Assembly (NCBI GenBank): GCA_020718085.1
Contig: DYDB01000001.1
Span: 1 to 47,383 of the forward strand
Direction of reading: 5' to 3'
Length of the DNA: 47,383 nucleotides
DNA from: Micavibrio sp.
GTDB lineage: Bacteria > Patescibacteriota > Minisyncoccia > Moranbacterales > GCA-2747515
The notes below the pieces were generated by a model. The model saw nothing but the letters and a program-made list of their open reading frames with translations, did no database searches and was not told where the DNA came from. Positions 1-47,383 of the stretch are shown in pieces (positions within the stretch are counted from its first letter, which is position 1; the number at the start of each line of letters is the position of its first letter). The translations under genes and the position numbers were made by a program.

Positions 1-2823
1 GCGGGCGTGATGGCCATGCGAACACGTCTAACAACGCTTATTGGTGTAGAAAGTGCATATCGAGTTAATATCTGCACATTTCACAGTTTTTGCGAAGATC
101 ACATAAATCGTTTTTCGGATTTTTTCCCGTCAATCGCTTATGCTCGTGTTGCTTCGGAAGTTGAAAGAATTCATATAGTAGAGAGAATATTATCAGAAAA
201 CGAATTTATTACACTGACAACATTTGCAAGTGACCATCATTACACCAAAGATATTTTGTGGGCGATCAATCATTTGAAAAGAGAAGGTATATCACCAGAT
301 GAGTTTATAACACGTATTAATATGCAAGAAAAAGCGATTCTTGCAGATGAAAATTCTTATTTTAAACGCGCAACAAAGACAAATAAGAAGGGTGATTTAA
401 AGTCAACTGTTTTGCGTGTAGTAGAAAAGAACCGAGAACTGGAAGAAGTTTATCGTTTATATCAAGAATATTTGCAAAAGGATGGGTTGTACGATTTTTC
501 TGACATGATTGTGCAAGTCATTTCTGTAGCGGAAAATAATGAAGATTTTTCTTCTATACTACGTGAACAATATCAATATATACTAGTAGATGAGCATCAG
601 GATACAAACGATGGTCAAAATCGCATCATAGAAGCACTAACAGATCAATTGTATGTCGGGGATAGTCCGAACCTATTTACGGTAGGCGATGATAAACAGG
701 CCATTTATCGTTTTCAAGGAGCAAGTGTAGAAAACTTTCTGCGATTTGAAAAAAAATATCCAACTGCATCAGTGATTCATTTGGAAGATAATTATCGTAG
801 TGCACAAGGGATTTTAGATGAGGCACACGCACTTATTAGCGGCGGGAGGGGAGAAATAAAACATAAGGAGCTCATTGCAAAAAAAGATGATAAAGCGCAT
901 GTCCGTGTATTGCAGTTTGAAACATATAAAGATGAACTTATCTCAATCGCGGAAGATATTAAAAAAAAATTGGATGATGGCATCGTGGCATCTGATATTG
1001 CTGTCTTTTATCGTGAACATCGAAGTGCAGTTTATATAACAGAAGTCTTTGAAAAAATGCGTATCCCGTTTGATCTTATGGCGAAACAAAATGCTCTACA
1101 AGACAATGACATTAAAAAATTGATTCTTCTTCTTAAAGTGATCGATGATCCATCAAACGATCAAAATTTATCTCGCTTTTTATTAACGGACTTGGCACAT
1201 GTTGATGTAAATGACGCAATTGGTGTTCTTGATGCATATCGACATGCGCCATGGGCACAATCGTTGTATGGATTTTTGACGGAAGGAAAGTATGTTCAAG
1301 AAATACAAATGATAAACGATGTATCATTTGGCGTGCTGTGCACATTTATCAAAAAACAAAAAGAATTAACACAAAGCATGTATTTTGTAGATTTTTTTGA
1401 AAACCTTGTGCGAGAATCTGGTTTTCTATCTCTGATCTTTTCACGCACTGATCATGTGTTTATCTTAGAAAAATTGGGAAAGTTGTTTGATGAGGTAAGA
1501 GAGTCTGCTTTGCAAAAAGAGGGATTTTCTTTACATGATTTGGTTTTGTTTCTTGATACATTTGAAAAATATGATCTATCAATGGATGTTACGCGACACG
1601 TACAAGGGTGTGGAGTACAGCTTATGACAGCACACGGATCAAAAGGCTTGGAGTTTGAACATGTGTATATTACAAATGTGGTACATGGGTTATGGGGAGG
1701 TAAAAGAAAAGGTGAAAAATTTCATTTACCAGTTGATACTTTTTCCGGTAATAGTGAAGATGAAAGAAGGCTTTTTTACGTGGCGATCACACGTGCAAAA
1801 AAATCTTTGACAATTTCTTATGCAAAACGTGATACAGCCGGACGAGAAAAATCGCCATCACTTTTTATTTCCGATCTTTCCGCTGATCTAATAGATATGG
1901 AATTGGTGGTGGGGGATAAATATGGTATATATTTTTTGCCACGTATGCAAAATGTGCTCTCGTTAGTGTCAGAGAATTTTATACGCGATAAATTTTTACA
2001 TACGCCACTTTCGGCAACGGCATTAAATAATTATTATGATTCTCCGCTTAAGTATTTTTTTCGCAATCTTGTGCGATTGCCAAGTGTGCAGAATAAAACA
2101 ATGATCAAAGGATCTGTGATGCATGCCGCATTAGAAAAATTTTTTGCTCTGTCCAAGGTGCAAAACCAAGTTCTTCTTGAAGATGAATTAATTTTACAAT
2201 TTGAACGCATGATAAATGTCATGCGCGTACCTCGTGAATATAGTACATCGATCAAAAAAAGCGGTACAGAAGCTCTTCGAGGATATTATAAAAGATATGT
2301 AAAGGAATTTGTTTTTGATACGGAGTTGGAAAAAAAAATTACTGGCATACCATTTATGTTAGATGATGGTAATGAGATTTTGCTTACAGGTGCAATTGAT
2401 AAAATGGAGAGATTATCAGATGGTACATTTTCTGTGGTTGATTATAAATCCGGGAAACCTTGGAGTAAAAAGACGCCAAAGGAGCGAGAAGCGCTTAAAA
2501 GACAGGTTGTTTTTTATAAGTTGCTTTTGGATCTATATCATGACGGACAATATAATATGACTAGCGGAATTTTGGATTTTATTGAACCGCATCCGCAAAC
2601 ACATGAGTATGAGCGAGAAACGATTTCCGTTCTACCAGAGGATGTGGAATGTGTTAAAAAAGAAATTAATTTATTTGCACAAGATGTGCTTTCTGGGAAT
2701 TTTCTATGTAAGGATATTGTAAATAAGTATGGGGATCGACAAATGGAGGAATATGTTTCACTTTTGCAAATACTGACAAAAAGTGCATCTTGTGAAGATG
2801 GATGCGATGTAATATCATATTAA
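1..2823 (+). CDS. UvrD/PcrA-like superfamily 1 DNA helicase with C-terminal PD-(D/E)XK nuclease domain (5' truncated by window edge)
   Basis: Motifs TFHSFC, LVDEHQDTN, GDDKQAIYRFQGA, LEDNYRS, LMTAHGSKGLEFEHVY, RRLFYVAITRAKK. C-terminal GAIDKME...FSVVDYKSGK is typical of PD-(D/E)XK nuclease. Frame is open to base 1 and Walker A is missing. Confidence 0.93.
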   Translation, partial: AGVMAMRTRLTTLIGVESAYRVNICTFHSFCEDHINRFSDFFPSIAYARVASEVERIHIVERILSENEFITLTTFASDHHYTKDILWAINHLKREGISPDEFITRINMQEKAILADENSYFKRATKTNKKGDLKSTVLRVVEKNRELEEVYRLYQEYLQKDGLYDFSDMIVQVISVAENNEDFSSILREQYQYILVDEHQDTNDGQNRIIEALTDQLYVGDSPNLFTVGDDKQAIYRFQGASVENFLRFEKKYPTASVIHLEDNYRSAQGILDEAHALISGGRGEIKHKELIAKKDDKAHVRVLQFETYKDELISIAEDIKKKLDDGIVASDIAVFYREHRSAVYITEVFEKMRIPFDLMAKQNALQDNDIKKLILLLKVIDDPSNDQNLSRFLLTDLAHVDVNDAIGVLDAYRHAPWAQSLYGFLTEGKYVQEIQMINDVSFGVLCTFIKKQKELTQSMYFVDFFENLVRESGFLSLIFSRTDHVFILEKLGKLFDEVRESALQKEGFSLHDLVLFLDTFEKYDLSMDVTRHVQGCGVQLMTAHGSKGLEFEHVYITNVVHGLWGGKRKGEKFHLPVDTFSGNSEDERRLFYVAITRAKKSLTISYAKRDTAGREKSPSLFISDLSADLIDMELVVGDKYGIYFLPRMQNVLSLVSENFIRDKFLHTPLSATALNNYYDSPLKYFFRNLVRLPSVQNKTMIKGSVMHAALEKFFALSKVQNQVLLEDELILQFERMINVMRVPREYSTSIKKSGTEALRGYYKRYVKEFVFDTELEKKITGIPFMLDDGNEILLTGAIDKMERLSDGTFSVVDYKSGKPWSKKTPKEREALKRQVVFYKLLLDLYHDGQYNMTSGILDFIEPHPQTHEYERETISVLPEDVECVKKEINLFAQDVLSGNFLCKDIVNKYGDRQMEEYVSLLQILTKSASCEDGCDVISY

Positions 2824-2847
2824 TACGAACTTATTTTTTTAAAAAAT

Positions 2848-3909
2848 ATGATCAAAAATTTTATTGATGGAGATATTTTACTGTATGAAATATGGCACAA
2901 TACTATTGCGCAATATGTTGATGTGGTCATTTATTTTATTATTTCATTGATCATTTTGTATTTCATACAAAAGTTTTTATTGCAACGCTTTGCTGATTTT
3001 GCACAACGCACAAAAACAGAAATTGATGATGTGGTTATTGAATTTATTCGCTCGATACGACTACAGCTATACATAATATTATCAATGTATGTAGCTTTGC
3101 AAGCGTTGGAATTGACAAGTCCAGTTAAAAACATATTAAATGTGATTGTGATCATCGTTGTGATTTTCCAAATCACTCGCTCATTGCAAATAATTGTGGA
3201 ATTCATTGCTAAGTGCATGAGTGCGGATGAGCATGATGAACACACAAAAAACGCAGCACATTTATTGGGAGCACTATTGACGGTAGTCATTTGGATCTTT
3301 GGTATTTTAATGATCTTGTCAAATATCGGTGTGAATGTTGCATCGCTTATCGCAGGAGTTGGCATTGGTGGTATTGCGATTGCATTTGCGGCAAGGGAAG
3401 TATTGGCGGATCTTTTTTCTTCATTTGCAATCTATTTTGATAAACCGTTTAAGGCGGGTGATATTATTAAAATTAATGATGATACAGGAGAAGTAAAAAA
3501 GATCGGTATCAAAACAACACGCATTAAATCTACTTCGGGAGAGGAAATCATTATTTCTAATCAAGATCTCACATCGTCACGGGTGCATAACTTTAAACAT
3601 TTGGAACATCGCACAGTCACATTTCATTTTGGCGTGCCATATGCAACATCAACAGAAAAATTGCGTGAGATCCCACATCTCATTTCAAACATGATCAATA
3701 AAACAGATGGTGTACATTGCAAACGAGTGCATTTCAAGAATTTTGGGGAAAGAGCGCTGGAATTTGAAATTGTCTATATTGTTGAAACACGAAAATATAG
3801 CATATATATGGACAAGCAGCAAGAAATTAATTTAAATATCAAAGAATTGTTGCATGAATTAGGTGTGGCGTTAGTGCATCGTGCAGATTTTGCAATATCC
3901 GAGGAATGA
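2848..3909 (+). CDS. MscS-family mechanosensitive ion channel
   Basis: TM segments followed by AGVGIGGIAIAFAAREVLADLFSSFAIYFDKPFKAGDIIKI, an MscS pore/beta-domain signature. Confidence 0.93.
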   Translation: MIKNFIDGDILLYEIWHNTIAQYVDVVIYFIISLIILYFIQKFLLQRFADFAQRTKTEIDDVVIEFIRSIRLQLYIILSMYVALQALELTSPVKNILNVIVIIVVIFQITRSLQIIVEFIAKCMSADEHDEHTKNAAHLLGALLTVVIWIFGILMILSNIGVNVASLIAGVGIGGIAIAFAAREVLADLFSSFAIYFDKPFKAGDIIKINDDTGEVKKIGIKTTRIKSTSGEEIIISNQDLTSSRVHNFKHLEHRTVTFHFGVPYATSTEKLREIPHLISNMINKTDGVHCKRVHFKNFGERALEFEIVYIVETRKYSIYMDKQQEINLNIKELLHELGVALVHRADFAISEE

Positions 3910-3913
3910 TTTT

Positions 3914-3942
3914 TTGTCAGTTGTTCATTTTCATGCTAAAAT
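3914..3942 (+). promoter_or_regulatory. Putative sigma70-type promoter for the TPR gene
   Basis: TTGTCA - 17 nt - TAAAAT upstream of the ATG at 3970. Confidence 0.55.
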
Positions 3943-3969
3943 AAACACATAAAAAATAAAAAAACTTCC

Positions 3970-5382
3970 ATGAACCATAATCTTAAAACCTTTTTGATCG
4001 CAGGATTTGCCATCCTGCTATTTGTCGTTGTAACGGTCATTTTCCTCTACACACCCATAAGAGAGAAATTTGCAAAAAAACAACCTGCACCCACACAAGA
4101 AATGGATGGCAAGCTCCCGGAGCTCATTTGTAACTACAATAACGATCAAGAAGCCTATGCGGATGCCATTACCACACAAAATGTGAATCAATGTGCATGC
4201 ATCAAAGATGAAACGCTTGTAGAAACATGCAAATCAACTGCAATGGATGTCATGTTCTATACCAACGCCATCAATCACATCGACAAAACACTCTGTGATA
4301 AGATCAATAATCAAGAACAAAAAAAAGCATGTATTTTGGTGGTTGAAGATAGTATAAAACAACTCACAGAAAAAGATCCACAATATCTCGCAGCAATGTA
4401 TGCATCAACGCACAATGAAAATGCCATCACTGTCTATGAAAAACTCACACAAGAAGATCAGACAAATATCGATAATTTCATCACACTCGCAATCTCATAC
4501 GCGGAAAAAGGATTAAAAGAACAAGAACAAGGCAAGGATCAAACGCCATACGTTCAAAAAGCTTTTCAAACAATTGAAAAAGCAAAAACAATCGATCAAA
4601 ACAATGCAGAAGTTTACAGAGTGGAAGGCTACATCAATGAGATCAAGCCGGATCATAGTGCCGCACTTACGCTCTATGACAAAGCGATCGCATTGGATGC
4701 AAACAATATTCTTGCCTATGCCGGCAAGGGACACACGGAAAGAATGATGGGCATCTTGGAAAGTGCAGTTGCAGACTTCACTAAGGCGGCAGAGTTGGAT
4801 ACACAAAAAGCATACATACACATCTACACTAATCTCTGCAATCTCGAATATTCCCGCAGTCATAATGAAGATGCGATCAAAAACTGCAAGATCGTCACAC
4901 AATCACAAAATGCAGACCCAGTCTTTCAATCAGAAGCATACCAGATCATGGCGATGATCTTTATACAAAACAAAGATTACACACAAGCAAAGAACTACCT
5001 TCTCACAGCAAAAACACTTACACCAAATGATCCAAATCTCTATGTAACATTTGCAAAACTCAATATCTTCGAAGAAAACTACGTAGAATCGGAAAGCAAT
5101 GCAAAAAAGGCCATAACACTTTCTCCTACAAAAGCAACAAGTTATCTTTCACTTGCGCAAGCATTGTACATGCAAGAAAAAAACAATGAGTCCATCCAAG
5201 CTGCACAAAAAGGCATAACTCTTGTCAAGGATGATGTATCTCTTCTTGCACCATCAAAACCCGTAACGGAAAGGGATTTGAATTATGTGATCGCACATAA
5301 TTATAGACAAATGGGTGATACGCAAAAACAGGTGGAATATGAGAAAAAGGCGGAGGATTCATTTAATCAATTAGTGCAATAA
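3970..5382 (+). CDS. Membrane-anchored TPR repeat protein
   Basis: N-terminal TM helix; repeated TPR-like units such as AEVYRVEGYINEIKPDHSAALTLYDKAIALDANNILAYAGKGHTERMMGILESAVADFTKAAEL. Confidence 0.88.
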   Translation: MNHNLKTFLIAGFAILLFVVVTVIFLYTPIREKFAKKQPAPTQEMDGKLPELICNYNNDQEAYADAITTQNVNQCACIKDETLVETCKSTAMDVMFYTNAINHIDKTLCDKINNQEQKKACILVVEDSIKQLTEKDPQYLAAMYASTHNENAITVYEKLTQEDQTNIDNFITLAISYAEKGLKEQEQGKDQTPYVQKAFQTIEKAKTIDQNNAEVYRVEGYINEIKPDHSAALTLYDKAIALDANNILAYAGKGHTERMMGILESAVADFTKAAELDTQKAYIHIYTNLCNLEYSRSHNEDAIKNCKIVTQSQNADPVFQSEAYQIMAMIFIQNKDYTQAKNYLLTAKTLTPNDPNLYVTFAKLNIFEENYVESESNAKKAITLSPTKATSYLSLAQALYMQEKNNESIQAAQKGITLVKDDVSLLAPSKPVTERDLNYVIAHNYRQMGDTQKQVEYEKKAEDSFNQLVQ

Positions 5383-5386
5383 TCAT

Positions 5387-6901
5387 ATGAGAAAAAAGAT
5401 TTTTCAATTTCTTTTGCTTGCAACAATCATAATCATTCCGGTATCTGTGGACGCTGCAAATCAATGTCCGAGCAATGCAACGCCAACCTTGCAGGCAACG
5501 GATCCGGCATGTTGGACGAGTGCGAGTAGTGGGTATTGGGAGACGTGTAAATGGAGCTACTACGGATCTGATTGTTGTAAAAAGCAAGTTGGAAATGGAT
5601 TTTATGATTGTGCGGTAATTGCTGGAGGATGCAATTCATCATATCCAATACAGCGCAGAGGATACGGAAAAGATATTATTTATTATCAAAATTCATGTGG
5701 AGGGACATCCTGCAATAATCCTAATGCGGGTCCACCATCTAATTATAATGTGTGGGTCGGTTCCACCGCATACACCTGTCACTACACAACAGTTAAGTCA
5801 TGGAGCACATGCAGTATAACAACAGGCATTCGCTATGCAACTGCGCTAAATCAACTTTCTACATCAGGTACAAGTTGTGACAATCTCAACGAATCAACAG
5901 TGCAAACATGTGGTGTTTGTACACCAGGAACGAGCATTGATGTAACAAAAATGCCTACGACCACTGGCATCTGTGCGTTTGGCACAGCAACAACACCAGT
6001 GCTTGCAGCAAATGTATGGACGTGGAAATGTAAGGGCTCCAATGACAGTATTGCAGATGATGATGCGGCATGCAGTGTGCCGAATAATGCAGATGGTGTG
6101 TGTAATTCTACCGCGGCAGTTGATTATGCCTGGAATGCAACAGGGTTCACTGGAGAGTTATGTACCAGTGGTACCCCAACAATAGATAAAAAGACAAGTT
6201 TTCCAGGATATGGACAAACCGTTACATGGGGATGCAAGGGCATTGGCACAGGGACATCAACAACTTCAAGTGCATGTCGCGCAACGCGCGGTACACCCCC
6301 TCCATGCGATTGTGGTCCAGCAGATGGGACAACAAGCACAAATGCGCCAAGTACTGGATTATGTGATGTCGGAAATGCTTCTAGCGTAAGTGGCTCTACC
6401 GCATGGCAATGGACATGCGGCACACAAGATGGAGCGGGAATTTGTACATTACAAGCACAATGCAGTGCAGAATGCATCAATATAACAATTGATACTCCAC
6501 AATTTGTATACTTGCAAGAGAGCGGCACAACGATTGAAGCGCGGATCACTGTACAAGGACGCAGTCATACAAATGGCGTATCATGTACACTGAACGGTCA
6601 AAATGTGACATTCTCAGGAACGAATGACACAAGTGATCCGGTGACAGTTCCAGTATCCGGCGCGCAAACAACTTTGACAGCAGTATGCGAGATCACAGAT
6701 CCTTGTGGTGGCAATGCAGGTAATACGAGAACGTATACTAAATCACAAAAGGTACAAAGTGTTTGTACACAGCGCACATGCAGCACGCAAGGCACATGTC
6801 AAACAACTCCACAACCGGCATCAACACCTGATGATTGTACAAGTTCATGCAATTCTGATGCGGATTGTTCCAGTGGGCGCATGATCGAAACGCGGCCGTA
6901 A
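5387..6901 (+). CDS. Secreted cysteine-rich repeat protein (CPR-type surface protein)
   Basis: Signal peptide MRKKIFQFLLLATIIIIPVSVDAA; three degenerate C..G.....W.W.C.G.....C repeats; high Cys/Thr/Ser content. Confidence 0.75.
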   Translation: MRKKIFQFLLLATIIIIPVSVDAANQCPSNATPTLQATDPACWTSASSGYWETCKWSYYGSDCCKKQVGNGFYDCAVIAGGCNSSYPIQRRGYGKDIIYYQNSCGGTSCNNPNAGPPSNYNVWVGSTAYTCHYTTVKSWSTCSITTGIRYATALNQLSTSGTSCDNLNESTVQTCGVCTPGTSIDVTKMPTTTGICAFGTATTPVLAANVWTWKCKGSNDSIADDDAACSVPNNADGVCNSTAAVDYAWNATGFTGELCTSGTPTIDKKTSFPGYGQTVTWGCKGIGTGTSTTSSACRATRGTPPPCDCGPADGTTSTNAPSTGLCDVGNASSVSGSTAWQWTCGTQDGAGICTLQAQCSAECINITIDTPQFVYLQESGTTIEARITVQGRSHTNGVSCTLNGQNVTFSGTNDTSDPVTVPVSGAQTTLTAVCEITDPCGGNAGNTRTYTKSQKVQSVCTQRTCSTQGTCQTTPQPASTPDDCTSSCNSDADCSSGRMIETRP

Positions 6902-6937
6902 AGGATTGTGAAATACGTGTGAGATGAAATGTGTGTA

Positions 6938-6970
6938 AAAAACTCTGCAAAAATTATTGGCAGAGTTTTT
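6938..6970 (+). terminator. Rho-independent terminator
   Basis: AAAACTCTGC / GCAGAGTTTTT hairpin with T-run. Confidence 0.75.
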
Positions 6971-7034
6971 ACATAAAGCGTGGGGAGAGGTATAATATAA
7001 AATATGAAACAAAAATTTTATTAAAGAAAGATTC

Positions 7035-7769
7035 ATGTACGATCTTACGATCAGAGAAATATGCTACAAAGCCTTTAATGATGTAAATTCACGGACGTTT
7101 GTTTTTGTGAATGATTTTTTTGCCATTTTGACGATCATTTCAGTTTTGGTCATTGTTCTAGAAACAATACAAAGCTTCTCTGTTTATGCGGATATTTTTT
7201 TGTATATTGAATTTGGCACAGTCTTCTTTTTTTCTCTGGAATATATTGGAAGACTCATTGCAGCGGAGCGTCCACTAAAATATGCATATAGCTTTTTTGG
7301 TTTAATTGATCTCATTGCTATTGTTCCGTCATTTTTGGGTGTCATAAATCTAACTTTTCTAAAGAGTGCGCGTTTATTGCGCATCATGCGATTTTTGCGC
7401 ATGGTGCGATTGGCAAAGTTGGTGCGCATGCACAAAAAACAGGAGGATATTGAAAATCATGGGCACAATGAGTTATTTTCTTTGACAATGCAAATATATG
7501 TTGTGGCTTTTGTTAGTGCAATGCTTTTCAGTGCGACGATGATATGGTTTTTCGAAAGTGAGTATGTGGAATTTTCAAACATCCCTTATGCGATGATCTG
7601 GAGTAGTAAAGTGTTACTTGGCGGTGTATCACAAACGATGCCGCATACGGTTGCTGGTGAAATTGTTGTAATTGCCACACGTTTTATGGGATTGATATTG
7701 TTTAGTTTGCTCATTAGCATTGTTGGTGGTAGTGTAAAAAAGTTGTTATTGGGATCAAAGGAAGGGTAG
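7035..7769 (+). CDS. Voltage-gated-like ion channel (ion_trans family)
   Basis: Six TM-like segments; S4-like helix RLLRIMRFLRMVRLAKLVRMHKK; pore region follows, but no TVGYGD filter. Confidence 0.8.
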   Translation: MYDLTIREICYKAFNDVNSRTFVFVNDFFAILTIISVLVIVLETIQSFSVYADIFLYIEFGTVFFFSLEYIGRLIAAERPLKYAYSFFGLIDLIAIVPSFLGVINLTFLKSARLLRIMRFLRMVRLAKLVRMHKKQEDIENHGHNELFSLTMQIYVVAFVSAMLFSATMIWFFESEYVEFSNIPYAMIWSSKVLLGGVSQTMPHTVAGEIVVIATRFMGLILFSLLISIVGGSVKKLLLGSKEG

Positions 7770-7827
7770 GTGGTATTTTGTAATATTGTATAGTACAATA
7801 TGCTACAATTGTTTTTGTTGTATTTTT

Positions 7828-8895
7828 ATGGATATAAAAAGAGAAATGCATTCTCTAAAAAAAGAGATTGATCATGAAATTGTACTATATTTAGATGAGG
7901 TGATCGCAAAAGCGCAGAAAACGGATATTTTCGTTGCTTCGGCAATGAAGTATTTCAAAAAGACGATCCTTGCGGGAGGCAAACGTGTGCGTCCTGTGAT
8001 GATGTATTGGGGATATCACGCTGCGGGTGGCACAAATAGGGCAGAAATTCTAAAAACATCAATTAGCATTGAATTGATCCATGCGTTTCTTCTCATGCAT
8101 GATGATATTATCGATCGTGATGATCTACGACATGGAAAACGAACGATCCATGCAAAATATCGTGATTATTATAAGCAGTTTTTTTTCGGGAAAGATGCGG
8201 ATCACTTTGGGCAATCCATTGCAATTATTGCTGGAGACTTTGTTTATTCTCTGGGTAATCAGGTTCTTTTTTCGTCACAATTTGAATCCACTGCTATTGT
8301 GCGCGCATTAAATAAGCTACAGGAAATTGTTGGCTTAACATGTGTTGGTGAAATTCAAGATGTTTACATGGAGTATAGTAAAAAAGTAACGAAAAAATCA
8401 ATTTTGCAGATGTATGAAAATAAAACAGCGCGTTATACTTTTGATGGACCACTAAAGTTGGGCGCAATATTGGCAGGTGCAAACAATGATTTTTGTATGC
8501 AAATAGAAAAATTTTCCATACCAGTTGGTATTGCTTTTCAAATTAGGGATGATATTTTAGGTATATTTGGAGATGCAAAAAAAACAGGCAAACCTGTTGG
8601 TTCTGATATTGCAGAAGGTAAAAGAACACTTCTTGTGGAGATTGCACTGGAAAAAGCAAATTTTGAGAATAAAAAAGAAATACTACGTTTGTTGGGAAAT
8701 CAAAATATCTCTCAGGATGATGTCGAGCGGTTTCAACACATTATTAGAGAAACGGGTGCTCTTGCGGAAATTGAGGCGTATATGAAAGAGTTGATCGCAA
8801 AAGGACAAGATGCGTTAAATGATATAGATATCACACCGGAAGCACGGGGATTTCTGTCAGCTTTGGCTAAATATTTAAATGGTCGGGAATATTAG
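7828..8895 (+). CDS. Polyprenyl (trans-isoprenyl) diphosphate synthase
   Basis: GGKRVRP, first Asp-rich motif MHDDIIDRDDLRHGKRTIH, second FQIRDDILGIFGD. ORF track starts at 7786; ATG at 7828 preferred. Confidence 0.92.
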   Translation: MDIKREMHSLKKEIDHEIVLYLDEVIAKAQKTDIFVASAMKYFKKTILAGGKRVRPVMMYWGYHAAGGTNRAEILKTSISIELIHAFLLMHDDIIDRDDLRHGKRTIHAKYRDYYKQFFFGKDADHFGQSIAIIAGDFVYSLGNQVLFSSQFESTAIVRALNKLQEIVGLTCVGEIQDVYMEYSKKVTKKSILQMYENKTARYTFDGPLKLGAILAGANNDFCMQIEKFSIPVGIAFQIRDDILGIFGDAKKTGKPVGSDIAEGKRTLLVEIALEKANFENKKEILRLLGNQNISQDDVERFQHIIRETGALAEIEAYMKELIAKGQDALNDIDITPEARGFLSALAKYLNGREY

Positions 8896-8900
8896 AAAAT

Positions 8901-9608
8901 ATGAATAAAGATAACATTCCAAAACATGTTGCAATTATTCCTGACGGAAATCGTCGTTGGGCTAAAGATCGTGGTTTGCAGCCTTGGGAGGGTCATGATA
9001 TGGGCGCACGAATGATTGAAAAGATCGTAAGAAAAGCGCGAGATATGGGCGTCCAACACATTTCTATCTGGGGATCATCAAAGGAAAATTTGGTAAAGAG
9101 GCCTTTGCAGGAACGGCGAGAGCTGATCAATATTTATACGCGATATTTTGAAAAACTGATTGATAGCGAAGAAATCCAAAAAGACGAGGTTTGTTTAAAC
9201 GTTATTGGTGAATGGCGAGATCATTTGCCAAAGAGTCTTGTAAATCTTCTTGAGGATGGAATAAAGAAAACTAAAAAACACAAAAAACATTTTATTAATT
9301 TTTTTCTTAATTATAGTGGTGATGATGAAATGTGTCTTGCCGTTCAACACATGATTGCAGAGCAACCTCATTTGCCACATATTACAAAGGATGTTATAAA
9401 AAAATATTTATTTACAAGAGATTTGCCGCCGGTCGATTATTTGATCCGTACTGGTGGTGAACCACATTTAAGCGCTGGTTTTATGATGTGGGATATCGCA
9501 AATGCACAGTTATTTTTTTCGCACCTGTATTTTCCAGATTTTAATGATGAAGAATTTGAAAATGCGATTCATGACTATGCACGGCGCATGCGAAGACGTG
9601 GTGCATAA
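8901..9608 (+). CDS. uppS: Isoprenyl transferase / undecaprenyl diphosphate synthase family (cis-prenyltransferase)
   Basis: HVAIIPDGNRRWAKDRG, SSKENLVKRP, DYLIRTGGEPHLS. Confidence 0.88.
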   Translation: MNKDNIPKHVAIIPDGNRRWAKDRGLQPWEGHDMGARMIEKIVRKARDMGVQHISIWGSSKENLVKRPLQERRELINIYTRYFEKLIDSEEIQKDEVCLNVIGEWRDHLPKSLVNLLEDGIKKTKKHKKHFINFFLNYSGDDEMCLAVQHMIAEQPHLPHITKDVIKKYLFTRDLPPVDYLIRTGGEPHLSAGFMMWDIANAQLFFSHLYFPDFNDEEFENAIHDYARRMRRRGA

Positions 9609-9660
9609 AAGAAAAAAATGATATAATGCTACTGTGTTGACATCACTAAAAGTAAAAAAT

Positions 9661-10098
9661 ATGAGTTTTTATAAAGAAAAGATCTCGTTTAAAAGTTCTG
9701 CAGAAGTTGAGTTTATTGATATTACAGATGCTGTACAGCGTGTTGTTGACGCAAGTGGAATTCGAGAAGGGCATGTGTTTGTGTTTGTGCAACATACAAC
9801 AATGGGTATTGTGATCAATCACAATGAGCCAATGCTCTTACAGGATTTTATGCGTGTTTTATATCATATCGCACCGCAAGATGAACGATATTCTCATGAT
9901 ATGTTTGAACTTAGAAAAAACAATAAAACAGATGGAAGGAGCAATGGACATTCACATTGCAAAGCCTTGGTGGTTGGTACGCATGTCTTTGTGCCAATAG
10001 AGGGAGGTAAAGTGATGTTGTCAAACATTCAAAGCATACTGGCAATAGATTTTGACGGTGCGCGTAATCGAGATGCGATCGTTACTGTTACTGGGTAA
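9661..10098 (+). CDS. YjbQ family protein (UPF0047, secondary thiamine-phosphate synthase-like)
   Basis: GHVFVFVQHTTMGIVINHNEP, DGRSNGHSHCKALVVG. ORF track starts at a TTG at 9634. Confidence 0.88.
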   Translation: MSFYKEKISFKSSAEVEFIDITDAVQRVVDASGIREGHVFVFVQHTTMGIVINHNEPMLLQDFMRVLYHIAPQDERYSHDMFELRKNNKTDGRSNGHSHCKALVVGTHVFVPIEGGKVMLSNIQSILAIDFDGARNRDAIVTVTG

Positions 10099-10119
10099 AG
10101 CATATCAAAAACACTTCTT

Positions 10120-10734
10120 ATGAGTGAAATCGCAAATAAATTGATTCATCGAGGATATTTAAAAACAGACAGTATTATTGATGCTTTTTCTGAGATTAAT
10201 CGTGCGGAATTTGTTCCGGATAAGTTTCGTGTTGCGGCATCTTCGGACATTCCGTTATCAATTGGACACGGTCAAATTTCACCGGAACCGTCGGTAATTT
10301 CTTTTATGTTGGAATTATTGCGTCCATCTCGTGGGCAAGATATTTTGGTTGTGGGATTCGGTGGTGGTTGGGTAATTGCAATGTTGAGTTTTATTGTTGG
10401 GGCAGAAGGTCGTGTGATATCTATAGATACGATCTCAGATCTGAAAGACGAAACGGAAAATAACATTAATAAGTTTAATTTTATTGCACGTGATCAGATA
10501 GTCACATTAAAATTGATCAAGGGATCGGAAGATATTTCACTTGAAGAAAAATATGACCGCATTATTGTGATCAATCCAGATCTATGGGTGATGTATGATT
10601 TTATGACTTTGTTGCGCACAGATGGCGTAATGGTTGCTCCAATTGACAACGTCATCTACTATTTCAATTATAAAGGTGAAGATGAAGAGAATGTTGAAGA
10701 GCGATTTGATAGCATGCGTTATTTGCCTGTTTAG
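10120..10734 (+). CDS. Protein-L-isoaspartate O-methyltransferase-like protein
   Basis: NRAEFVPDKFR, PLSIGHGQISPEPSVISFMLELL and a GFGGG SAM loop resemble PCMT. Confidence 0.75.
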   Translation: MSEIANKLIHRGYLKTDSIIDAFSEINRAEFVPDKFRVAASSDIPLSIGHGQISPEPSVISFMLELLRPSRGQDILVVGFGGGWVIAMLSFIVGAEGRVISIDTISDLKDETENNINKFNFIARDQIVTLKLIKGSEDISLEEKYDRIIVINPDLWVMYDFMTLLRTDGVMVAPIDNVIYYFNYKGEDEENVEERFDSMRYLPV

Positions 10735-10735
10735 T

Positions 10736-11752
10736 ATGAAAAATATGAAAAAATGGATTATTATATCAGTCGGAATATTTGTTGTGTGTATATTTTTCAT
10801 TCACACAAGAGTAAAAAATACTACATCTTTTAATGAAAATGATTTTCAGTTTACCGTGGAAAAAGGGGATGATATTGTGACCATTGGACAAAAACTTGCA
10901 GATGATGACCTGATCGCCAATCGATTCTATTTTTATTATTATGCATGGAAAAATAAACTGCGTGGGCAATTTAATGAAGGTGATTATATTATCGTCCCAC
11001 ATAGTAAAATTGCAGACATTGTGTATAAACTCACAACAAATGGGCAGGCTTTGATTGAAAAAGAACAAGAGATCAAAATACTTTTTCCTGAGGGATGGTC
11101 AATTATGAAAATGAAAGATCGGTTAAATGCAAATGGATTGCCGGGGGATGAATTCTCCAAGATCGCCCTTGATCCGCCGGGAGAATATTATCAAAAATAT
11201 AATTTTCTAAAACAAAGTGCTTCTCTCGAAGGATATTTGTTTCCGGACACATATTCATTTTTGCCGAGTGCGACAGCAGAAGATATTATTTTCATTATGC
11301 TCGAGAACTTTGACAAGAGGGTGGGCGATGAACGAAAAAGTTTAATTGCAACGCAAGATCGAACATTGCACGATGTGATCATATTTGCAAGTGTTATTGA
11401 GGGAGAAGTTCCTTTGAATGGTGATCGAGGGGTTGTTGCGGGAATTTTTGATAATCGTCTTCAGATCAACATGGCATTACAAAGTGATGCAACGATCGAT
11501 TATATCAAAGGCTATCCAGAAATTAAACATTCTCAAGAGGATATTGAAATTGAATCACCCTATAATACTTACAAAAATCCAGGTTTGCCGATTGGTCCAA
11601 TCAATAATCCTTCCTTGGCCTCAATTGATGCGGCGATTGCACCGACAAAAACAGATTATATGTATTTTCTCAACAATCCTCAAACGGGTGAGACAATTTT
11701 TTCCAAAACATTTGAAGAACATGTCACAAACAAGCAATTGAATGGTTTATAA
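10736..11752 (+). CDS. mltG: Endolytic transglycosylase MltG (YceG-like)
   Basis: N-terminal TM; LEGYLFPDTYSF, ASVIEGEVPLNGDRGVVAGIFDNRLQINMALQSDATIDY, PGLPIGPINNPSLASIDAAIAP. Start moved from 10634 to the ATG after the pcm-like stop. Confidence 0.93.
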   Translation: MKNMKKWIIISVGIFVVCIFFIHTRVKNTTSFNENDFQFTVEKGDDIVTIGQKLADDDLIANRFYFYYYAWKNKLRGQFNEGDYIIVPHSKIADIVYKLTTNGQALIEKEQEIKILFPEGWSIMKMKDRLNANGLPGDEFSKIALDPPGEYYQKYNFLKQSASLEGYLFPDTYSFLPSATAEDIIFIMLENFDKRVGDERKSLIATQDRTLHDVIIFASVIEGEVPLNGDRGVVAGIFDNRLQINMALQSDATIDYIKGYPEIKHSQEDIEIESPYNTYKNPGLPIGPINNPSLASIDAAIAPTKTDYMYFLNNPQTGETIFSKTFEEHVTNKQLNGL

Positions 11753-11765
11753 AAACGAATAAATC

Positions 11766-11803
11766 AAAAAAAGTGAAGCAAAAATCATTGCTTCACTTTT
11801 TTA
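11766..11803. terminator. Bidirectional terminator between convergent genes
   Basis: AAAAAAGTGAAGCAA / TTGCTTCACTTTTTT with 6-nt loop. Confidence 0.85.
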
Positions 11804-11812
11804 GTTTTTTCA

Positions 11813-12406
11813 TTAAAGAGGTAGGGTATAATTGATCGCTTGACTGATTTTCTTATCCCAAGTTGTAGTGTTGATGTCAAATGTAACTACATCAAGTAGA
11901 TCTTTGTATTTAAGCTTGCTGTTTTTCAAAGCATATTCATATACTTCTTTGGTTACCTTTACGTCATCACGACAATATTTTTCGATCTTATCGATTTTAC
12001 CTTCCTTCCACCATTCAATTGCTTGAAGTCCGTGTCCACTTTTTCCAACCCCGACTGTTGCCTCGGCAATGTTGTCGAGTCGAATGCTGCGTCCGACTAC
12101 TTTTTTGATTTCTGCCATAAGATCCAAGCTGCCAACTGCAGTGAGATCTCCCGGATAATATTTATTGAGAAGTGGAATATCAAAGTGATCCGAATTATAT
12201 CCAATGATCATGTCGGTTTCTTCAAGGATCGGCCATAAATTAGGCAGATCTTTTTCCATGAATGTGAGATATTGATCAGTTTTATAGTCATAAATAACAA
12301 GGAGTGAGAGATCAAGCTTTGCCGGATCATTTGAACCAACCTCCTGAAATGTATTCTTGGTTTCGATGTCGAGTACGATTTTCCTCATATCTTTTTTTAA
12401 ATGCAA
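11813..12406 (-). CDS. RNase H-like 3'-5' exonuclease domain protein
   Basis: IVLDIETKNTF, IIGYNSDHFDIPLL, KIEKYCRDDVKVTKEVYEYA: DEDD exonuclease pattern. Confidence 0.8.
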   Translation of the reverse strand: MHLKKDMRKIVLDIETKNTFQEVGSNDPAKLDLSLLVIYDYKTDQYLTFMEKDLPNLWPILEETDMIIGYNSDHFDIPLLNKYYPGDLTAVGSLDLMAEIKKVVGRSIRLDNIAEATVGVGKSGHGLQAIEWWKEGKIDKIEKYCRDDVKVTKEVYEYALKNSKLKYKDLLDVVTFDINTTTWDKKISQAINYTLPL

Positions 12407-12496
12407 TAGGGCTATTTTACCATGTGTAAAAAAGTGTTACAATAGTCTGGAAGCCTGTTTTTGGGGAAACAGACGTGTTTGGTTTTATCAAATTAT

Positions 12497-13291
12497 ATGA
12501 AAAGCATATTTATTCGGCTTGGGGCAGTCCTCATCTTTTGTCTCGTGGTTGTGTCTTGGTACATTATACCAGATCAATTTTTTGTGGAATATTCTGATGC
12601 TTTAATTGTGGCAGAGCGAGAAAAGCAAAAAAATGATATTGTCCAAGTTCAAGAGAAATCTGTGGTAAAGTATGAAGATGAAAAAAATGAGGAAGAATCG
12701 GCAGAGCTCAAGGAATCAATAAAACAATCCGTTCCCTTTACTTCACAGGCACCGCACGCACAATGGGAGGATACACGATTTCAGGACGCATGTGAAGAAG
12801 CATCAATGATCATGGCGTATGCATGGATCACAGATAATAGCAGTATTTCAAAAAATGATGCAGAAGAAGAAATGGAAAAACTTTTTTCTTTCGAAGATGA
12901 AAAATTAAAAGGCGGTATTGACACGTCAGTAGATGATACAGCATTAATCTTTCAAGAATATTATGATCATCCTGCAGAAGTGCATTATGACGTGACTATG
13001 GAAGATATTTACAATTTTCTTGCACAAAATGCTATTGTGATCGTGCCAACAAATGGCAAAATGCTCTCTAACCCAAATTTCTCAAATGGAGGACCAGATC
13101 GTCACATGCTTGTAATTATAGGATACGATAAAAAAAGTAAAGAATTTATCACGAATGATCCTGGTACGCGATTAGGTCGGGGATATAAATATAAAGATAG
13201 CACACTTTATAATGCCATTCGTGATTATAAAACAGGAACAAAAGAAGAAATATCTGGTGGAAACAAAAATGTGATCGTGATCAAAAAGTAA
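12497..13291 (+). CDS. C39-family cysteine peptidase-like secreted/membrane protein
   Basis: N-terminal TM; VPFTSQAPHAQWEDTRFQDACEEASMIMAYAWI and DRHMLVIIGYDKKSKEFITNDPGT fit the Peptidase_C39_2 pattern. Confidence 0.85.
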   Translation: MKSIFIRLGAVLIFCLVVVSWYIIPDQFFVEYSDALIVAEREKQKNDIVQVQEKSVVKYEDEKNEEESAELKESIKQSVPFTSQAPHAQWEDTRFQDACEEASMIMAYAWITDNSSISKNDAEEEMEKLFSFEDEKLKGGIDTSVDDTALIFQEYYDHPAEVHYDVTMEDIYNFLAQNAIVIVPTNGKMLSNPNFSNGGPDRHMLVIIGYDKKSKEFITNDPGTRLGRGYKYKDSTLYNAIRDYKTGTKEEISGGNKNVIVIKK

Positions 13292-13296
13292 AAAAT

Positions 13297-13812
13297 ATGA
13301 AAAAATATCTTTCTGTAGCAATAGTGATCTTATTAATCGTGATTGCTGATCATTTTAATGTGTCTCTTACGGATAATTCGCAAGAAGATGTAAAAAAAGT
13401 TTCTCAAAAACAAGGGGGAGAGCAAGCTCGTGTTTCACACATTGTTGATGGAGACACGTGTGATCTTAGCACGGGAGAGAGGATACGATTGATCGGTATA
13501 GATACACCGGAGCGGGGCAGATTATTTTATAAAGAAGCAACGCAACATCTTGCTGAGTTGATCCTTGATAAAGATGTTATTTTGATAAAGGATGTGTCTG
13601 AGACAGATCGCTATGGGCGATTGTTGCGACATGTGTATGTCGGAGGTGAGTGGATCAACAAAAAAATGATTGAAGATGGTTATGCGCGATTAGTCACTTA
13701 TCCGCCGGATGTTTTGCATGTGGAAGAATTTCAAGAGGTGGAGTTACAAGCTCGTATAAGAAAAAATGGTATATGGTCATTAGATGAAGAAAAAGTATAT
13801 GGAAAAAAATGA
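13297..13812 (+). CDS. Thermonuclease (SNase) family nuclease
   Basis: Signal/TM; VSHIVDGDTCDLSTGERIRLIGIDTPER, DRYGRLLRHVYVGGEWINKKMIEDGYARL. Confidence 0.93.
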   Translation: MKKYLSVAIVILLIVIADHFNVSLTDNSQEDVKKVSQKQGGEQARVSHIVDGDTCDLSTGERIRLIGIDTPERGRLFYKEATQHLAELILDKDVILIKDVSETDRYGRLLRHVYVGGEWINKKMIEDGYARLVTYPPDVLHVEEFQEVELQARIRKNGIWSLDEEKVYGKK

Positions 13813-14686
13813 TGTGAAATGTGCACAAAAAAATATTATGGCGTGGTATAGATCGTGTGGACGACATGATCTGCCGTGGCGTAAAACAATGGATATATAT
13901 CATATTGCGGTATCTGAAATTATGCTACAGCAAACGAATGTGCCAAAAGTCATTGAAAAATACATTTCTTTTATTGAAAGGTTTCCAACAATCGAAAGTC
14001 TTGCAAAATCGCAACAGAAAGATGTGATCATGCAGTGGCAAGGGCTTGGTTATAATCGACGAGCGATCTATTTGCATAAAATGGCGCAAAGTGTACAAAA
14101 TGATTTTGGGGGATTTTTTCCGGAAGACCCAAATATATTAATTAGCCTGATTGGTTTTGGTCCATATACCAGTCGATCCATTCCTATTTTTGCACGTAAC
14201 TGTGATATTGCGGCTTGTGATGTGAACATCGCACGAATTATGCGTCGTGTGCACAAAGTGAACGATGCATCTGAAAAACAGGTGATTTTTTGGACAGAAG
14301 AATTACTTTATCATGGGCATTCACGAGATTGGCACAACGCTCTTATGGATTTTGCATCAATTATTTGTACAAAACGATCACCTCAGTGTGAGATGTGCCC
14401 AATAAAAAAACAATGTCTTTCTTTCCCTGACCCACAAGATGCAAAAAAAATCTTACGTACAGAAGTTGGTCGCAGTGAGCACGGTAAGCATATTCCACGA
14501 AGAATATTTCGTGGACGTATCATAGAATATCTGCGAACACACAAGGGAACAACAGATCAAATAGGCAATGTGATCAAAAAAGATTGGCAAAGCACAAAGG
14601 ATCGTGTATGGTGTGAAAGTGTATTGAAAGGATTGAAAAAAGATCATATGATCGTATGTGAGGACGGTGTGTGGTTGTTAAAATGA
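13799..14686 (+). CDS. mutY: A/G-specific adenine glycosylase-like (MutY/EndoIII family)
   Basis: LPWRKTMDIYHIAVSEIMLQQTNVPKV, WQGLGYNRRAIYLHKMA, LIGFGPYTSRSI, CTKRSPQCEMCPIKKQC Fe-S ligands. Alternative start 13784. Confidence 0.88.
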   Translation: MEKNDVKCAQKNIMAWYRSCGRHDLPWRKTMDIYHIAVSEIMLQQTNVPKVIEKYISFIERFPTIESLAKSQQKDVIMQWQGLGYNRRAIYLHKMAQSVQNDFGGFFPEDPNILISLIGFGPYTSRSIPIFARNCDIAACDVNIARIMRRVHKVNDASEKQVIFWTEELLYHGHSRDWHNALMDFASIICTKRSPQCEMCPIKKQCLSFPDPQDAKKILRTEVGRSEHGKHIPRRIFRGRIIEYLRTHKGTTDQIGNVIKKDWQSTKDRVWCESVLKGLKKDHMIVCEDGVWLLK

Positions 14687-14703
14687 AGTATAAGTATATA
14701 TTT

Positions 14704-15666
14704 ATGGTAAAAGAAATCATAGTGGTATCTCCTCGAGGTTTTTGTGCGGGAGTTGCCAGATCAATTAGGGTTGTGGAAGACTGTTTGAAACTTTTTGGTG
14801 CACCAATTTATGTAAAACATGCCATTGTGCACAATAAAACAGTTGTGAATGATCTTGCAGAAAAAGGTGTGATCACAGTGGAAAATGTTGAAGATATCCC
14901 GGAAGGGGCAATTGCTGTTTTTAGTGCGCACGGATCACCTCCAAATCACTATGAAGAGGCAAAAAAAAGAAATATTCGTGTAATTGATGCGACGTGTCCA
15001 CTGGTTACAAAAGTGCATATGGAAATTAACCAATATATAAAGAATGGGTATAGAATTATTTATATTGGACATAAAGGCCATGTAGAAGGACTCGGTGTGA
15101 TTGGTGAAGCAAAAAAATATGGTATTGATATCCCTATAATCGAAAATGTTGAAGATGCAAAAAAGATCTTATGTGGTCCGGATGAAAAAATTGCATGTTT
15201 GACACAGACCACTCTTAGTGTAGATGAGACAGAAGAAATTATTGGAGCATTGAAAGAATCGTGTGCGCAGATCGTTGAGCCTCCAGCGAGAGATATCTGT
15301 TATGCCACAACAAATAGACAAGCTGCAATTCGACATACTGCGCCGATGGTAGATGTAATGTTGATCGTCGGCTCACAAACATCATCAAACTCCAATCGTT
15401 TGCGAGAAGTAGCGCAACAGAGCGGATGCCACGCATACCTGATTGACTCTGTGGAGGAAATTCAAAAAAAATGGCTCGCAGATGTGAAAACAGTTGGCGT
15501 GAGTGCCGGTGCGAGTGCGCCAGAATATAAGGTGCAAGAGATCATTGATCATTTCAAAAGGGAAGGTGCACATATAAGATATGCTGATGTGATGAAGGAA
15601 AATTTAGCTTTTACTGAGCCGATCGAACTGTCAAAGGCAAAAAAGGACGCGAAGGTTAACATATAA
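14704..15666 (+). CDS. ispH: 4-hydroxy-3-methylbut-2-enyl diphosphate reductase
   Basis: SPRGFCAGVARSIRVVE, VKHAIVHNKTVVNDL, FSAHGSPP, DATCPLVTKVH, TSSNSNRL, VGVSAGASAPEYKV. Confidence 0.95.
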   Translation: MVKEIIVVSPRGFCAGVARSIRVVEDCLKLFGAPIYVKHAIVHNKTVVNDLAEKGVITVENVEDIPEGAIAVFSAHGSPPNHYEEAKKRNIRVIDATCPLVTKVHMEINQYIKNGYRIIYIGHKGHVEGLGVIGEAKKYGIDIPIIENVEDAKKILCGPDEKIACLTQTTLSVDETEEIIGALKESCAQIVEPPARDICYATTNRQAAIRHTAPMVDVMLIVGSQTSSNSNRLREVAQQSGCHAYLIDSVEEIQKKWLADVKTVGVSAGASAPEYKVQEIIDHFKREGAHIRYADVMKENLAFTEPIELSKAKKDAKVNI

Positions 15667-15705
15667 AGTGTCATGCATTTCAAGGGGAAAAAGTTGTGCA
15701 GCGGC

Positions 15706-15734
15706 TTACAAATATGAATGAGCTGTTGTATAAT
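15706..15734 (+). promoter_or_regulatory. Putative sigma70-type promoter
   Basis: TTACAA - 17 nt - TATAAT upstream of the M50 protease gene. Confidence 0.6.
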
Positions 15735-15765
15735 GAGAGAGTCAATGTCTTAGATTGGTATATTT

Positions 15766-16467
15766 ATGGAACAAATTTTTTTGATTATTTTTTATTTGGT
15801 CACCTTGATCTATAGTATCATCTTGCATGAAGTATCGCATGGTGTTGTTGCGCTATGGTTGGGTGATCGAACTGCAAAGTATGCAGGAAGGCTTTCTTTA
15901 GAGCCGATGAGACACATTGATTGGATGGGATCGGTTTTTTTACCGCTTGTTATGATGTTAACTGCCGGGTTCGCCTTTGGTTGGGCAAAACCGGTGCCAT
16001 ATAATCCATATAATTTACGATGGAAGAAATGGGGTGAGGTTGTCGTTGCTTTCTCTGGCCCTATAACCAACTACGCTTTGGCATTTTTTGCAGCAGGTAT
16101 TGGAGCTTTGGTGAATGTGCCAATTGAAAAAAAAGTTATCATCTTTAATCACCTAATGCAGCGTGAGTGGACGGGATTAATGAACAATGTTGTAGGCTCA
16201 CCTATGTCGGTACTCTATACGATTTGCGTCATGATCATTTTTTGGAATGTGCTTTTGGGAACATTCAATTTAATTCCTGTGCCACCTCTTGATGGATCGA
16301 AATTGGCCTATGCCTTTTTTCGCATAAAAGCAGAAACGCAATACTTTTTGGAGCAATGGGGATTTTTAATTATTTTGGCAATATTGTTCATTCCTCCATT
16401 TGGCTTTATTTTCACAGGTGTGGTATATAACATTTTAAATGTATTCAGAATAATCTCTTTTTCATAA
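15766..16467 (+). CDS. Site-2 protease family (M50) membrane metalloprotease
   Basis: HEVSHGVVALWLGDRTAKYAGRLSLEPMRHID, FGWAKPVPYNPYN, FNLIPVPPLDGSK. Confidence 0.92.
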   Translation: MEQIFLIIFYLVTLIYSIILHEVSHGVVALWLGDRTAKYAGRLSLEPMRHIDWMGSVFLPLVMMLTAGFAFGWAKPVPYNPYNLRWKKWGEVVVAFSGPITNYALAFFAAGIGALVNVPIEKKVIIFNHLMQREWTGLMNNVVGSPMSVLYTICVMIIFWNVLLGTFNLIPVPPLDGSKLAYAFFRIKAETQYFLEQWGFLIILAILFIPPFGFIFTGVVYNILNVFRIISFS

Positions 16468-16477
16468 AAATAAAAAT

Positions 16478-18028
16478 ATGCATGACATTTTGATCAAAAA
16501 CGGTTTTGTTGTCGATGGTACCGGCAGTAAGGGTGAAAAAAAGGATATTGCGATCAATAACGATGTGATCACTGAAATGGGGGATCTGTCTGGTGACCCG
16601 GCAAAAGAGGTGATCGATGCAGAAGGATTGGTCATTGCACCAGGTTTTATTGATATTTCAAATCGATCAGATACGCGATGGCGTCTATTTGTTGATCCAC
16701 AAATGGAGAGTATGTTATATCAAGGAGTTACAACCATCATTGGTGGGAACTCCGGCACGTCATTGGCGCCTATTTATAACGAGGAAATGATGCAATCTTT
16801 GCGTAAATGGTATGATGTGAAGAGCATAAATATTGATTGGCAAAGCGTGTCGGACTTTCTTTCTATTATAGAAAAAAAGAATCTCGCTTTAAATTTTGGT
16901 ACATTTGTGGGTTACGGTACATTACGCAGGGGACTGACTGGTGATGTATCACGTGCGCTTACCGCAACGGAATTTATGTCGATCAAAAAACACATTACTG
17001 AAAGTTTAGATCAAGGTGCCTTTGGTGTATCTACAGGACTAATCTATTCTCACGAAAGGAAAGTGACGAAAGAGGAATTACACATGATTGGCGAACTGGT
17101 CAAAAAAAATAAAGGGTTATTTGTGGCTCATTTAAGAGATGAAGGAGATCGTGTGATCGAAGCTGTGGATGAGATCTTGGAGATGCAGGAGAAAACGCAC
17201 GCGCGTACGCATATTTCTCATCTGAAAGTAATGCAGAAGCACAATTGGCCATCCATGGTCAAAATAATTGATCGTATTGCAAAAACATCGGTAACGTTTG
17301 ATATTTACCCATACACATTTTCAGCAACTGTTTTGTATACATTTTTACCGGAATGGGTTAGTGAGGGTGGACGACGCATGATGCTGGAGAGATTGCGCAA
17401 TAAAAAAATACGCGAGCGAGTTGTTATGGAAATGACTAAGGGATACGATCTGTCACGCGCAGTTGTTGCTGAAACACAGCGGTCGCACTATTATTGTGGA
17501 AAAACATTTCAAGAAATATCCAAAAAACAAGGCAATAGCATCAACGATGCTGTTTTGGATGTTCTGCTTGCGTCAGATGGCCAGGTTGTTGTTTTTTGTG
17601 AGAGCATGAGTGAAGAAAATATTGTGCGTGGTATTCAAAGTGAAAATTCTGTGATCTCATCGAATGGCGCGGGCTTGACGATTGCAAAAAGAAATGAGAA
17701 CATGGAGCATCCGCGGTCATTTGGAGCATTTCCTCGTGTATTCGCACGTTATGTAAAACAACAAAAAATTTGTGATATGGAAACCATGATCCACAAATGC
17801 ACACAGAAAGTTGCTCAAGAACTTGGCATTATTGATCGTGGTGTTATTGCAAATAATATGAAAGCGGATATTGTCATTTTTGATCCAGAACAATTTTCCG
17901 ATTGTATGGAACAGGGATATGAATATCGCTATGCACAGGGCGTGCGTTGGCTTGTTGTGAATGGACAAATAACAGTCAAATATGGTAAATATACAGGAGT
18001 ACGTTCCGGTGAAGTAATTAGAAAGTAA
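16478..18028 (+). CDS. D-aminoacylase / N-acyl-D-amino-acid deacylase-like amidohydrolase family protein (metal site degenerate)
   Basis: Full-length family match (VIAPGFID, QGVTTIIGGNSGTSLAPI, FVAHLRDEGDRVIEAVDE, THISHLKVMQ, HPRSFGAFPRVFARYV), with substitutions at metal-ligand positions. Confidence 0.85.
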   Translation: MHDILIKNGFVVDGTGSKGEKKDIAINNDVITEMGDLSGDPAKEVIDAEGLVIAPGFIDISNRSDTRWRLFVDPQMESMLYQGVTTIIGGNSGTSLAPIYNEEMMQSLRKWYDVKSINIDWQSVSDFLSIIEKKNLALNFGTFVGYGTLRRGLTGDVSRALTATEFMSIKKHITESLDQGAFGVSTGLIYSHERKVTKEELHMIGELVKKNKGLFVAHLRDEGDRVIEAVDEILEMQEKTHARTHISHLKVMQKHNWPSMVKIIDRIAKTSVTFDIYPYTFSATVLYTFLPEWVSEGGRRMMLERLRNKKIRERVVMEMTKGYDLSRAVVAETQRSHYYCGKTFQEISKKQGNSINDAVLDVLLASDGQVVVFCESMSEENIVRGIQSENSVISSNGAGLTIAKRNENMEHPRSFGAFPRVFARYVKQQKICDMETMIHKCTQKVAQELGIIDRGVIANNMKADIVIFDPEQFSDCMEQGYEYRYAQGVRWLVVNGQITVKYGKYTGVRSGEVIRK

Positions 18029-18032
18029 ATTT

Positions 18033-19430
18033 ATGGATGCAAAGTGGTTTAAAGGAAAAAGAGTGACGGTTTTCGGTATTGGGCTACTTGGTGGTGGTGT
18101 AGGCACAATTCGTTTTCTTGTGGAAAATGGTGCACGTGTGATTGCCACAGATATTAAAAACAAGGAGCAACTTGCACATTCCTTGGAACAAATGAAGGAT
18201 TTGAAAAATGTGGAATATGTTCTAGGGCAACATCGGCGGGAGGATTTTACGAAAGTTGATATGGTGATCAAGACACCTCAGGCACAATGGACAAATAAAC
18301 ATATTGCACTTGCCATTAAAGAAGGTATCCCTGTAGAAGTTGATTCGAGTTTGTTTTTTAAATTATGCAAAGTGCCGATCATTGGCATTACGGGCACCAA
18401 GGGAAAAACTACTACGTCAAATTTGATCCATCATATTTTAAAAAAGGCAAATAAAAATCCGATCAAAATTGGTATTGGACAAATGCCGGTTCTTGATCGT
18501 TTGAAATTGATCAAAAAAAATTCTGTCGTGATATTTGAATTGTCGAGTTGGCGATTGTCCGGTCTAACGAAAGCACATATGAGTCCGCATATTGGAGTTT
18601 TTACAAATTTCTTTCCGGATCATATGAATTATTATCGCACCATGGATGAATATTTATTTGATAAGAAGAATATTTTTGTGCATCAGAAACCGAAGGATTG
18701 GTTTATTTGCAACAGGGATGATGCAACCGTTGGCGCACTCTGTCGTGAAGCAAAGGGAAATATGATGATGATTGCATCACAGCATATCTCGGATGGTCGT
18801 AGTGTATTTTGCGAAAATGGGGAGATCTATATTAATGATGGAATTGATATTTCTGCAGTGATGTCTGTAAAAGAGAATCCATTGCGCGGAACACATAATA
18901 CTAATAATGTAATGTGTGCAATGGCCGCCGCTTTTGCATACGGGGTTTCTCCAAAGGCAATTGTAGCTGGTGTAAAAAGTTTTCGTGGAGTGCCGCATCG
19001 TTTAGAATTGGTAGATGAAAAAAAAGGTGTGAAATATTATAATGACACTGCAGCCACTAATCCTCAGTCTGCCATTGCGGCACTTCAATCCTTTACTGAA
19101 CCAATTATTTTAATCGCTGGTGGAGCAGATAAAAATTTGAATTACGAGAAGTTCGCAAAAGAGATCGTGAATGTGGTCAAAGGTGTAGTTTTTATCAAGG
19201 GTGACGCTACAGATAAAATTGTGCGATTGATCAAAAAGGAGCTGGGGAAGGATCAAGAAAAAATCGCATTTGAGATCGTGGATGCAATGGATAAGGCAGT
19301 TGAAATTGCATCGCTGGGTGCACAAAAAGGTGACGTTGTGCTTTTATCGCCAGGAGCAGCGAGTTTTGGTGTTTTTGCAAATGAATTTGATCGAGGTAAT
19401 CAATTTAGATCATGCGTGTTATCATTGTGA
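18033..19430 (+). CDS. murD: UDP-N-acetylmuramoylalanine--D-glutamate ligase
   Basis: IIGITGTKGKTTTSNLI, FELSSWRL, NFFPDHMNYY, YYNDTAATNPQSAIAAL, LLSPGAASFGVFANEFDRGNQF. Confidence 0.94.
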   Translation: MDAKWFKGKRVTVFGIGLLGGGVGTIRFLVENGARVIATDIKNKEQLAHSLEQMKDLKNVEYVLGQHRREDFTKVDMVIKTPQAQWTNKHIALAIKEGIPVEVDSSLFFKLCKVPIIGITGTKGKTTTSNLIHHILKKANKNPIKIGIGQMPVLDRLKLIKKNSVVIFELSSWRLSGLTKAHMSPHIGVFTNFFPDHMNYYRTMDEYLFDKKNIFVHQKPKDWFICNRDDATVGALCREAKGNMMMIASQHISDGRSVFCENGEIYINDGIDISAVMSVKENPLRGTHNTNNVMCAMAAAFAYGVSPKAIVAGVKSFRGVPHRLELVDEKKGVKYYNDTAATNPQSAIAALQSFTEPIILIAGGADKNLNYEKFAKEIVNVVKGVVFIKGDATDKIVRLIKKELGKDQEKIAFEIVDAMDKAVEIASLGAQKGDVVLLSPGAASFGVFANEFDRGNQFRSCVLSL

Positions 19431-19464
19431 GATAAACAGGGGATTTTGAGAGTAATATAGACCC

Positions 19465-19493
19465 TTGCGTTATTTTGTGTTTTTTGATACAAT
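19465..19493 (+). promoter_or_regulatory. Putative promoter of the tRNA-Ala/tRNA-Ile region
   Basis: TTGCGT - 17 nt - TACAAT. Confidence 0.5.
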
Positions 19494-19538
19494 CGTTATT
19501 GTGATATAAAATCACAAGGTTACATAAGGAAACTTTAT

Positions 19539-19611
19539 GGGCCGGTAGCTCATCTGGTAGAGCGCCTCACTTGCACTGAGGAGGTGGCGGGTTCGAGTCC
19601 TGTCCGGTCCA
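19539..19611 (+). tRNA. tRNA-Ala (TGC)
   Basis: Cloverleaf fits: GGGCCGG acceptor, CCTCA-CTTGCAC-TGAGG anticodon arm, GCGGGTTCGAGTCCTGT T-arm. Confidence 0.95.
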
Positions 19612-19621
19612 CAATACGGAA

Positions 19622-19684
19622 AAAAAGTTAAAAGGAAAAAGTTTATAAAGTAGTGCACTTTCAACTTTTTTCTTTTAACTTTTC
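19622..19684 (+). repeat. Long inverted repeat between tRNA-Ala and the tRNA-Ile region
   Basis: AAAAGTTAAAAGGAAAAAGTT ... AACTTTTTTCTTTTAACTTTT, about 21 bp with one G-T pair; inner AAAGT/ACTTT. Confidence 0.8.
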
Positions 19685-19687
19685 GCT

Positions 19688-19763
19688 GTATAAGGGCGAT
19701 TAGCTCAGGTGGTTAGAGCGCGCTCGCCGCGGCGAGTAATGACGAGGCTTCCTCGTCACGCGG
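19688..19763 (+). pseudogene. Truncated 5' copy of tRNA-Ile with palindromic insert at the anticodon arm
   Basis: GTATAAGGGCGATTAGCTCAGGTGGTTAGAGCGCG is identical to 19783-19817; followed by CTCGCCGCGGCGAG, then TAATGACGAGG; no T-arm or acceptor 3' half. Confidence 0.85.
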
Positions 19764-19788
19764 AAAAATTAAAAATAGTGAAGTATAA

Positions 19789-19862
19789 GGGCGATTAGCT
19801 CAGGTGGTTAGAGCGCGTCACTGATAATGACGAGGTCCGAGGTTCAAGTCCTCGATCGCCCA
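19789..19862 (+). tRNA. tRNA-Ile (GAT)
   Basis: Complete cloverleaf: GGGCGAT/ATCGCCC acceptor, CGTCA-CTGATAA-TGACG anticodon arm. Confidence 0.96.
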
Positions 19863-19866
19863 CAAT

Positions 19867-20118
19867 ATGTACACAACATATGTCTTGGAAAATATGCAAA
19901 AACGCATATACATTGGACACACAAAAGATCTTAACGATAGACTTCAGATGCATAATGATGTATCTGAAGAGAAGATGCGTTTCCATAAAACAACATATAA
20001 AAAAGGTCCATGGCAGGTGATCTATGAAAAAGCATTTTCAACTCGATCAGAAGCACGTGCACATGAACAATTTCTAAAATCAGGAAGAGGAAGAATGACA
20101 CTGTCATCTTACCGATAG
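19867..20118 (+). CDS. Small GIY-YIG nuclease-domain protein
   Basis: MYTTYVLENMQKRIYIGHTKDLNDRLQMHN...GPWQVIYEKAFSTRSEARAHEQFLKSGRGR: single-domain GIY-YIG. Confidence 0.92.
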   Translation: MYTTYVLENMQKRIYIGHTKDLNDRLQMHNDVSEEKMRFHKTTYKKGPWQVIYEKAFSTRSEARAHEQFLKSGRGRMTLSSYR

Positions 20119-20123
20119 GCAGG

Positions 20124-20186
20124 GAGCGCGCCCATCTGAGGCGGGTAATGACGAGGTCCAAGGTTCAAGTCCTCGATCGCCCACAA
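20124..20186 (+). pseudogene. Truncated 3' copy of tRNA-Ile
   Basis: 20146-20186 matches 19825-19865 with one mismatch (TAATGACGAGGTCCAAGGTTCAAGTCCTCGATCGCCCACAA); preceded by GAGCGCG plus an unrelated 15-nt insert. Confidence 0.88.
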
Positions 20187-20218
20187 AAACATCCCTAGAA
20201 ATAGGGGTGTTTCTTTTT
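20185..20218 (+). terminator. Rho-independent terminator after tRNA-Ile module
   Basis: AAACATCCCTA-GAAA-TAGGGGTGTTT followed by CTTTTT. Confidence 0.8.
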
Positions 20219-20235
20219 AAAGGGGTATATCACTT

Positions 20236-21699
20236 TTAGAAAATGAGACTTTCTTTCTCGGGAAATTCAATAGAACGTAAGCCGCGTTTAATGTTATCGT
20301 AGGAGTCGATAAAATACAGTCGATCCATTTTGTGTTTATTGATCAATTTGGTATTTTTTTCTGTTAGTGAAATGATGGTGTCGGTGATGCGATTGCTGCG
20401 ATAGTCCAATTCTGTGATCTTAATATCGTTGTTTATGGTAAAAATAACGTGCTCATAATCCTTTGCAAAATGTACATTATCTATTAATTGTGAAAAACGC
20501 ACAATTGAATGAACCTCATCTTCTTGTCGTATAGGCTGCGCTTCCCAATCACGTGCAAAATAGATGAATATTTCAAAGGGGGAATAAAACAATATCTTTT
20601 TCCCGTCGTCGGAAAAATGTGCACCAATAATGCCTGTTCCAACTTTTTTGTTGTAAATATTACGGTCACCTTTATTGTAGATGTGTAGTGTTTGAGTAGT
20701 GTCATTGAGGATTGCTATGCGATGTGTGTCATAGGCATCAAGACGCACGCTTTTCGTTTCTTGTGGAAGATCAAAGGTGATCAATTCCTCCAATTGTGAT
20801 CCTCGAACATCATGATCATGAAGAAGAACGTGTTCTTTGTTTAAAACATAAATTCCATCATCAGTAAAATCATATGCGAGTACGTTTTCTGAGACTTGTT
20901 CTGTGGTGATTGTCATATCATCAGTAATTTTTCCACGAAATAATTTTTCTTGAGCTAGGAAAAAAAATGCATCACGTTCCTTTGGGTCCCAACGTACGGA
21001 AGACAGCTGTCCAAGTGAAATTTTTTCAGAAAGAAGAAAAGAATCGTTGGTTTTTGTATAAGCAATTGCATAATCCTTTGATGATGAATCGTCAATGTTT
21101 TCAAGCGGAATGATTAATTCTCGACTGGAGGGGGACCATTCAATATTTTCATTTTTGTTTTGTGTAAGATCTTTTTGCATAAAGAGAAATGTGTTGGTAA
21201 TGCTGTCTTTTTTTGTATCAAATACATGGACTGTCTGCACCTTGCCGATTTGTTTAGAACATGCAAAAAGATTTTCTTCTGGAGCTGGAAAGAACTGGTC
21301 AATATCCGTTATGGCATAGTTTGACGTTTCATAATTGTTGCGCAACAAGAGCACATTCCAAAATTCTGTAGAAAGACCACTGTGTACGGGAACTGATTTT
21401 TCCCACGTTCTATAGCCATCTGCTGAAATAGCAAGAGTGTGCTGTTTTGCGCGGATCCCATGAATCTCATAAGAGTCATTGATCACGTTAATTAATTTTG
21501 ATTGGGGTATGTGTCCATCAATGTTTACTCCGATAGTTTTGGGATTTGACTTGATGGTGATCGATCCAGTGTGGATAAAGATCTTCTGCGCAAAATCGTG
21601 ACGATAACCAAAAACAAAAAATAATATTACAGCAGTTGTAATAAAATAGGAGATAGTTAGTGTCCAAAAGAATATGCGTCTGGGAATGGGGGTTTTCAT
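20236..21699 (-). CDS. PEGA domain-containing membrane-anchored protein
   Basis: N-terminal TM; SNPKTIGVNIDGHIPQSKLINVINDSYEIHGIRAKQHTLAISADGYRTWEKSV is PEGA-like. ORF track starts at 21762; MKTPIPRR start preferred. Confidence 0.8.
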   Translation of the reverse strand: MKTPIPRRIFFWTLTISYFITTAVILFFVFGYRHDFAQKIFIHTGSITIKSNPKTIGVNIDGHIPQSKLINVINDSYEIHGIRAKQHTLAISADGYRTWEKSVPVHSGLSTEFWNVLLLRNNYETSNYAITDIDQFFPAPEENLFACSKQIGKVQTVHVFDTKKDSITNTFLFMQKDLTQNKNENIEWSPSSRELIIPLENIDDSSSKDYAIAYTKTNDSFLLSEKISLGQLSSVRWDPKERDAFFFLAQEKLFRGKITDDMTITTEQVSENVLAYDFTDDGIYVLNKEHVLLHDHDVRGSQLEELITFDLPQETKSVRLDAYDTHRIAILNDTTQTLHIYNKGDRNIYNKKVGTGIIGAHFSDDGKKILFYSPFEIFIYFARDWEAQPIRQEDEVHSIVRFSQLIDNVHFAKDYEHVIFTINNDIKITELDYRSNRITDTIISLTEKNTKLINKHKMDRLYFIDSYDNIKRGLRSIEFPEKESLIF

Positions 21700-21805
21700 A
21701 GGTATATGTAAAAATTTATTGTGAATTGATAGTATAATACATATTATACTACAAATCAACACTTATGTAGTGTATAATGATATTGTTTTTAATAAAATAA
21801 AAGGT

Positions 21806-22261
21806 ATGGATTTTTTTTCAACAAATGCGTGGATCATTTTAGGTGTTATTGCTGCAACAGGCATTGTACTCGCACCAATTGTGCAGGTTGTGTGGATATT
21901 GCGATTTTTGATGGCAAGCTATGTCGCATTATGTCTCGTGCTTTTGATGCCGGAAAATATGATGTTCAATGCATATGCAAGTAGCATATTTTTTGGATGT
22001 TATTTGATCATTTTTACTTTGGTGGAAAAAGGGCGTTTTTTTGATGTGACGGAATGGATGGCAGGAAGATTCAGTTTTCAGATCTTTGGATTGGGTCTTT
22101 TGACAACATTCTTTCTTTCGGCAATCGTGTGCAATCTTTTGAATTTTTCGTACATGGAATCTTTTATGGCAAAAGAAATATATGATATTTTTATAGAATA
22201 CATTTTTTATTTTGCTATAGCACCGCTTCTTTTTGCCATTCTTTTTGCAAAGCGACTATAA
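21806..22261 (+). CDS. Hypothetical multi-pass membrane protein
   Basis: About four hydrophobic segments; no recognised family. Confidence 0.6.
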   Translation: MDFFSTNAWIILGVIAATGIVLAPIVQVVWILRFLMASYVALCLVLLMPENMMFNAYASSIFFGCYLIIFTLVEKGRFFDVTEWMAGRFSFQIFGLGLLTTFFLSAIVCNLLNFSYMESFMAKEIYDIFIEYIFYFAIAPLLFAILFAKRL

Positions 22262-22289
22262 AAAAAGCCGTCAAAAATGAATGTGACGG
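22259..22289 (-). terminator. Terminator for tRNA-Lys (minus strand)
   Basis: Minus strand reads CCGTCA-CATTCATTTT-TGACGG-CTTTTTTT. Confidence 0.75.
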
Positions 22290-22304
22290 ATCTCTTTGTT
22301 CTTG

Positions 22305-22377
22305 TGGGCGCAGAGGGATTCGAACCCCCGACCATCTCCTTAAAAGGGAGTTGCTCTACCGACTGAGCTATGCGCCC
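22305..22377 (-). tRNA. tRNA-Lys (TTT)
   Basis: Reverse complement GGGCGCATAGCTCAGTCGGTAGAGCAACTCCCTTTTAAGGAGATGGTCGGGGGTTCGAATCCCTCTGCGCCCA; loop CTTTTAA. Confidence 0.93.
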
Positions 22378-22401
22378 GCAAATATATAAATAACAGTGTT
22401 G

Positions 22402-22430
22402 ATTATACAAAAGAATAAACAGGGTGTCAA
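22402..22430 (-). promoter_or_regulatory. Consensus sigma70-type promoter for tRNA-Lys
   Basis: Minus strand TTGACA - 17 nt - TATAAT, perfect hexamers. Confidence 0.85.
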
Positions 22431-22468
22431 CAGTGGTTTTTTTGCATGGAGTATTGTATGATATATTT

Positions 22469-23518
22469 ATGAAATATTTAATAATAGTGAGTTTGGTTTT
22501 TGCCGTAGTTGGGGCATCTGGATGTACGTCGCTTGGAGGCATGAAGAATGCAACGGGGGGCATTATGAGAAGTGAGGATACTGGGCGCACATTTGAACTA
22601 CGTGGCACAATTGATGAAAAACATTCACTTGCACAAATGAATGTGCTATCCATAGCCATTGATCCTGTAAATAGTAGTACGGTTTATGTTGGTACGGATC
22701 GAAATGGTGTGTATGTAAGTACAGACGCATCTTTATCATGGAAGCAAATTGATGTAAAATTGAGCAATATTCACAATATCATTATTGATCCCTCTCATTC
22801 GCAGACACTCTATGTGAGCGGCATATACAATGGTCGTGGAAGTGTGATTCGTAGTGATGATGGTGGCGTTAACTGGCGTCGTGTGTACGTCGAACCGGAA
22901 AATGGCACAAATATCACTTCTATGGCAGTTTCCCAATACGGTAGCGGTGCTGTATATATTGGTACGAGCGGTGGAACTATTGCGCGTACAACAAATGGTG
23001 GGGAAAGTTGGGAAAACTTGTATCATGCAGACAATAGTGTCGAAGAAATTTTGATTGATGCAGGAAATAGCAGCACATTATACGCTTTGATCAGTGGCAT
23101 GGATATTGTGCGTACGCAGGATAATGGCGCAACATTTGATAGTGTGCGTAAATTAACGCGAGAACGTAGCGTGCAATTGCTTTATGAAGGCAAGTTGTTC
23201 TCTATGACAATTAGCCCTACAGCATCTGGCACAATTTTTGTCGGTACGGATAAGGGGATATTTCGATCTACAGATTATGGACAGTCATGGACAAGTATGG
23301 ATGTCATCGCAAGTACAATCGGCATACCAATTCATGCAATTACAATTAGCCCACATAATGCCGATCAAATTATGTATGCCGCAGCCAAGGCGGTGTATAC
23401 GAGTGTGCCAAATGGTTGGGTAATCACTGATACGGCGAGTGATCGCATTGTGGATGTAATCAAATATGATCCAATCAATTCACAGGTTGTGTATATTGGT
23501 CTCAAACAAGTTAAATAA
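22469..23518 (+). CDS. Lipoprotein with BNR/sortilin/Ycf48-like beta-propeller repeats
   Basis: Lipobox VVGASGC; repeats like VLSIAIDPVNSSTVYVGTDRNGVYVSTDASLSWKQI and GAVYIGTSGGTIARTTNGGESWENL. Confidence 0.87.
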   Translation: MKYLIIVSLVFAVVGASGCTSLGGMKNATGGIMRSEDTGRTFELRGTIDEKHSLAQMNVLSIAIDPVNSSTVYVGTDRNGVYVSTDASLSWKQIDVKLSNIHNIIIDPSHSQTLYVSGIYNGRGSVIRSDDGGVNWRRVYVEPENGTNITSMAVSQYGSGAVYIGTSGGTIARTTNGGESWENLYHADNSVEEILIDAGNSSTLYALISGMDIVRTQDNGATFDSVRKLTRERSVQLLYEGKLFSMTISPTASGTIFVGTDKGIFRSTDYGQSWTSMDVIASTIGIPIHAITISPHNADQIMYAAAKAVYTSVPNGWVITDTASDRIVDVIKYDPINSQVVYIGLKQVK

Positions 23519-23537
23519 CAAATTAGAATAAAATTTT

Positions 23538-24095
23538 ATGTATAAAGAAATAATTACGTTGCATAAGGTTGCACTGGAGGGCGCTATTGAACATTTTGAG
23601 AATGAATGTGCAAAAATTCGTACAGGAAGAGCAAATCCGGGCATTGTAGAAAATATTATGGTGGAGTGCTACGGCGTTCCAACACCAATCAAACAAATTG
23701 CAAATATTTCCGTGCCAGAAGCGAGGCAATTGTTGATTCAACCATGGGATCGATCGAGTTTGCAAGCGATGGAAAAGGCAATTACCGTCGCAAATGTCGG
23801 TGCCAATATTTCAAATGATGGCATTGCAACGCGGCTGATCTTTCCTCCGATGACTGAAGAAAATCGAAAGAGCCTTGTAAAAGTTTTAAATCAAAAAGCA
23901 GAAGAGGCTCGCGTGGGCATACGCACAATTCGCGAGGATATGTGGAAAGAAATTCAGAGACTGGAAAAATCTGGTGATATTACAGAAGATGAGAAATTTG
24001 CCGGTAAGGATGAGTTGCAGGAAGTTATTGATTCTTATAATAAAATTGTGGAGGAGATGCGCAAAAAGAAAGAACAGGAAGTTATGACCATTTAA
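23538..24095 (+). CDS. frr: Ribosome recycling factor
   Basis: FENECAKIRTGRANPGIVENIMVECYGVPTPIKQIANISVPEARQLLIQPWD. Confidence 0.97.
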   Translation: MYKEIITLHKVALEGAIEHFENECAKIRTGRANPGIVENIMVECYGVPTPIKQIANISVPEARQLLIQPWDRSSLQAMEKAITVANVGANISNDGIATRLIFPPMTEENRKSLVKVLNQKAEEARVGIRTIREDMWKEIQRLEKSGDITEDEKFAGKDELQEVIDSYNKIVEEMRKKKEQEVMTI

Positions 24096-24117
24096 TTTTA
24101 GACAAAATATATACATT

Positions 24118-25467
24118 ATGTTTTCTACAATCATTATCTTTGGGCTTATTTTGGGCGTGTTGATCTTTGTGCATGAACTGGGGCACTTTATGACCGCAAG
24201 GCGTAATGGTGTGACAGCACATGAGTTTGGATTTGGTTTTCCACCACGTGTCGTTGGTTTTGTAAAAGATCGAAACGGCAAGAAAAAGATCATTTTTGGC
24301 AATCAAGAATATTTTGGCTCTCGTACGCTGTATTCCATCAACCTCATTCCGTTGGGGGGTTTTGTGCGAATTAAAGGTGAAAACGCAGTGAGTGAGAAAG
24401 ACATAAAGGATTTCGATAAATTATCGGATGCTGATAAGGAATATGTACGCATGGCAAAAGAGCCTGATAGCTTTTCTGTACAACCAATATGGACGCGATT
24501 CAAAATTCTTGTTGCGGGTGTTGCGATGAATTTTGTTCTTGCATGGGCATTGATCAGTATCGTACTTATGATAGGTGCTCCGGAACCGTTGGATGATAGT
24601 GTGGGCGATTTTGCACTTTTTGGTTTGGAAAGTGTTTTTGTGCGACATAATGAAGAATCCTATGATCTGTCGCATATCAAAGATGGATATGTCGTTCAAA
24701 AAACAGGGGGCAAAAGTGTACTTTTTGGTCATATAGTTTTTGATACAAAAGAAAAAACAAAAAAGATCACAACTCTCTCCATGCCAACGGTGATGATCGA
24801 ATCCGTGCAGGAAAATTCTGTTGCAAAGCAGGCGGATATGCAGATCGGGGATAAGATCATTTCATTTTGTAAAAAAGAGGAATGCAATATCATTTCTGAC
24901 AGTTCTGACTTCCAAAAATTTGTGGGTGCAAACACTGATCAGGAGGTTACCATCCATGTATTGCGCGGAAAAGAAAATATTGCATTTACAATGATGCCAA
25001 AAGATCATGAAGGAAGAGGTATGATCGGTGTGAGTCTGGCAGATATCACGATTGTTCGATACGTGTGGTACGAAGCTTTATGGGAAAGTTTTATGCGTGT
25101 GATCAGTTTAACAGTCATGATCTTTGCCGCATTCGGTGCGTTATTGCTTTCTGTCTTTACTGGGGGCGGTGTAAGTGCGGAAATTGCTGGTCCTGTTGGT
25201 ATAGCAATGATGACACAACAAATGCGTGATCTGGGCTTCGTATATCTCTTGCAATTTGCTGCTATTTTGAGTGTAAATCTCGGCATTATCAATATTTTGC
25301 CGATTCCTGCACTTGATGGTGGAAGAATTTTATTTCTACTCATCGAAAAGATCAAAGGTAGCCCAATAAATCAACGTATTGAGGGTTTTGTGCACTCCGC
25401 GTTTTTTATCGCGCTACTTGGGTTGATGTTGCTTATTACTATTCGAGATGTAGTACAGATTTTTTGA
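24118..25467 (+). CDS. rseP: RIP metalloprotease RseP (M50, PDZ)
   Basis: FVHELGHFMTARRNGVTAHEFGFGFPPR, IPLGGFVRIKGE, PDZ region, NILPIPALDGGRILFLLIE. Confidence 0.95.
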   Translation: MFSTIIIFGLILGVLIFVHELGHFMTARRNGVTAHEFGFGFPPRVVGFVKDRNGKKKIIFGNQEYFGSRTLYSINLIPLGGFVRIKGENAVSEKDIKDFDKLSDADKEYVRMAKEPDSFSVQPIWTRFKILVAGVAMNFVLAWALISIVLMIGAPEPLDDSVGDFALFGLESVFVRHNEESYDLSHIKDGYVVQKTGGKSVLFGHIVFDTKEKTKKITTLSMPTVMIESVQENSVAKQADMQIGDKIISFCKKEECNIISDSSDFQKFVGANTDQEVTIHVLRGKENIAFTMMPKDHEGRGMIGVSLADITIVRYVWYEALWESFMRVISLTVMIFAAFGALLLSVFTGGGVSAEIAGPVGIAMMTQQMRDLGFVYLLQFAAILSVNLGIINILPIPALDGGRILFLLIEKIKGSPINQRIEGFVHSAFFIALLGLMLLITIRDVVQIF

Positions 25468-25477
25468 AAAATATAAT

Positions 25478-25508
25478 AAAAAACACGTGCCACTACGTGT
25501 TTTTTATT
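25478..25508 (+). terminator. Rho-independent terminator
   Basis: AAAAACACGT-GCCACT-ACGTGTTTTTT. Confidence 0.8.
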
Positions 25509-25568
25509 TATGACATGAGCATTGAAAAATAAAAAGAATATAAAAAACAGGAAAATATTTGATATTTA

Positions 25569-25597
25569 TTGACAGTTTTAAAAAGTTGCTATATCAT
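25569..25597 (+). promoter_or_regulatory. Putative promoter of the ATP synthase operon
   Basis: TTGACA - 17 nt - TATCAT, ending 5 nt before the ATG at 25603. Confidence 0.7.
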
Positions 25598-25602
25598 TAA
25601 AT

Positions 25603-25830
25603 ATGTTAAAAATCAGAAAAAATGACACTGCTAAAGATGGAACGTTTGCTGCTCTTTCGTTGGTTTTTGAAATAGGATACGTAATAGCCATTCCAGCCGT
25701 TGCGTTTTCTTTTGGAGGAAGATTTTTAGATCTTCACTTTGGCACGTCACCGCTGTTTCTTTTACTTGGAATTTTTATATCACTGGGCGTGTCATCATAT
25801 TTTGTATGGGGAAAGGTCAGAAAATTGTAA
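25603..25830 (+). CDS. AtpZ/AtpI-family protein (putative F0F1 ATP synthase assembly subunit)
   Basis: Two TM helices with GGRFLDLHFGTSPLFLLLGIFISLGVSSY; located directly upstream of atpB. Confidence 0.82.
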   Translation: MLKIRKNDTAKDGTFAALSLVFEIGYVIAIPAVAFSFGGRFLDLHFGTSPLFLLLGIFISLGVSSYFVWGKVRKL

Positions 25831-25887
25831 GTGAAATAAAAATAAAGTAGAAGTTTTATATGTAATTGGATATAAAAGCATAGTACT

Positions 25888-26643
25888 ATGGAAATAGAAA
25901 TTTCATTAGTTCCAGAGATCATCACGGAAATTGCCGGATTTCCAATTACAAACACTTTTTTTATGACCGTGATCGTGAGCATGTTGATCATTGTGGGGTC
26001 ATATATTTTAAGTCGTCGCATTTCAACTGTGCCGCGAGGCTTTCAAAATATTGTTGAGATCATTTTGGAAAGTTTATTGGGTCTTGTGGATAGTGTGACA
26101 GGAAATCGTGCACAAAGTAAGAAGTTTTTTCCGATTGTTGCCACGATTTTTATTTTTGTCATTCTCTCTAATTGGGTTGGACTTCTGCCTGGTATGGGAA
26201 CTGTTGGCGTTGAACAAGTGCATCATGGAGAAAATGTGCTTGTGTCTTTTGTGCGTAGTCCGAGCGCTGACTTGAATTTGACGATCGCACTCGCTTTGGT
26301 TTCTGTGATTGCTGCACAATATTTTGGTATACGTGCTGTGGGTTTCAAAGGTTACCTGGGAAAATTTTTTGTGAGTCCGTTTAAAAAGCCATATGGGATA
26401 GGTACATTTGTAGGTGTTTTGGAGATCATTTCGGAATTTGCAAAGGTTGTGTCATTCTCGTTTCGTCTTTTTGGCAACGTTTTTGCGGGAGAGGTTTTGC
26501 TTATTGTAATGCTTTCTTTAGTACATTATATAGTGCCAGTGCCATTTTTATTGCTGGAAGTTTTTGTGGGATTTATTCAGGCATTGGTTTTTTCTATGTT
26601 AGCTTTGGTTTTTTTCAAAATGGCGACAGAAGCACATCATTAA
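25888..26643 (+). CDS. atpB: F0F1 ATP synthase subunit a
   Basis: NWVGLLPGMG, SFRLFGNVFAGEVLL, FVGFIQALVFSMLALVFFKMA. Confidence 0.95.
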   Translation: MEIEISLVPEIITEIAGFPITNTFFMTVIVSMLIIVGSYILSRRISTVPRGFQNIVEIILESLLGLVDSVTGNRAQSKKFFPIVATIFIFVILSNWVGLLPGMGTVGVEQVHHGENVLVSFVRSPSADLNLTIALALVSVIAAQYFGIRAVGFKGYLGKFFVSPFKKPYGIGTFVGVLEIISEFAKVVSFSFRLFGNVFAGEVLLIVMLSLVHYIVPVPFLLLEVFVGFIQALVFSMLALVFFKMATEAHH

Positions 26644-26728
26644 AATTTTTTAATTAGTTGAGTAGTTGTTTAATTGGACTATACAAGTAATGAGTTCAAA
26701 TAAATAACTTAGTAACTAAGTAAAGTGA

Positions 26729-27004
<276 letters not shown>

Positions 27005-27093
27005 AAAGTGTCAAGTGTGTACATACAATAAGTAACGTGATCAAACATTGTTTCTTATTGTATTATATTCATTTGATTAAAAAATTAAATTAT

Positions 27094-27588
27094 ATGGGAG
27101 AATTAGCATTAAGTTTGGGTATTAACGGTAAATTATTCATTGCACAACTCATCAATTTTGCAATTGTGCTGTTTGTTTTATATCGTTTTGCATATAAGCC
27201 GGTTTTGCGTATGCTGGAGGACCGTACGCAGAGAATTGAAAAGGGCATTGCAGATGCTGAAGCGTCACAAAAGAAATTGACAGAAATGACAGAAAAAGAA
27301 AAAGATGTTTTAAGTGAAGCAAAAAAGCAAGCAAAACAAATTATTATGGCTGCTGAAGATCAGGCGTTAAAAAATCGTGATGAGATCATTGCCAATGCAA
27401 AGGAAGAATCAACACGACTGTTGCAACAAGCACAAAAAAATATGGAAGATCAAAAAATGCAGATGATCAATGAAGTTAAAAAAGATCTTGGCACGATCGT
27501 TCTCATGGCTGTAGAAAAAGTGATTGGAGAAAAAGTTGATCATGTTAAAGATGCAAAGATGATCAATGACGCAATAAATGAAAATTAG
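27094..27588 (+). CDS. atpF: F0F1 ATP synthase subunit b
   Basis: One TM plus long coiled coil: FAIVLFVLYRFAYKPVLRMLEDRTQRIEKGIADAEASQKKL. ORF track start 27037. Confidence 0.93.
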   Translation: MGELALSLGINGKLFIAQLINFAIVLFVLYRFAYKPVLRMLEDRTQRIEKGIADAEASQKKLTEMTEKEKDVLSEAKKQAKQIIMAAEDQALKNRDEIIANAKEESTRLLQQAQKNMEDQKMQMINEVKKDLGTIVLMAVEKVIGEKVDHVKDAKMINDAINEN

Positions 27589-27594
27589 TGACAT

Positions 27595-27993
27595 ATGAAA
27601 ATATCACCAAAACAATATGCACGCACACTGTTCGAGATCACTAAGGATCAAGATCAAAAACAGATCACAATGATCATCGAGAAATTTGTGAATGAGCTAC
27701 GAAAAAACGGACATATAAAACTCGGTGCCCAAATAATTCGAGCTTTTGAGAAGGTATACAATGAAAAAAATGACATTGTACAGGCAAGGGTCATAACTGC
27801 GTCAAAGTTAGTGGAGTCTCAGAGGGAATCGGTTGCGGAAAAGATCGTGGAGATGTATGGTGCAAAAAAAGCGGAAGTCACATATAGTGAGAATAAAAAA
27901 ATCAAGGGAGGCATCATTATTCGTGTCGGTGATGAAGTTATTGATGCAAGTGTGCAGAAGCGCTTGAGATCATTGGCGCAACAGCTAACATAA
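27595..27993 (+). CDS. atpH: F0F1 ATP synthase subunit delta (short)
   Basis: Position between atpF and atpA; C-terminal NKKIKGGIIIRVGDEVIDASVQKRLRSLAQQL. Confidence 0.88.
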   Translation: MKISPKQYARTLFEITKDQDQKQITMIIEKFVNELRKNGHIKLGAQIIRAFEKVYNEKNDIVQARVITASKLVESQRESVAEKIVEMYGAKKAEVTYSENKKIKGGIIIRVGDEVIDASVQKRLRSLAQQLT

Positions 27994-28041
27994 AACTTAT
28001 TATAATAATTTTGAATTAACAATTTTATAATCCATATTTAT

Positions 28042-29544
28042 ATGAGCAAAGACTATATTATAGAACAGTTGAAAAAACAAATATCTCAAGCAAGTATTGA
28101 CACGCAGAGAGAAAAGGTTGGTACTGTGTTAGAGGTGCGTGACGGTATTGTTCGCATGGATGGATTATCTGATGTTATGGCATCTGAGATGGTGGAATTT
28201 GCAGATGGTACCGTGGGTGTGATACTTAATTTGGAGGAAGATCAAGTTGGCGCAATGATCCTGGGCGATTTCAAGGGAATCAAAGAAGGTGATGAGGTGC
28301 GCTCAACAGGAAAAATTCTTTCTATTCCTGTTACGGAAAAAGTTATTGGCCGTGTTATCAATCCAATCGGACAGGCAATCGATGGGAAAGAGGTGATTAC
28401 ATCAGATGTTGTATATCCGATTGAAAAACTTGCGCCAGGTGTGATCGAACGTAAATCTGTGCATCAACCGGTGCAAACTGGAATCAAAGCAATTGATGCA
28501 ATGATCCCCGTGGGACGTGGACAGCGTGAACTTATCATTGGTGATCGCCAAGTTGGTAAGACGGCGATTGCAATTGATACGATCATCAATCAAAAAGGAC
28601 AGGATATGATCTGTGTCTATGTGGCAATTGGTCAGAAAGAATCAAAGATTGCGCGTATCATGAATGAGTTAGAGAAAAAAGGCGCAATGGAATACACGAC
28701 GATCGTTTTAGCGGGTGCTTCAGACCCGGCAGCATTTTCGTTTATCGCACCATATTCCGGTGCGGCGATCGCAGAATATTTTATGGATCAAGGTAAGGAT
28801 GTATTGGTAGTATATGATGATCTTTCTAAACATGCATGGGCATATCGTCAGATCTCTCTTATCTTAAAGCGTCCACCAGGACGTGAAGCATATCCTGGCG
28901 ACATTTTTTATTTACATTCTCGATTATTGGAGCGTAGCGCAAAACGTGATGAAAAATATGGTGGAGGATCGATCACAGCTTTGCCGATTATTGAAACACA
29001 GGCAGGTGATGTAAGTGCATATATTCCAACAAACGTGATATCCATCACTGATGGGCAGATCTATTTGGAGGCAGATCTTTTTAATAAGGGTATTCGTCCA
29101 GCATTGAATGTGGGACTTTCTGTTTCACGCGTAGGATCTAGTGCACAAACGAAGGCGATGAAAAAAGTAGCTGGAAAATTACGTTTAGATCTCGCACAAT
29201 TTCGTGAATTGGAGGCATTTGCGCAATTCGGATCCGATCTTGATGCAAATACACGCGCTCAGATTGAACGTGGTCGTCGCACAGTGGAGATCTTGAAACA
29301 GGATCAGTATGCACCAATTCCTTTCGAAGAACAAGTAGTGGTATTGTATGCTTTGACGCGAGGATTTATGGATGATGTGGCTGTGGAAAAAGTGACGCTA
29401 TGGGAAAATGATTTCAAAAAGTTCATGCGTTCACAACGTAGTGAAATATTGCAGAACATTATCAAAGAAAAAGATCTGACTGATGAGATCATCGTACAGT
29501 TAGAACAGGCAATTAAAGATTTTAAAGACGTTTTTGCAGAATAA
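28042..29544 (+). CDS. atpA: F0F1 ATP synthase subunit alpha
   Basis: [54 protein letters not shown]. Confidence 0.98.
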
Positions 29545-29550
29545 ACCCGT

Positions 29551-30507
29551 ATGTTAAATTCCAAAGAAATTCGACGACGGATCAAATCCGTCAATAATAC
29601 AGGAAAGATTACGCGTGCCATGGAAATGGTATCGGCTGCAAAGATGCGTAAATCTGTGGATCGCGTGTTGCAGATTCGCGCTTATGCACATGCCGCATGG
29701 AGTGTTTTGACGAATCTTGCGCGATCTTTCGAACAATATAATTATGGACTGTTGGAAGTGCGTGAAGTAAAAAACGTGCTGATCGTTGCTATAACATCAA
29801 ATCGCGGCTTATGTGGTTCATTTAATGCGCAAATTGTTAAAAAAATCCGTGAGGAGATCACACATCCGGAAAAGCTCAAGGTCAACCGTGTTGGTATGAA
29901 ATCAATCAAGTCAACTGTTGCGGATGAAGATTTGAAAATTGATTTTATCACTGTCGGACGTAAAGGTGAATCATTGGTGAAAAAATTAGGAAGAGGGATC
30001 ATTGCATCATTTCCAGATCTGACATATTTGCCGGGCATTGAGCAGGTGCGACCACTTTCCAAGATCGTAATCGATGACTATCTGGAAAAAAAATATGATA
30101 AAGTGGTTATTGCTTATACAGATTATGTGTCTACAGTGGTGCAGCAACCTAAGATACGACAGATCCTGCCAATTTCAAAAGTGGATTTGGAAAAGCAAAT
30201 TGCCGAAATGGATAATTTGGCAAAAGAATTCGGTCTCAAAAAACCGCATATGGAATATAAAGTTGAACCAAGTCCAGATGAGGTGCTAACACACATTTTT
30301 CCACGTCTTATAGAAATGCAACTGTATCATGCAATTTTGGAATCTAACGCGTCCAAAGAATCGGCACGTATGGTAGCTATGAAAAATGCAACTGATGCGG
30401 CAAAGGACATGAGTGCAGATCTTACATTGGCATATAATCAAGTGCGCCAAATGAAGATCACGCAAGAGATCGCAGAGATCAGCGCAGGGCGCGCGGCGTT
30501 GGAATAA
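29551..30507 (+). CDS. atpG: F0F1 ATP synthase subunit gamma
   Basis: KEIRRRIKSVNNTGKITRAMEMVSAAKMRK, SNRGLCGSFN, C-terminal YNQVRQMKITQEIAEISAGRAAL. Confidence 0.97.
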   Translation: MLNSKEIRRRIKSVNNTGKITRAMEMVSAAKMRKSVDRVLQIRAYAHAAWSVLTNLARSFEQYNYGLLEVREVKNVLIVAITSNRGLCGSFNAQIVKKIREEITHPEKLKVNRVGMKSIKSTVADEDLKIDFITVGRKGESLVKKLGRGIIASFPDLTYLPGIEQVRPLSKIVIDDYLEKKYDKVVIAYTDYVSTVVQQPKIRQILPISKVDLEKQIAEMDNLAKEFGLKKPHMEYKVEPSPDEVLTHIFPRLIEMQLYHAILESNASKESARMVAMKNATDAAKDMSADLTLAYNQVRQMKITQEIAEISAGRAALE

Positions 30508-30547
30508 ATATTTTGTTTTACATAATAAATCGTAAATTTTTTAATAG

Positions 30548-31933
<1,386 letters not shown>

Positions 31934-31949
31934 TAGTGATTTTTCATAT

Positions 31950-32372
31950 ATGTCTGTAATCAATCTAAAAATTATCACACCGGAAAGAATTGTTTTTGAA
32001 GGTGAAATTGATCAGGCAACATTGCCTGTGAGTGATGGTGAAGTGACAATTTTGCCAAAGCATCGCTCGTATATTGCATCCTTGAAAATAGGAGAGATCA
32101 TGATCAAAAAAGGATCTGAAGAAAATAGCATTGCAGTTGCAGGCGGTTTCTTGGAATTTGCGGATGATAAATTGGTTGTGCTCGCTGATGAAGCAGAACG
32201 CGCAGAAGAAATTGATATCGCAAAAGCGGAAGAAGCTCGTGCGCGAGCAGAAGATCTGAAAAACCGTGTTTTGCAGGATGAAACAGAATACGCACGCGTT
32301 GTAGCAGCATTGGAGTTGGAAATGTCAAAGATCAAGATCGCAAAAAAATATCTTACAAAACGAGGTTTGTAG
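31950..32372 (+). CDS. atpC: F0F1 ATP synthase subunit epsilon
   Basis: LKIITPERIVFEGEIDQATLPVSDGEVTILPKHRSYIASLKIG; follows atpD. Confidence 0.94.
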   Translation: MSVINLKIITPERIVFEGEIDQATLPVSDGEVTILPKHRSYIASLKIGEIMIKKGSEENSIAVAGGFLEFADDKLVVLADEAERAEEIDIAKAEEARARAEDLKNRVLQDETEYARVVAALELEMSKIKIAKKYLTKRGL

Positions 32373-32390
32373 AAATAGTGTTCTTACATG

Positions 32391-32424
32391 AAAAACAATC
32401 GCCGTTACGGCGATTGTTTTTATT
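32391..32424 (+). terminator. Rho-independent terminator of the ATP synthase operon
   Basis: AAAAACAATCGCCG-TTA-CGGCGATTGTTTTTATTTT. Confidence 0.9.
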
Positions 32425-32456
32425 TTATTGACTCGGAAAGTGAATTTGTCAAATAT

Positions 32457-32482
32457 AAAAGCGAATGAGTCATCCGCTTTTT
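32457..32482 (-). terminator. Terminator for the CMD-family gene
   Basis: Minus strand AAAAGCGGATGACTCATTCGCTTTTAT hairpin. Confidence 0.6.
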
Positions 32483-32490
32483 TGTGAAAT

Positions 32491-33018
32491 CTATTTTGTT
32501 TCTGGTAAGACGCGCAATGCATCATTGAAACGATTGAGAAAATTAAATGTGCCGATGACAGCTGTGATCTCAACGATTTCTTCATCAGTGAATGTTGATT
32601 GCATCCTTGCAACAAGCTCTGGAGCAATGCTATAAGCATGTTCTGTTGTAGCTCGTGCATATTCGATCGCAAGTTTTTCTTTTTCGTCGGTCGCTTGATC
32701 GATATGTGCCAATTCTTCTTCGGAAATATTAAATTCAACAAGTTTCATTTTTGTTGCACCAATGCAGAATTCACATTTATTAATATCGGACACAACATAA
32801 GCAACTTTCCATTTGAGTGTTGCCGATACGGGGGCATTATCCATGACAGATTTGAACAGTGAAAAGAAGCCAACCATTGTATCTTCACAATTTGCCATGA
32901 CCTGAAGCCATTTTGGCACCTTGCCCGTTTTTTGAATGAGATCATCAAATATCGTACGTGCCTCACCGTGTAATTCTTCGCAGGAAACACAGTGAACCAC
33001 TGGTTGTGTTGGGGACAT
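32491..33018 (-). CDS. Carboxymuconolactone decarboxylase / AhpD-like family protein
   Basis: LKWKVAYVVSDINKCEFCIGATKMKLVEFNISEEEL: AhpD-type CxxC helix. Confidence 0.85.
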   Translation of the reverse strand: MSPTQPVVHCVSCEELHGEARTIFDDLIQKTGKVPKWLQVMANCEDTMVGFFSLFKSVMDNAPVSATLKWKVAYVVSDINKCEFCIGATKMKLVEFNISEEELAHIDQATDEKEKLAIEYARATTEHAYSIAPELVARMQSTFTDEEIVEITAVIGTFNFLNRFNDALRVLPETK

Positions 33019-33068
33019 ATTCTTTTTATTTACACTTTACACGTGAAGTATAGCATGATGCGTAAAAC

Positions 33069-33097
33069 TTGACAAAAAATCAAATATTTGGTAGAAT
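33069..33097 (+). promoter_or_regulatory. Consensus sigma70-type promoter
   Basis: TTGACA - 17 nt - TAGAAT. Confidence 0.8.
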
Positions 33098-33174
33098 AGC
33101 ACGAAGCATAAAAATATCAGCATGTAACGCATAAATATGGTGTGCATAAAAGATGTTTTTATCTGGAGGAGTAT

Positions 33175-33249
33175 ATGAAAAAGGCATTTTCTGCCTTGAA
33201 GCGGGTTTTTAATTATCATAATTTTTCAGAAGTATATGGGAGCTTATAG
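33175..33249 (+). CDS. Putative leader peptide MKKAFSALKRVFNYHNFSEVYGSL
   Basis: Strong SD (GGAGGA) 6 nt before ATG; stop overlaps the start of the next gene in a different frame. Not in the supplied ORF track (too short). Confidence 0.45.
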   Translation: MKKAFSALKRVFNYHNFSEVYGSL

Positions 33250-34294
33250 CACAAAAAAGAAGGAAAATGTTGATTTTTATGGCATTTTTCAAACTGTTCT
33301 CGGTCATTTGCCAGAGAGATCGCAAGATATTATTGCGAAACGTTTTGGCGTGACGGAGAAAAAACCGTTTACTTTACAAGCGATTGGTGATGAATACAAT
33401 ATTACGAGAGAGCGTGTGCGACAAATTGTGCAGTCCGGCTTGCGTAATGTACATGAGATCGATGAATACGAGAACCTTGATCTTGCGCGCAATCTGATCA
33501 TTGAACTTATTCATGAAAATCATGGAATTGTGACTGAAGACGTGCTTTTGGATGTTCTTGGAGGTGAACATTACGCAACGCGAGGATCTGTGCGTTTTTT
33601 CATCGAGGGTTTCCCGGAAATCGAATTTGTAGATGCAAAAAAATATCCTGTCGTAGAACGTGCGGTAAAACATGTTGATTTTGATATGAATCATTGGCAC
33701 AGTGTGCATGATCACGTAAAAGCTTTGTTGGAAGATCGACAGGTAGTTCATACAATTGTTGATATTCATGGACATGTTGTACAAAAACACAAAGATGTGG
33801 ATCATGACAAATTAACAAAATATCTTTTTGTGTCGCGTGAAATTGATCGAAATCCTTTTGATAAATGGGGTATTGTAGAGTGGGACGATGTGTCTCCTCG
33901 TGGCGTCAGAGAAAAGGCTTTGCTTATCATGAAAGAACACAACAAACCGATGCATTTTCGAGAGATTGCGGAAGCAATTGATCATTATGGACTTGGAAAG
34001 AAGGGAAAGAAGTCTCATCCACAGACAGTACACAATGAGCTTATTCGTGATGATAATTTTGTATTGGTCGGTCGCGGTGTGTATGCATTAAATACTGACA
34101 GCTATATTAAAGGTACGGTAAAAGATGTAATTGAAAATGTATTACGTAACTCGCAAGAACCACTTACTTCAGAAGAGGTGATCGGTCGCGTGTTGGAAAT
34201 GCGTTATGTAAAACCATCGACGATCAAAGTGAATTTAAATGCGATCGCACAAAAATTGAATAAAAAATATACACTGGATTCCAAGCGCAAATAA
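33236..34294 (+). CDS. Sigma-70 region 4-like HTH fused to HARE-HTH (HB1/ASXL/RpoE-delta-type) domains
   Basis: LPERSQDIIAKRFGVTEKKPFTLQAIGDEYNITRERVRQIVQSGLRNV (sigma4); VREKALLIMKEHNKPMHFREIAEAIDHYGLGKKGKKSHPQTVHNELIRDDNFVLVGRGVYAL (HARE-HTH). Confidence 0.88.
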   Translation: MGAYSTKKKENVDFYGIFQTVLGHLPERSQDIIAKRFGVTEKKPFTLQAIGDEYNITRERVRQIVQSGLRNVHEIDEYENLDLARNLIIELIHENHGIVTEDVLLDVLGGEHYATRGSVRFFIEGFPEIEFVDAKKYPVVERAVKHVDFDMNHWHSVHDHVKALLEDRQVVHTIVDIHGHVVQKHKDVDHDKLTKYLFVSREIDRNPFDKWGIVEWDDVSPRGVREKALLIMKEHNKPMHFREIAEAIDHYGLGKKGKKSHPQTVHNELIRDDNFVLVGRGVYALNTDSYIKGTVKDVIENVLRNSQEPLTSEEVIGRVLEMRYVKPSTIKVNLNAIAQKLNKKYTLDSKRK

Positions 34295-34317
34295 TGCTAT
34301 AATAATTCTATGATGAG

Positions 34318-35601
34318 GTGTTCATCCGAGTTTTGTTCATAGTTTTCATGATAGAGTTTTTTTCTCAAATAATTACAACATTTCACATGACCTGGTATAT
34401 TACTATACCGGTGACTTTTTATTTGATCTTTCGCAGCTTGTGGGGAAGATATGTGTGCATCAATGATTTCTATGCAAAACAAAACGAAGTGCTTTTGGAG
34501 CTTATCGCTCCACGTGATATAGAAAAAAGTCCAAAGATCATGGAACGGGTATTTGACAGCCTCTCAGCAACTGATGCCGGTGTTAATATGATCAATAAAT
34601 ATTGTCATTGCGCCCAGAACCCATTTTTTAGTTTGGAGATCGTGGGCACGGAAGGTGTGGCACATTTTTATATTCGTACACCGAGTGTTTTTCGCACACT
34701 TGTGGAAAGCTCTCTCTATGCACAATATCCCGGTTTGGAAATCGCAGAGGTTGAAGACTATGTATACAATATTCCTCGCGTAATCCCAAATAAAGAGTGG
34801 ACGCTCAAAGGCTTTGATCTTAAGTTGCTCAAGCCGGATGCGTATCCGATCAAGACATATAAATATTTTGAAGAAGATGTAACAGGTAAAATGATCGATC
34901 CGTTAGCTAGTCTTTTGGAATCAATTAGCGCTTTGGGACCAGGACAACATATTTGGCTACAATACATCATTCAGACTGATCGACCAAGTTGGTTTGATGA
35001 TTGGGGCAAGGGTGCCGTAATGGATTTTTTGGGCAAAACACCCAAACCAAAAAGTATTTTCGATCGCATATTTCATGATATCAAAGATGTTTTTGGTAAT
35101 ATAATCACAGGTATTTTTCAGCCACCGGAGTTTACACCATATGGAGAACAAAAAAAAGATGAGCAACCGTTGGAATTTCGATTGACACCTGGTGAAAAGC
35201 AAACATTGAAATCTTTGGAAGAGAATATTGCAAAAGCGATGTTCCAAGTGACCATGCGTCTTGTTGTTGTTGGACGTAAGGATTTTTTTAGTGGAACTAT
35301 GCTCTCTGGTGCAATGTCATCAATTAAACAATTTTCTGATAATCATACGAATCAATTTTTTCCTGTCGATCGTTCGAAGGTCTATGCAGATTATGTTTTT
35401 ACAGAAAGTCGTGCAGCATACCGTATGCGCAAACTATTGGAGCGTTATCGTGATCGTGATGATACGGGTTATGTGTTTCATTTGAGCACAGAGGAATTGG
35501 CAACCGTATTTCACCTGCCGGATATGTCTGTGATGGCGCCGAGTGTGCGACATACGGATTCTCGTCGTGGCAGTGCACCGAGCAATCTTCCACTTGGATA
35601 G
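34318..35601 (+). CDS. Membrane-anchored protein of unknown function, partner of the downstream VirD4/HerA-like ATPase
   Basis: N-terminal TM helices, long soluble region, adjacent to the ATPase. GTG start at 34318 or ATG at 34348. Confidence 0.65.
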   Translation: MFIRVLFIVFMIEFFSQIITTFHMTWYITIPVTFYLIFRSLWGRYVCINDFYAKQNEVLLELIAPRDIEKSPKIMERVFDSLSATDAGVNMINKYCHCAQNPFFSLEIVGTEGVAHFYIRTPSVFRTLVESSLYAQYPGLEIAEVEDYVYNIPRVIPNKEWTLKGFDLKLLKPDAYPIKTYKYFEEDVTGKMIDPLASLLESISALGPGQHIWLQYIIQTDRPSWFDDWGKGAVMDFLGKTPKPKSIFDRIFHDIKDVFGNIITGIFQPPEFTPYGEQKKDEQPLEFRLTPGEKQTLKSLEENIAKAMFQVTMRLVVVGRKDFFSGTMLSGAMSSIKQFSDNHTNQFFPVDRSKVYADYVFTESRAAYRMRKLLERYRDRDDTGYVFHLSTEELATVFHLPDMSVMAPSVRHTDSRRGSAPSNLPLG

Positions 35602-35651
35602 CGACCATGAACTGTGTGATATAATTGCCTAATGTTAATAAATTTATATCT

Positions 35652-37424
35652 ATGACTGAAATTACAGCATTTGCAGAGACAAATTTTCGCAACAAAAGAG
35701 CAGCTTTTGGCATCAAAACTGATGATCGCCGTAGGCATCTCTATGCGATTGGTAAAACCGGTATGGGTAAGACAAATATGCTGGAGAATTTAGCCGTGCA
35801 GGACATCATTAATGGGCATGGTGTGTGCTTTATCGACCCACATGGAGATACAGCGGAAAAACTGATCGGTATGATCCCACCTGATCGGATTAATGATGTG
35901 ATCTATTTTAATCCTGCAGATCAAAATTTTCCTATTTCGTTCAATGTGATGGAAGAAGTTGCGCCAGAATTTCGTCCACTGGTTGCATCAGGCATGATTG
36001 GTGTTTTTCAAAAACTGTGGGCAGATTCTTGGGGTCCGCGCTTGGAGTATATTTTACGTAATGCAATTCTTGCATTATTGGAATATCCAGGTAGTACACT
36101 TTTGGGGATAATGCGTATTTTGGTAGACAAAAAATATCGCACGCGTGTAGTAAATCATATTCAAGATCCTGTTGTGCGTGCTTTTTGGACGGAGGAGTTC
36201 CCCAAATGGAATGAGCGTGTTTTGCAAGAGGTGATCTCGCCGATCCAAAACAAAGTCGGACAATTTATCACAAATCCGATCATTCGCAATATTGTCGGAC
36301 AGACCAAATCAGCGTTTGATGTGCGGTCGATTATGGATGAAAGAAAAATCCTTATTCTCAATTTATCCAAAGGACGAATCGGAGAAGATAACAGTGCGCT
36401 TATCGGTGCAATGCTCATTACAAAAATTCAACTGGCAGCAATGGCTCGTGTGGACATGGAGGAATCAGAACGTAAGGATTTTTATTTATATGTGGACGAA
36501 TTTCAAAACTTCTCGACGGAATCATTCGCAAACATTTTGTCTGAGGCGCGTAAATACCGCTTAAATCTTATATTGGCAAATCAATATATCACACAACTGG
36601 AGGAAGTGGTGCGCGATGCGATCTTTGGAAACGTTGGAACGCTCGTGTCGTTTCGTGTAGGAGCGGCTGACGCGGAGTATTTGGAGAAAGAATTTGAGCC
36701 GATATTCACCATGAATGATATTGTAAATTTGCCAAAGTACAACATCTATTTGAAACTCATGATCGATGGTATTGCTGGCGATGCTTTTAGTGCGACAACT
36801 TTACCACCGATCGAACGGCAATTTGAAGATAGTGCGGAAAAAGTGATCAGAGTATCGCGTGAACGATATGCGCAGGATAAGAAAGCTGTTGAGGACAAAA
36901 TTGCGCGATGGAGTGGTATGGTGGTTGCGACAACGCCAGACACAGTGATTGTGGCAAGCAAGGATGCAAGTCCGGTTGTTGCGATGAGTAGTAATGAAGA
37001 AAATGAAGTTGATGCAGATAAAAAAGATGTTGTTATCACGAAGCCTGCTATAGAAGATAAGCCAATGTATGATGCTACATGTGCTGCGTGTGATCTGGAA
37101 ATTAAAGTGCCGTTCAAACCAGATGGTAATCGACCTGTGTTTTGCAAAGAATGTTTCAAAGATCATCAACGTGCGGTGGCTAAGACGCAAGATGTGTCTG
37201 ATAATGTTCCACCAAAAAGGGAACAAAAACCAATAAGGGTAGTAAAGCCAAAAAAAGAGATCACTGAAGAAAATGTTGAGATTCCGACAGGAAAGAAGAT
37301 CATGAGCTTGACGCAATTGCAACATGTTGCACCGAAAAAATTCACACATTCGTCTAAAAAGCCGGATATTGACCTTAATTCCGTGCGAAATTTGATCAAT
37401 AAGTCACGTAGCGAGAGCCAATAA
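35652..37424 (+). CDS. VirD4/TraG/HerA-like type IV secretion-type ATPase with C-terminal zinc ribbon
   Basis: Walker A AIGKTGMGKTNML, FIDPHGDTAEKLI, Walker B FYLYVDEFQNFSTESFANILSEARKYRLNLILANQYITQL; C-terminal CAACDLEIKVPFKPDGNRPVFCKECF. Confidence 0.9.
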   Translation: MTEITAFAETNFRNKRAAFGIKTDDRRRHLYAIGKTGMGKTNMLENLAVQDIINGHGVCFIDPHGDTAEKLIGMIPPDRINDVIYFNPADQNFPISFNVMEEVAPEFRPLVASGMIGVFQKLWADSWGPRLEYILRNAILALLEYPGSTLLGIMRILVDKKYRTRVVNHIQDPVVRAFWTEEFPKWNERVLQEVISPIQNKVGQFITNPIIRNIVGQTKSAFDVRSIMDERKILILNLSKGRIGEDNSALIGAMLITKIQLAAMARVDMEESERKDFYLYVDEFQNFSTESFANILSEARKYRLNLILANQYITQLEEVVRDAIFGNVGTLVSFRVGAADAEYLEKEFEPIFTMNDIVNLPKYNIYLKLMIDGIAGDAFSATTLPPIERQFEDSAEKVIRVSRERYAQDKKAVEDKIARWSGMVVATTPDTVIVASKDASPVVAMSSNEENEVDADKKDVVITKPAIEDKPMYDATCAACDLEIKVPFKPDGNRPVFCKECFKDHQRAVAKTQDVSDNVPPKREQKPIRVVKPKKEITEENVEIPTGKKIMSLTQLQHVAPKKFTHSSKKPDIDLNSVRNLINKSRSESQ

Positions 37425-37561
37425 GTTTTTGCGCATGTAGTGACACGAAGATCGCTCGTCTCAATCTGTGAATAGAGGATTTTTATGTGTGGGCGTATTG
37501 AGTTTCACAGCATTTTGACATATGATATAAGAAGATAATTATTGATTGGAAAATACAGACT

Positions 37562-37837
37562 ATGTACATCGACACACGTAATATGAGTGACGAAGATCGT
37601 TCCAAAAAGAGACGGCAGTTGGTGATGCAACAGATATCATATCAATCTGATCTAAAAAAATTAGATCGTCGAAAAGGAGAGTTGCAAGATGATCTGCGAC
37701 GATTGGAACAAGAGAGAGACCGTATGGAAATTTATATTAAAGAAAACAAAGAAGAGGCGCGTAAAGCTTTGGATCGAGAGGTGTTCTTGCAGGATGAATT
37801 GCGGCATATTAAAAAAGAATTAATTGAGTTAGGGTAA
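37562..37837 (+). CDS. Small coiled-coil protein
   Basis: Highly charged heptad-rich KKLDRRKGELQDDLRRLEQERDRMEIYIKENKEEARK; between genes in an apparent run. Confidence 0.6.
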   Translation: MYIDTRNMSDEDRSKKRRQLVMQQISYQSDLKKLDRRKGELQDDLRRLEQERDRMEIYIKENKEEARKALDREVFLQDELRHIKKELIELG

Positions 37838-37842
37838 AGTTT

Positions 37843-38091
37843 ATGAGCAATGACATAGTCATATATGATGTGATAAAAGAGTATCTTGGAGATGAAAAAA
37901 AATTGCCAAGTTCATTGGACAGTGATCTGCAGGATTTTAGTGATGATATGGAAAAAGCAAAAACAGACGAAGCAAAGCGAGAAATTGTGGAAAGCTTCCA
38001 ACAGAAGCGCTTGCGACAGCGGCTATGGGATACAACTGGTCATGGCACGGCGCTTGTATATGATAAAGCTCTAAAAGAATTAATGAAATAA
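37843..38091 (+). CDS. Small conserved-looking hypothetical protein
   Basis: ATG 6 nt after preceding stop, 9 nt before alaS. Confidence 0.6.
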   Translation: MSNDIVIYDVIKEYLGDEKKLPSSLDSDLQDFSDDMEKAKTDEAKREIVESFQQKRLRQRLWDTTGHGTALVYDKALKELMK

Positions 38092-38099
38092 CATTTTAT

Positions 38100-40247
38100 A
38101 TGAAGGCTGTTGAAATTAGAAAAAAATATTTAGATTTTTTTGAGAGTAAGGGACATGCGGTGATCCCGTCTGCTTCTGTTGTGCCAGAAAATGATCCAAC
38201 CGTATTATTTACAACAGCTGGCATGCATCCACTCGTGCCGTATCTCATGGGAGAAAGACATCCTAAGGGCACGCGTCTTGTGGACAGTCAAAAATGTATT
38301 CGCACGGGAGATATTGATGATGTGGGGGATAATCGTCACCTGACATTTTTTGAGATGCTTGGAAACTGGTCATTAGGGGATTATTTTAAAAAAGAAGCAA
38401 TCAGTTGGAGTTGGGAATTTTTGACAGATGAAAAATGGTTGGGATTGGATCCAAATCGTATTTATGTCACTGTTTTTTCCGGCGATGAAAATTCTCCTGT
38501 GGATGAAGAATCTATTAATGCGTGGAAAGAACAATTTGTAAAAGTCGGTATTGACGCGGGCGTGTGTGGTGAAGATCAAAAAGCGGAAAAAAATTCTCGG
38601 ATATTTTTGTTGGGTGCCAAGGATAATTGGTGGGGGCCTGCAGGAGAAACGGGACCATGTGGACCATGTAGCGAAATGTTCTATGATGTGCGACCACAAG
38701 AGGGATCCTTGGAAGGCAAGGCGCATGAAGAATGGGTGGATGAATTTCGTATCATGGAGATCTGGAACGATGTTTTTATGGAATTCAACAAAGTGGCTCC
38801 AGGACAATATGAGAAAATGGTGCAACAAAACGTGGATACGGGCATGGGATTGGAGCGTACGATCACAGTATTGTCTGGCAAGGAAAATGTATTTGACACC
38901 GATTTATTTTTGCCGGTTATTACAAAAATCGAAGAACTATCTGGAAAGAAATATCTTTTTACAAAAGGTGATCTGGGATATGATGAAATGCCGGATTGTT
39001 GGGCTCAGGATATGCGTTCCATGAGAATAATCGCTGATCATATCAAAGCGAGTGTGTTTATCATTGCAGATGGCATAGAACCCTCCAACACTGAAAGAGG
39101 TTATGTACTTCGTCGCTTGATTCGCCGCGCGATTCGTCAGGGGCATCTTTTGGGTATTAAAGAAAATTTTACGAACGATATTGCGAAAGCTGTGCAAGAG
39201 ATGTATGGAGAAGTTTATCCAGAAATTTTGCATGAAAAAGTTTTAGTTGAATTGCAAAAAGAGGAGGAAAAATTTAGGATAACACTAGCTAATGGATTGA
39301 AAATATTTGATAGACATTTATATATGCTTTCAAAATTTTCTGATGTCATTGATAATTTAAGGAAAAAGATAAAATTTCTTGATAAAAATTCATTTTTAGA
39401 AAATCTCAGTATCTTAACTGATCGAGACGAAAGAGTAGCACAAGATTTTTTAATTTATGATGAATTAAAAGACATATTTACTTTATGGAGAGAAAAAGTG
39501 AAGCCTTATAAAGATGCAGCTATACCATTGGATAAACAAATGCCAGATTTAATAAAAGTTAACATTGAAGATGTTGAATTATTAAAGGCAAGTTTAAATT
39601 CCATTGTTAAATTAGAGCCGGTTTTATCTGGTAAATTTACTTTTGATCTTTATCAAACCTATGGATTTCCTGTGGAAATAATAAGAGAGATGGCAAAAGA
39701 AAAAAATATAAAGATAGATGAAGAAGGATTTAACGAAGAATTGAAAAAACATCAAGAACTCTCTCGAACCGCTTCCGCTGGAATGTTCAAAGGTGGTTTA
39801 TCTGATAACAAAGAAGAAACTACCCAACTTCATACGGTGGCTCATTTGATGTTGGCTGGGCTTCGTAAGGTTTTAGGTGATCATGTACACCAGAAAGGAT
39901 CTAATATCAATGGAGAGCGTGTGCGTTTTGATTTTTCGCATCCGGAAAAAATGACCGATGAACAAAAAAAGGCAGTGGAAGATTATGTGAATCAAGCGAT
40001 TACTGCAAAAGTACCCGTAGTAATGACAGAGATGTCATTGGATGAGGCGAGAGTACATGGTGCAGAAGGTGCTTTTGAGAATAAATATGGTGATGTGGTA
40101 AAAGTGTATCATATAGAAGGTTTTTCCAATGAGATCTGTGGTGGTCCACATGTAGCCAACACGGCGGACATTAAGGGTGTTTTCAAGATCAAAAAAGAAG
40201 AATCATCCAGCAGTGGCGTTCGTAGAATTAAAGCGATATTAGAATAA
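38100..40247 (+). CDS. alaS: Alanyl-tRNA synthetase (short form, no C-Ala domain apparent)
   Basis: RKKYLDFFESKGHAVIPSASVVPENDPTVLFTTAGM, LGNWSLGDYFKKEA, FTFDLYQTYGFP, editing-domain HTVAHLML and CGGPHVANT; ends soon after the editing domain. Confidence 0.96.
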   Translation: MKAVEIRKKYLDFFESKGHAVIPSASVVPENDPTVLFTTAGMHPLVPYLMGERHPKGTRLVDSQKCIRTGDIDDVGDNRHLTFFEMLGNWSLGDYFKKEAISWSWEFLTDEKWLGLDPNRIYVTVFSGDENSPVDEESINAWKEQFVKVGIDAGVCGEDQKAEKNSRIFLLGAKDNWWGPAGETGPCGPCSEMFYDVRPQEGSLEGKAHEEWVDEFRIMEIWNDVFMEFNKVAPGQYEKMVQQNVDTGMGLERTITVLSGKENVFDTDLFLPVITKIEELSGKKYLFTKGDLGYDEMPDCWAQDMRSMRIIADHIKASVFIIADGIEPSNTERGYVLRRLIRRAIRQGHLLGIKENFTNDIAKAVQEMYGEVYPEILHEKVLVELQKEEEKFRITLANGLKIFDRHLYMLSKFSDVIDNLRKKIKFLDKNSFLENLSILTDRDERVAQDFLIYDELKDIFTLWREKVKPYKDAAIPLDKQMPDLIKVNIEDVELLKASLNSIVKLEPVLSGKFTFDLYQTYGFPVEIIREMAKEKNIKIDEEGFNEELKKHQELSRTASAGMFKGGLSDNKEETTQLHTVAHLMLAGLRKVLGDHVHQKGSNINGERVRFDFSHPEKMTDEQKKAVEDYVNQAITAKVPVVMTEMSLDEARVHGAEGAFENKYGDVVKVYHIEGFSNEICGGPHVANTADIKGVFKIKKEESSSSGVRRIKAILE

Positions 40248-40274
40248 AAAATATAAAAAATAATGTAAAACATT

Positions 40275-40760
40275 ATGGCAAGCGGTGATAAAAAAATCGT
40301 TTTCAAATCAAGGGGTTTATTGGGGAATAATCTGCACAAGAGCAGCGCGATGGGATCTGTGATCGAAAGTGATACAAATCATACGGTTTTCAACAGAGAT
40401 GATCGAACGAGAGAAGTATTTCATGATCTCAAGGAAATGGGTAAAGATAATGTGCGAAAAGGAGAATTGGTAGAGAAACTTGCGGATTATAAATACAAAA
40501 AACATTATGATCCCAGAGGTATCGATACGATAGCAAAGAATCTCGGTTTGGGAAAGATCGAAAAAAGTGATTGTTCAAAATCTATTACGACAAAACAAGA
40601 TATGCATCGCGGTAGTGACATCGCGTCAAAAAAAATGGGTGGAGAAACACATGCTGGTCTCACAGGCATAGGAATGCAATCACAAATGGGTCGTGGCACA
40701 GCGCCAAAACTTGGTGGAGGTGGAAGTGTAGGGCGCTTTCTCGGTGGTGTTGGACGATGA
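40275..40760 (+). CDS. Hypothetical protein with Gly-rich C-terminus
   Basis: Intact ORF with plausible start; C-terminal GMQSQMGRGTAPKLGGGGSVGRFLGGVGR; followed by a terminator. Confidence 0.6.
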   Translation: MASGDKKIVFKSRGLLGNNLHKSSAMGSVIESDTNHTVFNRDDRTREVFHDLKEMGKDNVRKGELVEKLADYKYKKHYDPRGIDTIAKNLGLGKIEKSDCSKSITTKQDMHRGSDIASKKMGGETHAGLTGIGMQSQMGRGTAPKLGGGGSVGRFLGGVGR

Positions 40761-40789
40761 TCGTAGAGATATAAAATATATTTATAGAG

Positions 40790-40824
40790 GATGCGATACC
40801 TAAGATCGCATCTTTTTATTTTTT
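40790..40824 (+). terminator. Rho-independent terminator
   Basis: GATGCGAT-ACCTAAG-ATCGCATCTTTTTATTTTTT. Confidence 0.85.
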
Positions 40825-40833
40825 CTATGAGTC

Positions 40834-40943
40834 ACTGTCATTACAGTAGTTGTTAGTAACTTTCTAATGTCTCATGTCAAATTGAAATTTTGGAATTTCA
40901 ATCGGCAAGTCATTTTATGACGGTGAAATATTAGACAGTTACT
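40834..40943. repeat. Nested inverted-repeat element in intergenic region
   Basis: Outer arms AGTAACTTTCTAAT (40855-40868) / ATTAGACAGTTACT (40930-40943), inner ATTGAAATT-TTGG-AATTTCAAT (40881-40902), plus ACTGT-CATT-ACAGT. Confidence 0.65.
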
Positions 40944-40966
40944 TATATAAAAAATAAAATGAACTT

Positions 40967-41004
40967 CATTGTCATCCCGACCAAAGCGGAGGGATCTCAT
41001 GCTG
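40967..41004. repeat. Candidate dispersed intergenic repeat CATTGTCATCCCGACCAAAGCGGAGGGATCTCATGCTG
   Basis: Resembles the widespread GTCAT(T/C)CCGACCGAAGCGGAGGRATCTCA-type bacterial intergenic repeat; only one copy seen in this window. Confidence 0.5.
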
Positions 41005-41097
41005 TACTTTTAGAAAAAAAATCTTTGTTCAAAAGACAAACTGTGCATAACTTGTGCATAAGGTGGTCTTTTTTGTGGTGTGTTACATATATAAAAT

Positions 41098-41127
41098 TTG
41101 ACGAAAAAACATAAAGTGGTGTAAAAT
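41098..41127 (+). promoter_or_regulatory. Putative mraZ promoter
   Basis: TTGACG - 18 nt - TAAAAT. Confidence 0.6.
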
Positions 41128-41162
41128 GTCACATAGTGATATAAAAGTGGTGAAAAGTGGTG
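41113..41162 (+). promoter_or_regulatory. Candidate MraZ operator: tandem AAAGTGG-type boxes with about 10-bp period
   Basis: aaaGTGGtgt aaaaTGTcac ataGTGatat aaaaGTGGtg aaaaGTGGtg directly upstream of mraZ. Confidence 0.75.
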
Positions 41163-41182
41163 AAATTTAGATTGAGAGTCAT

Positions 41183-41617
41183 ATGTTTATTGGAGAATAC
41201 AATCATTCAGTTGATGTAAAAAACAGATTGGCTTTACCGTCAAAATTTCGTGTGGAGCTTGGTAGTACAGTTGTGGTGACGCGCGGTTTGGATAAATGTC
41301 TATTTGTATATCCACTCATTGTGTGGCAAGAGTTGGCGCAAAAATTAGGAACGATGCCAATCGGTGAATCTGCAACGCGATCATTTGTACGACTTATGCT
41401 TGCAGGTGCAACGGATGTGAATGCTGACGGGCAAGGACGTGTACTTATTCCGGATTATTTGAAACAGTATGCAGAAATTGAAAAGGATGTAATTGTTGCA
41501 GGACTTTTCAATCGATTGGAAATTTGGGATGAAAAGAAATGGCGGATATATAAAGAGGATGCAGAAAAGAATACGGATGACATTGCAGAGAATTTGGGGA
41601 AGATTGGTGTGTATTAA
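41183..41617 (+). CDS. mraZ: Transcriptional regulator MraZ
   Basis: MFIGEYNHSVDVKNRLALPSKFR, GQGRVLIPDYLKQYA, IWDEKKW. Confidence 0.95.
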   Translation: MFIGEYNHSVDVKNRLALPSKFRVELGSTVVVTRGLDKCLFVYPLIVWQELAQKLGTMPIGESATRSFVRLMLAGATDVNADGQGRVLIPDYLKQYAEIEKDVIVAGLFNRLEIWDEKKWRIYKEDAEKNTDDIAENLGKIGVY

Positions 41618-41633
41618 ACAGATATAGTGATTT

Positions 41634-42566
41634 ATGGAACGAACGCAGCATGTGCCGGTAATGATGAACGAAGTGCTTGATTGGATGGATATGCGTCCGG
41701 GCATGACGGTTGTTGATGCAACGCTTGGTGGCGGTGGATATACAAAAGAAATTTATGAAAAAATTGGACCCTGTGGAAAATTGATCGCTTGCGATCAAGA
41801 TCAAAGAGCGATTGAGAGGTTTACGAATAGTTATCCGAAATTGGCACAGAAAATCAACTTAGTTCATTCAAATTATTCTCAGATAAGAAAAGTCTTGCAA
41901 GAGCAAGATGTCACAGAAGTGGATGTGATCGTCGCAGATCTAGGGCTTTCATCGGACCAGTTGCATGAAACTGATAGGGGATTCAGTTTTGCACAGAACG
42001 GGCCGATTGATATGCGCATGGACCGAGAAGGATCACTTACTGCTTCAACGATCGTTAATCATTATGCGGAGGAAGAAATAGCAAAGATTATTTTTTCCTA
42101 CGGTGATGAAAAGTTTGCACGACGGATTGCGCGAGCGATTTGCGCAAAGCGACCAATCACAACAGGAGAGGTATTGGCGCGTGTTGTGAGTGATGCATTA
42201 CCGCCTGCGGTGAGACGTACTCTCAAAATTCATCCGGCAACGAAGACGTTTCAGGCATTGCGCATTGCAGTGAATGATGAATATCGGCATTTGCAGATTT
42301 TTCTTACAGAGGGAATACAAGTATTACGGAGTTCTGGAAGGATGGTCGTTGTATCCTTTCATTCTGGAGAGGATCGACTGGTAAAAAATACATTTCGTGC
42401 ACATGCGAGGGGATGCATTTGTGCGGAGGATGTGCCGATCTGTACATGTAATCATGTGCCAGACGTGCGAGTGCTTACCAAAAAGCCGATTTACCCGTCA
42501 GAAGAAGAGATACAAAAAAATCCACGTGCACGAAGCGCACGGCTGCGTGCTGTGGAAAAAATATAA
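41634..42566 (+). CDS. rsmH: 16S rRNA (cytosine(1402)-N(4))-methyltransferase
   Basis: HVPVMMNEVLDWMDMRPGMTVVDATLGGGGYT, ADLGLSSDQL, GFSFAQNGPIDMRMD, KTFQALRIAVNDE. Confidence 0.96.
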   Translation: MERTQHVPVMMNEVLDWMDMRPGMTVVDATLGGGGYTKEIYEKIGPCGKLIACDQDQRAIERFTNSYPKLAQKINLVHSNYSQIRKVLQEQDVTEVDVIVADLGLSSDQLHETDRGFSFAQNGPIDMRMDREGSLTASTIVNHYAEEEIAKIIFSYGDEKFARRIARAICAKRPITTGEVLARVVSDALPPAVRRTLKIHPATKTFQALRIAVNDEYRHLQIFLTEGIQVLRSSGRMVVVSFHSGEDRLVKNTFRAHARGCICAEDVPICTCNHVPDVRVLTKKPIYPSEEEIQKNPRARSARLRAVEKI

Positions 42567-42612
42567 AAAAAGATCACGTGTGAGGGGGGCACGTTGGTTA
42601 ATTGTAGCCAGC

Positions 42613-42993
42613 ATGCCATATTATAATACTGCACAACGACGATCATATTGTGTGTATCGTCGCGGTGTACAAAAAACAAATACACAAAAACATCCTACTA
42701 CAGCACAAGGCTTTGGTTCTGTTGGTGTTTTCATATTTTCTTGTGTCGTACTCACAGGCATTCTTTATCTTTTCACTGCCAATGATGTTGCGATCAAAGG
42801 TGGTGAGATCTATACGATCGAACAAGAAATTAAGGAATTATCACGTGAAAATGAACAATTAACGATTCAAGAGGCGCAATTGCGTTCTTTGGAGAATATA
42901 GAGAATGTGGTAAAAGATAAGGGCATGGAAGAAGTTTCCGATCCAGTGTATATCGATAAAGAAACATACGTTGCATTGGACGGCGCAATGTAA
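42613..42993 (+). CDS. FtsL/DivIC-like septum-formation protein
   Basis: Single TM (VFIFSCVVLTGILYLF) plus coiled coil, between rsmH and ftsI. Start moved from 42397 (inside rsmH) to the ATG at 42613. Confidence 0.72.
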   Translation: MPYYNTAQRRSYCVYRRGVQKTNTQKHPTTAQGFGSVGVFIFSCVVLTGILYLFTANDVAIKGGEIYTIEQEIKELSRENEQLTIQEAQLRSLENIENVVKDKGMEEVSDPVYIDKETYVALDGAM

Positions 42994-44771
42994 TGAAAAA
43001 TAAAAAATATACAACAACCAAAAATTCCGCAAAAAATGATCGCGTACTTTGGTCGCGTACATCGATCATCTTTCTTATTTTGGGATGTATTTTTCTTGTA
43101 ATTATTACACGACTAGTTCTCGTGCAAGTTTTTGATTATGAAAAATATTCTTCCTTGGCATTTCGTCAACATACAGTAGAAAAAAACATTACTTCTTTTC
43201 GCGGTGAAATATTTCTAAAAAATAAAGAAGAGGTATACCCACTGGGTGTAAATCGAGAATATTTTATGGCGTATGTATCACCACGTGATATTTCTGATGA
43301 TCATATTGCTGCAGCTGCGCATCAGATTGCACAAGAACTCCAGTTGGATGAGGGGATCATATTACAAAAACTTGCCAAAAGACATGATATTCATGAGGAA
43401 CTGAAACATAAAATAACACGTGAAGAGAAAGAAAAAATTGAACAAAAAAATATTGAAGGATTGTATTTCTTGCCGGAATATTTTCGCTTCTACCCAGGCG
43501 GTTCACTAGCTTCGCATGTGATCGGTTTTGTGGGATCTGATGGAGAATCATATCGAGGACGATATGGTATCGAGGCATTTTTTGATGAGGAGTTGCGAGG
43601 TAGTGATGGAAAAGTGATTCAAGAGCGTGATGCGCGTGGCGGATGGCTCGCCAATACAGATCGTATTGTTTCTGAAAAAAAAGATGGTACGGATCTCTAT
43701 TTAACGATCGATTATACGGTTCAATATGAGGTGGAACGTATTCTCAAGTCATCAATTGAGGAATTTGATGCAGAGGGTGGATCTATTATTGTTATGGAGC
43801 CAAAAACAGGGAAGATCCTCGCGATTGCAAATGATCCAATGTTCACACCAAATAATTATAACGAAGTTGAAGATGTGGCGGTTTTTCGCAATCATGCAAT
43901 ATCAGATGAGTACGAATGTGGTTCCGTGTTCAAGCCTATTACCATGGCAATGGGATTGGATGATGGTAAGGTAAATAAAGATACAACATATGTGGACACA
44001 GGCGCTGTCAAAGTTGCAGAGTACACAATTAAAAATTCTGAAGATAAAGTATACGGACTTCGCACAATGACACAGGTTTTGGAGGACTCCATTAATACGG
44101 GAGTGATCCATGTAGAGCGTTTAATAGGAAATAAGAAATTCAAGGATTATGCAGAGCGCTTTGGATTTGGTACGGTAACGGGTATTGAATTGCCTGCAGA
44201 GGCCAATGGTAATGTTTCTAATCTTGCACATGTCAAACGAGATGTTGAATATTACACAGCATCATTTGGACAGGGTATTACAGTAACACCACTGCAACTT
44301 GCTAGTGCATATAGTGCATTAGCTAATGGTGGATTTGTGATGAGACCTCAAATTATCGAAAAGAAATCATATGCTGATGGCAGCCAAAAAATTATTGAAC
44401 CTTATCCGGTACATCGCGTGATCAGTGAAGAAGCATCAAAACAGATTGGAGAGATGTTGCGCAGTGTTGTGGTGAACGGTCATGGGAAACGCGCAGATGT
44501 ACCAGGTTATCTTATCGGCGGAAAAACGGGAACGGCACAAGTTGCAAAGACTGGTGAAAAGGGGTATGATGACTCTCAAACGATCGGTACATTTGCAGGA
44601 TATGGTCCGATCAACGATCCTCGTTTTGTGATCGTTGTACGTATTGATAACCCAAAAAAAGTGATCTGGGCCGAATCCAGTGCTGCGCCAACATTCGGTC
44701 GTGTGATGAAATATTTATTGGATTTTTATAATATACCACCTACGGAGTCGATCATATCAGAAAAAAAATAG
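42993..44771 (+). CDS. ftsI: Penicillin-binding protein 2 / FtsI-type transpeptidase
   Basis: N-terminal TM, VMEPKTGKILAIANDPMF, CGSVFKPITMAMGL (SxxK), SINTG, IGGKTGTAQ. Confidence 0.93.
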   Translation: MKNKKYTTTKNSAKNDRVLWSRTSIIFLILGCIFLVIITRLVLVQVFDYEKYSSLAFRQHTVEKNITSFRGEIFLKNKEEVYPLGVNREYFMAYVSPRDISDDHIAAAAHQIAQELQLDEGIILQKLAKRHDIHEELKHKITREEKEKIEQKNIEGLYFLPEYFRFYPGGSLASHVIGFVGSDGESYRGRYGIEAFFDEELRGSDGKVIQERDARGGWLANTDRIVSEKKDGTDLYLTIDYTVQYEVERILKSSIEEFDAEGGSIIVMEPKTGKILAIANDPMFTPNNYNEVEDVAVFRNHAISDEYECGSVFKPITMAMGLDDGKVNKDTTYVDTGAVKVAEYTIKNSEDKVYGLRTMTQVLEDSINTGVIHVERLIGNKKFKDYAERFGFGTVTGIELPAEANGNVSNLAHVKRDVEYYTASFGQGITVTPLQLASAYSALANGGFVMRPQIIEKKSYADGSQKIIEPYPVHRVISEEASKQIGEMLRSVVVNGHGKRADVPGYLIGGKTGTAQVAKTGEKGYDDSQTIGTFAGYGPINDPRFVIVVRIDNPKKVIWAESSAAPTFGRVMKYLLDFYNIPPTESIISEKK

Positions 44772-44772
44772 T

Positions 44773-46017
44773 ATGTATCAAAAAACACTCAAACTCTCCA
44801 TATATGAATCTTTGTTGCGATGGATGGCCCGCATTGTATTGTGGCGTCATAAACCTTATATTATCGGCATAACAGGATCAGTTGGTAAAACAACCACAAA
44901 AGATATGATCGCACATGTATTGCAAGGTCATAAGAGTATTGGATACACAAAAAAAAATTATAACAATGAAGTCGGTGTGCCATTGACACTTTTTGGTATT
45001 GATCGAGATGTAAACTCCATCTCAGGAGTATTTTATACGTTTTATAAGTGGTTGAGTGTATTGTGTGTGGCAAAATATCCTGAGATTGTTGTCTTGGAAA
45101 TGGGCGTGGATCGTCCTGGTGATATGGATTATCTGATGAATTTTGTGTCGCCGGATATTTCCATTCTTACAACAATTGCTCCTGCACATAGTGAGTTTTT
45201 CCCATCCGTTGAACATATTGCACAGGAAAAACAAAAAATTATCACAAAAATGAAAAATGGGGGAGTGGCAATCGTAAATGCTGATGATCGTAATGTTGTG
45301 AATGTATGCGACAAAACGAAAAATCGATGTGTTACGTATGGTACGGATACACATGCGAATTTTTCAGCAACAGATATTGAAGTGTGTTTTCAACAATGCT
45401 ATACAACAGGTTTGTCCTTCAAATTAAATTATGATGGTAAGGTAATTCCAGTACGTCTGAGCAATTTATGTGCCGATCATATGGTCTTTGCTGCACTCGC
45501 AACACTTGCTGTTGCACATGAGCTCAAGATCAATTTGATCGAAGCAGTGAGTGATCTGGCAGATTTTGTCACATCGCCTGGCCGCATGAGGCTTCTTACA
45601 GCGAAAAATGATGCGCTTGTGATCGATGACACATATAATGCGTCTCCAAAAGCGATGAAAGCGGCAGTATACACACTCGGCAGGATCCCCGCAAAAAGAA
45701 AAATCGCCGTATTGGGGGATATGCGTGAATTGGGAAAGGTATCTGTTGCAGAACACAAAAAGGTTGCAACATATATTGTAGAAAACAAGATTGATGCAGT
45801 GTTTTTTGTGGGAGAAAAAATGCATGATGCATATGAGACATTGCAACAACGAACAATAGAAAAAATATATTTTCCAGATGCAAAAAGTGCGGTGGAACAT
45901 GTGGTAAAATACGTTGAACAAGGGGATGTAATTTTGGTAAAGGGATCCCGAGGTGTGCATATGGAATCTATTGTGCAGAGAATTGTCAATGATCCATCAC
46001 AAACGATCCAGTATTGA
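44773..46017 (+). CDS. murF: UDP-N-acetylmuramoyl-tripeptide--D-alanyl-D-alanine ligase
   Basis: IIGITGSVGKTTTKDMIAHVL, LEMGVDRPGDMDYL, VIDDTYNASPKAMKAAV, AVLGDMRELG, VKGSRGVHME. Confidence 0.95.
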   Translation: MYQKTLKLSIYESLLRWMARIVLWRHKPYIIGITGSVGKTTTKDMIAHVLQGHKSIGYTKKNYNNEVGVPLTLFGIDRDVNSISGVFYTFYKWLSVLCVAKYPEIVVLEMGVDRPGDMDYLMNFVSPDISILTTIAPAHSEFFPSVEHIAQEKQKIITKMKNGGVAIVNADDRNVVNVCDKTKNRCVTYGTDTHANFSATDIEVCFQQCYTTGLSFKLNYDGKVIPVRLSNLCADHMVFAALATLAVAHELKINLIEAVSDLADFVTSPGRMRLLTAKNDALVIDDTYNASPKAMKAAVYTLGRIPAKRKIAVLGDMRELGKVSVAEHKKVATYIVENKIDAVFFVGEKMHDAYETLQQRTIEKIYFPDAKSAVEHVVKYVEQGDVILVKGSRGVHMESIVQRIVNDPSQTIQY

Positions 46018-46042
46018 TTTTTGGGAGAATCTTTGATATACT
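46014..46042 (+). promoter_or_regulatory. Putative tRNA-Glu promoter overlapping the murF stop
   Basis: TTGATT - 17 nt - TATACT. Confidence 0.6.
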
Positions 46043-46071
46043 CAACCCTGTTGTCTTCTGACAAACAATAG

Positions 46072-46143
46072 GGCCCTATCGTCTAGAGGCTAGGACGTAT
46101 CCCTCTCACGGATGAAACCGGGGTTCGATTCCCCGTAGGGTCA
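46072..46143 (+). tRNA. tRNA-Glu (CTC)
   Basis: GGCCCTA/TAGGGTC acceptor, TATCC-CTCTCAC-GGATG anticodon arm, CCGGGGTTCGATTCCCCGT T-arm. Confidence 0.93.
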
Positions 46144-46328
46144 CACAAGTGTAATTTTGAAGCTCAAATTCTGAATTTCGAATGAATATAACGTAAGATG
46201 CACATGTGAATGTAGAGCTTTGGGTAGCTCACTTGCATTTTTGGAGGAAGTGTGTATACTAGGGTATACATATAAAAGTGCATAGAAAAGCGCTTTTTAT
46301 TAGTGTTTGTTTATTTTTTTATACCATT

Positions 46329-46502
46329 ATGTCGCAAGATAATCTTATCAAGCTTGTTTCACAAGGAGATGAAGAAGGAAAAGGAAAAGGTCATATCATT
46401 TGGTCACATAAAAACGCCAAAAAACTTCGTGGAATCAAAATTGAGGTCAAAAAATTCAATCCGATTGCAAAGAAACACACGGTTTATCGTGAAAAAAAAT
46501 AA
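46329..46502 (+). CDS. rpmG: Ribosomal protein bL33
   Basis: IKLVSQG...GHIIWSHKNAKKLRGIKIEVKKFNPIAKKHTVYREKK. Confidence 0.88.
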   Translation: MSQDNLIKLVSQGDEEGKGKGHIIWSHKNAKKLRGIKIEVKKFNPIAKKHTVYREKK

Positions 46503-46532
46503 TTTTAATTCGTTTTGTAATACGCCAAAAAT

Positions 46533-46766
46533 ATGTCACGAACATGTGAAATTACAGGAAAAGGCACAGCAACTGGTAATAATGTTTCTCATTCACAGCG
46601 AAAAACCAGAAGAACTTTCAAGATCAATCTTCAAAAGCGAAATTTGATCAATCCTGCAACGGGATTAAAAATGTCGGTAAGACTTTCTACCTCTGCGCTT
46701 CGCACGCTCAAAAAATGGCAGAGCGAGGGTAAACAATATGATCTTCGTGCACTTATCCAAAACTAA
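46533..46766 (+). CDS. rpmB: Ribosomal protein bL28
   Basis: MSRTCEITGKGTATGNNVSHSQRKTRRTFKINLQKRNL...KMSVRLSTSALRTLKK. Confidence 0.95.
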   Translation: MSRTCEITGKGTATGNNVSHSQRKTRRTFKINLQKRNLINPATGLKMSVRLSTSALRTLKKWQSEGKQYDLRALIQN

Positions 46767-46773
46767 CAAAGAA

Positions 46774-46803
46774 AAATCATCGCGTACGTGATGATTTTTT
46801 ATT
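46774..46803 (+). terminator. Rho-independent terminator after rpmB
   Basis: AAAAATCATC-GCGTACGT-GATGATTTTTT. Confidence 0.8.
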
Positions 46804-46868
46804 TTTTTAAGTTGTTCATATGAGAGAAAAGTAGTATAATTGGATCATCTAATCTATAAAATATTTTT

Positions 46869-47383
46869 ATGCAAAGAAAGATTATTTTAACAACAATGAT
46901 GATCGGTGTTGCATTGACGTTGAGTGCATGTGGTGCAAAAATTCCCACACAAGAACAGATTAAGGAAACCGCCAATACGGCACAGCAAAAGGTGGAAGAT
47001 GGCGGAAAAAAGATCACGGGAAGTATGGAAGATGTTGTGATGATGGATGAGCCAATGAAATGTACGTGGGAAGAAGAGAGTGGAACAAGTGGTGTTACAT
47101 ATGTTGACGGTGAAAAAGTGAATAGCAAGATTTCTAATATGCCGGTGGGGCCAAATGGTGAATTGGGAGACTCATATACGATTAGTGATGGGGAATGGGT
47201 ATATATGTGGTCGTCGCTTTCTGCACAGGGCACAAAGATGAAAATGAACAAAGAAATGGCGGAACAGAAAGATCTTCCCGAAGTTAATGTTCCAAAGGAT
47301 GAGCAAATGCCTGAGAGCAAATTTGATGGATTGGACATGAGCACACAAAATAACTATGATTGTGGTAAATGGAAGGCGGATGC
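46869..47383 (+). CDS. Lipoprotein, 3' truncated by window end
   Basis: MQRKIILTTMMIGVALTLSACGAK lipobox; frame open to window end, so absent from the supplied ORF track. Confidence 0.75.
   Translation, partial: MQRKIILTTMMIGVALTLSACGAKIPTQEQIKETANTAQQKVEDGGKKITGSMEDVVMMDEPMKCTWEEESGTSGVTYVDGEKVNSKISNMPVGPNGELGDSYTISDGEWVYMWSSLSAQGTKMKMNKEMAEQKDLPEVNVPKDEQMPESKFDGLDMSTQNNYDCGKWKAD

Follow-up and report, generated by a model that had tools for sequence, protein, structure and literature searches.

The window, the whole stretch of DNA analysed here, comprises 47,383 nt of contig DYDB01000001.1 from a Micavibrio sp. assembly (GCA_020718085.1), whose 1.29-Mb genome is referred to as G000. Between a MurD-like Mur ligase gene on the left (positions 18033 to 19430, forward strand; Pfam Mur_ligase_M/C) and a PEGA-domain gene on the right (20236 to 21762, reverse strand; Pfam), the window carries a tRNA-Ala(TGC) gene (19539 to 19612, forward strand; ARAGORN), which is the conserved upstream neighbour of tRNA-Ile and keeps this order in relatives, followed by tRNA-Ile sequence that is present both intact and in pieces. 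The intact inner tRNA-Ile(GAT) was located by ARAGORN and in an Rfam scan at 19789 to 19863 on the forward strand (70.4 bits; its end falls at 19862 or 19863), and an 83-aa GIY-YIG nuclease gene lies behind it at 19867 to 20118 on the same strand (PF01541, 52 bits). These two genes are flanked by an outer tRNA-Ile, of which the displaced 5' part (19694 to 19747, forward strand) consists of tRNA nucleotides 1 to 29, a palindrome and TAATGACGAGG, while the displaced 3' part (approximately 20123 to 20186, forward strand) runs from the end of the D arm (GGAGCGCG) through a decayed hairpin to the tRNA 3' end. In line with what an earlier note on this DNA had claimed, the 35-nt exact copy of the tRNA-Ile 5' region (19688 to 19722, identical to 19783 to 19817), the 41-nt copy of its 3' region (20146 to 20186 against 19825 to 19865, 98%), the complete tRNA and the reading frame behind it are all present, and the insert contains no integrase, the GIY-YIG gene being the only gene inside it. 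Both repeats are too long to have arisen by chance in 47 kb. A tRNA search of the G000 genome found no second tRNA-Ile(GAT), so the cell presumably depends on the inner copy. An A/T-rich inverted repeat with 21-nt arms (95%) occupies positions 19623 to 19683, between tRNA-Ala and the displaced 5' piece.

The proposal that one tRNA-Ile gene had been split by a cassette held, but its halves do not meet in the anticodon arm as had been supposed; they overlap, and a GC-rich hairpin is present in both. In the 5' piece, a perfect 14-bp palindrome (CTCGCCGCGGCGAG, 19723 to 19736) stands where the anticodon arm of the intact tRNA-Ile has TCACTGA, and direct reading places TAATGACGAGG behind it at 19737 to 19747 on the forward strand, as the end of the piece. 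In the 3' piece, the anticodon-arm position is taken by a decayed hairpin (CCCATCTGAGGCGGG, 20131 to 20145), recognized by reading it against the CCCGCC..GGCGGG hairpins of the related loci L060, L061 and L063. Since both outer pieces contain the end of the D arm (GAGCGCG), the hairpin and TAATGACGAGG, they overlap rather than abut. A hairpin was found at the same tRNA site in L006, L017 and L059 to L063. Folding revealed a second hairpin directly after the 5' piece (CCGCG..TGACGAGG-CTT-CCTCGTCA-CGCGG; 19727 to 19763, forward strand). At the RNA level, the outer halves of the window tRNA-Ile, if joined, would fold as a cloverleaf in which the hairpin forms the anticodon arm. A group I, group II or other structured intron was rejected, with no Rfam match in the window region or in nine related loci.

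Uninterrupted alleles of the locus, which the earlier note had proposed to look for between the murD and PEGA genes, were present in three congeneric genomes. G003, G004 and G005 each carry the MurD-like ligase gene, tRNA-Ala, an uninterrupted tRNA-Ile, a terminator-like hairpin and the PEGA gene in this order, with amino acid identities to the window of 77-78% for the MurD-like protein and 53-56% for the PEGA protein. Comparison of these loci places the outer pieces, the displaced 5' part included, where the relatives have their tRNA-Ile. Together with the recurrence of the same architecture at many tRNAs described below, these alleles support the earlier reading of the locus as a tRNA-restoring mobile cassette. 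In the sister species G002, this locus (L016, contig 135) has an intact tRNA-Ile and, between it and tRNA-Ala, a different GIY-YIG gene, which suggests that this site has been used repeatedly. The presence of GIY-YIG genes is patchy even inside the genus.

Small GIY-YIG genes were surveyed across the order, yielding 89 loci from 131 genomes. An intact tRNA was found within the cut-off of 300 nt at 65 of the 89 loci, on the same strand as the GIY-YIG gene in every case (65/65); random 250-nt intervals in other loci were near a tRNA in 5.9% of cases (P ~1e-59 against the observed value). About a quarter of the order's small GIY-YIG genes have no tRNA nearby. Displaced tRNA ends, scored as exact copies of a tRNA end of at least 12 nt and controlled with mismatched locus pairs, were strongly enriched: a 5' end lay upstream of the GIY-YIG gene in 22 of 49 loci with the order GIY-YIG then tRNA, against 8 of 1454 mismatched pairs, and a 3' end lay downstream in 10 of 33 loci, against 3 of 981. 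Direct repeats, mostly tRNA pieces, surrounded the GIY-YIG gene at 46 of 93 tRNA-linked loci and at 9 of 29 others, and at several of these 9 the repeats were tRNA-derived too. The architecture recurs, with related GIY-YIG genes, at Ile, Lys, Gln, Asn, Ser, Pro and Ala tRNAs and further ones, the tRNAs at GIY-YIG loci also including Gly, Tyr, Thr, Val, Met, Leu, Cys and Glu. Sampling over the phylum detected the GIY-YIG family in 265 of 380 genomes; among the 29 best loci, 24 were within 300 nt of a tRNA, all on the same strand, and 15 had a displaced copy. That so many independent assemblies share the arrangement speaks against a misassembly.

Many of these loci have an intact tRNA at one end and a 3' fragment at the other, the footprint that integrase-type islands usually leave. 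A cassette with a restoring tRNA end could thus have been inserted at a tRNA attachment site by a tyrosine recombinase acting in trans, as an island or satellite with the GIY-YIG gene as cargo. The cassettes share with integrase-encoding tRNA islands the tRNA gene as a site, its partial duplication and its restoration. However, inserts of approximately 300-500 nt hold no integrase, the GIY-YIG gene is their only conserved gene, many loci displace the tRNA 5' end or both ends instead, and hairpins occupy the anticodon arm of the displaced pieces. The cassettes also differ from such islands in their size of about 0.4 kb and in carrying a complete tRNA. We regard this origin as very unlikely, and as the least probable of those considered here.

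A scan of genome contigs with the window protein alone returned only two relatives, L006, which has the same layout, and L007, which lacks a tRNA, so that further relatives were sought by searching whole genomes. L006, on a Magasanikbacteria contig, consists of tRNA-Ile, a 60%-identical GIY-YIG gene whose start is 2 nt downstream of the tRNA, and a 3' piece that contains two hairpins. Transfer on viruses gained no support: one scan of viral contigs with the GIY-YIG family gave 44 pattern matches and no confirmed relative. The five next best relatives in the order (L059 to L063) are all located at tRNA-Ile with a 3' piece, and in most of them the GIY-YIG frame ends within the pseudo-tRNA, where GAG TGG TTA GAG CGC G, the hairpin and TAA encode GREWLERARRGE*. 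Within this Ile class, the GIY-YIG start codon lies 0-5 nt behind the tRNA; in L059, L062 and L063 it abuts the tRNA 3' end, so that tRNA 3' processing could leave a leaderless mRNA.

Split tRNA genes might also arise by tandem tRNA duplication and decay of the extra copies, the GIY-YIG gene being a bystander in the spacer. We scanned for outer halves whose acceptor strands pair mutually across an intact tRNA. Outer and inner acceptor stems differed at L001 (Gln, in G000), L069 (Lys), L164 (Ala) and L033 (Ile, without GIY-YIG), and were the same at the window locus, L032, L063 and L066; by reading, they differ at L028 and L260 as well. A foreign restoring part was assigned to Gln in G000, Lys in G072, Ala in G079 and Ile in G023, G018 and L260. 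Where the outer stem matches itself and the inner stem is different, the cassette has evidently brought a complete replacement tRNA; the window copies share one acceptor stem, so the window locus alone does not show import. One such case is the tRNA-Gln(TTG) cassette of G000 (L001; contig 15, approximately 123 kb), whose GIY-YIG frame continues through the displaced tRNA-Gln 3' piece and thereby gains a tRNA-coded C-terminal tail. The native gene is uninterrupted in G002, G003 and G004, with the acceptor stem TGCCCGG..CCGGGCA behind a promoter region the same as that of G000. The outer halves in G000 (TGTCCGG/CCGGACA) differ from the genus stem by one compensated change and have the genus T-loop, while the inner tRNA has TGGACCG..CGGTCCA and a core identical (57/57 nt) to that of a tRNA-Gln located downstream of a GIY-YIG gene in G020, a genome of another family, and differing from the genus gene at 6-8 positions. 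Because the T-stems of the outer and inner tRNA-Gln are alike, the two copies may have undergone some local conversion.

These acceptor-stem mismatches largely refute tandem duplication, which we consider unlikely. The shared acceptor stem of the window copies and the tandem hairpin pseudo-tRNA repeats of L066 and L070 would fit it, as would partial copies without a GIY-YIG gene: 4 of 43 tRNA-Ile loci lacking GIY-YIG hold a split or pseudo-tRNA, so partial copies are tied to the GIY-YIG gene strongly, as the reading of the earlier note requires, but not absolutely. Duplication leaves unexplained, however, how mutually pairing outer halves came to enclose a tRNA with a different acceptor stem, why the strands agree at 65 of 65 loci, and why GIY-YIG phylogeny tracks tRNA identity across host families.

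The protein at the centre of the cassette is a single GIY-YIG domain with intact catalytic-site residues (Y5, Y15, R25, H29 and E67); these residues and G17 are invariant in an alignment of 20 relatives. An AF2 model shows the GIY-YIG fold with a short helical tail only (pLDDT 88.7), and neither Pfam nor the model contains a separate DNA-binding module in the 83 residues. Among proteins of solved structure, those of the UPF0213 group and the structure-specific nuclease Slx1 are closest; the window protein has no match in PHROGs, and some relatives weakly match phage homing endonuclease families. The window gene has the domain and catalytic residues of a free-standing GIY-YIG homing endonuclease, is not encoded in an intron or intein and is absent from the homologous sites of relatives; the separate DNA-binding module that it lacks is typical of such enzymes but does not define them. 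The GIY-YIG protein is under strong purifying selection, judging from coding-sequence comparisons (median dN/dS of 0.12 over 41 gene pairs). On a tree of 59 GIY-YIG proteins, tRNA identity required 26 changes, against 43.6 +- 1.7 after shuffling (0/300 as low), while host family required 34, against 33.5 when shuffled, and gave no signal. GIY-YIG lineages, as far as this tree resolves them, follow the tRNA gene and not the host family; 23 of its 56 inner branches are unresolved because the proteins are short.

Such selection, together with the conserved catalytic residues and wide occurrence, would also be expected of a gene that benefits its host: a nuclease for repair or tRNA-related functions, kept beside tRNAs for expression, whose breaks leave tRNA pieces as by-products. 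The short distance (0-5 nt) from the tRNA to the start codon in Ile-class loci and the relation to Slx1 are in keeping with this. Patchy presence within one genus, the many different tRNAs involved, a tree that ignores host family and a frameshifted copy at tRNA-Ser in G000 point the other way, and we judge a host function of this kind very unlikely.

Collectively, these findings suggest that the window contains a homing-type mobile cassette of Patescibacteria, very small in size, which takes a tRNA gene as its site and probably spreads by nuclease-driven cutting and replacement. The cassette would pair the GIY-YIG nuclease gene with a whole tRNA or with the part that is missing from one, and would be seated within a tRNA gene of the same acceptor type, so that the native gene is left outside as one or two displaced pieces and the copy beside the nuclease gene presumably keeps its function. 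The nuclease may cut the native tRNA gene in the D/anticodon region; cassette-bearing DNA would then serve as the template for repair of the break, the tRNA halves acting as homology arms. The hairpin found in the displaced pieces instead of an anticodon arm may mark or protect the cut site. Cutting and repair of this kind would explain why native genes are split, why a restoring copy can lie on either side and why lineages are specific to a tRNA. Where an essential tRNA has no working copy other than the one in the cassette, the cassette would be hard to lose. The proposal builds on the layout, the empty sites, the differing inner tRNA at several loci, the tRNA-specific lineages and the purifying selection, all read from sequence; that the GIY-YIG protein drives the movement, as the earlier note proposed, is something we infer from these. 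The window inner tRNA has a native-type anticodon arm, so it is not obvious how it escapes cutting.

Hairpins are a regular part of the order loci, mostly located 25-60 nt upstream of the GIY-YIG start or immediately downstream of the gene, and those of the Ile class (L059 to L063) vary by compensating changes (CTCGCC/GGCGAG, CCCGCC/GGCGGG and GTCGCC/GGCGAC). The palindrome of the window (TCGCCNNGGCGA) occurs only at this locus in the 1.29-Mb G000 genome and was rejected as a plain genome-wide repeat. Hairpins of the types TCCGCC..GGCGGA and CCAGCC..GGCTGG are dispersed in intergenic DNA of the 131 order genomes (e.g., L098, L109, L122 and L134 to L138), some of them inside a gtcattgcga..gaagcaatcc repeat. 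Given the dispersal of the TCCGCC..GGCGGA type, independent insertion may account for some hairpins. The count of dispersed hairpins of this type in a genome increases with its count of GIY-YIG genes (rho, 0.62; within-family permutation, 0/5000), a correlation that comes in part from the cassettes' own hairpins. The hairpins may represent a cut site that has been destroyed, may form a structure that the nuclease reads or may control expression; hairpins regulate the homing endonucleases of phage T4 (PMC2988022).

The dispersed GC-rich palindromes and the nuclease gene accompanied by palindromes bring to mind another class of element. REP sequences are GC-rich small palindromes dispersed in genomes, and the RAYT nuclease gene is flanked by similar palindromes. 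The cassettes differ in that their nuclease is of the GIY-YIG type with no Y1 (HUH) transposase, their hairpins are of another kind and the hairpin link is a correlation only. A more far-reaching version of the cassette proposal, which we hold tentatively and think rather doubtful, is that the GIY-YIG protein would recognize tRNA-like or hairpin DNA and act as a natural cleave-and-replace drive whose ends are hairpins and not inverted repeats. It would then move cassettes by recombination among tRNA genes marked by hairpins, substitute essential tRNA genes in different families and spread the small GC-rich hairpins of these genomes as RAYTs do with REPs.

The proposed homing-type cassette has a close parallel in the mORFs of fungal mitochondria (Allomyces atp6; Glomus atp6, atp9, cox2 and nad3), in which an endonuclease ORF, of the LAGLIDADG type or, at atp9, GIY-YIG, is inserted together with the end of a foreign gene, which makes the host gene complete again and pushes the native end downstream; according to PMC3630166, biochemical work on Allomyces showed that the endonuclease moves the element. 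The order of intact tRNA, GIY-YIG gene and displaced 3' piece follows the same logic, and the endonuclease ORF lies between the restoring copy and the displaced native end in the window, L006, L059 to L063 (all Ile) and L064 (Pro). mORFs, however, concern protein genes in mitochondria and supply the gene end only, whereas the cassettes are located in bacterial tRNA genes, often carry a complete replacement tRNA, include 5'-displacing forms and have hairpins in the displaced pieces. A GIY-YIG enzyme beside tRNA genes is also known from SegB of phages T4 and T6, a free-standing homing endonuclease in a tRNA cluster that cuts inside tRNA genes and promotes their spread and amplification (PMC13096335, PMC2988022); by our own reading, its motif RAWTSGAAC is the complement of the tRNA T-loop. 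Unlike the cassettes, SegB is a phage gene between intact tRNAs that neither splits a tRNA nor brings a replacement. Engineered Cleave-and-Rescue and homing-with-rescue drives link a nuclease to a working copy of an essential gene (PMC7951863). The cassettes likewise combine a nuclease with a working copy of the gene it is thought to disrupt; the drives are synthetic, use genes other than tRNA genes and have a rescue copy designed for resistance, which is not evident in the cassettes.

No earlier description of GIY-YIG/tRNA cassettes in CPR bacteria was found in the open-licence literature; the cassettes, probably homing-type replacement elements, are real and general, and undescribed to the extent of that literature. 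As a rule, homing elements do no harm because they splice out or are located between genes. In contrast, the cassette seems to disrupt an essential tRNA gene present in a single copy and to supply the replacement itself within about 0.4 kb of DNA, which makes it an apparent natural counterpart of the engineered cleave-and-rescue drives. Such behaviour would account for the abundance of small GIY-YIG genes in Patescibacteria, for the lack of host taxonomy in their trees and for the turnover of tRNA acceptor stems among closely related genomes, and it raises the questions of horizontal replacement of essential tRNA genes by selfish cassettes, of how a nuclease of fewer than 90 residues chooses its tRNA gene and of what the hairpins do.

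Three further loci or groups of loci showed variant arrangements. On the reverse strand of L033 (1430 to 1670; contig 4 of G023), a split tRNA-Ile surrounds an intact tRNA-Ile without a GIY-YIG gene, and the insert, which is perhaps a non-autonomous form, terminates in the inverted repeat CCCCGCACTAAAAATTCAA / TTGAATTTTAGTGCGGGG. Tandem tRNA-Lys pseudo-copies with hairpins, in units of approximately 70-90 nt and 2-4 copies, lie beside the GIY-YIG gene in L066 (1150 to 1290) and L070, in arrays that may be seen as reminiscent of SegB-driven segmental amplification. Lastly, a third cassette of G000 is located at tRNA-Ser(CGA) on contig 15 at approximately 38.9 kb (L005, 1430 to 1858); 13 nt of the tRNA 5' end are followed by two hairpins in tandem, a GIY-YIG gene with a frameshift and then the intact tRNA-Ser.
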